54,876 nt of DNA from a virus: positions 1 to 54,876 of IMG/VR virus record IMGVR_UViG_3300043015_002761, one strand, 5' to 3'. Below the pieces are notes generated by a model. That model made no database searches and had not been told where the DNA came from. It saw nothing but the letters and a program-made list of their open reading frames with translations. Below, piece by piece: positions 1-54,876 of this stretch. Position 1 is the first letter of the stretch, and each line of letters begins with the position of its first letter. Position numbers and translations under genes: made by a program.

Positions 1-3000
1 GCGATTCGTCAGTTTCAGTAAATTCACTTTGGTCTATCTTAACACTCTTGAAATAGTGTTGATTTTGGATACCATAACTAATTAAAAAGAATGGTATATT
101 AAGTGTACCATCCTCAATAACATTACAAGAACTATCTTTACGTTTGTCAGTTATAAAATCTTTAGGTAATTTATCCCCTATAATATTACCATTCGCATCA
201 ACGTTAACTACAACACCGTCATCTTGATAATTAGCATTCTCACCTAAATTTAAATGTTGTGAACCTTGACCAACATAACAACATATAAATGATGGCCCAC
301 TAGTCACTTCTCCATACGCATAATCCTTATATGTATATGATTTAAATACATCAGCAACTTCTTGTACATTACTATAATTTATAAATGTAGGTAATGGTAT
401 AAAATTAAAATTATTAGCATTTAATATCGAATCAATAAAATCATAAAAACTAGTATTATAATTACCTATAATTAAGTCTTGAACAGCGAATGGGTTAAGG
501 TAGAATCTGTCACCTATTGCTAAATGGGCCCTATCAACAAACCTAAATGAATCAATAAGTCTTGTTTTAGCACCACTACCACGTTCTTGTCTAGCAATAG
601 AATCATCTAAGGAACTTACAGAACATTGGTTGATAACATTATCACCAGAATTAGCTAACCATTTGTTGTATATACTAGATATGGTTCTATATAATTGTAA
701 TTTTATTTTATCATCCGAAGTTGTATTGAATATTTGTTGTTCTAATTTATCTTCTTCATCTTCCTTCTTTTTTCTCCAATCCTCAGTTAATTTACTAAAC
801 CTAGTAAAAAAGTTTTCAACATATAATTTATAGTCATCCTTATTAACTATAATTTGTTTATATTGCTTATAATTACTACTATCATCAATATCATACCTAA
901 AAACTGTTGGATTACCATTCATTATATATTCATACCCAGATATTAAATCATTAAGTTTATTTGAACCTGGTGAACCTCTTCTGATTACTAAATTTATCTG
1001 ATATGCTCTAGGAATACCAGATGAATCTTTATTAGAGTTCCACTGATACCACGGATTATCAGAAACAGCCGCAATATTTGAGTAATTTTCAATAACTTTA
1101 TCAGAAAAAATAGCTCTAACATCTGAAACGTTTACAGCTTTAAAAAATAACGATACCTCATCTTGTTTCTTTTCATCTTTTTTTTCTTCTGGATTATATT
1201 TTACCCATTTATCAGTTTTAGTATCATATGAAGTATAATAATTTGTCCACATTGTTTTCCAAGATGAAAAATTAAATGTAACATTATCATCGTTTGGTAC
1301 TGAATATTGGATTTCAAATTCTTTTCTTATTTCTTCAAACTCATTTCTAGAAAAATGTAAGAATTTATCAATAAAAGCTTCTTTAACTTCTTTAGGTAAA
1401 CATAAAATACTTTTTTCAATGTATGAGTATGATTCTTCTGAAGGTTCATCGTCTCTATCAATATCACCTTCATCAAACATAAAATTCATCCCGAAATTAG
1501 CTTGTGACCTATTATCATAAAACAATCTTAATTCATTTGGTCTGTATGACCTATCATCAGCAGCAACACCAGAATGCCTTTCACTATAATCACACCATGG
1601 TAAAAAATCACTACCAGCAGTATTACCATCGAATCTTATTAATGATTTACTTTCTAAGAATGGGTATTTCATTCTATATAATAAACCACCTATGAAATAA
1701 ATCCACAACTTAGGTGCCTTAATAAATGAACCATGGTTTTGATAAAGACCCTTAAGTGTTTGGGTATCATCTTCCGTATAAAAATTAGTAGTAGTATCCC
1801 ATTCAAAAATATCAAATAATGATACATCTGTTGCGTCAACTTTAGATAAGTGGTCTAATTGGTCACCAATCAAACCGTTCCAAGCAAAACAATGTAAAAA
1901 TAAAAATGCTCTTGCTTGTACTGTTTCTTGTTCATAATAAAACCTACTACCGAAAAGACTAAAATAATAACTAGCATAATCCTCATGGTTAGATATACTA
2001 AACTCAACAAATGGTGTATATGTTAAATTCTTAAGTGTGCTAGAATCTTCAGTTTCACCTAATAAGTGACCAATTAATTCTCTCTGTTTACCAAAATCCT
2101 TTGGTGTTTCCCTACCACTTACATAATTACTATATATGGGGTAGAAAGCATCATCATCTGGAGCATCTTTTTCAAATTGCCAAATATTTTTATATTTTTC
2201 TTTATCCTTTAAATTATCATCAACAAAACCTAATGATAAAAATGTACCACCATTTTCCTTTTTAGAAACACTTGTATCTTGATGCCAATAAGCACATAAA
2301 ACGTTAGACGCTAATTCTGGTAAATTTTTCTTTTTAAAGTGGAAACTATCTTTATCCAAATCACCACCTAAACCATTAAAATAAATATCACTTATTTCAA
2401 GTGCTTTAGTGTTTGACTTGTATGGGTCAATATTAGTCACCCTATTTTCACTTAAATTTTTATCATAAGTTACAACTTTAAGACTAGATGATTTAATTAA
2501 TGAATCTGGTGTGTTAGCTTCGTAATCTTCTAATAAAGCACCACCGAAATCTGGATTTATACTAATACTTTCATATTCCTCTTTACTTATAATCTTAAAA
2601 TATGTATCACCATATTCATTATCAGAATAAAATTTTTCACCACTAGTAGCAGCACCTAAATAATTCCAATAGTGTGAGAATGGGTTAGTTGGTTCGTCTC
2701 TATCTGCATTAGTTCTACCATCTATAGCTTTCTTTAAAAATGGTATATTTTGATATGCGTTATTTATGTTACTTACAAAATGAGTATTATCAGTTATCCT
2801 TTCACTTATTATTTCTGGTTTTAACATTTTTCCGTCACTATCAAAAAATACTTTACCATCAAAATTACTACTAATAGGTAAAATTTTTCTACTATCATTT
2901 GATGGGTCAAAAATATAATTATACCTATAAGTGTTACTACCATTATCAGCTAATAATGATTTTTTCTTACCTTGTGGATTACTTATATCTTTTTCGTCAT

Positions 3001-5143
3001 AACCCTTTAACCACTCACCTATTAATTTATCAGCACCAGTAGAACTACTTTCTTTTGAATATTCATTAATACTATTAATTAAATCCCTAACTTTTGGTTT
3101 ATTAGTCATACCTAATAAAACTGAAAAAACATTTTCAGCTTCTAATGCACCCATATATTTTATAACACCTTCCTCTAATCTCACACCATTCCTTATAGAT
3201 ACACCTAAACCTAAGAAACCTCTCATTAATAAACATCTAGTTATTTCTTGTGGGGTGTTTCTAGAATTTTCCCCATTTAGCGCAGCATCATAAGGGTTAA
3301 TTGTAATTAAATTTGGATTAGATAGATATGTATCCAATGGTGATACTGGGTAATATTGTGGTCCTTTAACACCTTCTTTTTCAGCAATTAATTTATTATC
3401 ATCCCTAGCTAATTCTAATAATTCCTTTAATAAATTTTCAATAAACACAACTTCATTAACAGAACCTCTAACATATCCATTAGCAGAACCTATCCAAGAT
3501 TCTTCTAAAAAAGTTTCACCACTTTCTTCATCAATATTTTCTTTTCTAAATTCTGGCCAAGCCCATATTTCATCACCAACAACATCATAATCACCAGTTA
3601 TATTTTTTAAGGTTTCTTTTCTGTTAATATTTGTATCTTTTTCAGCTTCTTTAGCAACGCTTGAGATAGTCTCTAATAAAACTTCACAATGTGCACATAA
3701 CATTCTAAATACACTTTTAATCGTAGGGTCAAAACCTAATTCTTCTTTAGTTACCTTAGCTAATTTTGCACCTAATTTCTCCCTTACTACCTTATCATTT
3801 TCTTTTATTTTATCAATAATTCTACCTAACTCAAAATTAGGTGTTCTAAAATCAAAAATAATAATTTCAGTATCACCGTTACCGTTAGGTTTATTAATAA
3901 TAATCTGTCTAGCTAATTCAATAGCCTTTTTATGTTTATCAACATTAACATTATTATCATTATCCAATGTATAGTTACTACTATTTTTATCTATAATAAT
4001 TTTTTGTAATGAATCTTCATCAGTTATTTCAGATAATTTTAATGGGTTTAATTGAACGTAGCTTTTTAAATTATCAGATTTAAACCTTAAATCTTGATTT
4101 GCTATTTTACTATTCAAACCTTTATCACCATCAACTTCTTTTTCAATTTTAGAAATATATTTATCAATATTTTTTTGTATTGAATCATCTTTTAACCTAG
4201 TTAATGGTATACCTAAAACACCATTTCTATTATTAAAATAATCATCACCATCACCAACTATTTCATTCATTAATTCATTAAAATAAGTTTGGATTACCTC
4301 ATGAACTTCTCTAGATTCTTTACTAACATTTAATTCTTTTACGTCAGCATCATCTTGAGTTAATTTTTCAAATTCATCACCAACATTTTGTAAATCTTTT
4401 ATAAAATCATCAATACTCTTAAGTGTTATACCAGCTTTAGAGTATTCTTCAACAATAGCTTCCCAGTGTGGTTTACCTTCTGGTGTTTTAATAACAGCTC
4501 TAATAAGACCTAAAAGCATGTCTGTTAATAAAGCATAGGTAAACCCAATAAATTCAGCATTTATTTCAAAATTACCAGTTTCAGAATTGAATGCTGCATT
4601 CCACTTCATTAAGTGTAAACAATAAGTTACTGGTTTACCATAAAAACCCTTAATAGTTAATGAAAAAATAGGGTATGGTAATTCAAAGAAAACTGAATAC
4701 TTAGATTCATTACCTTGTGTAAGAATTGCATTACCTCTAACATCAATAAATTTAATCTTAATATTTGGCGCATAATCAGTACCAAATGAAATTTCAATAT
4801 TTTCAATACCAAGACTTTCTTTATCTCTATCTGGGTCCATTTTATCAAATGTACCAGTAGCTTCAGTATAACTAGTAGTTAAATTGTAAACACCTTTACC
4901 TTCATCATCAACATTTGTTTTAGTACCACCAATAAATTTAATAATTTTACTACCATCTTTTTGACTATTAAGTATTTGACCTTGACCACTACTTTTAGCA
5001 ATTAAAGCACTTCTACTTTTAGAACTAGTCTCCAACTCAACAATGATGTTTAAGTCTTCGTTGGGTTTAATTTTATTTTCAGCTGGATTCGGTTCTATTA
5101 CAAATAACCTATTGTTTGGAATTCCTTCTCTCTTCTTATCCAT
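1..5143 (-). CDS. Giant baseplate/tail structural protein (3' end outside window)
   Basis: The minus strand is open from an ATG at 5141-5143 to the left edge, about 1714 codons with no stop, so the C-terminus is missing. It begins MDKKREGIPNNRLFVIEP. Residues roughly 100-215 hold a conserved-looking beta-rich block (FELPYPIFSLTIKGFYGKPV, then GNFEI.AEFIGFTYALLTDML) of the kind seen in myovirus hub/baseplate proteins. The remainder is acidic, lysine-rich and rich in Trp/Tyr with no catalytic motif I recognise. Its start overlaps the 3' end of the 108-residue LysM/gp53-like gene by 8 nt, and it is third in the unit that begins with the OmpA-domain hub protein, so translational coupling is likely. 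A baseplate role is inferred from position and size. It could also be a very large wedge protein. No enzyme function is supported. Confidence 0.75.
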   Translation of the reverse strand, partial: MDKKREGIPNNRLFVIEPNPAENKIKPNEDLNIIVELETSSKSRSALIAKSSGQGQILNSQKDGSKIIKFIGGTKTNVDDEGKGVYNLTTSYTEATGTFDKMDPDRDKESLGIENIEISFGTDYAPNIKIKFIDVRGNAILTQGNESKYSVFFELPYPIFSLTIKGFYGKPVTYCLHLMKWNAAFNSETGNFEINAEFIGFTYALLTDMLLGLIRAVIKTPEGKPHWEAIVEEYSKAGITLKSIDDFIKDLQNVGDEFEKLTQDDADVKELNVSKESREVHEVIQTYFNELMNEIVGDGDDYFNNRNGVLGIPLTRLKDDSIQKNIDKYISKIEKEVDGDKGLNSKIANQDLRFKSDNLKSYVQLNPLKLSEITDEDSLQKIIIDKNSSNYTLDNDNNVNVDKHKKAIELARQIIINKPNGNGDTEIIIFDFRTPNFELGRIIDKIKENDKVVREKLGAKLAKVTKEELGFDPTIKSVFRMLCAHCEVLLETISSVAKEAEKDTNINRKETLKNITGDYDVVGDEIWAWPEFRKENIDEESGETFLEESWIGSANGYVRGSVNEVVFIENLLKELLELARDDNKLIAEKEGVKGPQYYPVSPLDTYLSNPNLITINPYDAALNGENSRNTPQEITRCLLMRGFLGLGVSIRNGVRLEEGVIKYMGALEAENVFSVLLGMTNKPKVRDLINSINEYSKESSSTGADKLIGEWLKGYDEKDISNPQGKKKSLLADNGSNTYRYNYIFDPSNDSRKILPISSNFDGKVFFDSDGKMLKPEIISERITDNTHFVSNINNAYQNIPFLKKAIDGRTNADRDEPTNPFSHYWNYLGAATSGEKFYSDNEYGDTYFKIISKEEYESISINPDFGGALLEDYEANTPDSLIKSSSLKVVTYDKNLSENRVTNIDPYKSNTKALEISDIYFNGLGGDLDKDSFHFKKKNLPELASNVLCAYWHQDTSVSKKENGGTFLSLGFVDDNLKDKEKYKNIWQFEKDAPDDDAFYPIYSNYVSGRETPKDFGKQRELIGHLLGETEDSSTLKNLTYTPFVEFSISNHEDYASYYFSLFGSRFYYEQETVQARAFLFLHCFAWNGLIGDQLDHLSKVDATDVSLFDIFEWDTTTNFYTEDDTQTLKGLYQNHGSFIKAPKLWIYFIGGLLYRMKYPFLESKSLIRFDGNTAGSDFLPWCDYSERHSGVAADDRSYRPNELRLFYDNRSQANFGMNFMFDEGDIDRDDEPSEESYSYIEKSILCLPKEVKEAFIDKFLHFSRNEFEEIRKEFEIQYSVPNDDNVTFNFSSWKTMWTNYYTSYDTKTDKWVKYNPEEKKDEKKQDEVSLFFKAVNVSDVRAIFSDKVIENYSNIAAVSDNPWYQWNSNKDSSGIPRAYQINLVIRRGSPGSNKLNDLISGYEYIMNGNPTVFRYDIDDSSNYKQYKQIIVNKDDYKLYVENFFTRFSKLTEDWRKKKEDEEDKLEQQIFNTTSDDKIKLQLYRTISSIYNKWLANSGDNVINQCSVSSLDDSIARQERGSGAKTRLIDSFRFVDRAHLAIGDRFYLNPFAVQDLIIGNYNTSFYDFIDSILNANNFNFIPLPTFINYSNVQEVADVFKSYTYKDYAYGEVTSGPSFICCYVGQGSQHLNLGENANYQDDGVVVNVDANGNIIGDKLPKDFITDKRKDSSCNVIEDGTLNIPFFLISYGIQNQHYFKSVKIDQSEFTETDES

Positions 5144-5462
5144 TATTATCGTATAACTGTTTATATATATTTACTGAATTTAAATATCTTTCTATTGCAG
5201 AATTAAAAGGATGTGGTATTCTAATCACATCATTATTTTTAATATTAAATTCTAAACCACCATATTGTGGATTTGCTAACATAATTAAAAACCCATGGTA
5301 TGGATTATTATAATACTTTTGACTCAAAATGTCAAGTCTTGTTTCACCTAATTTATAAACAACTGACTTATCAGTGTCAGAAACTGGTATCTTTATACCT
5401 GGAATTGGTTTTACTTCACCATTCTTTGTAAACTTTTCGTATCTATTGAAATATTGTCCCAT
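5136..5462 (-). CDS. LysM/gp53-like small baseplate protein
   Basis: This 108-residue protein carries the signature of small baseplate proteins related to T4 gp53 and to the gpX/LysM group: a segment reading GETRLDILSQKYYNNPYHGF (residues about 40-59), then LIMLANPQYGG and a short strand ending in the hydrophobic pair IRIP. In contractile tails such LysM-like folds sit at the junction of hub and wedge. The gene starts 6 nt after the stop of the 1381-residue hub protein and overlaps the giant baseplate gene by 8 nt, as expected for co-translated baseplate parts. At 108 residues it is shorter than T4 gp53 (196). It could equally be called a tail protein X-like component. The family is inferred by eye from the motif and not from a profile search. 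Confidence 0.6.
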   Translation of the reverse strand: MGQYFNRYEKFTKNGEVKPIPGIKIPVSDTDKSVVYKLGETRLDILSQKYYNNPYHGFLIMLANPQYGGLEFNIKNNDVIRIPHPFNSAIERYLNSVNIYKQLYDNNG

Positions 5463-5468
5463 AACTCA

Positions 5469-8400
5469 TTAACATATTAAACATTCAATTTTATTTTGTG
5501 TGGCCATATATAAATTAGGTGCTATACTCCATCTATATACATCAATTTCTCCTTCAAATTCTTCATCACATTCATATAAGAATGTTCTTCCACTATCATA
5601 TTTAATTTTTGTTATTGTTTCTTCACCACCCTTAAAGAACTTAACAGCAAATAAAATAGAAGGTATTTTTAATGTTTCAGTACTAGCACTATAACATGCT
5701 AAACTTGATGGTTGACCTTCTCTTTGATATATACTTTGTAATGTATCACTAGTATCATAATTTTCTGAAATAGAACTAAGGTCACTTCTAGTTAATTCTG
5801 TAGTAACTACTAATCTACCACTATCAGATATATCCTCAATCCAATCAATAGCATCAGTTTTAAGAGATGTAAAGCCTAAATTACCAGCTACACCAAAATT
5901 ATAACCCCATCCTTCACCTAAACCAGATAAATCTGTAGCAACAAATTCAACAAAACCATCATCATTAGTAGTGAAGTTAACAATTGCATTTTCTAATGTT
6001 TTAACATCTGCACTTTTTTCTGGTTCTTGAGTGTTTTCTGGTTTATTAGCTTCATCATTAGCTTGAGCTTCTTGGTCTGTTACCACTGGTGTAGTATTAC
6101 CAACATTAGCGCCAGATTTATCAGATGAATCTGGTTGACTGTTTTTAGTTACTGGGTATTCACCTGGTTGTAATTCAGCCGAACTATTAGGTTTTTCTGA
6201 AATTTTAATCCTATCAGCTCTTGAATCATAAATCTCTGTATTCGCAAAGAAGTTATATGATAACGCATTTTGTAATTTATTAATCGGACCATTAAGACTT
6301 GAACCACCAATAAATGAAAAGTTAATACTTACATTAGCAATCATTGGTTGTACACCAACACCTTCTGGGTTTAAATCCCATACAAGTGGGTCATAATCAA
6401 TTGTAAGACTATCAATAACAATCTTAGTATGGTAGAAATCACCAATTCTAAGAATACACACTGGTGGTCTACCAAAAGCTAAGTTGTTAGGATTACCATC
6501 ATTATTGTAAGTAGGTCCTTGTCTAGTACACTGATGAAGGAAATTAAGTCTTGAATTAAACCCTTCTGGTGTGATACTATGGAATGCTGGGTGGAAATAT
6601 TTTATTTTTTCAGAAATATCATTGAATATAAAAGATGAACCATTATTATCACCAACAGCGGCTTTTAATTTTTCAAAATAATTACATTCACTAAAAAATC
6701 TACTTGTTGGGATTGTAACATTGTTAACCCCTACACTACCATCTGGGTCTTGAGTTCTATTATCTGGTTCAGCTTCAGATTTTAATTTTGGGTCGTATTC
6801 TATAACAACTTCAACATATCTAGCTTGTTTACAACCAAGCCTATCTTGACCATTTTCACCAGAACATCCATCACCAACACTAACTGTACCACCACCACTA
6901 ACAGTGTACCTTCTATTTTCTAATTCATCTTGAAATACTGTACCACCAGCTGGTGTTACGGTCACTTCACTCATAACTTCATTCTTAAACCATTTAGCAA
7001 CATTTGTAGCTCTTCGTTCCGATAATTTTTGATTATTAGAATTATTGGTACTACTACTAGCGGCTTGATTACCTTGAGTACTAGCGTAACCAGTTATCTT
7101 AACTCTACAATACTTACATTTTTCTAACATAAATGTATTCAGTTCTGGGTAGAAATTATTATCTTCAATCCAACCTTCAGTGGTTTCACCATCAATAATA
7201 ATTGGTTGTCCCCAACCATTAAGTCCAAAATTAGTATTATTAGGATATATAAACCTACCACCACCCACAGTACCATCACCAATAGTTGTACCAGTTTGAC
7301 TAGTCATAGCACTTAATGGTAATTTATTACCTAAACTATCTAACCCATTTTCATAAGTTATTGGTACACTAGCTTCATCATTTGGAAAATAAATTTTAAA
7401 ACTAACTGTTGGTGGTATCTGGTCATCAACACTTTCTTTAACTTGAGTATTTTCAGCTACCTCTTGTGCGTTCTTTTCTTCTTGAGTCATCACAGCATTC
7501 CTAATACCATCGTCTTCAAGACAACCAGCAAAGAAAGAAGCAATCTCTTCTTGTTTCCAATCAGATGGAAAATAATTCATGTAATTAGGATGGTCAATAA
7601 TGATTTTCCAAGAAAGTGTACCAGTTCTTTCAGTATTATTGTATGTATGGATAGGTTCACCTCTACCTATGAAATTATTTTTATCCCAATTAACACTAAC
7701 ACTTTCGTTAAATGATATTTCATATGGTGGAAACCACATAATACGACCCTTATGACCACTAAGTGGGTCACCAGGTCCAATTTCACAAGGTAAAAGTTTA
7801 GTTGTTTCATCAACCCAAGCTAAATTCTCAATACTAAACATAAATCTCTTTATACCTTCATCATCATTTCTATAAGGTGCAATTCTAACAAAGCCAGTAT
7901 CTTCTAACACTGAAGATTTAACATTAGTCTTAGGGTTTCTATTATAACCGTCACCTTCTTTTAATGAAGAATGTCTAACTAAATCACCAACTTCATCATA
8001 CTTATCAAATGTTGTCCAAGTTCTACAGAATACTTCACTTGGGTCAGTAGGTGCTTGGTCCTCTGAAACTAAATTAAACATTTTACTTGATAATACACCA
8101 GAACCCTTAGATATTAATCCAGCACCTAATTTACCATCAGCTCTAACTGCGCTTTGTATACCACTATTCTTAGCTCTACCACCATGTGATAACACAGTTC
8201 TCATTTTATCAGATTTAAATAATTCTTTTGTTTTATAAAGAATACTTTTTTTCTTTTTAATATCATCACTACCAAAAAGTTTTTCTTGATAGTCTTCACC
8301 AAGTTTACTTTTAGGTTCTTTATTATCATAGTTATCACCCCAAATGAAATTATAACCACCAGCACCTTTCCATTGAATTAAATCATAATTAAATTCATTA

Positions 8401-9614
8401 CCTTCTTCATCAGTAACTTTATTATAATTACTTTGAGATACTGGATTACTTTCTAATCCATTGATTAAATCAACAATATTTCCATCAACAGTACCATAAG
8501 CATAAATATTTGGGTTTATGCCATCCTCTGTATTTGCACCCTTACTAATCCTAGAATCATTATAACCTGGCGCATAACCTTGTCTAAGATTATTAGGTTC
8601 AGCATCATTTACTCTTGTATTTTCATTAATATTTGCGAATAAAGAAAGAATTTGACCTTTACCAGTATTCTTAATCATTTCATTAGCTCTCTCAATATTT
8701 GATACTGGAAAATCAACATTAAATATTGAAGATGATTTTTCTAATAATGAAACTGGTACTTGAAAACCAGACATTCTTTCAACTAAATCAATAGCTGTAC
8801 CAAGAGTACCCTTAGCAACTGTTACTTTATAGTTTGGTACTATAAAATTACCACCAGTTAAAAGACTTCTAATATTGGTGTTAACCCTACCAATCGTTTC
8901 TTCTTGTAGGTTAAAAGCAATATTATTACCGATAGCAGCTGCTAAATAACCAACACTCTCTCTCCCAAGTCTAGTGTCGTTAATAGCACCAGTAGCTGTA
9001 AGAACCCTACCAGCTAATGAACTTCTTACATCAAAATCAGTTGCTATACCACCATTTGGGTTAAAACCAACACTACCACCCAAAATACTACCAATAACAT
9101 CTAATGGTTGAGTTGAAGGTCCACCAACATTAAGGTTATTGTTTTCATCTAAATAAGCACCTAATTGGTACGAAGGTTTTTTATATTTAATTTCAGTGAT
9201 GGTTTGTTGGTTAGCATCTAAGTAAAAGTTTTTAGTTGTACCAAATTTTAAATTTCCCTTATTGGCTTCAAGTAATTCTGCTGCATCAATAGAATAAGGT
9301 TCATTATTCCATGAATTACCAGCAATAGTTGAATTTGTATTACCTGGAAGGAAATTTACTGATACTGTATAATAATCATCATCAGTACCTTGATACTTAT
9401 TTAAAACAGTATTTAAATCTTTATAATAAACACCATCAATTTGAATATCAACAGAAGGCTGTACAGCTATTGGTTGGGTACTAACCTCAGCTGGTATACC
9501 TATACCTTGTAAAAGAGGTTCTAAACCATTATTTTGAATAGTATCTGTTATTAAGTTTTTATTTAATAACCAATCTCTAAAATCTGGTGATAATGTATTT
9601 ATTCCGTTTGGCAT
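5469..9614 (-). CDS. Baseplate hub / tail-tube-initiator-like protein with internal OmpA-like domain
   Basis: A 1381-residue tail protein. A central block (about residues 500-700) has strands such as RIMWFPPYEISFNESVSVNW, FIGRGEPIHTYNNTERTG and IIIDHPNYMNYF, and a later block contains DSLTIDYDPLVWDLNPEG and SINFSFIGGSSLNGPINK. Both look like the tube-fold repeats of contractile-tail tube-initiator proteins (T4 gp54/gp48, CIS tube family). Between them, about residues 735-940, lies an OmpA-C-like domain: VSFKIYFPNDE, then VKITGYASTQGN, then KLSERRATNVAKWF, then RYVEVVIEY. The OmpA family binds peptidoglycan. The C-terminal third is low-complexity and acidic, then globular. It heads the baseplate unit, preceded by a TATTTAT element 16 nt before the ATG. 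The structural role is fairly secure. Which T4 protein it replaces is inference. Confidence 0.7.
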   Translation of the reverse strand: MPNGINTLSPDFRDWLLNKNLITDTIQNNGLEPLLQGIGIPAEVSTQPIAVQPSVDIQIDGVYYKDLNTVLNKYQGTDDDYYTVSVNFLPGNTNSTIAGNSWNNEPYSIDAAELLEANKGNLKFGTTKNFYLDANQQTITEIKYKKPSYQLGAYLDENNNLNVGGPSTQPLDVIGSILGGSVGFNPNGGIATDFDVRSSLAGRVLTATGAINDTRLGRESVGYLAAAIGNNIAFNLQEETIGRVNTNIRSLLTGGNFIVPNYKVTVAKGTLGTAIDLVERMSGFQVPVSLLEKSSSIFNVDFPVSNIERANEMIKNTGKGQILSLFANINENTRVNDAEPNNLRQGYAPGYNDSRISKGANTEDGINPNIYAYGTVDGNIVDLINGLESNPVSQSNYNKVTDEEGNEFNYDLIQWKGAGGYNFIWGDNYDNKEPKSKLGEDYQEKLFGSDDIKKKKSILYKTKELFKSDKMRTVLSHGGRAKNSGIQSAVRADGKLGAGLISKGSGVLSSKMFNLVSEDQAPTDPSEVFCRTWTTFDKYDEVGDLVRHSSLKEGDGYNRNPKTNVKSSVLEDTGFVRIAPYRNDDEGIKRFMFSIENLAWVDETTKLLPCEIGPGDPLSGHKGRIMWFPPYEISFNESVSVNWDKNNFIGRGEPIHTYNNTERTGTLSWKIIIDHPNYMNYFPSDWKQEEIASFFAGCLEDDGIRNAVMTQEEKNAQEVAENTQVKESVDDQIPPTVSFKIYFPNDEASVPITYENGLDSLGNKLPLSAMTSQTGTTIGDGTVGGGRFIYPNNTNFGLNGWGQPIIIDGETTEGWIEDNNFYPELNTFMLEKCKYCRVKITGYASTQGNQAASSSTNNSNNQKLSERRATNVAKWFKNEVMSEVTVTPAGGTVFQDELENRRYTVSGGGTVSVGDGCSGENGQDRLGCKQARYVEVVIEYDPKLKSEAEPDNRTQDPDGSVGVNNVTIPTSRFFSECNYFEKLKAAVGDNNGSSFIFNDISEKIKYFHPAFHSITPEGFNSRLNFLHQCTRQGPTYNNDGNPNNLAFGRPPVCILRIGDFYHTKIVIDSLTIDYDPLVWDLNPEGVGVQPMIANVSINFSFIGGSSLNGPINKLQNALSYNFFANTEIYDSRADRIKISEKPNSSAELQPGEYPVTKNSQPDSSDKSGANVGNTTPVVTDQEAQANDEANKPENTQEPEKSADVKTLENAIVNFTTNDDGFVEFVATDLSGLGEGWGYNFGVAGNLGFTSLKTDAIDWIEDISDSGRLVVTTELTRSDLSSISENYDTSDTLQSIYQREGQPSSLACYSASTETLKIPSILFAVKFFKGGEETITKIKYDSGRTFLYECDEEFEGEIDVYRWSIAPNLYMATQNKIECLIC

Positions 9615-9630
9615 AATTATTCTTTTTATT

Positions 9631-9637
9631 ATAAATA
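9631..9637 (-). promoter_or_regulatory. TATTTAT candidate late promoter (hub/baseplate unit)
   Basis: Read on the minus strand, TATTTATAATAAAAAGA ends shortly before the hub ATG at 9614; the TATTTAT core lies 16 nt upstream of it. It belongs to a set of 14 similar elements and sits at the edge of a nearly pure A/T spacer. Confidence 0.5.
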
Positions 9638-9910
9638 CTATGCTAACTAAATTTTTATTAAAATAAATACTATAGTTAATTAATTTAAATAAATAATAAA
9701 CAATTAAATGTAAGATAAATAATAATTCTTTATTATATAATAAATTATATTATTTAATTATTATATCATTTAATTATATATTATTTAATTATTATTATAT
9801 ATTATTAATTATATATATATTATTATAATATTATATTACTATAATACAAAAAAACTACTTTTAGATTAAAAAATCAAGTTTTAAACCAACTTTTTTTAAA
9901 ATATTTTTTT
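9638..9910. other. Extremely A/T-rich intergenic spacer
   Basis: This is the longest non-coding gap in the window, between the tape measure stop and the hub promoter. From 9729 to 9837 only one base (C at 9767) is not A or T, with many TTAATTATTA/TATATA runs. I see no gene in either strand. A T-rich run right after the tape measure stop (about 9890-9910) could help end transcription, but no GC hairpin is present. It could be a DNA-unwinding element or simply an unselected spacer. Confidence 0.6.
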
Positions 9911-12532
9911 TTAAGTAGCAAATCTAGGATTTGGATTAAGTTTACCAACCCTACCTGTACCAGCACTTGTATCTTTCAATCCGTTATTTAATGTTTGTCT
10001 AGCGTAAGCGTTATTAACAATATTTTCAACTATTAAATTAGCTAAAGAAGTATCACTACCAAGACCATTAATATTAATATCAATTTTTTGGTTTTCATGT
10101 TTATGTATAACTTCAGATTTACCTCCATTATTACCAGTAAATTCTTTAGCAGCCTTATCCAACTTACCTTCTTGTGTTGAAGCTAAAAGAACGTCATTTA
10201 CCTTCATAAATTTATCCTTTGGGTTAAATTGAATTATACCATCACTAACGTTACTTATATCACCACCTTTTCTACCTGTGGTACCCTTGTTTTTGTCACC
10301 AAAAAATTCATCATAAATACCCATTCCTCCACCAATAAGTCCACCAATAACACCTCCAGCAACATTACCCAATCCTGGTATAACACTACCTAATAGAGCA
10401 CCATAACCAGCATATTCAGCAGCTTTACCAGCAACACCAATACTTTTCCCCAAATTACTATCTGGGTCATCCATAAATCCTCTACCAACATCAGCCGCAA
10501 GTGCTACAGCACCAAGACCAGTAAACGCTTTAGTACCCTTGGCTAAAGATTTACCTAATTTCATTGTACCACCAAAACCGAAACCACCCTTATTACCAAT
10601 CTTTGTTGCTTTAGCTAATAAATTCCTTCTCATACCACCTTTCTTACCACCTCTTAGAAACCTACTAAGCATATTACCACCACCTACGTCAGAACCACCG
10701 CCTCCGCCTCCACCAACATTAGCCACTGTATTAAAACCTTTACCAAGCATCATACCATTTGCATACCATTTCATACTATCCCATAAGAATCCACCTACAG
10801 TTTTAAGTAATAATGCCGAACCAGCAATAAACGCTGTCTTTATTGGGTTATCTGTTATCCATTTAACTAACGTACCAGCTAATTCAACAGCTCCTTTAAC
10901 AAAATCTTTTAATCTATCTAAGAAACCACTATTTTTTAAATTTTCAACAAAGTTTTGTAGAGGTTCACCAACAAATTCTTTAAGTTTTATTGCGACATCT
11001 AAAAACTGTTGTTTAAGTGTTTGTATAGTGTCATTTATGGTATCATCGAATGTCCTAGCTTGTTTTGCCCTCTCTTCTAATGATTGTTTTTGTGTTTTAA
11101 TACTTTCTAAGTCAGCCTTCTTAAGGTCTTTAACATCTCTACTAAACGTACCAACATTAATTTCCCATTGACCAGATTCTTGATTAAATTTAGCAAGACT
11201 TGAAACTAATTCCTTATCTTTTTCATTCATACTTATTGGTGATACTTGTCCAATAGCTTCTACCCTCTTTTGAGCTTCAGCCATCTTAGTTAACTCTTCA
11301 ACACCAATACCAGTAATCTTAGATATTTCTCGCAACCTATCTCTCGCTAGACCACCCTTAACTTCGAATGTACCACTTTCTTTGTTAAACTTAACAAATT
11401 CACCCGCAGCCTTACCAATGTCCTTAGCAAACCCCTCAAAATCGTTCCTAGCTTTAAACATTAATTGCATTGGGTTACCAAGTTTAGCAAACTCACCACC
11501 CATTGTACTAAGTTGAGCCGCCATCTCAATAGCGCCTTCTGGTCTAAACACCTTTTCAGCCATACCAGCAATACCATCCATATCTAACTTAAGTCTAAGT
11601 GCATCAGCTGACATTTTACCTAATGCTTTAACACCACCCTTAAATCCGTACTTTTGAGCTAATTTTAAATTCTTTTGAAGTGTTGATGCTGCCTTAGATG
11701 AATTAACACCCATTTCACCAGCTGTATTCATTGTATCCTCAACTAGTTTAGCTGAAGCTTCAACACTCATACCGAAGTCATCAGCTGAAGCCGCCATTTG
11801 TACCGCAAATTCAGCACCAAGACCAGTACCTTGTGACATACCAGCCATAGCTTTAAGACCACCTTCAGTAAGCTTAACACTTCTACCTATTTCCTCACTA
11901 TAACCTCTTTGTAATTTTGCTAATTCTTTGATGTTAACACCCATCATGGTTGTTGAATCAGCAGCTCTATTCATATTAGTTGCGAAAGCTTCGTATTGCT
12001 TGTTACCAATCCCCATACTTCTGGCAGCATTACGAATTTCTCTATCCATCTCAAAGATACCAGATTTTTTAATCTTATCAACAGCCCAACCGATAACTTT
12101 ACCAGTAGTTTTAAACCCAGCTTTTAATAAATTAGCTTTCCTAACTGATTTACTTATTTCTTCAGTTTGTTTTTCTAGCTCTTTAGTTTGTTCTTCAAGG
12201 TAGTCTAAATTCTTTTTTCTATATTTAACTTGTTGTTTTAAGGTTTTAAGTATTTCTTTTTCTTTATTACTTAAATAACCATTTTGTTTCTTTTGTTTTT
12301 CCTTAAGGTCTTTTAATTGTTTTTCTTCATCCTTTAATTTTTTAGCTTCTTCAGCTTCTTTTTGTTTAAGATGAGTAATATCCTTCTGTAATTGGTTAAC
12401 TTTAGCTAATGCCTCAAAATAACCACCAAGACCCTTTTCAAGCTCTTGCTGCATCTTTCTTTGGTCTTCTAACTGTTTTTTAATATCAGATAAATTACCT
12501 TTCCATCTGTCAAATCCATTATTTTCAGCCAT
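9911..12532 (-). CDS. Tail tape measure protein
   Basis: An 873-residue tape measure protein, the helical ruler inside the tail tube. The first ~130 residues are a charged Lys/Glu/Gln coiled coil (KQLEDQRKMQQELEKGL onward). The middle is alanine- and lysine-rich helix. About residue 575 has a hydrophobic stretch (IKTAFIAGSALLLKTVGG), about 611 a glycine run, and about 715-740 a Gly-rich hydrophobic segment (SVIPGLGNVAGGVIGGLIGG) typical of tape measures that contact or cross the inner membrane. T4 gp29 is 590 residues; at ~0.15 nm per residue 873 would imply a tail near 130 nm (inference). It starts 6 nt after the 672-residue gene and is the last gene of that unit. The chaperone pair is two genes upstream, the usual neighbourhood. 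Confidence 0.85.
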   Translation of the reverse strand: MAENNGFDRWKGNLSDIKKQLEDQRKMQQELEKGLGGYFEALAKVNQLQKDITHLKQKEAEEAKKLKDEEKQLKDLKEKQKKQNGYLSNKEKEILKTLKQQVKYRKKNLDYLEEQTKELEKQTEEISKSVRKANLLKAGFKTTGKVIGWAVDKIKKSGIFEMDREIRNAARSMGIGNKQYEAFATNMNRAADSTTMMGVNIKELAKLQRGYSEEIGRSVKLTEGGLKAMAGMSQGTGLGAEFAVQMAASADDFGMSVEASAKLVEDTMNTAGEMGVNSSKAASTLQKNLKLAQKYGFKGGVKALGKMSADALRLKLDMDGIAGMAEKVFRPEGAIEMAAQLSTMGGEFAKLGNPMQLMFKARNDFEGFAKDIGKAAGEFVKFNKESGTFEVKGGLARDRLREISKITGIGVEELTKMAEAQKRVEAIGQVSPISMNEKDKELVSSLAKFNQESGQWEINVGTFSRDVKDLKKADLESIKTQKQSLEERAKQARTFDDTINDTIQTLKQQFLDVAIKLKEFVGEPLQNFVENLKNSGFLDRLKDFVKGAVELAGTLVKWITDNPIKTAFIAGSALLLKTVGGFLWDSMKWYANGMMLGKGFNTVANVGGGGGGGSDVGGGNMLSRFLRGGKKGGMRRNLLAKATKIGNKGGFGFGGTMKLGKSLAKGTKAFTGLGAVALAADVGRGFMDDPDSNLGKSIGVAGKAAEYAGYGALLGSVIPGLGNVAGGVIGGLIGGGMGIYDEFFGDKNKGTTGRKGGDISNVSDGIIQFNPKDKFMKVNDVLLASTQEGKLDKAAKEFTGNNGGKSEVIHKHENQKIDININGLGSDTSLANLIVENIVNNAYARQTLNNGLKDTSAGTGRVGKLNPNPRFAT

Positions 12533-12538
12533 TATCTA

Positions 12539-14557
12539 TTACTTTTTTTCTTGTTTATTTTCTTCTTTCTTTATTTCTACAACACCTTCACCAACTTCTG
12601 GGTTAGTTTTATTATTACCAGTGTTATAATATATCTTAACCTCATACTTTAATAATTTATCAGTTTCATCTAACTTCTTATTTAAATAAATCCTAAAGTA
12701 TAATTTTTCTTCTTTATTTAAAGTTGGTTTGAAATTAGTTTCAACCATAGGTACGTTTTTATCACCATTAATTCTATTAGATTTAGTTTTAAATTTTTCA
12801 AATTTACTAGGTTTTATTGGTTTTATGTAAGAACTGCTTTTAGTTTCCTTACTATTTATATCACTTAAAGCTTTATCCATAATTTGTTCTTTAAGATTTA
12901 AATTAACAAACTGCATAGTTTTTATAGAATTCTTTTCAAATTCTTTAAATTCATCTATAACACTATATAACCTTTTATTAAGTCTATCTTCAGCTGGTAT
13001 AATACCTCTTTCATCACCAAGTTTTAATAAATCAACAAACCAATTAGGTTTTTTCCACATAGCATCGATAATAGTTTGATTACCCTTGGTTAAATCATCT
13101 ATTATCTTATTTATTTCCTTATCACTTAATTCATCAACAGGTTCAAAAGTTAAATCCTTTAAAACATCTACTAAATCCTCCAGTATCATCTGCTCACTCT
13201 TACCATTACCTTCTTCATTGGAACCACCAAGATATCTTTTAATCCTTAAATCAAATATGAAATCTTCACCCTCACCACTTTGTTTAATATTTACATTACT
13301 TTCATCAATTTCAAATTCTATTAAGTTATCTTTTAAATAAGAATATTTATCAGCTTCTAAAACATCAAAAGAAATACTATTATTATCTTTATTTAATACT
13401 TTTGTTTTAATTGTTTTACCGTCCTTAAAGTTAAATGATACGATATCATCTTCATTATAATTACCAATTTCAAGTGCTAATTCAGTCTTTTCATTTCTAC
13501 TACGCTCACCATTAGTTGAACCTCCAGATTTACTTTCAAAATCTAATATATTATCCAATATAAAGTCTTCACTCTTAGTTTCACCTTTATTATCGGAGCC
13601 ACCTACATATTTTTTAAACTTTAAACTAAATAAAAATTCTTCATTTTCACCACTATTTTTAATTTTAACATTTTTAGGGTCACCATTAAATTCGATGGTA
13701 TCACCTATAGATTTAGTATATCTATCTGATTTTGGTCCACTAACTTTATCTATTTTAAAGGCAATGTTATTACCATCCTTATTAAGTGTTAATAAATCTA
13801 TATCACCACCAGAAAGTTTAAAGGTATACAATTCATCCACCTTAGATGATAAAATCTCATCAATAAGACTTTGTATTTCGTCTTCACCACCAATATCACC
13901 TTCCTTAAAATCTTTACCAATATCACCACTACCAGTATCAATTGTAAACTTAGGTTTTGATGACGGACTTAAATTACAACTAAGACCTGTAGCTTCATCA
14001 TCGAAAACACCTAATTGAACATTTTTCCATGTACCATTTTTCCATGTGTCCCCATTATTTTTTAAATCATTCATGATTAATTTAGGACCCATCTTTAACA
14101 CTTCATTATTAACCAGTGTTGATAATTTTTTAAATTCAGCTTCATCTATTTCACCAGCCTTTTTAGCGTCTTCAACATCCTTAAATGTATTAAATTTACC
14201 ACCACTTTCCTTACTTAAAGCTTCAATGTTTAAATATTTCTTATGTTTACCACGATAAGTAACATTTCCACCTTGGATATCAGCACTAGTCACATGAAAA
14301 AAACTATTCTTATAAACACCATCGTTACAATTAATCATTAATAATTGACCACTAATTGAATCGATAACTTTAAAGTATAATTCACTACCTTTTTTATCAA
14401 TTAATTTAATAGCATCACCTTCTTTTACTTGATTGATACTATTTTGCATATTAGCCTCTAATAAGAGTCTATTATATTGACTTTCTGTTATAATAAGTTT
14501 ACTCTTCTTTTTATTGAAGATTCTATTATATTGTGATTCAGTAATTACTAATTTCAT
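12539..14557 (-). CDS. Tagged virion-associated protein with duplicated internal domain, unknown function
   Basis: A 672-residue protein of unknown function lying between the tail-assembly chaperones and the tape measure. Its N-terminus is a duplicated short motif: LVITESQYNRI (residues 3-13) and LIITESQYNRL (21-31), then LLEA with E34/A35. LxE before a small residue fits the T4 gp21 prohead-protease rule, so the tag may be removed. Residues about 45-120 look like a small beta-barrel (GDAIKLIDKKGSELYFKVID). Two divergent ~110-residue repeats follow, about 226-332 and 356-464, sharing FxLxxKxYxGGSxxxGxxKSE and ending in ILxxxxD. The C-terminus is Lys/Glu-rich. A TATTTAT element is 15 nt upstream of the ATG. 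It could be an internal head or tail-lumen protein. Function is not assignable from sequence. Confidence 0.65.
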   Translation of the reverse strand: MKLVITESQYNRIFNKKKSKLIITESQYNRLLLEANMQNSINQVKEGDAIKLIDKKGSELYFKVIDSISGQLLMINCNDGVYKNSFFHVTSADIQGGNVTYRGKHKKYLNIEALSKESGGKFNTFKDVEDAKKAGEIDEAEFKKLSTLVNNEVLKMGPKLIMNDLKNNGDTWKNGTWKNVQLGVFDDEATGLSCNLSPSSKPKFTIDTGSGDIGKDFKEGDIGGEDEIQSLIDEILSSKVDELYTFKLSGGDIDLLTLNKDGNNIAFKIDKVSGPKSDRYTKSIGDTIEFNGDPKNVKIKNSGENEEFLFSLKFKKYVGGSDNKGETKSEDFILDNILDFESKSGGSTNGERSRNEKTELALEIGNYNEDDIVSFNFKDGKTIKTKVLNKDNNSISFDVLEADKYSYLKDNLIEFEIDESNVNIKQSGEGEDFIFDLRIKRYLGGSNEEGNGKSEQMILEDLVDVLKDLTFEPVDELSDKEINKIIDDLTKGNQTIIDAMWKKPNWFVDLLKLGDERGIIPAEDRLNKRLYSVIDEFKEFEKNSIKTMQFVNLNLKEQIMDKALSDINSKETKSSSYIKPIKPSKFEKFKTKSNRINGDKNVPMVETNFKPTLNKEEKLYFRIYLNKKLDETDKLLKYEVKIYYNTGNNKTNPEVGEGVVEIKKEENKQEKK

Positions 14558-14572
14558 TTGGTATCTTTTAAT

Positions 14573-14579
14573 ATAAATA
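14573..14579 (-). promoter_or_regulatory. TATTTAT candidate late promoter (672-aa / tape measure unit)
   Basis: On the minus strand, TATTTATATTAAAAGA lies 15 nt before the ATG at 14557, directly after the terminator of the upstream chaperone unit. That is the arrangement expected where one unit stops and another begins. Confidence 0.55.
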
Positions 14580-14593
14580 TCACTTATAACGAA

Positions 14594-14625
14594 AAATACC
14601 CAACTATTTAATTAGTTAGGTATTT
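14594..14625 (-). terminator. Rho-independent terminator of the chaperone unit
   Basis: Arms AAATACC-C-AACTA (14594-14606) and TAGTT-A-GGTATTT (14613-14625) pair over 12 positions with one mismatch around a 6-nt loop. On the minus strand the stem ends in a T run. The stop codon of the 68-residue frame (14612-14614) lies inside the hairpin. Confidence 0.65.
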
Positions 14626-14818
14626 CTCCACTTTTTAATTTAGCTTTTAATTGTTCACCACCAACTCTAGTAGTTCTACTACCACTTGAATTACTACCTC
14701 TAGCTTGTGCCATCTTCTCTTCCATCATCTCGTTTTTCTTAGTGTGTTCATTAACGAGTGTTGACAGATAGAACCTTCTTTCATAAGTTGGTGCTGATAA
14801 AACATCTTGGTAAGTCAT
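14612..14818 (-). CDS. Tail-assembly chaperone C-terminal frame, likely reached by frameshift
   Basis: From the ATG at 14816-14818 this frame encodes 68 residues (MTYQDVLSAPTYERRFYLST...), but the coding signal begins earlier. The same frame is open back to a TAA at 14918-14920, and the stretch before the ATG reads like protein (EGLLEEIYVCIKHLG). The joined sequence resembles the C-terminal part of gpGT-type chaperones, in which a short alpha-helical domain with an S.P...RR.YL motif is added by ribosomal frameshifting. No ATG, GTG or TTG precedes 14818 in this frame and no clear Shine-Dalgarno sits before it. The likeliest product is therefore a fusion to the 379-residue protein, about 463 residues. 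Independent initiation at 14818 remains possible. The 3' end runs into a terminator. Confidence 0.65.
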   Translation of the reverse strand: MTYQDVLSAPTYERRFYLSTLVNEHTKKNEMMEEKMAQARGSNSSGSRTTRVGGEQLKAKLKSGEIPN

Positions 14819-14864
14819 ACCTAAGTGTTTTATACAAACATATATTTCCTCTAATAACCCTTCC

Positions 14865-16004
14865 TTATAATTCTGCGTTAGGCCAAAAAAACTTTGGTGT
14901 AAAGGGAAGAAAGGTATTTACGGACCCACCTCCAGGAGTCCTTACGGTGATATTCATATCGACACCGCATTCGATTGTGTTAAAGTATTCTCTTAATTTT
15001 TGTGCATCACCCACCCTCATATTTCTAACGAAATCTTTAATGTAAGTTCTATCTCTATTACCGTTAACATCTACTATTTGTGATTCTAAAACAAGTGTTA
15101 CTTCCTCGTTAACAGGATTATCCTTATTAGCGTCAATAATTTCATCTAATTTTTCTAATTCACCTACTGTAAGAATCTTAAATTTAACTAAAACCTTACT
15201 AAGTGGTAATTCATAAGCAAAAAGACCTTCAGAATCTGGTTCAACATTTAATTTTATTTGTCTTAGACTTGATAAGTTAATTTCAGTTTCAAAAACTTCA
15301 TCCTTCTCATCATAAACTAAAATTGGATACATCTCACCGTAACCAGTAGCCCTAAGCCAAATCATAATTGCGTTTCTATCACCAGGTAATAAATCTTTAT
15401 ACCTTAATTCTGGTTCAAGTAATTTTCTGTTAATAAGAATTTCTAAAAACTCACCACTTTCCATTAAATTTGGTGATGTAAGAATATTCTCATCAGCAGT
15501 AGTCATAAAAGCAACCTTAACATTCTTTTTCTTATTTGGGTATAATTTACCCTCTGAAGGTAAAGGTATAATATCAAACGGTTGATTCATTTGAGGTTGA
15601 CTAAGTAATTCAATATAACCATTACTAACTGGTTTTTTACCTCCGTCATAATCCCCATCATTAGAACCACCATTATTAGATGGTGGGGTTGGTGGTGGTG
15701 GGGTTGGTGTTTGAACTATTTCAACTGGTTGTTGAACGTAAGGTGTTGTTTGAGTAGACTGTTCTTTTCTCTTCTCATCCATTTGTTTAGCAATTTCTTC
15801 GTTTTTTCTTAATTGCTCTTCTCTCCATTTAAGTTGTTCTTCAGTTCTTCTTCTCATTTCATTAGCAGCTATAGATTCAGTATCAGAACCGTATTGAGGT
15901 TGAACACCTTCTTGTTCCGCTAATTCATTAGCAATCTTTTCACCAGTTTCGTTAGCTTGTTTAATTTGTTCCTGTGTAGGAAAAACATTAGGTTTTTTAT
16001 CCAT
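14865..16004 (-). CDS. Tail assembly chaperone / gp26-like baseplate family protein
   Basis: A 379-residue protein in two parts. Residues 1-145 are charged, coiled-coil-like and low complexity, with a Pro-rich linker (TPTPPPPTPP) and a Gly/Asn/Asp stretch. Residues ~146-379 match the pattern of the T4 gp26 family (T4_baseplate): IIPLPSEGKLYP, then VAFMTTADENILTSPNLM, then LLPGDRNAIMIWLRATGYG, then a Glu-rich acidic domain. In many T4-like phages this family sits just upstream of the tape measure and works with it during tail assembly. The C-terminus (FTPKFFWPNAEL) overlaps an open +1 frame that continues into a chaperone-like domain, so two products are expected. The ATG is 42 nt from a TATTTAT element. 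The chaperone role is inferred from domain, position and overlap. Confidence 0.75.
   Translation of the reverse strand: MDKKPNVFPTQEQIKQANETGEKIANELAEQEGVQPQYGSDTESIAANEMRRRTEEQLKWREEQLRKNEEIAKQMDEKRKEQSTQTTPYVQQPVEIVQTPTPPPPTPPSNNGGSNDGDYDGGKKPVSNGYIELLSQPQMNQPFDIIPLPSEGKLYPNKKKNVKVAFMTTADENILTSPNLMESGEFLEILINRKLLEPELRYKDLLPGDRNAIMIWLRATGYGEMYPILVYDEKDEVFETEINLSSLRQIKLNVEPDSEGLFAYELPLSKVLVKFKILTVGELEKLDEIIDANKDNPVNEEVTLVLESQIVDVNGNRDRTYIKDFVRNMRVGDAQKLREYFNTIECGVDMNITVRTPGGGSVNTFLPFTPKFFWPNAEL
14884..14891 (-). other. Putative programmed +1/-2 frameshift site (T7 run)
   Basis: The minus strand carries seven consecutive Ts (14891-14885) read as TTT TTT TGG in the 379-residue frame. Skipping one T, or slipping back two, gives TTT TTT GGC and enters the frame of the 68-residue ORF. 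The site lies inside the only stretch where both frames are open, between the +1-frame TAA (14920-14918) and the 0-frame TAA (14867-14865). Lambda-type chaperones use -1 slips and Mu uses -2. The exact mechanism here is inference. Confidence 0.5.
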
Positions 16005-16046
16005 GTTAATTTTTTTTTAAAACTATTATCTTATTTAATCTACTAA

Positions 16047-16053
16047 ATAAATA
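16047..16053 (-). promoter_or_regulatory. TATTTAT candidate late promoter (chaperone unit)
   Basis: On the minus strand, aacaTATTTATTTAG lies about 42 nt before the ATG at 16004, downstream of the tail-tube terminator. It is one of the longer-leader members of the set and lacks the A-rich tail right after the core. Confidence 0.4.
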
Positions 16054-16080
16054 TGTTAAGTCAAGTTTTATAAAACAAAA

Positions 16081-16102
16081 AAAGACCCCTAATGAGGTCT
16101 TT
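16081..16102 (-). terminator. Rho-independent terminator after tail tube gene
   Basis: AAAGACC (16081-16087), an 8-nt loop, and GGTCTTT (16096-16102). The minus-strand transcript continues into a long T run. It lies 27 nt past the tail tube stop and would isolate this highly expressed gene from the chaperone unit. Confidence 0.8.
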
Positions 16103-16128
16103 TTATAAAAATATTTTAAATATAAAAA

Positions 16129-16617
16129 TTAGAAAAGAAGTATTGCTCTATCAAATCTTAAATCAGCAGTGATATCAGCAATAGCATCATCATCCATTGA
16201 TAAATCACCAAAGTTAACATTGGTAAGCATTGTACCTTGAAGTACCCACTTTTCAATTACTACACCAGTTGGGTCAAGCATTTCAAGTTCTACGTCTTTT
16301 TTATAACCAGCAGCATAACCTTGTCTACCAGTGATTGATTCAGATTGTAAACGCACCCATTCCATTATTGCTTGTGCAGCAGAAGGACCAATAGGGTCTC
16401 TAAATGTTACAGAAATTGATTCCCAAGTAAATCTACCGATAACCCAAGTAGATGTGTTAAGGAATGGAATCTCAACTTCGTTTTGTGTAATTGAAGGTCT
16501 AGAAGCAGATGCTAACCACCATTCTTGAATACCTAAAGATGCTGGAAACCTTAAAAGCCATCTATTCTTTTTCTTTGGTTCATAAGGTACGGGCATTTTC
16601 ATCAATAAATCAGCCAT
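16129..16617 (-). CDS. Tail tube protein, T4 gp19-like
   Basis: A 162-residue protein, essentially the length of T4 gp19 (163). It has the family pattern: an N-terminal KKNRWLLRFPASLGI segment with the conserved basic-aromatic start, a central SITQNEVEIPFLNTSTWVIG stretch, WESISVTFRDPIGPSAAQAI, and a C-terminal VLQGTMLTNVNFGDLSMDDD followed by a beta strand. The protein polymerises as hexameric rings forming the inner tube through which DNA passes. It is monocistronic, with a TATTTAT element 38 nt upstream and a strong terminator just downstream, as expected for a protein needed in many copies. The sheath gene lies two genes upstream rather than adjacent as in T4. Confidence 0.92.
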   Translation of the reverse strand: MADLLMKMPVPYEPKKKNRWLLRFPASLGIQEWWLASASRPSITQNEVEIPFLNTSTWVIGRFTWESISVTFRDPIGPSAAQAIMEWVRLQSESITGRQGYAAGYKKDVELEMLDPTGVVIEKWVLQGTMLTNVNFGDLSMDDDAIADITADLRFDRAILLF

Positions 16618-16655
16618 GTTGTATAAGTTTTAATTTTTTGTTTTATTCTTTAATT

Positions 16656-16662
16656 ATAAATA
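16656..16662 (-). promoter_or_regulatory. TATTTAT candidate late promoter (tail tube)
   Basis: On the minus strand, acaTATTTATAATTAAAGA lies 38 nt before the tail tube ATG. The leader between them is almost free of G and C. Confidence 0.5.
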
Positions 16663-16799
16663 TGTGGTTTTTATTTTTTTTAATATTTTTGTTTTAAAAC
16701 CACATGTACTAATAAATATTAATTAATTTGTAAAAAAATATAAAATTGTTTGTTTTAATTGAATATTATTCTTATATTAGTACTATAAACATTTTAAGT

Positions 16800-17468
16800 A
16801 TGAAAAATTTAGTATTATTTTTAGCATTTTTTATTGGATTTAATTCATTTTCACAAACTGAATTAGATAGTATTATGATTTCTCAAATTAATAAAATGAG
16901 AACAAACCCTAAATCATACATACCATTAGTTAACAAATATATAGAAATTCAAAAACAAACTTTAATATTAATGAGTAATCCTAATGTTAAAACTAAAACT
17001 AGTGTTAGTAGTGGTAACATGGATAAAAATAATGAAATGATTAATACTAAAACTATTAATGACCCTAAAGAAATCATTAGAAAAAATATAAGTGCTGCTA
17101 GAGAATTAATCGTTATTTTAAATAAAATTGAACCATTAAACGAATTAACTTATAATAGTGAAATGGATTCAATTACAGATTCACATGGTAAATACTTAGA
17201 TAGTGTTAAAAAATTTGGTCACTTTGGTCCTAATGGTGAAAGAGTATACCAAAGATTTAAACCAACTAAATTGAATGTATCTGAAAACTTAGTATCAATT
17301 AATAAAAAAGAAATTGACAATAAAGATTTTTCACAAGCTATCTTAATTTTACTTATAGATGCATTTATTGAAGGTAGAGGTCATAGAAAAAACCTTTTAA
17401 ATCCAGATATAAAATACATCTCAGTATATATCAGTGATAAATTATGTGTTCAAAATTTCGGTTTTTAA
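16800..17468 (+). CDS. Secreted CAP/SCP-superfamily protein
   Basis: I choose the ATG at 16800 (222 residues) over an upstream in-frame ATG at 16746, because MKNLVLFLAFFIGFNSFSQ (residues 1-19) is a complete signal peptide with the FSQ end common in Bacteroidota. No lipobox Cys follows. The mature part has CAP features: an N-terminal SQINKMRTNPKSYI helix, FGHFGPNGERVYQRF (about 138-152), SENLVS, then the signature FIEGRGHRKNLLNP (about 190-203) and a final strand. The His residues in HGKY/GHFG and GHR fit the CAP cavity. CAP proteins bind lipids or act on peptides and walls; which applies here is unknown. It is a lone plus-strand gene between minus-strand tail genes, suggesting a host-derived accessory gene expressed separately. 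A weak hairpin follows. Confidence 0.8.
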   Translation: MKNLVLFLAFFIGFNSFSQTELDSIMISQINKMRTNPKSYIPLVNKYIEIQKQTLILMSNPNVKTKTSVSSGNMDKNNEMINTKTINDPKEIIRKNISAARELIVILNKIEPLNELTYNSEMDSITDSHGKYLDSVKKFGHFGPNGERVYQRFKPTKLNVSENLVSINKKEIDNKDFSQAILILLIDAFIEGRGHRKNLLNPDIKYISVYISDKLCVQNFGF

Positions 17469-17476
17469 TAACCAAG

Positions 17477-17492
17477 TTGAGGTTTACCTCAA
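17477..17492. terminator. Weak bidirectional hairpin between convergent genes
   Basis: TTGAGG (17477-17482), loop TTTA, CCTCAA (17487-17492) lies between the CAP gene and the 380-residue gene and covers the latter's TGA. There is no good T run on either side, so it is a weak candidate. Confidence 0.3.
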
Positions 17493-18631
17493 AATTCTGG
17501 ACACTCTCTGATTGACCCACCAATATTAACCTTACACTTAGCCGACCCTTTTTCCCTATTACCTTTACCACTACCTGGTTTAATTTTCTTAGTCTTAGAA
17601 CTATATAAATTAGCTTTTGCGTAAGTAATCTTAACTATCTTATCAACAATAACCTCTGGCTCACTATCATCAGCACCTAATGATGAGTATTCGTAATCGA
17701 TAAGTATATCCACACCTCTATCGTCACTGTATTTAATTCTTGAACCACTCCTATCAGTATTAAATTCTTCTTGAGCTCTTTTTAATTCTTCTGAACCTGG
17801 TTTAAGACCACTATTAACTTGACTCGTAGCATCAATTTGAATATTAATACCACCGAAATCAATACCAGACCCTTCAATAGCTTTTTTAGCCTCTTCAGCA
17901 CGTTTTTTAGCTAAAGTATAATTACCAGTAGGGTCAGAGTCACTTATGTAACTAGGAGTCCTCTCAGCATCTGTTTTAGCTAATATGGTGATTGATTTAA
18001 TTGTACCATTAGTAGCTTCTATTGTTTGTAAGAAATTTTGTATTGAATTAATTGTTTCAGTTGGTAAATCATGTGAAAAAGTACTTTGTCTTTCAGCTGT
18101 TGGTATCGATAATGATATTGTATCTGTCATAACAACTGGTTGTTTAGGGTTTTTAACAATTGTGTCGTAAATAGTTTCAATACCAGTTATTACATATCCT
18201 TGATTTTTAAGTTTTGATAACATACTCTTAGTGCTACCATACTTATCACTCTGTCTAACGCTTATATTGGTATTATTCTTTTTTTCATAAGTATCGAAAG
18301 TTCTATTAATCTCTTGAGCATTTTTTTCCATATAACTTTTTAATTCATCGGAATCAATTCTAAGTTTTTCAGCTAAATTATTAATACCCTCTTCATTATT
18401 AAGTGTATTTTCTATTTGATTTCTAAGATTATCATTTTGTAAAATCTTTTCAGCTTTATCTTGAGCTCTACCTACATTCATACCTAAAACTAATGCAGCA
18501 CCTAAAACTAATTCTTTCCAACCTTCTTCAATAATCTGTTCCTCCTTAATTACAATAGGTTTTTCATTTTCTTTTATATGATTTACTAAAAGAGCCAACT
18601 GACGCTCATTAATTAATATTTTCTTACCCAT
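17489..18631 (-). CDS. Tagged protein with OmpA-like domain
   Basis: A 380-residue protein with a duplicated N-terminal motif, ILINERQL (residues 5-12) and IVIKEEQI (26-33), followed by IEEG (34-37). It parallels the tag of the 672-residue protein. A hydrophobic segment (ELVLGAALVLGMNVGRAQ, about 40-57) follows and could be a membrane or signal-like element. Residues ~65-130 are helical. Residues ~200-310 look OmpA-like: ITILAKTDAERTPSY, YTLAKKRAEEAKKAI, and a closing DDRGVDILIDYEY strand, the usual order of the peptidoglycan-binding fold. The C-terminus is basic and contains two Cys. It has its own TATTTAT element 15 nt upstream and lies just after the sheath terminator. I infer a virion protein that contacts the cell wall. 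The OmpA assignment is moderate. Confidence 0.6.
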   Translation of the reverse strand: MGKKILINERQLALLVNHIKENEKPIVIKEEQIIEEGWKELVLGAALVLGMNVGRAQDKAEKILQNDNLRNQIENTLNNEEGINNLAEKLRIDSDELKSYMEKNAQEINRTFDTYEKKNNTNISVRQSDKYGSTKSMLSKLKNQGYVITGIETIYDTIVKNPKQPVVMTDTISLSIPTAERQSTFSHDLPTETINSIQNFLQTIEATNGTIKSITILAKTDAERTPSYISDSDPTGNYTLAKKRAEEAKKAIEGSGIDFGGINIQIDATSQVNSGLKPGSEELKRAQEEFNTDRSGSRIKYSDDRGVDILIDYEYSSLGADDSEPEVIVDKIVKITYAKANLYSSKTKKIKPGSGKGNREKGSAKCKVNIGGSIRECPEF

Positions 18632-18646
18632 ACTCTGTTTTTAATT

Positions 18647-18653
18647 ATAAATA
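18647..18653 (-). promoter_or_regulatory. TATTTAT candidate late promoter (380-aa OmpA-like gene)
   Basis: On the minus strand, gaTATTTATAATTAAAAAC lies 15 nt before the ATG at 18631, between the sheath terminator and the gene. Confidence 0.55.
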
Positions 18654-18668
18654 TCTCTAAATAACAAA

Positions 18669-18691
18669 AAAGCCTCCATTTAGGAGGCTTT
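18669..18691 (-). terminator. Rho-independent terminator after tail sheath
   Basis: AAAGCCTCC (18669-18677), loop ATTTA, GGAGGCTTT (18683-18691): a perfect 9-bp stem followed on the minus strand by a T run. It lies 23 nt beyond the sheath stop codon. Confidence 0.85.
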
Positions 18692-18713
18692 AATGTTTTA
18701 TATGTTATATCGA

Positions 18714-21551
18714 TTAAATATCATCGAAACTTGCACCAGTGTTCATAATGTTGAACTCAACACAAATGAATTCTAATGCTCTCGTTGGTTTTAAGAATAT
18801 TCTACCACAAAGAGTGTTTTGGTCGATTAATTCTGGTGAATCATCTAATACCACTCTAAAGTCTGTAAGACCTCTCTCAGCTCTAATATTGTCTAAGATT
18901 GGGTTTACAAGTGATAAGAATTGGTTTCTTACGATATCATCATTTTGTTCGAATAAAAGTCTGATAGAAACCGCAGAGATAAGTTTTCTAGCTTGTAAAA
19001 GAAGTCTTCTTACGTTAATTCTATTAAGGGCTGTATCTTTAACTTGAAGCGTCTTGTTACCCCAGATTTTGATACCTTCTGAAGCGAAAGTAGCGATTGG
19101 GTTGATTCTTCCATCATAAAGAGTATCTCTTTCAGTAAGAGTAAGTTTCTTTCTTGCTTTGATAGCGTTAACATCACCTCTTTGTACACCCGCAACTGCG
19201 AACCATGGGAATGAAATATTATCTGTAAGTGCAATGTTTCTTACTACGTCTCTTGTAGGTGGTACGTAAATATAAACATTATTTTCAGCATCATTAATTT
19301 GAATCCATGGCCAGTATGTAGCTGTGTAGTTAGAGTCGAATTGTCCGTCAAGTGAGTCAACAACATCTTCTGGTAATAATACATCTCCAGCAGCATCAGT
19401 ATCTGGTGTAGTTACAATATAAAGTGAATCTGCTCTATCTTGTTCTATCATTTCGATAGCTTCTTCTACTAAGTTAGTATTATCAAACGTGTCAATACCT
19501 GGAGTCGCAAATACGTTAATATTAACAGCTTCTGGGTTTTTGAATGACCAAATACCTTCTAAGTAAGCATAGTAATCTGAATTAATACCAGTATCACCAT
19601 TTGAAAGTGCTCTGTTTGAGAATACACCACTTAAAAGACCATCAGCACCTCTAGTACCGTTAATTGTGTATCTATCAGTGTTAGTTCTTCTAGTTCTGTA
19701 AATATCCCATCCATCAAAACCACCATATGGTGCAAATGTGAATTTTCTAGCGTAAACTTTTTCATAGTCAGTTCCAACTACACCAGCTTCAGTTCTAAAT
19801 TCAGCGTTACCTGTAGCAAACTCAAATACTGGACTATAAGTACCACCTGTAGCATTAATTACAATTTCTACATTATCAATAGTAGCACCAGTAGCTTCGA
19901 TATCCATATGGAAACCTTTAGTCATACCAGTCCACATTGATAAACTACCTTCTGGAACCCCTTTATAATCAAAGAAGTCTTGGTCAATACCAACAGTTTC
20001 AGAAAGTCCTAAATAGAATTTTCTCTTATTTTCAAATGTACCATAAGTTTGCTTATAGTCAATTGTTGGTGATTGTACTGAAGTATTAAAATTAGTTTGG
20101 TAATCTCTAATAGGGAACCCTACGAAACCAGCTGGGAAAGCATCACTTGTATCTGATTCTTCTTCCAACTCAACTAATACGTAGTTAGACCTAGACGCAA
20201 AATCACCATCAAGTGTACCTATTTTTTTAGCGATGTAATTGTTAGATGTTGGGTCCATTGTACATCTTGTAAATCTTTCAAGTACAACAGGCTTCGCATC
20301 TGTATCATCATATGCTCTAATTTCTACATCAAATTCTTTATCATCTAATTTAACGTTCTTAATAGAGATTTTAAATTGTCTGTTAGCTGCGTTACCATCA
20401 GAAATAGTCCAAAGTCTGAAAAGTCTAAGGATATTAGAACCTCTTAATTCAGAAACAACCCATGGAGTAACCGCTGGTTGATATTCAGTTAAGTAATCAT
20501 CAAAATCATTACTATAGTTGATTAAATTATCGATATTAATACCTCTAATTTTTTCAGCATCGTAGTAACTTTCAAACATACCATCAAATAATTCTTCAAC
20601 GAATAATGCTGTTTTACTATCTTGAGCACCTCTACCAAGTACTCTAGAAATATAATTTTTCTTAGTTTTATCAAATGAAAGTGAATATGAGAATACACCT
20701 TGAGTTGTAGAAACACCAGTTAAACCGAAATTACCCTTACCATCAGTTTCAGCAGCAGTAACACTTGGGTTAAACACTACATCTGTGAAACCAGTAAGTT
20801 GGAATCTCATTATTTCGTCAGCATCTACTGAACCTCTACTTCTAAGTAATGCTACAATCTTATCCTCAACATCTGAATAACCACTTGCAGAATAGTGAAC
20901 CGTAACACCAGAAGTAATACCAGTTTGTGAAGCTCCGAAAGTTCCAGCAGAAACTACCTTATGATTAATACTAGCACCACTAAATGTGTTACCGAATTTA
21001 TCAAATACAGGCCCAAGAAGTGTAGGTGTAGCAGCTGTTGCAGCTGTAGCTAAATATGTTAATTGGTTAGTTAATAAACCATTATCCCATAATGTTTGTA
21101 CAAATGGGTCAGAAGCAACGACTGTAGTAAGAACTCCACTATCAGCGGTGTATGAAATTAAACTAGCAGATGTAACACCACCAGCACTAGTTCCAGAAGT
21201 AGAACCATCTAATGCAGCATCAAGCGTGATACCCCAAGCCAAACCAGCATCGTAACCAGAAAAACCAAGAATCCTAGATACGAATAATTGATTTGACTGA
21301 GAAAGATAAGATTTAGCAATGTAAGGTAACTCATACTTTGGTGCACCATTGTCTTTTATTTTTGTTGCGTTAAGTCCACCAAAAAATGATGTGAACTCAT
21401 CATAGTTAGACACGAAGATTGGTTGGAACGCTGGACCTATCGTAGTCTCACCTACTAGACCAAGAGTTGTTACACCAACTTGACGTGTTACGAAAGTTAA
21501 GTCTTTTTCTGAAGTATAAACACCAGGACTTACAAATACCTTATCAGCCAT
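18714..21551 (-). CDS. Contractile tail sheath protein, T4 gp18-like
   Basis: A 945-residue sheath protein. The N-terminus (FVSPGVYTSEKD, then GLVGETTIGPAFQPIFVSNY and FFGGLNATK) is the standard sheath start. The C-terminal 250 residues carry the conserved core: WPWIQINDAENN, VPPTRDVVRNIALTD, FPWFAVAGVQRG, ARKKLTLTERDTLYDGRINP, then INVRRLLLQARKLISAV and the last strand FICVEFNIMNTG. T4 gp18 is 659 residues. The extra ~290 lie in the middle (about 100-650), where Thr/Gly/Ala-rich strands suggest inserted surface domains. Sheath subunits form helical rings around the tube and contract during injection. The gene is single, with a TATTTAT element 43 nt upstream and a strong terminator. Confidence in function is high; the role of the insertions is unknown. 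Confidence 0.95.
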   Translation of the reverse strand: MADKVFVSPGVYTSEKDLTFVTRQVGVTTLGLVGETTIGPAFQPIFVSNYDEFTSFFGGLNATKIKDNGAPKYELPYIAKSYLSQSNQLFVSRILGFSGYDAGLAWGITLDAALDGSTSGTSAGGVTSASLISYTADSGVLTTVVASDPFVQTLWDNGLLTNQLTYLATAATAATPTLLGPVFDKFGNTFSGASINHKVVSAGTFGASQTGITSGVTVHYSASGYSDVEDKIVALLRSRGSVDADEIMRFQLTGFTDVVFNPSVTAAETDGKGNFGLTGVSTTQGVFSYSLSFDKTKKNYISRVLGRGAQDSKTALFVEELFDGMFESYYDAEKIRGINIDNLINYSNDFDDYLTEYQPAVTPWVVSELRGSNILRLFRLWTISDGNAANRQFKISIKNVKLDDKEFDVEIRAYDDTDAKPVVLERFTRCTMDPTSNNYIAKKIGTLDGDFASRSNYVLVELEEESDTSDAFPAGFVGFPIRDYQTNFNTSVQSPTIDYKQTYGTFENKRKFYLGLSETVGIDQDFFDYKGVPEGSLSMWTGMTKGFHMDIEATGATIDNVEIVINATGGTYSPVFEFATGNAEFRTEAGVVGTDYEKVYARKFTFAPYGGFDGWDIYRTRRTNTDRYTINGTRGADGLLSGVFSNRALSNGDTGINSDYYAYLEGIWSFKNPEAVNINVFATPGIDTFDNTNLVEEAIEMIEQDRADSLYIVTTPDTDAAGDVLLPEDVVDSLDGQFDSNYTATYWPWIQINDAENNVYIYVPPTRDVVRNIALTDNISFPWFAVAGVQRGDVNAIKARKKLTLTERDTLYDGRINPIATFASEGIKIWGNKTLQVKDTALNRINVRRLLLQARKLISAVSIRLLFEQNDDIVRNQFLSLVNPILDNIRAERGLTDFRVVLDDSPELIDQNTLCGRIFLKPTRALEFICVEFNIMNTGASFDDI

Positions 21552-21594
21552 TCTTTACTTATTTTTAAAATTTATTATTTTCAGTTATTTAATA

Positions 21595-21601
21595 ATAAAT
21601 A
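21595..21601 (-). promoter_or_regulatory. TATTTAT candidate late promoter (tail sheath)
   Basis: On the minus strand, acaTATTTATTATTAAATA lies 43 nt before the sheath ATG, with an A/T-only leader much like that of the tail tube gene. Confidence 0.5.
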
Positions 21602-21627
21602 TGTTCAGAAAAAGCAAAAGAATTTTT

Positions 21628-21680
21628 ATGGAGTATTCTACTCCATATTTAGTATGATTTTTTTCTTACTTTCATCATAC
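21628..21680. repeat. Two adjacent inverted repeats upstream of a small DNA-binding gene
   Basis: A perfect 8-bp inverted repeat ATGGAGTA-TTC-TACTCCAT (21628-21646) is followed by a second, GTATGAT (21652-21658) and ATCATAC (21674-21680). Neither is followed by a terminator-type T run. They lie between the sheath promoter and the ATG at 21703 and could be operators for the small ribbon-helix-helix-like protein encoded just downstream. Confidence 0.4.
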
Positions 21681-21702
21681 TTATATAAAAAAGAGTTTAA
21701 TT

Positions 21703-21858
21703 ATGGCTATAAATAGAAGTAAAAACCTTAAGATTACCCCTGGTACGCATAAAATATTAAAAAAATATTGCCAGGAAAATGGTCTAAAGATGTTCGCCTT
21801 TGTTGAAAAATTAATCAAAGAGGCTTGTAAAAAACCTACAGACTTATATGGTGAATAA
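21703..21858 (+). CDS. Small ribbon-helix-helix-like protein
   Basis: A 51-residue plus-strand gene beginning MAINRSKNLKITPGTHKIL and ending DLYGE. The pattern is an N-terminal strand (KNLKITPGTH), a helix (KILKKYCQENG), a turn, and a second helix (MFAFVEKLIKEACK). That order and size match phage ribbon-helix-helix proteins, which dimerise and insert the strand pair in the DNA major groove. The gene abuts the patatin gene tail to tail with no gap and is preceded by two inverted repeats. It points against the local late genes, so it may be an early regulator. The fold is inferred from a short sequence. A non-DNA-binding role is possible. Confidence 0.55.
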   Translation: MAINRSKNLKITPGTHKILKKYCQENGLKMFAFVEKLIKEACKKPTDLYGE

Positions 21859-22851
21859 CTATTTTTTAATAAATTTAGCTTTACCACCCTTAACCATCTT
21901 ATAAGTTTTATGAGATTTTTCTTTAGCATATTCATAACCTTCTAACCACCACTTAGTCATTATATCTTTATCAAAAACAAGACTATTATTGGTTAGTCTT
22001 CTTGGTGTATGATAAATGTTAAGATGTACATCATTAATCTCAGCCTTCAATTTACCAATGAGTACATCATCCTTAGATAATTCAGTATGCATCATATCTA
22101 TTTCAGTGATTAAACCATGTACAAGATTTCTCATATATTCTATTTCACCCTTTGGAACTTCTTCTCTAAGGATTATAACATCTATTTCAGTCGCACCTCT
22201 TTTAATCGCCTCTTGTATTGGAGTTGTTTCTAAAATACCACCATCAATATATTGGTATTCGTTTTTGAATATAGGTGTCATAAATGGATAAGCACTACAA
22301 GATGCGTGTGTCCAATCACAAAAATCATTATAACCCCAGTCATTAGAAGATTTATATTCAACTTGTTTAAGTGTTGCATTAACAACGCATACAACCATCT
22401 CCTTATTAAGTTCTTCTTTTATTCTTAAATATTCCTTTTGAGATAAGAATTTTTTAATTAAGTTTAATAAGTTACTAGAATCACCAAAAGATATATTACC
22501 ACTAATTTTTTCTAATTTAAAAAATGGGAATTTATTTGTTTTGGTTAAAACAATTTTAGGTAATAAATTTCTAATCACATTAAACCAATTTAATTCTATC
22601 TTAATCTTACCATTATGATTTGTCTTAACTTTAAAAGGGTTTATCTTCCATATATCCTCATTCTTAACAGTTGTGTAACCCTCCTTTAATTTTTCTATAT
22701 TATAAGAAGCTACTAATAGTTGGACTAAAGTACCTGTTGATGACGCTACGTATAATTCGTAATCCCTACCTTCAACGGTAGTAAGGTAGTCTACAATACC
22801 ACCAGCAAAAGCCCCCTTACTACCACCTCCACTCACAACTAATGCTCTCAT
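21859..22851 (-). CDS. Patatin-like phospholipase
   Basis: A 330-residue patatin-family enzyme that would hydrolyse acyl esters of lipids. It has the oxyanion-hole loop SGGGSKGAF (residues 7-15) at the N-terminus, a nucleophile elbow at VASSTGT (Ser38; the first Gly of GxSxG is Ala36), and the catalytic DGG motif in YIDGGILETTP (Asp203). The Ser-Asp dyad is thus intact. There is no signal peptide. It is the last gene of a short unit behind a 109-residue structural-like gene, starts 1 nt after that gene, and faces the small RHH-like gene. Being in a late unit between sheath and fibres suggests a virion or lysis role, for example attacking host membrane. That is inference. The Ala for Gly substitution is mild and occurs in active relatives. 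Confidence 0.85.
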   Translation of the reverse strand: MRALVVSGGGSKGAFAGGIVDYLTTVEGRDYELYVASSTGTLVQLLVASYNIEKLKEGYTTVKNEDIWKINPFKVKTNHNGKIKIELNWFNVIRNLLPKIVLTKTNKFPFFKLEKISGNISFGDSSNLLNLIKKFLSQKEYLRIKEELNKEMVVCVVNATLKQVEYKSSNDWGYNDFCDWTHASCSAYPFMTPIFKNEYQYIDGGILETTPIQEAIKRGATEIDVIILREEVPKGEIEYMRNLVHGLITEIDMMHTELSKDDVLIGKLKAEINDVHLNIYHTPRRLTNNSLVFDKDIMTKWWLEGYEYAKEKSHKTYKMVKGGKAKFIKK

Positions 22852-22852
22852 A

Positions 22853-23182
22853 TTATCCTTCTGAATTAGTTATTTCCATATATGATAATGATAAATCAAT
22901 AGCTGTACCATTACCACACTTAGCTTGTAAGTAGTCATTATTATCTAACACAAATGTACCATCAAGGGCTTGAAATGAAGAAGCCTGTGGTATCGTAATA
23001 TTGTGTGAAATAGTGTAAGTAGCAGCTGCACTACTATCATACCATTGTAAGTAAAATGAAGTATCAGCGCTAAATGTATTACACGCATGTGCAGTCTTAA
23101 CTAATAATTTAGTAGTTGATGTAGCACTAAGCGTTGTTGTGTATCCTGTACCTAAATTTGAACCTGTGTTTAAATATTCCAT
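22853..23182 (-). CDS. Small beta-rich virion-associated protein
   Basis: A 109-residue protein with no recognised motif. Alternating hydrophobic/Thr/Ser residues (YTTTLSATSTTKLLVKTAHA, then FYLQWYDSSAAATYTIS, then FVLDNNDYLQAKC) predict an all-beta jelly-roll-like sandwich, a shape common in small phage tail-tip and decoration proteins. It sits at the 3' end of the first fibre array and 1 nt upstream of the patatin gene, with its own TATTTAT element 12 nt before the ATG. A fibre-tip or decoration role is suggested by fold and place only. Confidence 0.55.
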   Translation of the reverse strand: MEYLNTGSNLGTGYTTTLSATSTTKLLVKTAHACNTFSADTSFYLQWYDSSAAATYTISHNITIPQASSFQALDGTFVLDNNDYLQAKCGNGTAIDLSLSYMEITNSEG

Positions 23183-23194
23183 ATCTTTTTATTT

Positions 23195-23201
23195 ATAAAT
23201 A
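23195..23201 (-). promoter_or_regulatory. TATTTAT candidate late promoter (109-aa / patatin unit)
   Basis: On the minus strand, ATATTTATAAATAAAAAGAT runs nearly to the ATG at 23182; the core is 12 nt away. It is one of the best matches to the set consensus. Confidence 0.6.
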
Positions 23202-23211
23202 TAAAAAATTA

Positions 23212-23808
23212 TTATAAATCATTCAGTTTGTTTAATATTCCATTTTTTAATTCTTCAGTATAATAAACTTTTTGAGAAAATCCATTATTAATAAAGTTAC
23301 CTTCATTTTTTAACCAATCAAATAAACCATCTTGACCATCTTCACTTAAAGATTTAATACCAAACTCAATGTATTTTTGATTTAGTAATAGTGTATCAAC
23401 AGCTAAATCACTAGAATCTGTAGGTGATAATCTATAAGAAATAAAAGCTTTAGCGTTTTCCCATCTTAAACTTCTAGTTTCTTTTGATTTTTTAACGAAT
23501 ATATCCCAAAACCCTTCTTGTTCACTATCCGTATAAACCGTATCTCTATCTGATTTTGATACACAAAAGTTTTGTGTAGCATATTCTTTATCTGATTGTG
23601 TTAAACCACTAAACCCTGTTGTACCATTTATGAAACCAATAGCACCGTCTCTACAAAATAAATAATCCTTACCTATTTCATCTTGTAACGTAAACCAATG
23701 TGTAACATTAGTAATATCTAAGTAATTAGTGTCTAAAACTTCTTTTATCTGATACGTTGGTAAATTAGGGTTATCCCCATAATATTTTCCTATTTTTAAA
23801 TAACTCAT
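23212..23808 (-). CDS. Hypothetical protein in adhesin array
   Basis: A 198-residue protein, not recognised. It begins MSYLKIGKYYGDNPNLP, has mixed alpha/beta character, and contains a short Gly-rich motif (FINGTTGFSGLTQSDKEYA, about residues 59-77) and an Arg/Trp patch (RSLRWENAKAFISYRL). It lies 11 nt after the 280-residue LamG-like protein and ends the 1150-residue fibre unit. The place suggests a fibre-associated or assembly protein. No signal peptide or membrane segment is visible. Confidence 0.6.
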   Translation of the reverse strand: MSYLKIGKYYGDNPNLPTYQIKEVLDTNYLDITNVTHWFTLQDEIGKDYLFCRDGAIGFINGTTGFSGLTQSDKEYATQNFCVSKSDRDTVYTDSEQEGFWDIFVKKSKETRSLRWENAKAFISYRLSPTDSSDLAVDTLLLNQKYIEFGIKSLSEDGQDGLFDWLKNEGNFINNGFSQKVYYTEELKNGILNKLNDL

Positions 23809-23819
23809 AATTTTTTATT

Positions 23820-24662
23820 TTAACTTATACTAAATTTATCTTTTAAATATGCTTCTGCTTGTAATTGTTCATCATCAGTAAGTGGTGAATTATAAAAAAG
23901 TATTTCAGCCATTTTAGCTCTTATCTGATATGTACTACTATTACCATCACCTAATCTTATACCTTCACTATTTGGGTTAGAAACCGCTACTGAATATGCT
24001 GTAGTTGTTTCGGCTACTGCTGATGGACCAAATATTTCACCTTTTATATTTGTCCTATCATAATGTAACTTAAATATATGTGGGTTTGTAAAATCACTCC
24101 AACTACCCATATCTACTCTAGTTGATGAACTATTCCAGTTGTTAACAAACCATCTCCAGTTACCACTATAATAATACAACCCCCACCCTTGTGTCCACGA
24201 TGTACTATTTATAAATCCAGCTAAAAAACTAAATGTACTAGTAAAAGATATAATAGATGTTACAAAATAAACAGTAAATCCATTAGTAGAATCTAATAAA
24301 GCATCATCTAAACTTTCTAAGAAATCCGTATTATCAAATTGTAACGAAGGATAACCACCAAATGTTGCGTCTGTAGCATTATATAATGGTGTGTTAAGTG
24401 AACCATTACCACTTGCAGTAATCCCATTACCACTTTGGTCAAACCATGTTAAAATATTTGAAGTAGATGGCCTTAATTCAACATCAGCTGCATCATACCA
24501 TACAGTTGGGTCTGGTGGTGATAAAGGACCACCAGGTGCAAATCTCCCTTGTGTTCTTTCTAAATAATGTTGTTCTCTAGCTACAATACCTTTAGTATCA
24601 CCACTAGTTGTACCAAATCTTTTATCAGTATCTATAAATCCACTATTCCCTCTAATACTCAT
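23820..24662 (-). CDS. Adhesin with LamG/concanavalin-like domain and shared N-terminal adaptor
   Basis: A 280-residue protein. Residues 1-45 (RGNSGFIDTDKRFGTTSGDT, then VAREQHYLERTQGRFAP) are nearly the same as the start of the next upstream gene, suggesting a common adaptor that docks to the tail. The rest is a concanavalin/LamG-type sandwich: WYDAADVE, FDQSGNG, PSLQFDNTDFLES near the start and the C-terminal AEILFYNSPLTDDEQLQAEA helix-strand closing motif, followed by a final YLKDKF. Such domains bind carbohydrate. Its ATG overlaps the upstream stop by 1 nt (TAATG). A receptor-binding role is inferred from the domain. Confidence 0.75.
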   Translation of the reverse strand: MSIRGNSGFIDTDKRFGTTSGDTKGIVAREQHYLERTQGRFAPGGPLSPPDPTVWYDAADVELRPSTSNILTWFDQSGNGITASGNGSLNTPLYNATDATFGGYPSLQFDNTDFLESLDDALLDSTNGFTVYFVTSIISFTSTFSFLAGFINSTSWTQGWGLYYYSGNWRWFVNNWNSSSTRVDMGSWSDFTNPHIFKLHYDRTNIKGEIFGPSAVAETTTAYSVAVSNPNSEGIRLGDGNSSTYQIRAKMAEILFYNSPLTDDEQLQAEAYLKDKFSIS

Positions 24663-25477
24663 TATAAATTATATGTTAATTTTACGTTTGCTATTGTCCA
24701 ACCTGGATTATCTATAACACTACTATCGGATGCCCAACTAAACATTATTTGTCTTGTACAATTATTATTACACCATAAACCACTTTGTGTTATTTCTGTA
24801 CCATCGATAGTGATATTTTCATAAACAAATCCACCACTAGCACTATTATTCCTACTAGAAGTACCATCACCAGTAAATTTACCACTATCAGTATTTGGTG
24901 ATGTATTTGAACTGATTAATCTTTCTCTACTTGTTGTGTCTGTTGTATATTCTACACCCGCTGAAGGTGTAAAACCATTCATATAATTAACATAACCATA
25001 ATCATAACTACCAGTACCAGTACTTCTTTCGCCAAAACACATCCAATCAAATTCAAGTGTTAAACTAGACACAGTTATATCTGATGGTATCGTAAATTCA
25101 AATACCATATGTACATCAGTATTATTAGAATAATCATTAGACACACCACCATCATTAGAAATGAAGGCTGCGTAGGTACTTCCAGAAGGAATTGTTTGTG
25201 GTGTACCAGCACTATTTAAACAAGCTGATGATGTATTAACTTCCCATTGACTAGGTTCACTACCATTATATACTGTCCATTTAGATAAATCACCCGTGGC
25301 GAAATCATCTTCAAATAAAATATTAGTAATTGGGTTGGGTGGTGCAAAATTACCTCGTCTTCTTTCAAGATAATGTTTTCGCACAGAAATACTACCTGTA
25401 GTTCCTGTACTAGCAACTTCACCACGTTTATCTATACCGATATAACCACTATTTCCTTTTATTAAACTTAATCCCAT
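24662..25477 (-). CDS. Adhesin-like protein with shared N-terminal adaptor and jelly-roll domain
   Basis: A 271-residue protein. Residues 1-50 (IKGNSGYIGIDKRGE, VRKHYLERRRGNFAPP) match the adaptor of the following gene. Thereafter ILFEDDFATGDLSKWTVYNG, AAFISNDGG and SLTLEFDWMCFGE give the pattern of a MAM/cleaved-adhesin-type beta sandwich (F.s...g....W). This is a different domain from its neighbour's LamG, attached to the same N-terminus. It starts 1 nt after the 1150-residue fibre stop. A receptor-binding or surface-attachment role is inferred. Confidence 0.7.
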   Translation of the reverse strand: MGLSLIKGNSGYIGIDKRGEVASTGTTGSISVRKHYLERRRGNFAPPNPITNILFEDDFATGDLSKWTVYNGSEPSQWEVNTSSACLNSAGTPQTIPSGSTYAAFISNDGGVSNDYSNNTDVHMVFEFTIPSDITVSSLTLEFDWMCFGERSTGTGSYDYGYVNYMNGFTPSAGVEYTTDTTSRERLISSNTSPNTDSGKFTGDGTSSRNNSASGGFVYENITIDGTEITQSGLWCNNNCTRQIMFSWASDSSVIDNPGWTIANVKLTYNL

Positions 25478-25478
25478 A

Positions 25479-28400
25479 TTACGTTACATTCATATACCAA
25501 CTAAATATCTTATTTGCATTATTAACTATATCTTTAACTTCAACATTAACAGTATTACTATCGCTAGTAATTGTTATAGTATTACCTGTAGATGTAAGTG
25601 ATTTAAATTGTAAATCTACACCACTTTTTTGTCCGAATAATCCTATACCACCACCTAAATTAGACGCTGTATTAGCTTCACCACCACCAGCACCACCAGT
25701 TGTACCAGTAACCACTTGACCATTTGAATCGAAACCTAAATTACCAACAGGTGTACCACCACCAATTGTACCGATATTAAGTGTACCACTAACATCCAAA
25801 TTACCATTTGGTAATTCTACATTTTGATTACCATCTATGTTTATAGCTGTTAAAGATGTTCCACCACTATTAGTAGTACTAATGATAATATCAGCATCAT
25901 GTTCTTCATTTCTAATAAATAAAGCGTCTATATTAGCTGTTGAAACATACCCTAAAAAACCTTTTCGTTCTGTAGGGTCCCAAAACTCAACATAGTTATT
26001 GTTTGTTGCTGATGTAGTCTCTAACCTAAGTATTGAACTGTTACCCTTTACATGTAATTCTACTTGTGGCGTTTCTGTACCAATACCAACATAACCTTTT
26101 GTACTTCCAGAACCTTGAATATGAATACTAGCGATTGAAGTAAATGGATTACCCCCAGCATATAACCTAATATAATCTTCAGTACCAGTACCAGGTGCAC
26201 TTATTATATTTACTCCATTAGCTGATGTATTAGAATAAATACTACTATCACCTGGGTTACCATATACAGTAGAGCCAGTCCAATCAAAACCTAGAGTACC
26301 CATGGTTAATATGTTGACTCCATCTGATACTAAAAATCTAGAATATTTATCAGTTTGTGGTGTAGAAAGTACAACTTCTGGTCCAAGTGTATCATCTAAA
26401 TCTAATTTAAAATTTTCTGTGTTTTGTACAACTTCAAGTATATTAGTAGGTGTTGTAGTACCAATACCCATATTACCTGTAGTGGTTAAACCACCGTTTA
26501 TTGTTTGGTCTGTACTAAAATTATTGTTAGTGTTTGTGTAAGCGTTATTATTTAATTGACTAGCTGTTAAATGGTAATATTCACCAGCAGTGCCACCTTG
26601 TAAACCTGTTAAATCATTATGGTCTTGAATATTTGTTGATTGGAATGTTGTAACAAAGGCACTTTGTGTATAACCTGTATTTTGACCAACACCAACAATA
26701 ATCCTACCTGTAAGGAAAGCGTGTGATGTGATTAGTTCTGGTAATGCTGGTTCTGTTGATAATTCAGCGTCAGCTACACTATCATATTGTGATGTACCAT
26801 AAACCTCATATAAATGGTCATTAACTTCTTGACCTCTAAAATACCAGTTCACTAAGTATTTACCACCTGTAGCGGTAACTAAATCGGTACCATCATCATA
26901 GAATGTATTGTTTATTGTATTACCAGTTGTTGTAGTGACCCAATTACCACCCACATGATAATTCTTAAAGAAGATATCATCTTGTGAATTAACAGCGGCT
27001 ATAGACTCTCTATTAGAAGCGTTCCACGCAACACCTTCAGTAAGTGTAACAATACCTGTAGACCCACTAAGACCTAATGAAAGACCACTTTCTCTTTTAA
27101 ATCTTTCGGTTAGTAAAATTCTATCATTTAATTTATTAGGTAAACCAGCTCCAAAATCACCAAAATCAAGTACGTGTATAAAGTTGTTTAACCTATAAAT
27201 CGTGTATGCTAATATGATACTACTATCATTTATGGTATCGTAATTTGTAAGTACATCCCATGTAGGTGAACCACCGTTATAATCGATAACAACATAGTTA
27301 GTATCTTCGTTAGTTAATGAAGGTATACCACTCACTCCAGTAGTTCCACTACTAACAGTATAAACTCTAAGAGGTTCTATGTTTCTTGAATTATCATATA
27401 AGGCCACCTTAACTTCTGGTAATTTTATCTGACCTGTACCTGTCGCTGTCCAACCACTAGAACCCTCAATAACACCAGCCGAATAATTTGAACCTCCTTG
27501 AACATTAAATGAATTGCCATCATTTCTATTAAATGTGTAAACACCATCTAAATAAGTTGCTCCTGTAACATAGTAATTAGGGTCAACAGGTAAATTATTA
27601 TATGTTGTTGCGTTTATTGTTCCAGCACTTATTGTACTAGCACTCAATGAACCACTTACAGTGTAATCACCAACTAAATCCTTAGTATAAGACCAATAAC
27701 CTTGTGAAGAATTATACGATATTAAATCACCTTCTGTTTCACCAGTTGTTTGAACATTATGTAAATCACTTAAATTTCTACTTAAATCTGGTCTAACAAA
27801 TAAAGAACCATTCGATGCGGCATTAATAACAATAGCCATTTGAATCTTTAAGTTAGGTTCAGTCGGTTCAACACTAGTTAAACCACCATGTATTGTTGGG
27901 TGAACGTAAAGAATTGTACCTCCAGACCATGTTTCACTATAATCAGACCCAGTTGTATCAACACCCTTAATTAAACCAAATTCATACACATAACCATCTT
28001 CACCATCAAGTATATCTTCACCAGCTATACCAAGTGTAAAATAAAATGGTATTGAACCGTCAGCTACCATATACTCACCTAATAATCTACCACTATTACC
28101 TAATGTACCAGCCGCTCTAACTACTTTACCTTTTTCAATCGTAGTACCACTTTGGTTTTTAATATAATAAAGGTTATCTAAACCAACCTTTAAGTGTGTT
28201 GTGTTACCTTCTAAATCAACGTCTAGTGTACCAAAATCAGAGTCCCAATGAAGTCTACCTTCTTGTTGTGTTGGTGTGTAAGTTGTGTTAAAATCTATAT
28301 AGTCTAATTGACTAATTGTTGATGCTGTAACAACATTTAAAATAGTGAATCTTTCACTAGTGAATGTATCAGTGATGGTAAGGTTTTCCATTGTGTCAGC

Positions 28401-28931
28401 TGTAACACTTAAATCACCTAATCCACCATTTCTTGAAAGTGTGAATACATTTGCATCGTTATATGTAAATCCAGTAACATAATAGTTTGTATTATCTATA
28501 AATTGTGATAAATCAACTGTAACATCACTTAACCCACCACTACGTGATAATTCTAAAATATTACCATTCATTGTGGCACCTGTAACAAATCTATCAGTAT
28601 TATCAAAATAAGATGAGGTGTCTATTGTTATGTCACTTAGACCACCATTACGGTATAAAATTAAATCAGTACCACTTACTGTACCACCTGTAACATAAAA
28701 ATTATCACCACCACCAGATGTAAAACCTGTAACGATAACACTATTACCATCATTTCTATCTAGTGTTAAAGAACCAGAACCATATGTTCCACCAGTCACA
28801 TAAAAGTTATCAGTTACTATACCAGTTAAATTAGAACCATCACCATAAAATGTAGTTGCTGTTAAACTTCCGTTTACTATAGAATTATCTTTAGAGATAA
28901 ATCCGTGTTTAATATTAAATTCATTACCCAT
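25479..28931 (-). CDS. Long tail fibre protein
   Basis: I place the start at the ATG at 28931 (1150 residues); a GTG at 28937 would add two residues. Residues ~25-180 hold several copies of a 25-40 residue beta repeat (FYVTGGTYGSGSLTLDRNDG, FVTGATMNGNILELSRSGG) also present in two other fibre genes. A DGSNLTGI motif precedes it. A central domain contains tail-fibre signatures, including HNDLTGLQGG at ~770. Two GIGTxTP motifs at ~820 and ~945 mark repeated shaft/knob modules. No Peptidase_S74 auto-cleaving end is visible. It heads a unit with the 271-, 280- and 198-residue genes behind a TATTTAT element. The fibre role is secure by composition. Receptor and tip are unknown. Confidence 0.85.
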   Translation of the reverse strand: MGNEFNIKHGFISKDNSIVNGSLTATTFYGDGSNLTGIVTDNFYVTGGTYGSGSLTLDRNDGNSVIVTGFTSGGGDNFYVTGGTVSGTDLILYRNGGLSDITIDTSSYFDNTDRFVTGATMNGNILELSRSGGLSDVTVDLSQFIDNTNYYVTGFTYNDANVFTLSRNGGLGDLSVTADTMENLTITDTFTSERFTILNVVTASTISQLDYIDFNTTYTPTQQEGRLHWDSDFGTLDVDLEGNTTHLKVGLDNLYYIKNQSGTTIEKGKVVRAAGTLGNSGRLLGEYMVADGSIPFYFTLGIAGEDILDGEDGYVYEFGLIKGVDTTGSDYSETWSGGTILYVHPTIHGGLTSVEPTEPNLKIQMAIVINAASNGSLFVRPDLSRNLSDLHNVQTTGETEGDLISYNSSQGYWSYTKDLVGDYTVSGSLSASTISAGTINATTYNNLPVDPNYYVTGATYLDGVYTFNRNDGNSFNVQGGSNYSAGVIEGSSGWTATGTGQIKLPEVKVALYDNSRNIEPLRVYTVSSGTTGVSGIPSLTNEDTNYVVIDYNGGSPTWDVLTNYDTINDSSIILAYTIYRLNNFIHVLDFGDFGAGLPNKLNDRILLTERFKRESGLSLGLSGSTGIVTLTEGVAWNASNRESIAAVNSQDDIFFKNYHVGGNWVTTTTGNTINNTFYDDGTDLVTATGGKYLVNWYFRGQEVNDHLYEVYGTSQYDSVADAELSTEPALPELITSHAFLTGRIIVGVGQNTGYTQSAFVTTFQSTNIQDHNDLTGLQGGTAGEYYHLTASQLNNNAYTNTNNNFSTDQTINGGLTTTGNMGIGTTTPTNILEVVQNTENFKLDLDDTLGPEVVLSTPQTDKYSRFLVSDGVNILTMGTLGFDWTGSTVYGNPGDSSIYSNTSANGVNIISAPGTGTEDYIRLYAGGNPFTSIASIHIQGSGSTKGYVGIGTETPQVELHVKGNSSILRLETTSATNNNYVEFWDPTERKGFLGYVSTANIDALFIRNEEHDADIIISTTNSGGTSLTAINIDGNQNVELPNGNLDVSGTLNIGTIGGGTPVGNLGFDSNGQVVTGTTGGAGGGEANTASNLGGGIGLFGQKSGVDLQFKSLTSTGNTITITSDSNTVNVEVKDIVNNANKIFSWYMNVT

Positions 28932-28980
28932 ATACACTCTTCTTTTCCACTATCCAAGAAGGACTTGTTATTTTATATTA

Positions 28981-28987
28981 ATAAATA
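28981..28987 (-). promoter_or_regulatory. TATTTAT candidate late promoter (1150-aa fibre unit)
   Basis: On the minus strand, acaTATTTATTAATATAAAA lies about 49 nt before the ATG at 28931, in the only sizeable gap of this array. Confidence 0.5.
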
Positions 28988-29016
28988 TGTTAATTTATTT
29001 TATGTGAAACTATTTT

Positions 29017-29709
29017 TTAATTTGGATATTGTTTTCCACTCCCTAAGTTATATAATTCTGTTACTTCTGTTGATGTTAATTCTCTATTCCAAATACCAAT
29101 TTCATCAATTATACCATTAAAAAATCCACCAAATGTCGTATTAGTTCCTATATATTGGTTTCCAAAATCTGAAGATGTACCAGCATCAAAAATACCAGTA
29201 CCATCATTACTACCATTAACATAAAAAGTTACGTTTGAATTAACACCATCATAAGGAGTGTGAACTGCTACTAAATGGTACCACGTTGAAGTGGATAAAG
29301 TTGTATTACCAAAAGTTGAGTCACCACTACCATTTCCACCAATTAAAGCCAATTTACGACTAACCCCATCAGACCATATCGATAAATTCGCTCCACCACT
29401 GGTGGTGTTTGCGTTAGTTATTAACATTCTATTTCTAATTTGGTTAGCATTAATCCAACAACTAAAAGTAAAAGATTGTGTGTTATCAAAAGTCTGTCTT
29501 GAACCAACGCTCACATAATCATTAACCCCATCAAATGAAAAACCTTGATTAATCTTTCCTGTTCCGTAAGTAGTACCATTAACAAGTGTACCGTTATAGT
29601 TACCCAAAGCATCATTTGGCGTATTATCGGCTGTGTAGTAAGTTAATAAATCATCCCAAAGTGGGTTTGACGGGTTTACATAAAATCTTGGTCCAACAAC
29701 AACTCCCAT
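29017..29709 (-). CDS. LamG-like carbohydrate-binding tail adhesin
   Basis: From MGVVVGPRFYVNP (ATG at 29709) 230 residues are encoded; an ATG five codons earlier (29724) overlaps the preceding gene. I prefer 29709 because it gives a spacing of 1 nt after the upstream stop, as elsewhere in the array. The domain is a laminin-G/concanavalin sandwich: LGNYNGTLVNGTTYGTGK, QGFSFDGVNDYVSVG, FTFSCWINANQIRNR, TWYHLVAVHTPYDGVN, FYVNGSNDGTG, and the closing FNGIIDEIGIWNREL. This LamG pattern is common in Bacteroidota phage tail adhesins and binds polysaccharide. It is last in the 1048-residue fibre unit. Confidence 0.8.
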   Translation of the reverse strand: MGVVVGPRFYVNPSNPLWDDLLTYYTADNTPNDALGNYNGTLVNGTTYGTGKINQGFSFDGVNDYVSVGSRQTFDNTQSFTFSCWINANQIRNRMLITNANTTSGGANLSIWSDGVSRKLALIGGNGSGDSTFGNTTLSTSTWYHLVAVHTPYDGVNSNVTFYVNGSNDGTGIFDAGTSSDFGNQYIGTNTTFGGFFNGIIDEIGIWNRELTSTEVTELYNLGSGKQYPN

Positions 29710-29710
29710 A

Positions 29711-29971
29711 TTATAATATCTCATTTATTGGTGTCCATTCATCACCACTTAAAATTGTTTTAATTTCAGTGTATGTGTACGGACCTTCTTTTGTTGTTAA
29801 GTTATTTACTGACGATGGTATTGATTCACCTTCCCATTTAACAAATGTTTTAGTTCCATCGACTGAACATCTAACTGTATCTTGTGATGTTTCTAATACT
29901 TGAGTAAAATCAACTGTACCTAACTCGGATATGTTGAAAATCATAAATTGTCTTGTTTCGTAATTTACCAT
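29711..29971 (-). CDS. Small fibre-associated protein
   Basis: An 86-residue protein without a known motif. It contains a well-patterned C-terminal half, VDGTKTFVKWEGESIPSSV, then LTTKEGPYTYTEIKTILS, with Trp/Tyr residues. This is a style often met in short genes between tail adhesins, where they may be minor tip proteins or assembly aids. It lies 21 nt after the 242-residue LamG gene and 1 nt before the next LamG gene. Function not assignable. Confidence 0.6.
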   Translation of the reverse strand: MVNYETRQFMIFNISELGTVDFTQVLETSQDTVRCSVDGTKTFVKWEGESIPSSVNNLTTKEGPYTYTEIKTILSGDEWTPINEIL

Positions 29972-29992
29972 AATTATATTTTCATTACTTAT

Positions 29993-30721
29993 TTATAATC
30001 CAAATCTTGTTTTTAATGCGTTATAGTTTTGAAGTACTTCATTATCTGTAAGTGTTTTATGATAGTATCTAACAATAGGAATTTTACCATCCCATGCATA
30101 AGTTCCAGGAGCTCCAGTATATGTACCAATACCTAAGTAAGCCTCATTTTGAGCAATATTACCTATTACATTTCTTGTATTTTCTAATACACCATTTAAG
30201 TATATTCTCATTGTTGTACCATCATAAGTACCAACTAAATGATACCAAGTATTCGGTAATGGTGTGGTTGTTGTGCTTACTGCTTTCCAACCACTTATCG
30301 CATAATAAATACTTAATTTACCTGGTGTGTAACCATTTGTCCATGTTGGGTTATACGCTGCTCCATAACAATTAAATCTATGTGATATTATATCATTATT
30401 ATTTAATGAATTACTATTTACCCAAAATTCCATAGATGTATTATTGGGTAAATCTAAAAAATTTGTATTTGGTGTGTACACATAATCATTAATACCATCA
30501 AATGACATAATACCACCATTATCTGTTAAATATGTAACACCATTTGTTAATGTACCATTATTACCATTACCAGTTAAATCGAACCAATCAGTTCCAGTTC
30601 CTGGGTATGATGATGTATTCCCAGCGTCCAAATGTAATACCAACCCATCTGTTATTATGTTAGGTGATAATTCACGTCTCTTACCTATAACCGTTAAACC
30701 ACCCTGTACTATTACTGACAT
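29993..30721 (-). CDS. LamG-like tail adhesin
   Basis: A 242-residue protein: a short N-terminal tail-docking segment (SVIVQGGLTVIGKRRELSPN), then a concanavalin/LamG sandwich with GLVLHLDAGNTSSYPG, WFDLTGNGNNGTLTNG, MSFDGINDYVYTPN, MEFWVNSNSLNNNDI, TWYHLVGTYDGTTMRIYLNG and a closing IPIVRYYHKTLTDNEVLQNY. The tandem of LDxxNxxSYPGxGT and WxDLxGNxxNGTL is the hallmark of phage LamG adhesins. It follows the 1048-residue fibre by 1 nt and precedes a second LamG gene, suggesting alternate or mixed receptor-binding subunits. Carbohydrate binding is inferred. Confidence 0.82.
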   Translation of the reverse strand: MSVIVQGGLTVIGKRRELSPNIITDGLVLHLDAGNTSSYPGTGTDWFDLTGNGNNGTLTNGVTYLTDNGGIMSFDGINDYVYTPNTNFLDLPNNTSMEFWVNSNSLNNNDIISHRFNCYGAAYNPTWTNGYTPGKLSIYYAISGWKAVSTTTTPLPNTWYHLVGTYDGTTMRIYLNGVLENTRNVIGNIAQNEAYLGIGTYTGAPGTYAWDGKIPIVRYYHKTLTDNEVLQNYNALKTRFGL

Positions 30722-30722
30722 A

Positions 30723-33700
30723 TTATATACTCCTTATTATTGTTTTAACAGTCCAACCATTCGTTGTACTTGTTGTGTTTATTGAAGTTGTGTTACCACT
30801 AGTAGACATTGAAAGTGATATTGAACTGGTATTACCAATATCGTTTGTTGATGTTTCTGTGTATTGGATAGTATTACCACTAAATACACCCATCATATTA
30901 CCACTTCTTGCCCCTAATGTACCCATCAATGTGTAGTCAACAAAAACACCATCATAATTAGTTGAATCAAAACTATATACCATTGTTGACCCAGAATTTA
31001 CAGTAACACCTGTAGTAGCGTATAATGATGGTGCGTTATAACTACCCATCACAATTCTTGTGTCTGAATTAACCTCAAAAATCGTATTCGCTGTTGAATC
31101 ATTTATTTGGTATATAGTACCATCACTAGTATCAGTAACACTGAATAACTCACCCGTGGAACCAGTTATTAATAATATAGGTTCGGTATCACCAGAACCA
31201 ATAATTGTTAATGTATTTTGACCACTATTTGTTAATATTGTCTGGCCATTAATGTTTACATCACCATTAACTGTCCCACCTGTTAATGGTAAATAATCAC
31301 CATCTAAAAACCCTGTTACAATGACATTACCACCATCATTTCTATCTAGTGTTAAAGAACCAGAACCATATGTACCACCTGTAACGTAAAAATTATCTGT
31401 TGATATACCAGAAAGGTTTGAACCATCACCATAGTAAGTAATACCAGATAAAACTGATATTGTTGAAGTTAAATTAGTACCATCATTTCTACGTATAGTG
31501 AATGTATTTACATCATCATATGTGAAACCAGTAACGTAAGTGTTAGTGTCTACTGGTACTGATACATCAACTTTAATTATATCATTAACAGTTGTTATGT
31601 TAGTATTACTACCACCACTAAGTGTTCTAAAATATAAATCAGTCCCAGATTTACCACTAAATATTTCATTAGCCCCACCACTATTAACACCATTTTCAAT
31701 CTTAGTGTCTAATTGTGTTTGTACACTACCACTATAAGTATTAAATATTGATACATCTAATTTATTATCTAACTCTGATTGTAAATTAATAACTTCTGAT
31801 ATTGTATGTGTATGAGCAGTAGATATTAAATTACTAAATGAAGTCTGGTGAGGGTTATTTGTGTTACCAGTATGGTTATTGAAAATAGTAGTTTCTACCT
31901 TACCATCTAATTGTGTTTGTACATTACCACTATAACTATTAAAATCAGTTATCTCACTAAGAGTGTGTGTATGTGCTGTACTACCTAAATCACTAAGATT
32001 TATACTACCCTTTGTAAAGTGAATTGACGTATCACCAGTGTGTGTTACAAAATCAATATTATTAGTTTTACCACTTAATACTGGTGATAAGTTAACACTA
32101 TATAAATTACTTCCTTGAATATTGTTATTAAACTCAATAGTTTCACCATTAAGATTAGCAGCAGTTGTGTAACTATCAGTCATACCAGTTGTGAATCCAC
32201 TAACTTGGAATGTACCACCACTACTATTAGTATATGTGACAACACCTGTTAACACATCATAAACCCCACTAACAACATAAACATCTGATGCTAAAACAGA
32301 TAAATCGGTATTAAATGTTGTACCATCATTTCTTGTTGTTGATAAAATATATGTTGAGTTACTAAAAGTTTGACCAGTAACAAATGTATCATTAACATCT
32401 ATTGTGGATAAATCTAATGTATATGTTGTACCATCATTTTTTGTAAATGTAGCTAACGTAGTCCCATTATCGTATGTAGCACCTGTCGTAAATGTATCAG
32501 TAATTCCTGTTATATTAACAAAATTACCATCATTTCTTAAAAGTGATAATGTATCGGTAGAATCATTATAAACCCCATCAATAACATAAGTGTTAGCACT
32601 CACCGAACTAACCAATGAAGTTAAATCAACATCAAATGTGGTATCAACAGAGTTACCAACAAAGTTTATTTCTTTTGTACCACCATTGTAAGTACCACCA
32701 CTAACAAACTTATCTTGGTCTGTTGGGAACGTTACTTCTAAATTAACTGAACTAGAATTAGAAGATATGTTTACTGTACCACCTGTAGATGTTATTCCTT
32801 TAAACTCTAAATCTAAACCATTCTTTTGAGCAAATATCCCTTCAGATGAAAGGTTAGTTGCCCCACTTATTTTAGTATTTAGTTCGGTTTGTACGTTACC
32901 ACTATAAGTGTTAAATGTTGGTACATCTAATTTATTATCTAATTCAGTCTGTAAATTAATCACATCAGATATTGTATGGGTATGACCAGTACTTGTTAAA
33001 TTACTGAATGAAGTCTGGTGAGGGTTGTTTGTATCACCAGTATGTGAATTAAATAATGTTAAGTCAGTCTTATTATTTAATTGTGTTTGTACGCTACCAC
33101 TATAAGTGTTGAAATCAGTTATCTCACTTAAAGTATGGGTATGAGCAGTTGAACCTAATTCTGATAATTGAATTGAACCTTTAGTGTAATGAATACTAGT
33201 ATCACCAGTGTGTGTTACAAAATCAATATTGTTAGTTTTACCACTTAATAATGGGGTTAAATTAACACTGTATAAATTACTTCCTTGAATATTGTTATTA
33301 AACTCAATAGTTTCACCGTTAAGATTTGCTGAATTTGTATAACTATCAGTCATACCAGTTGTGAATCCACTAACTTGGAATGTACCACCACTATTATTTG
33401 TATATGTTACAATACCAGTAGAAGCGTTGTAAACACCACTTAACACGTAAATATCACTAGCTAAGATTGATAAATCAGTATTAATAACAAAACCATCATT
33501 TCTTTTAGTCGATAAAATATATGTGGAATTATTAAATGTTTGTCCAGTAACAAAAGTATTACCACTTACGGTGTTGATTAAAGATGATAAGTCAACATTA
33601 AAAGTAGTATCAACTGAGTTACCAACAAAGTCTATTTCTTGAGTTCCTATATTATAACTACCACCACTAACAAATTTATCAAAAGTAGTACCAGAATTAG

Positions 33701-33869
33701 TTGTATCAATATTAAGTACCCAATTATTAATACCATTTTTATTAATATACAACAAACCAGATGATATATCTGTAAATTCACTACCTTTTGGAGCGATATG
33801 GTTTGGAATACCAGTACCTGTTTGCTTTAAAATATTACCTATGGTTATTGTCGTTATAAGTGTTGCCAT
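30723..33869 (-). CDS. Long tail fibre protein with internal duplication
   Basis: A 1048-residue fibre. N-terminus: ILKQTGTGIPNHIAPKGSEF, a typical tail-attachment segment. Then YVTGG/NDG-type beta repeats shared with the neighbouring fibres alternate with shaft blocks containing HTGDTNNPHQTSFSNL, THTLSEI and QTQLxxK. Two large blocks (about residues 105-335 and 495-725) are near copies 390 residues apart. His-x-His motifs (AHTHT) occur in each block, like the metal-binding HxH in T4 gp37. The DGSNLSGI motif recurs before the C-terminal domain (~residues 810-860). The gene has a TATTTAT element 15 nt upstream and heads a unit with the two LamG adhesins and the 86-residue protein. Fibre role secure; receptor unknown. 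Confidence 0.85.
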   Translation of the reverse strand: MATLITTITIGNILKQTGTGIPNHIAPKGSEFTDISSGLLYINKNGINNWVLNIDTTNSGTTFDKFVSGGSYNIGTQEIDFVGNSVDTTFNVDLSSLINTVSGNTFVTGQTFNNSTYILSTKRNDGFVINTDLSILASDIYVLSGVYNASTGIVTYTNNSGGTFQVSGFTTGMTDSYTNSANLNGETIEFNNNIQGSNLYSVNLTPLLSGKTNNIDFVTHTGDTSIHYTKGSIQLSELGSTAHTHTLSEITDFNTYSGSVQTQLNNKTDLTLFNSHTGDTNNPHQTSFSNLTSTGHTHTISDVINLQTELDNKLDVPTFNTYSGNVQTELNTKISGATNLSSEGIFAQKNGLDLEFKGITSTGGTVNISSNSSSVNLEVTFPTDQDKFVSGGTYNGGTKEINFVGNSVDTTFDVDLTSLVSSVSANTYVIDGVYNDSTDTLSLLRNDGNFVNITGITDTFTTGATYDNGTTLATFTKNDGTTYTLDLSTIDVNDTFVTGQTFSNSTYILSTTRNDGTTFNTDLSVLASDVYVVSGVYDVLTGVVTYTNSSGGTFQVSGFTTGMTDSYTTAANLNGETIEFNNNIQGSNLYSVNLSPVLSGKTNNIDFVTHTGDTSIHFTKGSINLSDLGSTAHTHTLSEITDFNSYSGNVQTQLDGKVETTIFNNHTGNTNNPHQTSFSNLISTAHTHTISEVINLQSELDNKLDVSIFNTYSGSVQTQLDTKIENGVNSGGANEIFSGKSGTDLYFRTLSGGSNTNITTVNDIIKVDVSVPVDTNTYVTGFTYDDVNTFTIRRNDGTNLTSTISVLSGITYYGDGSNLSGISTDNFYVTGGTYGSGSLTLDRNDGGNVIVTGFLDGDYLPLTGGTVNGDVNINGQTILTNSGQNTLTIIGSGDTEPILLITGSTGELFSVTDTSDGTIYQINDSTANTIFEVNSDTRIVMGSYNAPSLYATTGVTVNSGSTMVYSFDSTNYDGVFVDYTLMGTLGARSGNMMGVFSGNTIQYTETSTNDIGNTSSISLSMSTSGNTTSINTTSTTNGWTVKTIIRSI
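31695..32390 (-). repeat. Copy B of a ~690-bp repeat inside a fibre gene
   Basis: This segment matches 32865-33560 at a fixed offset of 1170 nt. For example, the run starting TATAAATTACTTCCTTGAAT occurs at 32101 and again at 33271, and AAGTCTGGTGAGGGTT at 31841 and 33011. The reading frame is preserved (1170 = 390 codons). Confidence 0.8.
32865..33560 (-). repeat. Copy A of a ~690-bp repeat inside a fibre gene
   Basis: Upstream partner (relative to the gene's direction) of the repeat at 31695-32390. It encodes the stretch from FVTGQTFNNSTYILST to FNTYSGNVQTELNTKI. Differences between copies are mainly single codons, suggesting a recent duplication or continuing gene conversion. Confidence 0.8.
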
Positions 33870-33884
33870 TTTCTTCTTTTTATA

Positions 33885-33891
33885 ATAAATA
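33885..33891 (-). promoter_or_regulatory. TATTTAT candidate late promoter (1048-aa fibre unit)
   Basis: On the minus strand, aaTATTTATTATAAAAAGAA lies 15 nt before the ATG at 33869, squeezed into the 30 nt between two genes. Conservation in so small a gap argues for function. Confidence 0.6.
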
Positions 33892-33899
33892 TTCTACCT

Positions 33900-34862
33900 T
33901 TATATAATCTCCCATTTTGATACCCAATTATATGTTTTACCACTTTCACCAGTAACTAATATTAATAAATTACCAGATGAACTACTATAAACAATGTTAG
34001 TTGGTGTTAACCCACTTGATTGTGAATCAAAATCAGCTCTTTCACGAATAATATCAATTGAACTACCATTCTTATTAATTGCAATGGTTCTTTTCCAGAA
34101 CCCATAATTATTAAAACTATTATGACATGTTACATAATTTTCTATAAATGTAGTTGTATTATCTTCTATATTACTTAATGTAGATATAATATTACTAGAA
34201 TCGTCAGTAGTCGTTAACGTATCAGTTGACCTAATATTTACACCAGAAAGGTTTGAACCATCACCATAATAAGTAACACCAGATAAAACTGATATTGTTG
34301 AAGTTAAGTCACTTAAACCTCTATTCCTAGAAATAGTAAATGTATTTATATTATTATATGTAAATCCAGTGATAAAGGTGTCATTAAGGTCTAAACTATT
34401 TAAATCAATTGTGAATGCTGATAAGCTATCATTCCTGTTAAATGTTATTAAACCAGTATTATTATTATACGTACCACCAGTAACATAATAATTAGTTAAA
34501 CCTGTAATAATAACATTAGCACCATCATTCCTACTAAGTGTTATTGAATCCGAAATATTACTAAATGTACCACCAGTTATAAATGTATCATTAGTATTGA
34601 TTATATCAAGTATATTTGTACCACCAGATAAATAAGTGGTAGCTTCAATAGTGTTAGCTGTAAATGAATTAATACCATTAACGTTACTATTGAAAGTAAC
34701 AAGACCTGTACCCATTTGTATTGTAGTATCCCCACTACAACTTTTAACTAAATTAGTATAAAGTGTAGTACAAGCACTCAATGTGGGTGAACCACCAGTA
34801 ATCGATAATGGTTCTATAATGAATGTCTTGTTTACATTTGGTGAATTCGAATTACAGCTCAT
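33900..34862 (-). CDS. Short tail fibre-like protein sharing beta repeats
   Basis: A 320-residue protein. The N-terminal SNSPNVNKTFIIEPL and a Cys-containing stretch (LSACTTLYTNLVKSCSG) are followed by three or four copies of the beta repeat (FITGGTFSNISDSITLSRND, YYVTGGTYNNNTGLITFNRN, FITGFTYNNINTFTISRNRG), then TYYGDGSNLSGV and a globular C-terminal domain (FNNYGFWKRTIAINKNGSSI). The repeats and the YYGDGSNL motif are shared with the 1048- and 1150-residue fibres, so this looks like a short member of the same set. It is the last gene of the neck unit, 1 nt after the 350-residue gene. Confidence 0.75.
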   Translation of the reverse strand: MSCNSNSPNVNKTFIIEPLSITGGSPTLSACTTLYTNLVKSCSGDTTIQMGTGLVTFNSNVNGINSFTANTIEATTYLSGGTNILDIINTNDTFITGGTFSNISDSITLSRNDGANVIITGLTNYYVTGGTYNNNTGLITFNRNDSLSAFTIDLNSLDLNDTFITGFTYNNINTFTISRNRGLSDLTSTISVLSGVTYYGDGSNLSGVNIRSTDTLTTTDDSSNIISTLSNIEDNTTTFIENYVTCHNSFNNYGFWKRTIAINKNGSSIDIIRERADFDSQSSGLTPTNIVYSSSSGNLLILVTGESGKTYNWVSKWEII

Positions 34863-34863
34863 T

Positions 34864-35916
34864 TTAAATTATATTTCCTATTAATGTAAATTTACCAGTA
34901 GTACCCCACGGTCTAGTTATTTTAATATATATTGAGTCATTAGCACTAACTACGAATGGTGTTGTTATTTCTAAACCATTAAACCTTTCAATACCATTAA
35001 CCTTTATTAGTATATTTGTGATATTTTCCACATTAAGTATATTTGTGAAGCTAATATCATATTCAGAAATAAAAGAAAAGTCTGATTCAGACCTAGGTTT
35101 AAATATTACGTTATAATTAACTTTACCATCAGCGTCATTAACACTAACAGACATTCTTGGTTTACCAGGTCTATCATCTAATTCAGTCATCAACAACGCT
35201 CTATTAATCGCTGGTATTACCTCAAATTGGTCTTCATCAAGAATATAACCTTGTAACTTTATTTCAAAAGGTTGAACATAAAATCTTCTATTTTCAAAAT
35301 CATCTATATTACTCTCATCACCAATACTCTCTAATAAAAGAGGCATTGGATGACCATTTACCCTTATATAATACTGTATAGAATTAAAAGCTTGTTGTAT
35401 CTTAATGTTAAACTTATTTAAATCCCTCATCTTATTTGTGAAAAGTCTAACTTCATATGTGATATCTACTGAAGTTGGTTGTGGAATCTTATAAACATCA
35501 ATACCAGTCCTACCACCCTCATATGTTGGTACTTTCATATATGTATACGTCTTTCTACCTGGAATATTAAATAAACCAGCTTGGTTTTGACCAACTTGTG
35601 GGTTTGGTTGTCTTACAATTGTGATAAACGGCATCTTAACATTCTTAAATTTATCAGAATGTTGCCAAGTCTTAGAAAATTCAGACCATCTTTGTAGTGT
35701 AAGAAATAAAACAGGAACTTTTTCACCATCAACGACTAATTCAATGTCCTTATCAACAAAATCAATAAAAGACTTATCCATATCTTCATACATAACACCT
35801 CTAGGTAGGAACGTACCCTTTCTATCGATGTCATCAAGAATTTCTTGCCTTCTCTCGAATCCAACGCTATCTTTTGTTATCTTTATATTTTTTCTAAATC
35901 CTTTAGGTAATGCCAT
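34864..35916 (-). CDS. Putative tail completion/sheath-stabiliser protein (gp15-like)
   Basis: A 350-residue protein. The central region has the pattern of T4 gp15-type proteins that cap the tail: an N-terminal FITIVRQPNPQVGQNQAG strand block, VDITYEVRLFTNKMRDLNKF followed by a long helix IQQAFNSIQYYIRVNG, then FYVQPFEIKLQGYILDEDQF. T4 gp15 is 272 residues. The last ~100 residues form an extra beta domain (RMSVSVNDADGKVNYNVIFK onward). It starts 11 nt after the 174-residue gene in a neck-like unit, and a gp13-like neck gene is nearby on the other strand. The gp15 match is by eye and moderate. A baseplate or neck structural role is the safer claim. Confidence 0.5.
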   Translation of the reverse strand: MALPKGFRKNIKITKDSVGFERRQEILDDIDRKGTFLPRGVMYEDMDKSFIDFVDKDIELVVDGEKVPVLFLTLQRWSEFSKTWQHSDKFKNVKMPFITIVRQPNPQVGQNQAGLFNIPGRKTYTYMKVPTYEGGRTGIDVYKIPQPTSVDITYEVRLFTNKMRDLNKFNIKIQQAFNSIQYYIRVNGHPMPLLLESIGDESNIDDFENRRFYVQPFEIKLQGYILDEDQFEVIPAINRALLMTELDDRPGKPRMSVSVNDADGKVNYNVIFKPRSESDFSFISEYDISFTNILNVENITNILIKVNGIERFNGLEITTPFVVSANDSIYIKITRPWGTTGKFTLIGNII

Positions 35917-35927
35917 AATAATTAATT

Positions 35928-36452
35928 TTAAAGTCCACGGAACTCACTCTCATCTACTGGTGCACAAAGAACTGTTCTAAACGCCCCCTTATATCCCATG
36001 ATAGTATGTTTATTGTCATAATTCTTAAGACCATCATTTACAACTGAGAAATATCTAACCTCAGTCTCACTAACTGGGTAACCTATATAATCACCATAAC
36101 TTAACTCAATATCTAATTCAGCTAATTGAGCATCATAGATACCAAATGTTAATTGACCATCTTGTAAATATCTAAGAGAACCAGAACCACTATTATAAGC
36201 CTTATTTTCTGCTTCATTAAGTATAGGTATAACCCTTAACTCGACTGGTGGGAAAAATCTAATTCCATCCTTTACAGCTTCATTATAAAGGTCATCTGAT
36301 TCAGTCATTTCCCTATCAACTCTATAAAGGATTACAACGAAATTACCATCACCTTCAATGGCTTCTCTACCCATATCAATCTCAAGGTTAAAGTCCTCAT
36401 TTGAAAAGAACTTATTATTTCTATTTATTGGTATTCTTCTTGGTGTTGCCAT
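35928..36452 (-). CDS. Putative neck / head-closure protein
   Basis: A 174-residue protein, not firmly recognised. It contains INRNNKFFSNEDFNLEIDMG at the start, a strand/turn pattern FFPPVELRVIPILNEAENKA, and ELSYGDYIGYPVSE then VRYFSVVNDGLKN. The order (GDYI followed by a strand ending in YFSVVNDG) recalls head-closure and gp14/gp16-type neck proteins, in which this loop faces the connector. It heads a minus-strand unit with the gp15-like protein and a short fibre, and its TATTTAT element is 11 nt before the ATG. I infer a neck role from context and rate it as tentative. Confidence 0.45.
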   Translation of the reverse strand: MATPRRIPINRNNKFFSNEDFNLEIDMGREAIEGDGNFVVILYRVDREMTESDDLYNEAVKDGIRFFPPVELRVIPILNEAENKAYNSGSGSLRYLQDGQLTFGIYDAQLAELDIELSYGDYIGYPVSETEVRYFSVVNDGLKNYDNKHTIMGYKGAFRTVLCAPVDESEFRGL

Positions 36453-36463
36453 AGTCTTTTAAG

Positions 36464-36470
36464 ATAAATA
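36464..36470 (-). promoter_or_regulatory. TATTTAT candidate late promoter (neck unit)
   Basis: On the minus strand, aaaTATTTATCTTAAAAGAC lies 11 nt before the ATG at 36452. It is in the divergent region facing the helicase promoter, and here the core is not palindromic, so its orientation is clear. Confidence 0.6.
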
Positions 36471-36499
36471 TTTAGAAATAACTAATAATTGTTAAACTA

Positions 36500-36528
36500 T
36501 TGATTTTTTATTTTAAATTACGTATAAT
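36500..36528 (+). promoter_or_regulatory. Sigma70-like promoter of helicase gene
   Basis: TTGATT (36500-36505), a 17-nt spacer, and TATAAT (36523-36528), a near-perfect sigma70 promoter, 13 nt before the helicase ATG at 36542. The contrast with the TATTTAT elements suggests early or host-type transcription. Confidence 0.55.
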
Positions 36529-36541
36529 TAATAATATTATT

Positions 36542-38416
36542 ATGATAAATTTAGACGACATAAAGGGTAGAGGTGCTATTCAATTACTTGAAGAGTATGA
36601 GGGTAAAAATCCATATATAAAAAAACTTCAATTACAATTGAAAAATAATAAAAAGTTAGCACTAACAACAAACCAAACAAAATATATCATAGGGTTTCAT
36701 GATAAAGAACCTATTCTTATAAATAAGGTTGTAGGTATAACTGAATTTTTAGGTGAAACTCTTAAAAAGAGTGAAGGCCTTTCTTTTACACCAGAACGAA
36801 TACTTGTAGAGTATATGCTCGCTGAAAGTGATAAATCTTATCATGTGTACGGTAAACTTAAAAGAAATCAAAAGAAATCTGGAATGTACTTCCTACCAAA
36901 AACACAAGTATTAGACGACCCATATTATGAAGAGATTGATATAGATGTAGATTTTGAAAAATATAGGGAACTAGACCAATTTGTACTTAAAGATGGTACA
37001 GTTGGTAGAACACCGTATGAACATCAAAAGGAAGGTATCAAGTTTTTACTTACTCATGATGGTTGTCTTCTAGCTGACGACATGGGTTTAGGTAAAACCT
37101 ATCAATCAATTATAGCTGCATTGGAGTCTGGAGCTGAAAAGATACTGATTGTTTGTCCTTCAGCTGTTAAAATCAATTGGGAACGTGAGATACACTACTT
37201 CCAATGTTATGATACCTCTATCATTGAAGGTAAGAAATGGAATAGTGCTAAGTTTACAATTATTAACTATGATATTCTTAAAAACTTTCACACTATACCA
37301 GGTGTTACCGATAAGGATTTAAAAGAAGAGGATATTTGTTTTGATTCTCAAATACTACTTCAACAACAATTTGATTTAGTTATAATTGATGAAGCACATA
37401 AGTTAAAGGACCCTAAGAGTATTCGTGGTGCTATTATGAAAGACCTTTGTGTGAAGTATGGTATTGAAAAAGTATGGCTTTTATCTGGTACACCAGTAGC
37501 TAATAGACCTATGGATTATTATAACCTTCTTAAGCTTATTAAGGCCCCTATAGCTGATAACTATAAATTTTATATGCAAAGGTATTGTGGTGGTAAACAA
37601 ATCACTACAAAGCATAAAAACGCTAAGGGAAATCCTAAAAAGGTATGGATTGCTAAGGATGCCAGTAATCTAGAAGAATTAGCTATTAAAACCAAACACT
37701 TATATCTTAGAAGACTTAAAACTGAGATTGGTGATATGCCAGAAAAAACTATTGTTCCTACATACCACAAGTTGAATAAACGACAATTAAAGGGTTATGA
37801 AGATTGTTGGGAAGAATACTTAGATGAAAGACAAAGAAATAAGAAAAAGGGTACACCAGACAAAGCTTTGGTTGAATTAGGTCTTCTTAGGAAATATGTT
37901 GCTATGGAAATGATTCCAGAAACCATTGAATTAGCTGAAAATATAATTGAAGAAGGTCATAAGGTAATTATCTTTTGTAACTTTACTGATGAGTTATTAG
38001 AGTTAGAAAAACACTTCAAAAATAAATGCGTTATACACTATGGTCAAATGAGTGATAATGATAAGCAACGAAGTATCGATAGATTCCAACAAAATGATAA
38101 TGTCCAAGTATTTATTGGTAACATTATATCAGCTGGTGTTGGTATTACACTTACAGAGGCTACACATGTTATATTTAATTCATTTGATTGGGTTCCTGGT
38201 AATAATGAACAAGCTGAAGATAGAGCCTACAGATTAGGGCAAACGAATAATGTTACAGTATATTATCAATTATTTGAAGATACAATATCTGTAGCAATGT
38301 GGAATACACTTCAAAGGAAACAAGAAGTCATCGACATAATTATGGGTGAAAAACAAATTGATGAAGAAGCTGCAATAGAAATAATGTTACAAGAAATAAT
38401 AGATGAATATGAATAG
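36542..38416 (+). CDS. SNF2-family DNA helicase/translocase
   Basis: I choose the ATG at 36542 (624 residues). The frame is open earlier to a TTG at 36500, but that would overlap the -35 of the promoter. All superfamily 2 SNF2 motifs are present: Walker A DDMGLGKT (about 179-186), motif Ia IVCPSAVKINW, DEAH box IIDEAHKLKD (about 281-290), motif III LLSGTPVANRP, motif V SAGVGITLTEA and motif VI QAEDRAYRLGQ (about 556-566). The compact layout resembles SMARCAL1/HARP-like annealing or fork-remodelling helicases and may play the part of T4 UvsW. It starts the plus-strand island with the glutaredoxin (14-nt overlap) and neck gene. ATP-dependent DNA remodelling in replication/recombination is inferred from the family. 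Confidence 0.9.
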   Translation: MINLDDIKGRGAIQLLEEYEGKNPYIKKLQLQLKNNKKLALTTNQTKYIIGFHDKEPILINKVVGITEFLGETLKKSEGLSFTPERILVEYMLAESDKSYHVYGKLKRNQKKSGMYFLPKTQVLDDPYYEEIDIDVDFEKYRELDQFVLKDGTVGRTPYEHQKEGIKFLLTHDGCLLADDMGLGKTYQSIIAALESGAEKILIVCPSAVKINWEREIHYFQCYDTSIIEGKKWNSAKFTIINYDILKNFHTIPGVTDKDLKEEDICFDSQILLQQQFDLVIIDEAHKLKDPKSIRGAIMKDLCVKYGIEKVWLLSGTPVANRPMDYYNLLKLIKAPIADNYKFYMQRYCGGKQITTKHKNAKGNPKKVWIAKDASNLEELAIKTKHLYLRRLKTEIGDMPEKTIVPTYHKLNKRQLKGYEDCWEEYLDERQRNKKKGTPDKALVELGLLRKYVAMEMIPETIELAENIIEEGHKVIIFCNFTDELLELEKHFKNKCVIHYGQMSDNDKQRSIDRFQQNDNVQVFIGNIISAGVGITLTEATHVIFNSFDWVPGNNEQAEDRAYRLGQTNNVTVYYQLFEDTISVAMWNTLQRKQEVIDIIMGEKQIDEEAAIEIMLQEIIDEYE

Positions 38417-38678
38417 AGTAAGACTTTATGGTTTTGATGGTTGTCCATACTGTCAAGAATTAAAACAGTTATTAACAACTAATAATGTATACTTCGACTA
38501 TATTGATATAGAGAATGAGAAATATGAAGAAGAAGTGAAAAAAATAATGGAAATTGGTAAAACTGATAGTGTTCCAATTGTTTTGGTTAATAAGGTTATA
38601 TTATCACCAGAAGTTAGTTTTAATAGTATAGAAGAAGCTTTTAAATTAATTAAAAAATTCTTAAGTGAAGGAAAATAA
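38403..38678 (+). CDS. Glutaredoxin
   Basis: A 91-residue thioredoxin-fold protein with the dithiol active site CPYC (Cys14/Cys17) after the RLYGFDG strand and the cis-proline motif SVPIVLVN. These are the glutaredoxin hallmarks. Phage glutaredoxins usually supply reducing power to ribonucleotide reductase, though no reductase is in the window. The start ATG overlaps the helicase stop by 14 nt, so it is translationally coupled; ATG 38409 is an alternative start two codons in. The helical C-terminus is complete. Confidence 0.88.
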   Translation: MNMNRVRLYGFDGCPYCQELKQLLTTNNVYFDYIDIENEKYEEEVKKIMEIGKTDSVPIVLVNKVILSPEVSFNSIEEAFKLIKKFLSEGK

Positions 38679-38699
38679 AAAGATTACCTTTTTTCATGA

Positions 38700-38706
38700 T
38701 ATTTAT
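38700..38706 (+). promoter_or_regulatory. TATTTAT candidate late promoter (plus-strand neck gene)
   Basis: TATTTATTAATAAATA lies 15 nt before the neck ATG at 38722. It is the only plus-strand member, and it precedes a structural gene and not the replication genes beside it, which supports the link to late genes. This copy is palindromic. Confidence 0.6.
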
Positions 38707-38721
38707 TAATAAATAGATATT

Positions 38722-39870
38722 ATGGCTGTTAGTAACGAAGACAAACAAAGAATTTTTGAGCAATTTCGTGTATCAATGGGTGCTCCGCTTCGTCAGATTG
38801 AATTAACTGATGATATGCTTTGCGTATTATTAGATATTGCAACTGAGGATTACGCACAATACGTACAAGAATGGCTTATAGAACATCAATGGCAATCACT
38901 ACTTGGTAGAAATATTGATACAACAGATATGGCTTTCGCATTAAGTGTTAGAGACTTTGATTTTATGACTCAATATACTTACGCTTATTCTAAGCAAGTA
39001 GGTCTCCAAGCTAGAGGTCCATGGGAATTAAAGAAAGATTATGTGACACTTGAATCTGGTAGACAAGTATATGAAATACCAGCTGGTAGAGAAGTTAACG
39101 AAGTTCTTTGGATTACACCTCCTACAACACAAGCAGCCTTATTCGCAAACTATGCTGGTCTTGATTACGGATTCGCTGGTGGGTTTGGTCAATTAGGTGG
39201 TGTTGGTGCTGGTTCTAATGGATATGGATTCGGTGGTTATGGTGGTTACTACATTGCACCAGCTTATGATATATTACTTACAGCTGGTGATATGAATTTA
39301 AAAAATAGACTTCTTAGAAGTGAATTAGTATATAAACTTACTGCTGGACCAAATGGTACAAGACTTTTACACTTATTATCAACACCAGGTTCTAAATTCA
39401 CATTTGGTCATGGTATAGGTGGACCTAATAGTTCTGTAAACCTTACTGGGTGTCAAGTATGGTATTTCTATTATGATGTTGACCAAGGAGATGCTGATGC
39501 TTGTAGACTTGAAAATCCAGATATAATTAAATTACCTAATGAAGTACCTTTAGCTAAGTTAGATTTTTCTAAATTTAATGAACCAACAAAAGTATTAGTT
39601 AGAAATTTATTTGTTGCTGAAGCTAAGAGAGCTTTAGGTAGAACTAGAGGTAAATTTGGTGGTATTGTTGGACCTCCAGAAGCTGAAAGAACTATGGATT
39701 ATGAATCTCTTTTATCAGAAGGTAATGAGGAAAGGAAAGCAATACTTGAAAGACTTGATGCTAGACTTGAAAGACTTTCTACAACAAAACAAATAGAAAG
39801 AGCTGCTAATGAATCTGAAAATTTAAATAAACATTTGAAATACAGGCCTTTAGGGTTTTTTGTTAAATAA
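38722..39870 (+). CDS. Neck protein, gp13-like
   Basis: A 382-residue protein with the layout of T4 gp13-type neck proteins. An N-terminal helix (LRQIELTDDMLCVLLDIATE) leads to YVQEWLIEHQW and DFMTQYTYAYSKQVG. Then come a beta domain with an IPAGREVNEVLWITPP strand pair, a Gly/Tyr-rich loop (about residues 148-172, containing GFGGYGGYY) and a C-terminal region with LVRNLFVAEAKRALGRTRGK and a coiled tail. T4 gp13 is 309 residues; the Gly-rich insert accounts for part of the excess. It would sit at the head-tail junction. It has its own TATTTAT element and a strong bidirectional terminator downstream. The gp13 match is by pattern. Confidence 0.65.
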   Translation: MAVSNEDKQRIFEQFRVSMGAPLRQIELTDDMLCVLLDIATEDYAQYVQEWLIEHQWQSLLGRNIDTTDMAFALSVRDFDFMTQYTYAYSKQVGLQARGPWELKKDYVTLESGRQVYEIPAGREVNEVLWITPPTTQAALFANYAGLDYGFAGGFGQLGGVGAGSNGYGFGGYGGYYIAPAYDILLTAGDMNLKNRLLRSELVYKLTAGPNGTRLLHLLSTPGSKFTFGHGIGGPNSSVNLTGCQVWYFYYDVDQGDADACRLENPDIIKLPNEVPLAKLDFSKFNEPTKVLVRNLFVAEAKRALGRTRGKFGGIVGPPEAERTMDYESLLSEGNEERKAILERLDARLERLSTTKQIERAANESENLNKHLKYRPLGFFVK

Positions 39871-39898
39871 AAAAAAGGGTCGTTAAGACCCTTTTTTA
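39871..39898. terminator. Bidirectional rho-independent terminator
   Basis: AAAAAAGGGTC, loop GTTAA, GACCCTTTTTT (39871-39898): a symmetric stem with A and T tracts on both sides. It lies between the convergent neck and DNA polymerase genes and would stop transcription from either. Confidence 0.85.
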
Positions 39899-39901
39899 TT
39901 T

Positions 39902-42900
39902 TTATTTATTTTTAAACTTAATTATTAAGTCTTCTGGTTTTTGATTCTTAGCCTTTTCTAAATTATCTTGATAAGCTTTCTCAAATTGATAAGCCTCAAT
40001 TAATGAGAGACTACCAGTTTTGTTATAATCCCAGTCTTTTCTAATCCATGAACCATCATACCCCATTTCCCAGTAATTTTCTTCTAAGAATTTAATCATT
40101 TCGTATTCTAATTCACCCCTATTTTGAGCTATGGTTTCTGGGTCATCTGAATTTTCTTCGACTTCTTTATAGTCAAGCCATTGTTGATATCTATCATCTA
40201 CATCATCACCTATTGATTGATAAAAAACCATTCTTTGTTTAGCTTCTTCTTCATACTTAAATAGTATATTCATTTCAGCTAACTCAACTCCCCATACATT
40301 GGATATGAAGATGTATCTATCATCATCAGTCTTTTTAAATTCACAGAAAGAAAGAATTTCTTTTGGTAATTCATTAGACTCTTTAATCTTTCTATAATCA
40401 TCAACTTCAAGTCTTCTACATATGAAGTCCAAGTATGCTTTTTCTTCTTTAATACCTTCAATTCTCTCGATACGTTTTCTTTCGTGATAATCAGCTCTAA
40501 TAGTATTCCATTCTTCTTGTTCCATGAAGTTAGGTAACTTATCAACCGAATCCCAAAATCTAATTTCTTCATCAGTTATAGTCATAAGTGCTTCATAAGA
40601 ATCTTGGTCACCTTCTTCAAATGGTTTACCAGCAACTAATTCACATTCTTTTCTAGTAAATACACTTCTTTCTTCTAATTTCATAACCTTAGTTTTCTTA
40701 TCTTTCTTTAAATCGATAATAATGTTACTTCTAATCTCTGGGTCGAAACATACGAGAAGTGGCTTTATACGCTTGTTAAATGCGTCTAAATACTTAGCAA
40801 CGTTATACTCATCAGTAGTATAATCTGGATTATTTTCAATCTCTTCAATTGGGATTAATTTACAATTAAATTGAATTTCCTCAACTTGCTTTGTCTCTTT
40901 ATTCTTTATTGCTTTAACATCAGCATGACTCTTAGCTGTACCAGTATTTACATAATAGATTACATCACCTAAATTAACGTTTAGGTCTGCCTTAAGGATT
41001 AATTCCATATGTGCTTGTCTTGATTTATAAGAACCAGCACTAGTCTTTTCTCTACAATAAACGTTTTTGTAATTATCTGGTGACATCTTAACTTTTCCCT
41101 TACTAGCAATCTTAGCAACTGGGATTTGATAATTATAAATCTTATCTACGTATTCGTAATACCATTCGATAAATTCATAACCCTTACCATCTAAAAGAAG
41201 TCTAATACCCTTATCTAAGAACTCCTCAATATAAACTGGCATCTTCTTAGACTTAACAGAATTACCTACTAATTTAACTTTACCATCAATTAAGTTACCA
41301 TAATTCTTTCTAGCAAAGTTAATTGTAGATTCACAAACATCATCAATATCAAGACCCATTCTACCTTCCATATAAGTCTCATTGAAGTCAGCTAACACAG
41401 CTTCAAGACCTATTAATTCAGTACCAGCTTCATATTTAGATGTTTTCCAGTGATTAGCTTTAACTGTATAAGTTATTGTATCTATATGGTCTGGAATAGC
41501 AAAGTTGAAACCATCGGTATCACCTACTAATGGTCTAAAACCATGTGTTTCTGTAAAGTGACGTACCATGAGTCTAAGAGATTGTCTACCTCTACATGTC
41601 GTTTCTTCTGCACAATCAGTATCACCCCAGTTAAAGATATATGGGGCTCCATACGCACCAAAGAATGAGTTAGCAAGAATTTTAAGAGGTAATTGCTTCT
41701 TATCGTAATCAGACGATAACTTTTTATGTTCTGCAATCATTCTTTCAGCATTACCAATTCTTTCTGGTGTAAGTGTTTCTCTATTTTCATCTAATAAACC
41801 TTGAAGTCTAGCAGCTTCTTTTTTCTCATCACCAGTCTTAAATTTAAATTCATCCCTCTTATCCACAACATACGTTAAAAGACCTTCCATAACGCCAGAT
41901 ATATCTAACGATGGGAATATACCCCATGTAAGTTGAGTTTTTGGATATAAGGCTGCGAAATCGAGCTTTACAACGTTCTTAGCGTAACCTACCTCCACAA
42001 GTCTTGAAAGACCACCAACGAAATTTCTCTTTTCTTCTAAATCTGGGATACCAAGACCCTTTTCATATGACCATGAAGCCATAATTAGTTTCCATTGACC
42101 AGCAGTACCCATTGTAGATGAACGCATGTAAGATGTTGGTAATAACTTAGCTATTAAGTAAGCCGCTTGATTATAGATAGCATCTACTTGGTCTGTTTCC
42201 CAAAGGTCATCTAAAAGATATCTTTGAACAATATAATTACCCTTAACGATTTGATAACCCTCTTTTAATGGACGTTTTTCACTTATCTTATACCAATCAC
42301 CATCTTCATCATTAAAAGCGAAATCAGACTTATCTACCCACGTTTTATGTAGAATATCACCAGGAACATAAACCCTATTCTTTTTAGCCACACCAGAATA
42401 TTGTGTAATATACTTAAGTGACCAAGATTTAATATTAGAGTTGATTGCTTGAGCTCTACGTACTGAATGTGATATGTCAAGTATATTATGACCCCACATC
42501 ATAGTTTGTTGATAGTGCTCAGATTCACCCCCTAATTTAAGCATGGAATCCTTCCATTTAATTTTTTGTTTAGGGTTAAGTGTTTTTGCTATATCTTCAA
42601 TATTAATACCAAGTCTTTCACATCTCCTTTTAAAATAAGGCCAATCAAAGTTTTCTGAGTTATACGCTGTAATAATATCTGGTTTAAGTATATCGATAAC
42701 ATCAAAAAATGCTATAATATTAGCTCTTTCAGAATCCCTTCTTTGCTTAAGGATAATATTCCTATCCTCTTGTGGTAATACATCAATTTTATCATCAATA
42801 CCTAGAACACCCTTATCTCTAAGATTCATTTCATGTTGGCTAATAGTTTCAAAGATATCTTCATAACCCTTATTATCTCTAATCCCAATTTGGAATATAG

Positions 42901-43453
42901 CATCTACTGAAGGGTCTAACCCCTCAGTCTCAAGGTCAAATTGTAGTCTATGAACATCATTATAATCATCCATACCCTTAAAAAGTCTTTTACCAGTTTG
43001 AATAAGGAATTGTTCAGCTGGTGAAAATGCTACAAATAATTTTTTAAACTGTTGATTGAAGATATCAACACCACCCTCACGAAAGAAATTAATTAGATTT
43101 GAGTAACTACCCTTACATTGTGCTAAAAACTTGTAACCATTATCAAGTCTTTCTGGTACATTACCTTCATCATCTGAAACCTTAAGAGCTTTTATCTTAA
43201 CCTTCCATTTATTCATAGCAGATTTAATATCACCTCTTTTACCACCATACATAATATTAGCAACATCATGTTTAAGCCAAACAAACGGTTGGAATGTGTG
43301 TTGTTCAATCCTTTTACCTGTATCTGGGTCATTAATAATTAGTGAAACAAAATCTTCATGGTAAGAAGCTTCAATACCAACAATATATTTTTGTGGGTCT
43401 CTACCTTCTAAGAATTGTTCAATTTCTTCAAAAGAAACTTTTTGTTTTTCCAT
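39902..43453 (-). CDS. Family-B DNA polymerase
   Basis: I start at the ATG at 43453 (1183 residues). An in-frame upstream ATG (43528) would read through a terminator hairpin, so I reject it. Exonuclease motifs: Exo I FDLETEG (about 174), Exo II YNSENFDWPYF (about 268) and a plausible Exo III YLLDD (about 412). Polymerase motifs: A, LDFAALYP (about 498); B, KILANSFFGAYG (about 588); C, VGDTDG (about 645). All key Asp residues are present. T4 gp43 is 898 residues; the excess is mostly an acidic C-terminal extension beyond ~900 with charged repeats (EEKAYLDFICRRLEVDDYRK). The gene is monocistronic, flanked by terminators and without TATTTAT, consistent with early or middle expression. It copies the phage genome with proofreading. 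Confidence 0.93.
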   Translation of the reverse strand: MEKQKVSFEEIEQFLEGRDPQKYIVGIEASYHEDFVSLIINDPDTGKRIEQHTFQPFVWLKHDVANIMYGGKRGDIKSAMNKWKVKIKALKVSDDEGNVPERLDNGYKFLAQCKGSYSNLINFFREGGVDIFNQQFKKLFVAFSPAEQFLIQTGKRLFKGMDDYNDVHRLQFDLETEGLDPSVDAIFQIGIRDNKGYEDIFETISQHEMNLRDKGVLGIDDKIDVLPQEDRNIILKQRRDSERANIIAFFDVIDILKPDIITAYNSENFDWPYFKRRCERLGINIEDIAKTLNPKQKIKWKDSMLKLGGESEHYQQTMMWGHNILDISHSVRRAQAINSNIKSWSLKYITQYSGVAKKNRVYVPGDILHKTWVDKSDFAFNDEDGDWYKISEKRPLKEGYQIVKGNYIVQRYLLDDLWETDQVDAIYNQAAYLIAKLLPTSYMRSSTMGTAGQWKLIMASWSYEKGLGIPDLEEKRNFVGGLSRLVEVGYAKNVVKLDFAALYPKTQLTWGIFPSLDISGVMEGLLTYVVDKRDEFKFKTGDEKKEAARLQGLLDENRETLTPERIGNAERMIAEHKKLSSDYDKKQLPLKILANSFFGAYGAPYIFNWGDTDCAEETTCRGRQSLRLMVRHFTETHGFRPLVGDTDGFNFAIPDHIDTITYTVKANHWKTSKYEAGTELIGLEAVLADFNETYMEGRMGLDIDDVCESTINFARKNYGNLIDGKVKLVGNSVKSKKMPVYIEEFLDKGIRLLLDGKGYEFIEWYYEYVDKIYNYQIPVAKIASKGKVKMSPDNYKNVYCREKTSAGSYKSRQAHMELILKADLNVNLGDVIYYVNTGTAKSHADVKAIKNKETKQVEEIQFNCKLIPIEEIENNPDYTTDEYNVAKYLDAFNKRIKPLLVCFDPEIRSNIIIDLKKDKKTKVMKLEERSVFTRKECELVAGKPFEEGDQDSYEALMTITDEEIRFWDSVDKLPNFMEQEEWNTIRADYHERKRIERIEGIKEEKAYLDFICRRLEVDDYRKIKESNELPKEILSFCEFKKTDDDRYIFISNVWGVELAEMNILFKYEEEAKQRMVFYQSIGDDVDDRYQQWLDYKEVEENSDDPETIAQNRGELEYEMIKFLEENYWEMGYDGSWIRKDWDYNKTGSLSLIEAYQFEKAYQDNLEKAKNQKPEDLIIKFKNK

Positions 43454-43486
43454 AATACTTTTTTTTACAAAGTAACTACAAAAAAA

Positions 43487-43508
43487 GGTCGGAATCAAGT
43501 TACCGACC
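43487..43508 (-). terminator. Rho-independent terminator after 124-aa gene
   Basis: GGTCGG (43487-43492) and CCGACC (43503-43508) form a 6-bp stem with a 10-nt loop. On the minus strand a run of seven Ts follows. It lies between the 124-residue gene and the polymerase start, so the polymerase needs its own promoter. Confidence 0.75.
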
Positions 43509-43520
43509 AATTTATTTTCT

Positions 43521-43544
43521 TTAAGCAATTTGCAAATTGCTTAA
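43521..43544. repeat. Perfect 24-bp palindrome upstream of DNA polymerase
   Basis: The 24 bases form an exact palindrome whose right half is GCAAATTGCTTAA-like; the centre is TGCA (43531-43534). There is no T run after it on the minus strand, so it is not an obvious terminator. An operator for a dimeric repressor of the polymerase gene is one possibility. Confidence 0.7.
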
Positions 43545-43583
43545 CAAATTAACTATTTTTAATTTTAAAAAGCAAGTTTTTAG

Positions 43584-43958
43584 TTATTTTTTTATTGAAC
43601 CATCTAATACATGAACATATAATTCCTCTCTAATTGGTACAATAAGTGTCCCAGAACCATCATTAAATTCTATAATGAAGTGTGCGACATAAGTTCCAGG
43701 TTTATTAGTATCTTTAGATGTGAATTGATATGCAAGGTAGTATTCTTCGTCATTACAACCATTATATTCAGTCTTAAGGATACATGTACCAGGTTTTTTA
43801 CCTATTTTCTTAATACCAGTAACTATATCTGTCATACAGAAATAAATGTCACTATTTTGTAATTTATCGTGAAATTCTTTATAATTGTATCTACCATCCT
43901 TAATTAATTCCATTTTAAGAATCGGAAGTGTTGCTCCTTTGTTAATGTGAAAATCCAT
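43584..43958 (-). CDS. Small structural protein, beta-sandwich type
   Basis: A 124-residue protein starting MDFHINKGATLPILKMELIK, with SDIYFCMTDIVTG, CNDEEYYLAYQFTSKDT, GTYVAHFIIEFNDGSG and a closing LIVPIREELYVHVLDG. This strand pattern fits an Ig-like or BppU-N-terminal-type domain found in phage baseplate and fibre-linking proteins. It is the only gene of its unit: TATTTAT 16 nt upstream, terminator 76 nt downstream. The family is inferred by eye. It could be a fibre-attachment or head-decoration protein. Confidence 0.6.
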   Translation of the reverse strand: MDFHINKGATLPILKMELIKDGRYNYKEFHDKLQNSDIYFCMTDIVTGIKKIGKKPGTCILKTEYNGCNDEEYYLAYQFTSKDTNKPGTYVAHFIIEFNDGSGTLIVPIREELYVHVLDGSIKK

Positions 43959-43974
43959 ATACTATCTTTTATTA

Positions 43975-43981
43975 ATAAATA
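43975..43981 (-). promoter_or_regulatory. TATTTAT candidate late promoter (124-aa gene)
   Basis: On the minus strand, gaTATTTATTAATAAAAGAT lies 16 nt before the ATG at 43958, right after the fibre-gene remnant. Confidence 0.55.
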
Positions 43982-43999
43982 TCTTAATAATAATTTAAA

Positions 44000-44115
44000 T
44001 TATACTATACCGTATTTAGCTTTTAAATAGGTTTCTGTAATTGTTTGTGCTGAAGGTGCTATTAGTCCATTATAAAATAGTACCTCACCAACATCTTTTG
44101 TAATAAAAAATATTA
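44000..44115 (-). pseudogene. Remnant of a LamG-type adhesin C-terminus
   Basis: Minus-strand codons ending at TAA (44000-44002) read ITKDVGEVLFYNGLIAPSAQ followed by TITETYLKAKYGIV. This matches the closing motif of LamG/ConA adhesins in this window, such as AEILFYNSPLTDDEQ...YLKDKF in the 280-residue protein. No start codon or remainder of the domain precedes it, and the frame is not that of the 468-residue adhesin just upstream. It looks like the stump of a deleted or replaced adhesin gene. Confidence 0.65.
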
Positions 44116-44150
44116 TATAAATATCACGAGTAGTTATTAAATAATTTTTA

Positions 44151-45557
44151 TTAGTGGCTAAATCTTATAACTGGTCTAGCAAATGTTCTAGCATCAACTG
44201 TTGTTGGGAATGACCCAGAGTTAGATGCGTATGCTGTATAATATTTACTTTCTGTGTTATAAACAAAATCTACATTATCAAACGCTGAACCAAATCCATC
44301 TCTATTTTCAATTATAACTATTAAGTTATCAACACCGTTGTAACAGAAATTAGTATCAAAAGTTAAACCTTTCCATAAAGCTCCATTTACAGTATATGTA
44401 CCATCATAAACTGTAGTTAAATCTGTAATTGTTAATTCAGATAACCCTATAGTTGGTGACGCATCATGACGGTCTTCAACAACATGACCAATTTTAATAG
44501 TTTGGTTTTGGAATATAGATGTATCCGAACCAATAGATATATAATACTCTAAACCAGTTATTTGTCTAGGAGAACCAATTTCTGAAGACTCATATATGGT
44601 AGCACTCCATGAAAAATCTTGTAAACCATTTATTGGTGCTAAGAATGAATCGGTACCACTAAACTCATTACCTATTGTTGTTGTACCACCATCTGTTGGT
44701 GTATCACAACCAGCTACATATTCACTTAATAGGTAATTCTGAACACTAGTTATCCCAGAATTACTAAGTGGTCCGTTGTATAATACAAAGCTACCAAAAT
44801 CAAGCGGTGATATTTGCGTACCTGTATAATTACCAGCAATAGTTAATGGGAATCCACCAGCTGGTGTATCCATACCATCACCAGCGGTACTAGTACCAAC
44901 TTTAGTGGTACCAGTCCATATATCAATAGTGTTACCACTTAACCTAATAGTTACTAAATTACAAGATGAATAATCATAAGGTATTTCTAATTCATGATAT
45001 CCACTAGGTGAGATTGTATCATCATCATATACAAACCTTAAATAATCAACACCTAAATCAGTCTGATAATCAACAGTCCAACCATCTGATTGACCACCAT
45101 TTATAAAATCATCACTACTTTGGACTATCACATCAGCAGAAGTAAAAGTGTCATTAGATTTAAAATACAAAAATATGGTCAATTCTGTGAGTGAATTAAA
45201 TGAACTATCATTGGCTATAGCCATATAATCTCCTTGATTATCATTAAATGAAATAATGTTCTTATTATTAAAACATGTACCACCTGTGATATAAGTCGGT
45301 CTATCACCAGCAACAGATTGAATTGCGTGATTATCGTAGGTTGTTCTATCATCCCACAAATAAACATCATCACCAGTTGTTGCACTAGTTATACCATTAT
45401 CTATGAATACTGTTGAACCAGAACAATTATCATCAGAATTTAACCACACAACTGCGTCATAACCATCAACAGTTAAATAACTACTAAGTGAACAACCAGA
45501 AGTTATTGGTGCGTTATAAAAACCTCTTCTATATACAAATGGTGTAAAAAATCCCAT
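44151..45557 (-). CDS. Two-domain ConA/LamG-like tail adhesin
   Basis: A 468-residue protein. Residues 1-40 (GFFTPFVYRRGFYNAPITSG) are the tail-docking part. The first domain (about 35-290) is a concanavalin-like sandwich: VVWLNSDDNCSG, YLWDDRTTYDNHAIQ, TCFNNKNIISFNDNQGDYMA, TIFLYFKSND, and the closing FGSFVLYNGPLSNSGITSVQ. A Thr/Gly linker leads to a second beta domain (about 300-468) with SIGSDTSIFQNQTIKIGHV and LWKGLTFDTNFCYNG. Both fit glycan-binding adhesins. It starts 3 nt after the GNTI-repeat protein and is followed by the adhesin remnant. Which receptor it recognises is unknown. Confidence 0.78.
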   Translation of the reverse strand: MGFFTPFVYRRGFYNAPITSGCSLSSYLTVDGYDAVVWLNSDDNCSGSTVFIDNGITSATTGDDVYLWDDRTTYDNHAIQSVAGDRPTYITGGTCFNNKNIISFNDNQGDYMAIANDSSFNSLTELTIFLYFKSNDTFTSADVIVQSSDDFINGGQSDGWTVDYQTDLGVDYLRFVYDDDTISPSGYHELEIPYDYSSCNLVTIRLSGNTIDIWTGTTKVGTSTAGDGMDTPAGGFPLTIAGNYTGTQISPLDFGSFVLYNGPLSNSGITSVQNYLLSEYVAGCDTPTDGGTTTIGNEFSGTDSFLAPINGLQDFSWSATIYESSEIGSPRQITGLEYYISIGSDTSIFQNQTIKIGHVVEDRHDASPTIGLSELTITDLTTVYDGTYTVNGALWKGLTFDTNFCYNGVDNLIVIIENRDGFGSAFDNVDFVYNTESKYYTAYASNSGSFPTTVDARTFARPVIRFSH

Positions 45558-45560
45558 ATC

Positions 45561-48500
45561 TTATTGAAAATCTTTAGCTATTAGACCATACAAACTTGTA
45601 CCGTCACAAATAAACGTTATTATATCAACTGAACCATTAGCTATTGTAAGTGTTGGTGCTGAACCAGCTTCCCACTTATATGTTGAATCCCATGTTATTG
45701 TATTTGAACCACCGTTTGATTGTTTAACTATCATGGTATATATAGCACCAGATTTCATGGTTGTAGTACCACCAGACACATTAGTATTACCACTAAGTGT
45801 AAGTATTTGTACGTTTGAATTATCCCAATCTGGCACAAAAGAAGTCCCACCTGTTAAATTATCATGTATTGGTGTATAAGCTTGTCCAGTTACTTCTAAA
45901 TTAGGTACATAAACAGTGTCTTCTGTTGTTCCAGTAACATCTTTACAACCAATAATATGTACATTGGATAAATCATCAATCGTATTACCACTACCACCTA
46001 TGATTGATGATATAATAGGTGTATTCCCAGGAACAAATCCACTAATAGTGTTTGAATGTCCACCACCGATGAATGAACCATCATTAAGACCAACAACTAA
46101 GTCAATACTATTATCTTTACCACCAGCAATAACACTATTCATTGGACCACCTTCTGCTTCCATATAATTGTTAGCACCACCTATAATAGCACACCTCTCA
46201 ACCCCATTATCCATCCTGTTACCAATACCACCTATAATGGAGTTACCTTCACCGTAACTATTACCTCCACTGGCATAACCTTGAATTGTATTCCCAGAAC
46301 CAGCAATAATACTTGAAAATTTTTGAGCACCGATAATAGTATTATCAAAACCACCAGTAATATTAGAACTAATTATAAAACCATTATTGGCGTTAATTGT
46401 GTTACCAGTACCACCAATAATTGAACTTCTAGGTGAACCACCACCACCAGAAATTAACATCGTGTTTTGATAACCACCACCAATGAATGTACCCTTTGAT
46501 AAAAATCCATTAATCTCGTTATTTTCACCACCAGCAATAACAGCATTCATTGGGGTACCTTCACCACTTATTTCATTGTTAGTACCAGCTATAATAGCAT
46601 TTCTCTCAATACCTACTGTTATTCTGTTTGAAACACCACCAATGATAGCATTATCTTTACCTCTTATATTACCACCCGAATAGTAACCATCAATTGTGTT
46701 ACCACTACCACCTAAGATTGACGAATTTTTTTGAGCTTGATTGATTTTGTTATTATCACCACCAATTATATTAGAATTGTAGACTAAATTGTCACCACTA
46801 CCACCGTTTAATGTGTTACTAAGACCGTTAAAAATACCACTCCTAACTGAAAATTGGATAATGTTCCCACTACCACCTATCACACTGTTATCGGTTGTAG
46901 TAATTGCACTAACTGATGAGTTATATTCACCAACAATCGTATTACCATCACCACCTAAGATAGATGAACTTTCACCAGCAACGATTAATTCATTATTTCT
47001 ACCACCAATAATTGAAGAGTTATTGATAAATTCATCGTCATCTCCACCACCTTGTATATTATTATTGTTACCACCTACGATAACACTTTTTACAATTTGG
47101 TTGGTGATTGTATTACCACTACCAGCAACAATAGTAGTACCAGTGGTACCAATAGCAATCCTATTATCTATACCACCTATTATAGATGTACTTTCACTAC
47201 CTTGAAGATTATTGTTAAAACCAGCAAATATACCAGATGTTTGTGATTTACCAACCCTATTACTACCACCACCAATAATAGATGAATAATCAGAATCACC
47301 AATTTCACCACCAACACCACCTATAATTGTGGAAAAATCAGAAACAGCAACAGTATTCCCACTACCACCTATTAAAGTAGAGTTATCACTACCTTCAATT
47401 AAGTTATTATCACCACCTATTATACCAGAACCAATTGATTGTAGACTACCTATCTCATTGTTTTGTCCACCAAGTATAAATGAATATATGTGTGCACTAG
47501 CATATATAGTGTTGTTAAAACCATTCAGTATTGTATTATATTTAGAACCATTACCTATTGTATTACCAGAACCAGCTATAATTGATGATAAATCTGAATT
47601 TTTACTAATACTATTTTTAAAACCACCTAAAATATGTGAGTTTGCTGTACCACCAGCTATTGTATTACCAGTACCACCTATTATAGATGAATTAGTTTGT
47701 AGATATAGTGAATCAGCAAATTCAAATTCAATATAATTACTTCTACCACCACCAATAAAGGAACCTTCATTTTCATTACCTAAATTAATACTAATGTTAT
47801 TAAATGCACCACCAGCAATTACACTATTAGTAATACCAGCTTTAGCTGCTATGGTATTACTAGTACCACCTATAATACCACTTCTTTGTACACCATTAAT
47901 CTCATTATCAATACCACCTAATATATGCCCATTAATTGAACCCCCTATAGTATTCCCAGTACCACCCATAATTGATGAATAATTAGAAAAATCAATAACC
48001 CCATCAACACCACCAATAATAACAGACTTAGTTACATCAACTAGTGTATTTCCAGTACCTCCAATAATAACCGAATCAACAGCGTCATTTAAAGTGTTAG
48101 TACCACCACCTAAGATAACAGAATTTTCACAAGAACCACCAATATTATTATTAAAAGCACTAAAAATAGATACATTTTTTGACCCTTTTGTTATATCATT
48201 ATCACTACCACCAATTATTGATGAATAATCACTTCTATCAATAGTGTTTCCAGAACCACCAATTATTGATGAATATTTAGCCTCAGTAGTCAAAAAACCA
48301 GACGTACCTACTAAATTATTATAACCACTAACTAATGAATAATCACCCTCTGAATCACTGGTACCACCATTAACGACCTTAATAGAACCAGTACCAGTTG
48401 AACCAGATGTCCAATAGTTATTTACACTAGAACCTGTCGGGGAAATACCACTAAGATTAAGTGATAAATCATTACCATTAATTTTTTTAAGTGTAACTAT

Positions 48501-48656
48501 ACTACCAACGGTTTGCGCTGTATAAATCGTTTCACCCTTAAGGTAAATAAAGTTATTATCAACATCAGCATGTGTTAACACTGAGTTTTTTGTTTGGTCA
48601 GTATACGGAATATTCCAACCAGTAAGTGTTCTAAGTATAAGTCTATTATTTGGCAT
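45561..48656 (-). CDS. Tail fibre of SSIIGGSGNTI-type repeats (beta-roll)
   Basis: A 1031-residue protein. Residues 1-70 are a tail-docking segment (VLTHADVDNNFIYLKGETIY). From ~105 to ~930 there are dozens of short repeats of the form SSIIGGxGNTI with variable spacers. The regular G-G-x-G-N-T pattern and alternating hydrophobics predict a long parallel beta-roll or beta-helix, in style like YadA-head or other left-handed rolls. The last ~100 residues (TYVPNLEVTGQAYTPIHDN onward) form a globular fibre tip common in phages. It has a TATTTAT element 17 nt upstream and is first of a two-gene unit. The shaft fold is inferred from repeats. The long repeat run would be prone to copy-number change. 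Confidence 0.8.
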   Translation of the reverse strand: MPNNRLILRTLTGWNIPYTDQTKNSVLTHADVDNNFIYLKGETIYTAQTVGSIVTLKKINGNDLSLNLSGISPTGSSVNNYWTSGSTGTGSIKVVNGGTSDSEGDYSLVSGYNNLVGTSGFLTTEAKYSSIIGGSGNTIDRSDYSSIIGGSDNDITKGSKNVSIFSAFNNNIGGSCENSVILGGGTNTLNDAVDSVIIGGTGNTLVDVTKSVIIGGVDGVIDFSNYSSIMGGTGNTIGGSINGHILGGIDNEINGVQRSGIIGGTSNTIAAKAGITNSVIAGGAFNNISINLGNENEGSFIGGGRSNYIEFEFADSLYLQTNSSIIGGTGNTIAGGTANSHILGGFKNSISKNSDLSSIIAGSGNTIGNGSKYNTILNGFNNTIYASAHIYSFILGGQNNEIGSLQSIGSGIIGGDNNLIEGSDNSTLIGGSGNTVAVSDFSTIIGGVGGEIGDSDYSSIIGGGSNRVGKSQTSGIFAGFNNNLQGSESTSIIGGIDNRIAIGTTGTTIVAGSGNTITNQIVKSVIVGGNNNNIQGGGDDDEFINNSSIIGGRNNELIVAGESSSILGGDGNTIVGEYNSSVSAITTTDNSVIGGSGNIIQFSVRSGIFNGLSNTLNGGSGDNLVYNSNIIGGDNNKINQAQKNSSILGGSGNTIDGYYSGGNIRGKDNAIIGGVSNRITVGIERNAIIAGTNNEISGEGTPMNAVIAGGENNEINGFLSKGTFIGGGYQNTMLISGGGGSPRSSIIGGTGNTINANNGFIISSNITGGFDNTIIGAQKFSSIIAGSGNTIQGYASGGNSYGEGNSIIGGIGNRMDNGVERCAIIGGANNYMEAEGGPMNSVIAGGKDNSIDLVVGLNDGSFIGGGHSNTISGFVPGNTPIISSIIGGSGNTIDDLSNVHIIGCKDVTGTTEDTVYVPNLEVTGQAYTPIHDNLTGGTSFVPDWDNSNVQILTLSGNTNVSGGTTTMKSGAIYTMIVKQSNGGSNTITWDSTYKWEAGSAPTLTIANGSVDIITFICDGTSLYGLIAKDFQ

Positions 48657-48673
48657 ATCTTTTTAGTTTATAT

Positions 48674-48680
48674 ATAAATA
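48674..48680 (-). promoter_or_regulatory. TATTTAT candidate late promoter (GNTI-repeat fibre unit)
   Basis: On the minus strand, aaTATTTATATATAAACTAA lies 17 nt before the ATG at 48656, in the gap after the 98-residue gene. Confidence 0.55.
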
Positions 48681-48698
48681 TTCTTTTAGTTTATTAAA

Positions 48699-48995
48699 CT
48701 ACATCCAAGGTAATTTATTATCAGTTATTCTATTATCTCTATCATTAACAAGAGTTTCTAATTTATCAGTAACTTCATTTTCTAATGATTGATAATCAAA
48801 TTTATCTTTAAACCAAATTAAGACTTGTTCCTCGGTTAAATCGTTAAATGGTATTATAACACCTGTAGGTTCATCTAGGGTAACTTCTTTTATTTTTCTA
48901 GATATGATTTCACCATCTGTTAACCTATATTCCCCAATAACACTAATTGCCACACCATCACTTAATCTATAGTTTATATCAATAATTTTCCACAT
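48699..48995 (-). CDS. Small fibre-associated protein (DUF7936-like)
   Basis: A 98-residue protein beginning MWKIIDINYRLSDGVAISV, with a two-strand meander (GEYRLTDGEIISRKIKEVTL), the motif IIPFNDLTEEQVLIWFKDKF and a charged tail. This WKI...DG...F..LTEEQVI.W pattern recurs in small phage proteins next to tail fibres (the DUF7936-type group, as I recall it). They are thought to assist fibres, but the biochemical role is not known. It is last in the unit headed by the 661-residue tailspike. Confidence 0.6.
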   Translation of the reverse strand: MWKIIDINYRLSDGVAISVIGEYRLTDGEIISRKIKEVTLDEPTGVIIPFNDLTEEQVLIWFKDKFDYQSLENEVTDKLETLVNDRDNRITDNKLPWM

Positions 48996-49010
48996 ATTAA
49001 TTTAATTTAA

Positions 49011-50651
49011 TTATAAAGCTGTAGTTATTAAATTACCAGCATTATCTACAGTTATTTTATATCTTGTACCATTTGGTGATGACATTATAATACCCTCACC
49101 ATCTACAACAGTTTCTAATTTAGGAACGTAAACCGTATCATCAGCAGTACCTGTTATATTCTGACCACCCAATACAACACTTCTATCACCACTTACTAAT
49201 GAATTTGTTGAATGTATAAACGATGCTACACCACTAGCAGTTGAAGAAACCCCACCAGCGTGAGAAGATGAACCTTCCGCATTAGTAAAATAATTTTGCG
49301 AATGTGAATAATTAGCTATTGCGTTTGTTACAAACCCCTCAGCGTGAGAACCTTGACCTTGAGCAACACTATTCCTACCTTCAGCATGAGCGCCATTAGG
49401 TGCGGATGCTGTTGTGTCATAACCTTCAGCATGTGAAGCCTCACCAGTAGCGTTTGTTCCATACCCTTCAGAATGTGAGAATCGACCACTAGCAGTTGTA
49501 AACTGACCCTCAGAATGAGAAGCTTCACCAGTAGCATCCGTGCTATACCCCTCAGCATGAGAAGCTTCACCATAAGCATTAGTATTTCTACCCTCAGCAT
49601 GTGAAATTATTCCACTAGCTACAGTTTGATAACCTTCAGCGTGTGAATTAACACCAATAGCTATTGACCTATCGCCTTCAGCGTGTGAATAATCACCAGT
49701 AGCTTTAGTGGCAGTACCCTCAGCATGTGAACCAACACCGTTAGCTAAAGTTTGAAACCCTTCAGCGTGTGAATAACTAGTGGTACCACTAGTTTCCGCC
49801 CCTTCAGCATGTGAATAATCACCAGTAGCTTTAGTATCACGACCTTCCGTATGTGAATAAACCCCACTAGCTAATGTTAAACCACCTTCAGCATGAGAAC
49901 CAACACCACTAGCTATTGACTTATCCCCCTCAGCATGTGAATACGTACCACTTGCTAAAGTTTGATAACCTTCAGCGTGTGAAGTATCACCAGTAGCAAT
50001 CGTTTGATACCCCTCAGCATGTGAACGTCTAACATCTATACCACAAGAAGTGATTTGTTGAAATATTATTTGTGTGTAACCAGTAGAACCAGTCCAACCA
50101 CCTTCAACTGTAAAAACTACGTAGTCACTACCATCTAATTCACTACCACCAACAGAATTAACATTAAATTCAATACTACCAACAGAACCACTAAAAGTAA
50201 CTAACCACTCATCCCCTTTTGTCTGATAACAATTTAATGTTTCCTCAAATTTACCTAACTCACTTTTAAAATCATAATTACCACTTATATATGGCCAAAG
50301 TTCACCTTTAAATTCACCAAATGTAATTCCAGACGTGATTATTGGTGAAATAACATCAGCAACATATACACCAGCTATTGTTCCCTGTCCTTCAGCATGT
50401 GAATACGAACCTAAAGATTGTGTATTAATCCCTTCAGCAACTGATAATGTACCAGTAGCGATATTTGAACTTTCTTTAAGTATAGCTGAATTAGAACCAG
50501 TACCACCAGTCCATGGTGATTTATCACCAACACCATTAGTGTCAATAATAACTTTACCGTTACTATCAACACCTAAAATACCAGATGATAAATTATTAAT
50601 ATTTAATGAATCAACTTTTAACGAACCTTTTATATTTTTTTCTAAACTCAT
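49011..50651 (-). CDS. SHAEG-repeat (YadA-head-like) tail fibre
   Basis: A 546-residue protein. After an N-terminal docking region (LKVDSLNINNLSSGILGVDS) come about 20 copies of a 14-residue repeat SHAEGxxTxAxGxx, interrupted once by a 110-residue insert (about residues 91-203) after the first copy. The repeat is the YadA/Hia head motif, a left-handed parallel beta-roll that trimerises. The C-terminal end (DDTVYVPKLETVVDGEG, then MSSPNGTRYKITVDNAGNL) is a fibre tip shared in style with the GNTI-repeat protein. In YadA this fold binds collagen and other surfaces. Here a receptor role is inferred. It is third in a four-gene unit and starts 1 nt after the 86-residue gene. Confidence 0.85.
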   Translation of the reverse strand: MSLEKNIKGSLKVDSLNINNLSSGILGVDSNGKVIIDTNGVGDKSPWTGGTGSNSAILKESSNIATGTLSVAEGINTQSLGSYSHAEGQGTIAGVYVADVISPIITSGITFGEFKGELWPYISGNYDFKSELGKFEETLNCYQTKGDEWLVTFSGSVGSIEFNVNSVGGSELDGSDYVVFTVEGGWTGSTGYTQIIFQQITSCGIDVRRSHAEGYQTIATGDTSHAEGYQTLASGTYSHAEGDKSIASGVGSHAEGGLTLASGVYSHTEGRDTKATGDYSHAEGAETSGTTSYSHAEGFQTLANGVGSHAEGTATKATGDYSHAEGDRSIAIGVNSHAEGYQTVASGIISHAEGRNTNAYGEASHAEGYSTDATGEASHSEGQFTTASGRFSHSEGYGTNATGEASHAEGYDTTASAPNGAHAEGRNSVAQGQGSHAEGFVTNAIANYSHSQNYFTNAEGSSSHAGGVSSTASGVASFIHSTNSLVSGDRSVVLGGQNITGTADDTVYVPKLETVVDGEGIIMSSPNGTRYKITVDNAGNLITTAL

Positions 50652-50652
50652 A

Positions 50653-50913
50653 TTATTTTAAATATTTTATAAAATTATCTTCTAAAAATAAATCACCTGG
50701 TAAAATATTATCGGTAATCATTTTAACATTATTTATATAGACATCATCAACATATAAGACTTCAAAATCTAAAAGAATATTTAAAACGTTACCATTAATA
50801 TCATAATTATTGGTACCATCAGTAAAATTAAATTTAATCTTTGATGTTGATAAATAATTTAACCCTTCTTCTTTAGAGTTAAATCTGATTAATATTATAA
50901 ATTTTTCTTCCAT
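50653..50913 (-). CDS. Small hypothetical protein in fibre unit
   Basis: An 86-residue protein, not recognised. Beginning MEEKFIILIRFNSKEEGLNY, it has alternating strands and a DDVYINNVKMITDNI segment, with no signal peptide or membrane stretch. It is wedged 2 nt from the 661-residue tailspike and 1 nt from the SHAEG fibre, so it is co-translated with them. A fibre-assembly or connector role is a guess from place. Confidence 0.6.
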   Translation of the reverse strand: MEEKFIILIRFNSKEEGLNYLSTSKIKFNFTDGTNNYDINGNVLNILLDFEVLYVDDVYINNVKMITDNILPGDLFLEDNFIKYLK

Positions 50914-50915
50914 TT

Positions 50916-52901
50916 TTAGTTAATTAAATTAGTTAATTTTGTTATTTCACCACTAAGCGTTGTTGCTGAATAATCAGTGTTAACAACGGTGTTAGAACTA
51001 ATAACATTTGATAATGTTGGGTAGTTTATCGATAACCCACTATTTGAATATATAGTAGAATTTAAAATCTGAAGTGTACCGAAATCTGTACTATTAGACA
51101 TTGTATCACCACTACCAGTGTTTATTATACTTGAATTATTTATTAACACATTTAAATATTGACCATCAGCAAATGTCCCAATATCATTTTTACCTTCAAT
51201 CTTAGTATTATCCAACCTAAATGTTGATGTTGTTGTATCAGTATGGTCTAACATTTTAAAATCTTCAGCTGTTGATGTTATGTGTGAATTATTGATGTTA
51301 ACAGTACCACCTAATTTAGGATGTGCTAAAAAATTATAATTACCATATATATTACCTTTAAATTCAATATTACTATTTATTCTATAACTTTGGAATAATA
51401 CATTTGTAGTATCAGCTGAACCTAAGAAATATATATCCCCTTCAATTTTAATATTATTGTTAGAAGAATTACCATTACCAAAAGGGTAATCAGTACAATA
51501 AACTATGCTTCTACCATTACCCCCAATAGTTTTAGTGTAAATATTACCTTTATAATTTATTTGAATATTTGGTCCAGTAACCTCAAATAGACGTTGGTCA
51601 CTATATGAATTATCACTATAATCTATTAAATCACCATTAATATTTAAAGTAAAGTTTGATAAGTTTCCTGGGTCAAATACATTAGTAATAATACCATTAC
51701 TAAATGATAATGAACTATAATCATAATAAATTTTGTCTATATTAAGGTTAACATTTTTATGTCTAAAATTTCTAAGTCTAAATAAAGGTTTAGTTAAATT
51801 TATACATTCATAACCATTAATATCTATTTTAGATGAATCTGAAAAAATATTTCTTAAATAAAAAGGATAACCTAAACCACCTAAAGTTATATAATTATAA
51901 TATCTTTTTCTAGAGTAAGAATTAAACTTAACAACAGAATCACTCCCAGCACCATAAATAAAATAAAAACTACCAGTAGCTGTTTGACCGCCTAAATACT
52001 GTAATTCTTCTTCTTCAGACTTAAGATTAACAACAATTTCACTGCCACTTATATTTGATTTGACAATGTTTATTACTTCGCAATGATTTGATGTTAACTT
52101 TTTAACTTCAGCATTAAAGGTATAACCACCATCTGTTCCTAAATCAGATAGAAGAAATCTATTGTGACCATTAGATGTATCTGCACCAACACAATTTTGT
52201 TCGTATTCTAAATAACCTAAAACGTTACATGTTTCACCACTAACACCGTTTGCATCAAATAAAGCCATTTTAGCGCCAGTAACTGTTTGGTTATACAATA
52301 CTATTTTAGTGTTAGGTGAAAAATAATAAGTAATACCATTTTTCCATAAATTTATCTCATCTAATCTACTATTCCATTGGTTACCTGTTGTATCTCTATT
52401 ATCATATGTTATTGTTTGTGGTAACACATAAATAAGGTCACCAGATGTAGATGCTGTTTTAGCTGCATATAACGTTTTAAATGGTTTATCTAACCTACCT
52501 TTTTGCCCTGTAGAATCATCACCATTCTCATCAACGAAAAGTGTGTTAGAAATTGTTACACCAGTAAAAAATCCACCAATTAACCTATCATTAGATAAAT
52601 TATCAGTTAAAGTTAATTCACCAGTATTTTCATTATAAGTACCACCTGTAACAAAAACCTCAGTACTCCCAGTATAAAAACCAGTAACTTCATATGTTGT
52701 TGAATCTGGATTTACGAATGTTAATACACCAGAACTATAACTAATAATGTCATTATAATTACTACCACTCAATACTTTAACCATATTGTCTAATAAATCA
52801 GAATGTGTTTCTGGTGTGATAGTGTTAGGTTTGTTTTTGGACCTAATTATATCGTTAATATCTATAAGTAATTCACTTGGTGTTGTTCCAGTTGCAGCCA
52901 T
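50916..52901 (-). CDS. Right-handed beta-helix tailspike-like protein
   Basis: A 661-residue protein. The first ~115 residues include a docking part (ELLIDINDIIRSKNKPNTIT) and one copy of the fibre beta repeat (FVTGGTYNENTGELTLTDN). A typical beta-helix entry motif follows, DENGDDSTGQKGRLDKPFKT then LYAAKTA, as in pectate-lyase-like phage tailspikes. Beyond it, short strands rich in Asn/Ser/Ile (VNINNSHITS, TFRLDNTKIEG, VLINNSSIINTG) suggest rungs of a helix. No catalytic acid pair can be assigned by eye, so depolymerase activity is possible but unproven. It heads a four-gene unit with TATTTAT 18 nt upstream. Confidence 0.78.
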   Translation of the reverse strand: MAATGTTPSELLIDINDIIRSKNKPNTITPETHSDLLDNMVKVLSGSNYNDIISYSSGVLTFVNPDSTTYEVTGFYTGSTEVFVTGGTYNENTGELTLTDNLSNDRLIGGFFTGVTISNTLFVDENGDDSTGQKGRLDKPFKTLYAAKTASTSGDLIYVLPQTITYDNRDTTGNQWNSRLDEINLWKNGITYYFSPNTKIVLYNQTVTGAKMALFDANGVSGETCNVLGYLEYEQNCVGADTSNGHNRFLLSDLGTDGGYTFNAEVKKLTSNHCEVINIVKSNISGSEIVVNLKSEEEELQYLGGQTATGSFYFIYGAGSDSVVKFNSYSRKRYYNYITLGGLGYPFYLRNIFSDSSKIDINGYECINLTKPLFRLRNFRHKNVNLNIDKIYYDYSSLSFSNGIITNVFDPGNLSNFTLNINGDLIDYSDNSYSDQRLFEVTGPNIQINYKGNIYTKTIGGNGRSIVYCTDYPFGNGNSSNNNIKIEGDIYFLGSADTTNVLFQSYRINSNIEFKGNIYGNYNFLAHPKLGGTVNINNSHITSTAEDFKMLDHTDTTTSTFRLDNTKIEGKNDIGTFADGQYLNVLINNSSIINTGSGDTMSNSTDFGTLQILNSTIYSNSGLSINYPTLSNVISSNTVVNTDYSATTLSGEITKLTNLIN

Positions 52902-52919
52902 AATTAAATAAGTTTATTT

Positions 52920-52926
52920 ATAAATA
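52920..52926 (-). promoter_or_regulatory. TATTTAT candidate late promoter (tailspike unit)
   Basis: On the minus strand, acTATTTATAAATAAACTTA lies 18 nt before the ATG at 52901. It serves a four-gene fibre unit. Confidence 0.55.
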
Positions 52927-52929
52927 GTT

Positions 52930-54666
52930 TTATTTTCCGTATCTTTCTCTTTCTACCTCACAATTATTTTTTAGAGCACACCAACTCAAATCACAAATAT
53001 GTAATCTGAATTGAGATATGTCACCTATAAATGTTCCAGCGAAGTTTTTTTCAATATGTAAACCAAGGTCTTCTGGGTCTTGACCATCAAAAGTCATACT
53101 CTCTAAAAGTCCCTGTGAACCACCACCTAACGATATGTTAAATGGTACCCCTAATTGTTTATCTTTATGTTCGTTAAGTCTCTTAGCTATAAATTCATCA
53201 ACTTCTTCAGCCACAAATTTTAATTTACAATCAACATAAAACATAAGTCTACCCTTTCTAGCTGAACCATATTGTAATTCACAGTCATCATATTCTGGCA
53301 TTACAAACCTAATATCGATTTTGTGCCAAACATCATCACTAACCATCCCACTAGCTGAATATTGTTCTTCAACTGTAACACCAGTAACGGTAACATTATT
53401 TTCACAATAAGCTGTTAACTTTAAAGCTCTGTAACCTATCGACCCATCATCCTTAATTCTAAAACCTATTGAATTGTCAATTATATCGGCATTCTTATCT
53501 AATTCTAAAAGAGGTGAAGTTAAACCACTAAATTCACATGCTGTTTGATTACCTAAACCACTAGGACTAGCACATTTAGTTGAATTACTCCCAGCTCTAC
53601 CATAAATAAGAAATGGGTTTTGTGTGTTTGTTAATTGTTGTGTGATTGAACTTACTGTGATACTATCACCAGTAAATGTACAAGCTTGTTTAGTACCTAA
53701 CCCACTAGGTAATGAACACTTGTTATAAGAACCGTCAGCTTGACCATAAATAAGGAATGGATTAGTTATTACGTTATACTCAATTGGTGGTGGTGATAGA
53801 TTAATTAAATTACCACTATCATCAACAAATGATATATCAGTTTCTTTTGGTGCTGTACAGAATGTTGTAACCGTTCCAGTACACGCACTACTAACAGTAC
53901 AACAACCACTAGTACAACCTGTATTATTACCTTCAAATACATTCCAGAATTTATTCTCAGCTCTAGTACCCATGTAAAAGAAGAATCCTTTATTATCTGG
54001 ATATGTATCATTAAGAGTTGTTCCAGTTGTACCAGAACAAACAGAATCAGACTTCCTAAGCCAAAATTCAGCAGTCCAAGCCTTTGGTACTCTCACTGGT
54101 AATAATTCGTAAGCGTATCCATCTAATTTATAATATCCTTGATAAAAACCACCACAAAATCTAGCATAATTCCCCAAGAGTCCAGTATCTGGTATTTGTT
54201 CTATCGGATAAACATAGTTACCAGTCATACCTGTCACTTCCCTAAGACTTAAAGCTGTTTCTCCAGAAGTTATAAAGGTAGTACCTGTTAACACATTAAG
54301 TAATGCTAAGTTACAGGTATCACCAGAGGTCTTTTCAAATCTTACAGCACCATTATCTATAGCTGTTAAACCAAAGGTTGAAAAAGTGAACCCACTATTA
54401 GTAGCACCACTCCAACTAACAAGACTTGTTATTATGTCGGCATTATCATAACCATATTGACCAACATAAACATTCGAGTATGGATAACCACCAGTGAAGA
54501 CATCTTCAGTTGAAAAATCATAATGAACTACCATACAATCATCGACAAGACCAGAGAAATCCCCAGGCATTGCATATTCATCTTGTGCCAAGTAAAAGTC
54601 ATAGTATTCGCTATTACTTAAGAAAGCATCTATTTTGTTAAAATTGTAGTTCTTTAAGTTCCCCAT
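52930..54666 (-). CDS. Cysteine-rich tail structural protein with internal repeat
   Basis: A 578-residue protein. It combines a ConA/LamG-like framework (AWTAEFWLRKSDSVCSG, GRLMFYVDCKLKFVAEEVDE, FNISLGGGSQGLLESM, GTFIGDISQFRLHICDL) with unusual Cys-rich inserts. One is a dense patch (CTSGCCTVSSACTGTVTTFC, about residues 251-270). Two ~35-residue repeats begin NPFLIYGQADGSYNKCSLPS and NPFLIYGRAGSNSTKCASPS, each ending ACxFxG. The spaced Cys could form disulphides or bind metal. It lies 28 nt upstream of the tailspike gene, directly after the partial gene at the right edge. A baseplate-proximal fibre or connector role is inferred. Confidence 0.7.
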   Translation of the reverse strand: MGNLKNYNFNKIDAFLSNSEYYDFYLAQDEYAMPGDFSGLVDDCMVVHYDFSTEDVFTGGYPYSNVYVGQYGYDNADIITSLVSWSGATNSGFTFSTFGLTAIDNGAVRFEKTSGDTCNLALLNVLTGTTFITSGETALSLREVTGMTGNYVYPIEQIPDTGLLGNYARFCGGFYQGYYKLDGYAYELLPVRVPKAWTAEFWLRKSDSVCSGTTGTTLNDTYPDNKGFFFYMGTRAENKFWNVFEGNNTGCTSGCCTVSSACTGTVTTFCTAPKETDISFVDDSGNLINLSPPPIEYNVITNPFLIYGQADGSYNKCSLPSGLGTKQACTFTGDSITVSSITQQLTNTQNPFLIYGRAGSNSTKCASPSGLGNQTACEFSGLTSPLLELDKNADIIDNSIGFRIKDDGSIGYRALKLTAYCENNVTVTGVTVEEQYSASGMVSDDVWHKIDIRFVMPEYDDCELQYGSARKGRLMFYVDCKLKFVAEEVDEFIAKRLNEHKDKQLGVPFNISLGGGSQGLLESMTFDGQDPEDLGLHIEKNFAGTFIGDISQFRLHICDLSWCALKNNCEVERERYGK

Positions 54667-54668
54667 AA

Positions 54669-54876
54669 TTAAAATGTTTCAAGACTAGTTCTCTTCCAAC
54701 CATCACTAGTCTTAATATATAAATAGTTATCATCTCTTGTAATTTCACCTAATTTACCAGTAATATCATTTGTTGATGTAGGTGTAAATTCTGGTAATAC
54801 AAGACCGTGAGGTAATATATAGTTATTAGTTTTCCAATCACCATCTGAATTAATTACAAATTCAGAGTTAGTTTTA
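54669..54876 (-). CDS. Tail-fibre-like protein, C-terminal fragment at window edge
   Basis: An open minus-strand frame enters at the right edge and ends at TAA (54669-54671), giving 69 residues of a longer protein: NSEFVINSDGDWKTNNYI, LVLPEFTPTSTNDITGK, then LGEITRDDNYLYIKTSDGWK and a last RTSLETF. The final strand pair (GEITRDDNYLYIKTSDGWKR) is a common end of phage fibre and adhesin modules. Start and N-terminus are outside the window. Confidence 0.65.
   Translation of the reverse strand, partial: KTNSEFVINSDGDWKTNNYILPHGLVLPEFTPTSTNDITGKLGEITRDDNYLYIKTSDGWKRTSLETF

Follow-up and report, generated by a model that had tools for sequence, protein, structure and literature searches.

The window, that is, the whole analysed stretch of 54,876 bases, is the IMG/VR virus fragment IMGVR_UViG_3300043015_002761, and its source is an uncultivated phage of the T4-related kind. 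On the minus strand, an open reading frame of 379 aa (14865-16004, the 0 frame hereafter) ends at a TAA at 14865-14867 and contains a conserved gp26-like domain (residues 139-373; 14886-15590), preceded by low-complexity, proline-rich residues. A second frame, offset by +1 relative to the first, is open from 14917, immediately past a TAA at 14918-14920 that sets the 5' limit of any possible shift. Both stops lie where an earlier note on this DNA had placed them as bounds of an overlap, and the overlap holds the run of seven T to which the note drew attention (14885-14891). The run sits inside TTTTTTTGGCCT (14880-14891, minus strand), which reads in the 0 frame as the putative frameshift site TTT-TTT-TGG-CCT and occurs once in the window versus 0.01 expected; the observed frame overlap and T run are correct and far beyond chance. 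From GGC at 14884-14882, the +1 frame would supply an extension of 90 aa plus stop (14612-14884, minus strand), the C-terminal part of a predicted 463-aa long chaperone. The sole standard start codon near the beginning of this frame is an ATG at 14816-14818, which opens a 68-aa reading frame (14818-14612), and no ATG, GTG or TTG occurs in the frame between 14917 and 14818, as the earlier note had stated.

The surrounding minus-strand genes follow the order sheath, tube, chaperone and tape measure. The tail sheath gene (18714-21551; phrog_23, E 8.9e-59) and the tail tube gene (16129-16617; phrog_4542, E 5.9e-28, with a weak match to Phage_T4_gp19) lie upstream, and the tape measure protein gene (9911-12532; phrog_167, E 1.5e-17) lies downstream. 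The locus had been described as occupying the classic position just upstream of the tape measure gene; the order of tube, chaperone and tape measure holds, but one additional gene (12539-14557) intervenes. That gene and the gene at 17489-18631 begin with related motifs (14557-14480 and 18631-18600, minus strand), namely KLVITESQYNR, repeated KLIITESQYNRLL, and KILINERQLALL, and comparable start motifs occur in the same neighbourhood of 12 related loci. Amid the minus-strand tail genes lies a plus-strand reading frame of 240 aa (16746-17468) whose N-terminus looks signal-like and whose HGPNG/HRKNLL pattern by eye resembles CAP/SCP secreted proteins. No tRNA genes were found in the window.

Profile and fold searches both point to the same family for the upstream protein. 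Its residues 139-373 match positions 3-232 of the 282 in phrog_150, annotated as 'baseplate hub' (E 5.7e-10), a profile that also matches T4 gp26 (E 6.7e-71) and T4 gp51 (E 2.6e-84), two proteins that are themselves mutually similar (blastp E 2e-6); Pfam T4_baseplate gave no match to the 379-aa protein. An AlphaFold model covering the 0-frame domain only, with phage-collection rows left out of the folding alignment, was confident (pLDDT 91). In BFVD it matched predicted baseplate hub (assembly) proteins of the T4-like kind (TM 0.6-0.8, E values as low as 6.5e-15) and the SP-15 'baseplate hub subunit', and a fold search against solved structures returned no matches. Comparing the N-terminal domain by profile with five sequences of T4 gp26 or gp51 was uninformative, unlike the phrog_150 and fold searches. 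Judged by profile match and predicted fold, the 379-aa reading frame is a tail-assembly chaperone of the T4 gp26/gp51 family, in keeping with the gp26-like identity first proposed for it. T4 carries two phrog_150-family copies (genes 26 and 51), and one convincing copy was found in each of the ten records with the +1 arrangement that were searched; one of these (G004) gave a second, weak match to a short frame (E 7e-4).

For the downstream frame, a match to DUF6760 (PF20546) spans residues 18-79 of the open frame, and so begins upstream of the ATG at 14818, with a score of 23.5 bits (E 5.7e-5), which is below the curated Pfam cutoff of 27 bits and makes a kinship with DUF6760 suggestive only. 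The MPxxxRRF-type region of the extension aligned weakly with the end of gp51 (hhalign E 0.001, probability 21%), and no annotated phage was matched when the +1 part was searched by tblastn.

Conservation was assessed in related IMG/VR loci. A first scan yielded 35 close relatives, and further scans with the immuto and Mel-JY01 versions each retained the best 80 of at least 600 matches; the comparison set comprises 192 related loci among the matches listed, with non-redundant subsets of 106 genes and 103 loci. The downstream frame was offset by +1 in all 30 of the first loci with a significant tblastn match to the second part (the window included), and the distance to the 0-frame stop varies between homologues while the +1 relation stays constant. 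All 187 loci with enough downstream sequence are open in the +1 frame past the 0-frame stop, and the other five of the 192 are contigs that end at that point. Across the 103 non-redundant loci, frame 0 is free of stops as far as the site, stops in the +1 frame are confined to the region upstream of it, with none from codon -3 to +33 (103/103), and residue conservation passes from frame 0 to the +1 frame exactly at TTT-YTN-TGG-CCT. A shift to the -1 frame would be unproductive, since that frame has a stop one codon past the site in 84 of the 103 loci. The idea that an indel in the T run, through sequencing error or pseudogene decay, split what is really one reading frame draws on the error-prone nature of homopolymers; it is refuted by the comparative data and retains a negligible probability, since independently assembled loci and complete isolate genomes, about 190 loci in all, show the same +1 offset, and no relative with a single fused frame was found among those sampled. 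No joined gene is recorded for immuto, LIS04, SP-15 or Mel-JY01 in public annotations, where the second part is absent or listed as a hypothetical protein in its own right.

The codons of the site are nearly invariant. Among the 192 loci, TTT-TTT-TGG-CCT occurs in 145, TTT-CTT-TGG-CCT in 35, TTT-CTA-TGG-CCT in four and CTT-TTT-TGG-CCT in three; TTT-TTT-TAC-CCT is present twice, and TTT-CTT-TAC-CCT, TTT-CTA-TTC-CCT and TTT-TTT-AGT-ACC once each. In the 106 non-redundant genes, phenylalanine at the site is encoded by TTT in 104/104 and 85/85 cases (81% overall usage) and proline by CCT in 105/105 (41% overall usage). Among 85 conserved columns, the proline column ranks first in codon constraint and the two phenylalanine columns fifth (104/104) and fourth (85/85); kinship of the sequences makes naive codon probabilities too small, and ordinary columns of the same genes lack such constraint. 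The earlier note had placed the slip on the T7 run and had proposed aligning homologues to see whether overlap and run are conserved. Homologues share the overlap, the slip motif and the +1 offset, and in the window the site does lie at the T7 run, but the run is not invariant, given that TTT-CTT-TGG-CCT and TTT-CTA-TGG-CCT also occur. These variants place the signal in YUN-UGG-CCU preceded by UUU (or CUU), not in a homopolymer. The same variants bear on RNA polymerase slippage, by which the seven-T run of the window would give rise to mixed mRNAs: the 35 TTT-CTT-TGG loci, among them Flavobacterium phage immuto, and others with TTT-CTA-TGG have T runs of at most three and the same +1 arrangement, so relatives without a long T run leave this explanation scarcely credible.

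The downstream frame could also be a separate small gene, translated by reinitiation or translational coupling from the ATG at 14818 or from a non-standard codon. An ATG is indeed present 22 codons past the site, but it lies beyond the conserved segment GLTxxYKxxLLEEIY, which a start there would remove, and it is not kept in homologues; it is therefore judged an internal methionine. In 31 of the 103 non-redundant loci the first start codon comes at least 10 codons beyond the site, and no start codon is conserved. The conserved stretch FFGLTxxYKxxLLEEIY precedes the ATG, in line with the claim of protein-like sequence ahead of it. Separate initiation also leaves the fixed +1 phase and the TTT-YTN-TGG-CCT motif unexplained. 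Two homologues do have a second part with its own ATG in another frame, directly past the 0-frame stop, namely L214 (2001-2714 and after) and L220 (2001-2705 and after). Both are distant relatives, and their sites, TTC-TTG-TAT and TTC-CTT-TGG-CCA, are degraded slip codons. Homologues encoding the two parts without a slip site had been named beforehand as the case against recoding, and these are such a case, but only among distant relatives that have lost good slip codons. By their sequence, they form a natural contrast: with the shift out of use, good slip codons have not been kept. A separate gene at the window locus is accordingly very improbable.

The direction of the shift had been given as +1 or -2 rather than the usual -1. 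The exclusion of -1 stands; of the other two, the site variants favour +1 and disfavour -2. A -2 shift would lead to the identical final frame with one extra residue (FFFGLT), and UUU-UUU in the window permits a -2 slip of the second tRNA. However, -2 re-pairing fails at the second base in TTC-TTT-TGG (the L205-L219 clade) and TTC-TTT-CGT (L226), and at the wobble base in the TTT-CTA variants, whereas with standard anticodons at least one codon can re-pair in +1 in every variant of the +1 type; a -2 shift is thus improbable. Bases 2-4 of the motif are TTY in all 103 main-set loci, so that the first codon can re-pair throughout, and in the L205-L219 clade the second codon alone can do so; slippage therefore probably occurs at either UUU.

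The comparative pattern argues strongly (probability about 0.9) for programmed +1 ribosomal frameshifting that yields two chaperones from one gene, a short one of 379 aa and a long one of 463 aa. The frameshifted tail-assembly chaperone first suspected at this locus is thereby supported and sharpened to a +1 shift at UUU-UUU-UGG-CCU, common to a large phage group. Most ribosomes would stop at 14865 and release the 379-aa short chaperone (TAC-N), and a fraction would slip one base forward on UUU/UUU before UGG, where tRNA-Phe on UUU could re-pair with the overlapping UUU or UUC. The shifted ribosomes would then read the +1 frame to 14612, and their product would be the long form of 463 aa (TAC-NC). 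If the two forms work as lambda G and GT do, the tape measure protein would be coated by the short one and tail tube subunits would be brought in by the extension, and the shift rate would set the ratio of short to long form. What the sequence comparison shows is the pair of frames, the conserved site, the +1 phase, the family membership and the gene order; the ribosomal mechanism, the exact slip codon and the efficiency are what we infer here, as is the chaperone function of each form. No downstream RNA stimulatory structure rose above control stretches (z about -0.85, the same as in controls), and no Shine-Dalgarno-like stimulator was obvious. Codon usage in the window does not fit a simple hungry-codon model: UGG, next in the zero frame, makes up 1.05% of codons and counts as only moderately rare, and GGC, the +1 alternative, is rarer (0.14%).

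A related arrangement was encountered in bacterial genomes. In a scan with a DUF6760 consensus as query (62.9 bits against Pfam DUF6760), all 80 bacterial genome loci (L228-L307; Chloroflexi, Nitrosospira, Actinobacteria, cyanobacteria and others) have a short reading frame with a CPxC motif ahead of DUF6760, which is encoded in the -1 frame relative to it, with the junction near locus position 2500. A G-run lies at this junction, in the form NNG-GGG-G in most, and 35 of the 80 have no nearby start codon. Context was checked for one locus, which is flanked by a sheath gene and two tube genes, the arrangement found in contractile injection systems. From these sequences, the arrangement looks like a -1 programmed frameshift of the chaperone in contractile injection systems, and the chaperone would then be built in two parts on the same plan but with its shift in the opposite direction; among the papers searched, none joined DUF6760 or contractile injection systems with ribosomal frameshifting. 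A single ancestral two-part chaperone may have come to be decoded in varied ways, by a +1 shift at UUU-YUN-UGG-CCU in the group of the window, a -1 shift at NNG-GGG-G in contractile injection systems, separate initiation in a few relatives and duplication in T4 (genes 26 and 51), the ratio of short to long form being conserved and the decoding trick interchangeable; we place this scenario at even odds.

Frameshifting of the lambda G/GT type is conserved in long-tailed phages except T4 (Atkins et al. 2016, PMC5009743; Levin 1993 and Xu 2004 are the sources to which that article refers for the lambda chaperones and the conserved frameshift). T4 is the stated exception to the rule, and yet relatives of its chaperone genes appear to shift, a link between T4 genes 26 and 51 and the G/GT system. 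As in lambda, two overlapping frames lie between the tail tube and tape measure genes, and the recoding site and phase are conserved across relatives of the window locus. Unlike lambda, the shift here would be +1 instead of -1 (a -1 shift on a tandem slippery heptamer being usual, not universal), the protein belongs to the T4 gp26/gp51 family, and the site is UUU-YUN-UGG-CCU instead of an X-XXY-YYZ heptamer. The forward direction is the rarer one, and the site that goes with it hardly varies across well over 100 phage sequences. These make up a large natural collection of putative bacterial +1 frameshifts that involve neither an obvious structure nor a stop codon, and in public annotations the second half of such chaperone genes is missed or mis-started.

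T4 gp26 and gp51 are hub assembly chaperones (reviewed in PMC3004832). The chaperone of the window shares their family (phrog_150) and fold, and gp51 resembles gp26 but is extended at its C-terminus, at the place where the window has its +1 extension; T4, however, makes its two forms from two separate genes without a frameshift, whereas the phages of the window group have one convincing copy. Vladimirov et al. 2022 (PMID 34826709) reportedly deals with T4-like TAC genes, and a 2025 article (PMC12846349) names it as the source for -1 sites of the poly-T kind in the TAC-N genes of T4-like phages. The article describes a -1 shift on GTTTTT in the Pakpunavirus/Vandenendeviridae chaperone, which resembles the window in its conserved poly-T-containing site at the TAC-N end and differs in its direction. 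Frameshifting of tail chaperones is therefore known and usually -1; a +1 shift in the T4-like lineage would be new, and the poly-T site itself may have an earlier mention.

A +1 shift in a chaperone pair has a counterpart in haloarchaeal myoviruses: HSTV-2 very likely uses +1 (Atkins et al. 2016, PMC5009743), and the HF1 haloviruses have a TTT-CGC +1 candidate with a conserved motif (PMC7230728). The likeness lies in the inferred frameshift; the slip context differs, and these viruses are archaeal. At RF2 (prfB) CUU-UGA and at the UUU-CGN +1 sites of influenza PA-X and plant amalgaviruses (PMC10885494, PMC7230728), a P-site CUU or UUU slips +1 to UUU or UUC, as proposed here. Two related loci (L204 and L226) carry TTT-CGT at the slip site, the UUU-CGN motif of influenza PA-X, amalgaviruses and HF1 haloviruses, whereas in the window the codon that comes next is UGG instead of a stop codon or CGN.
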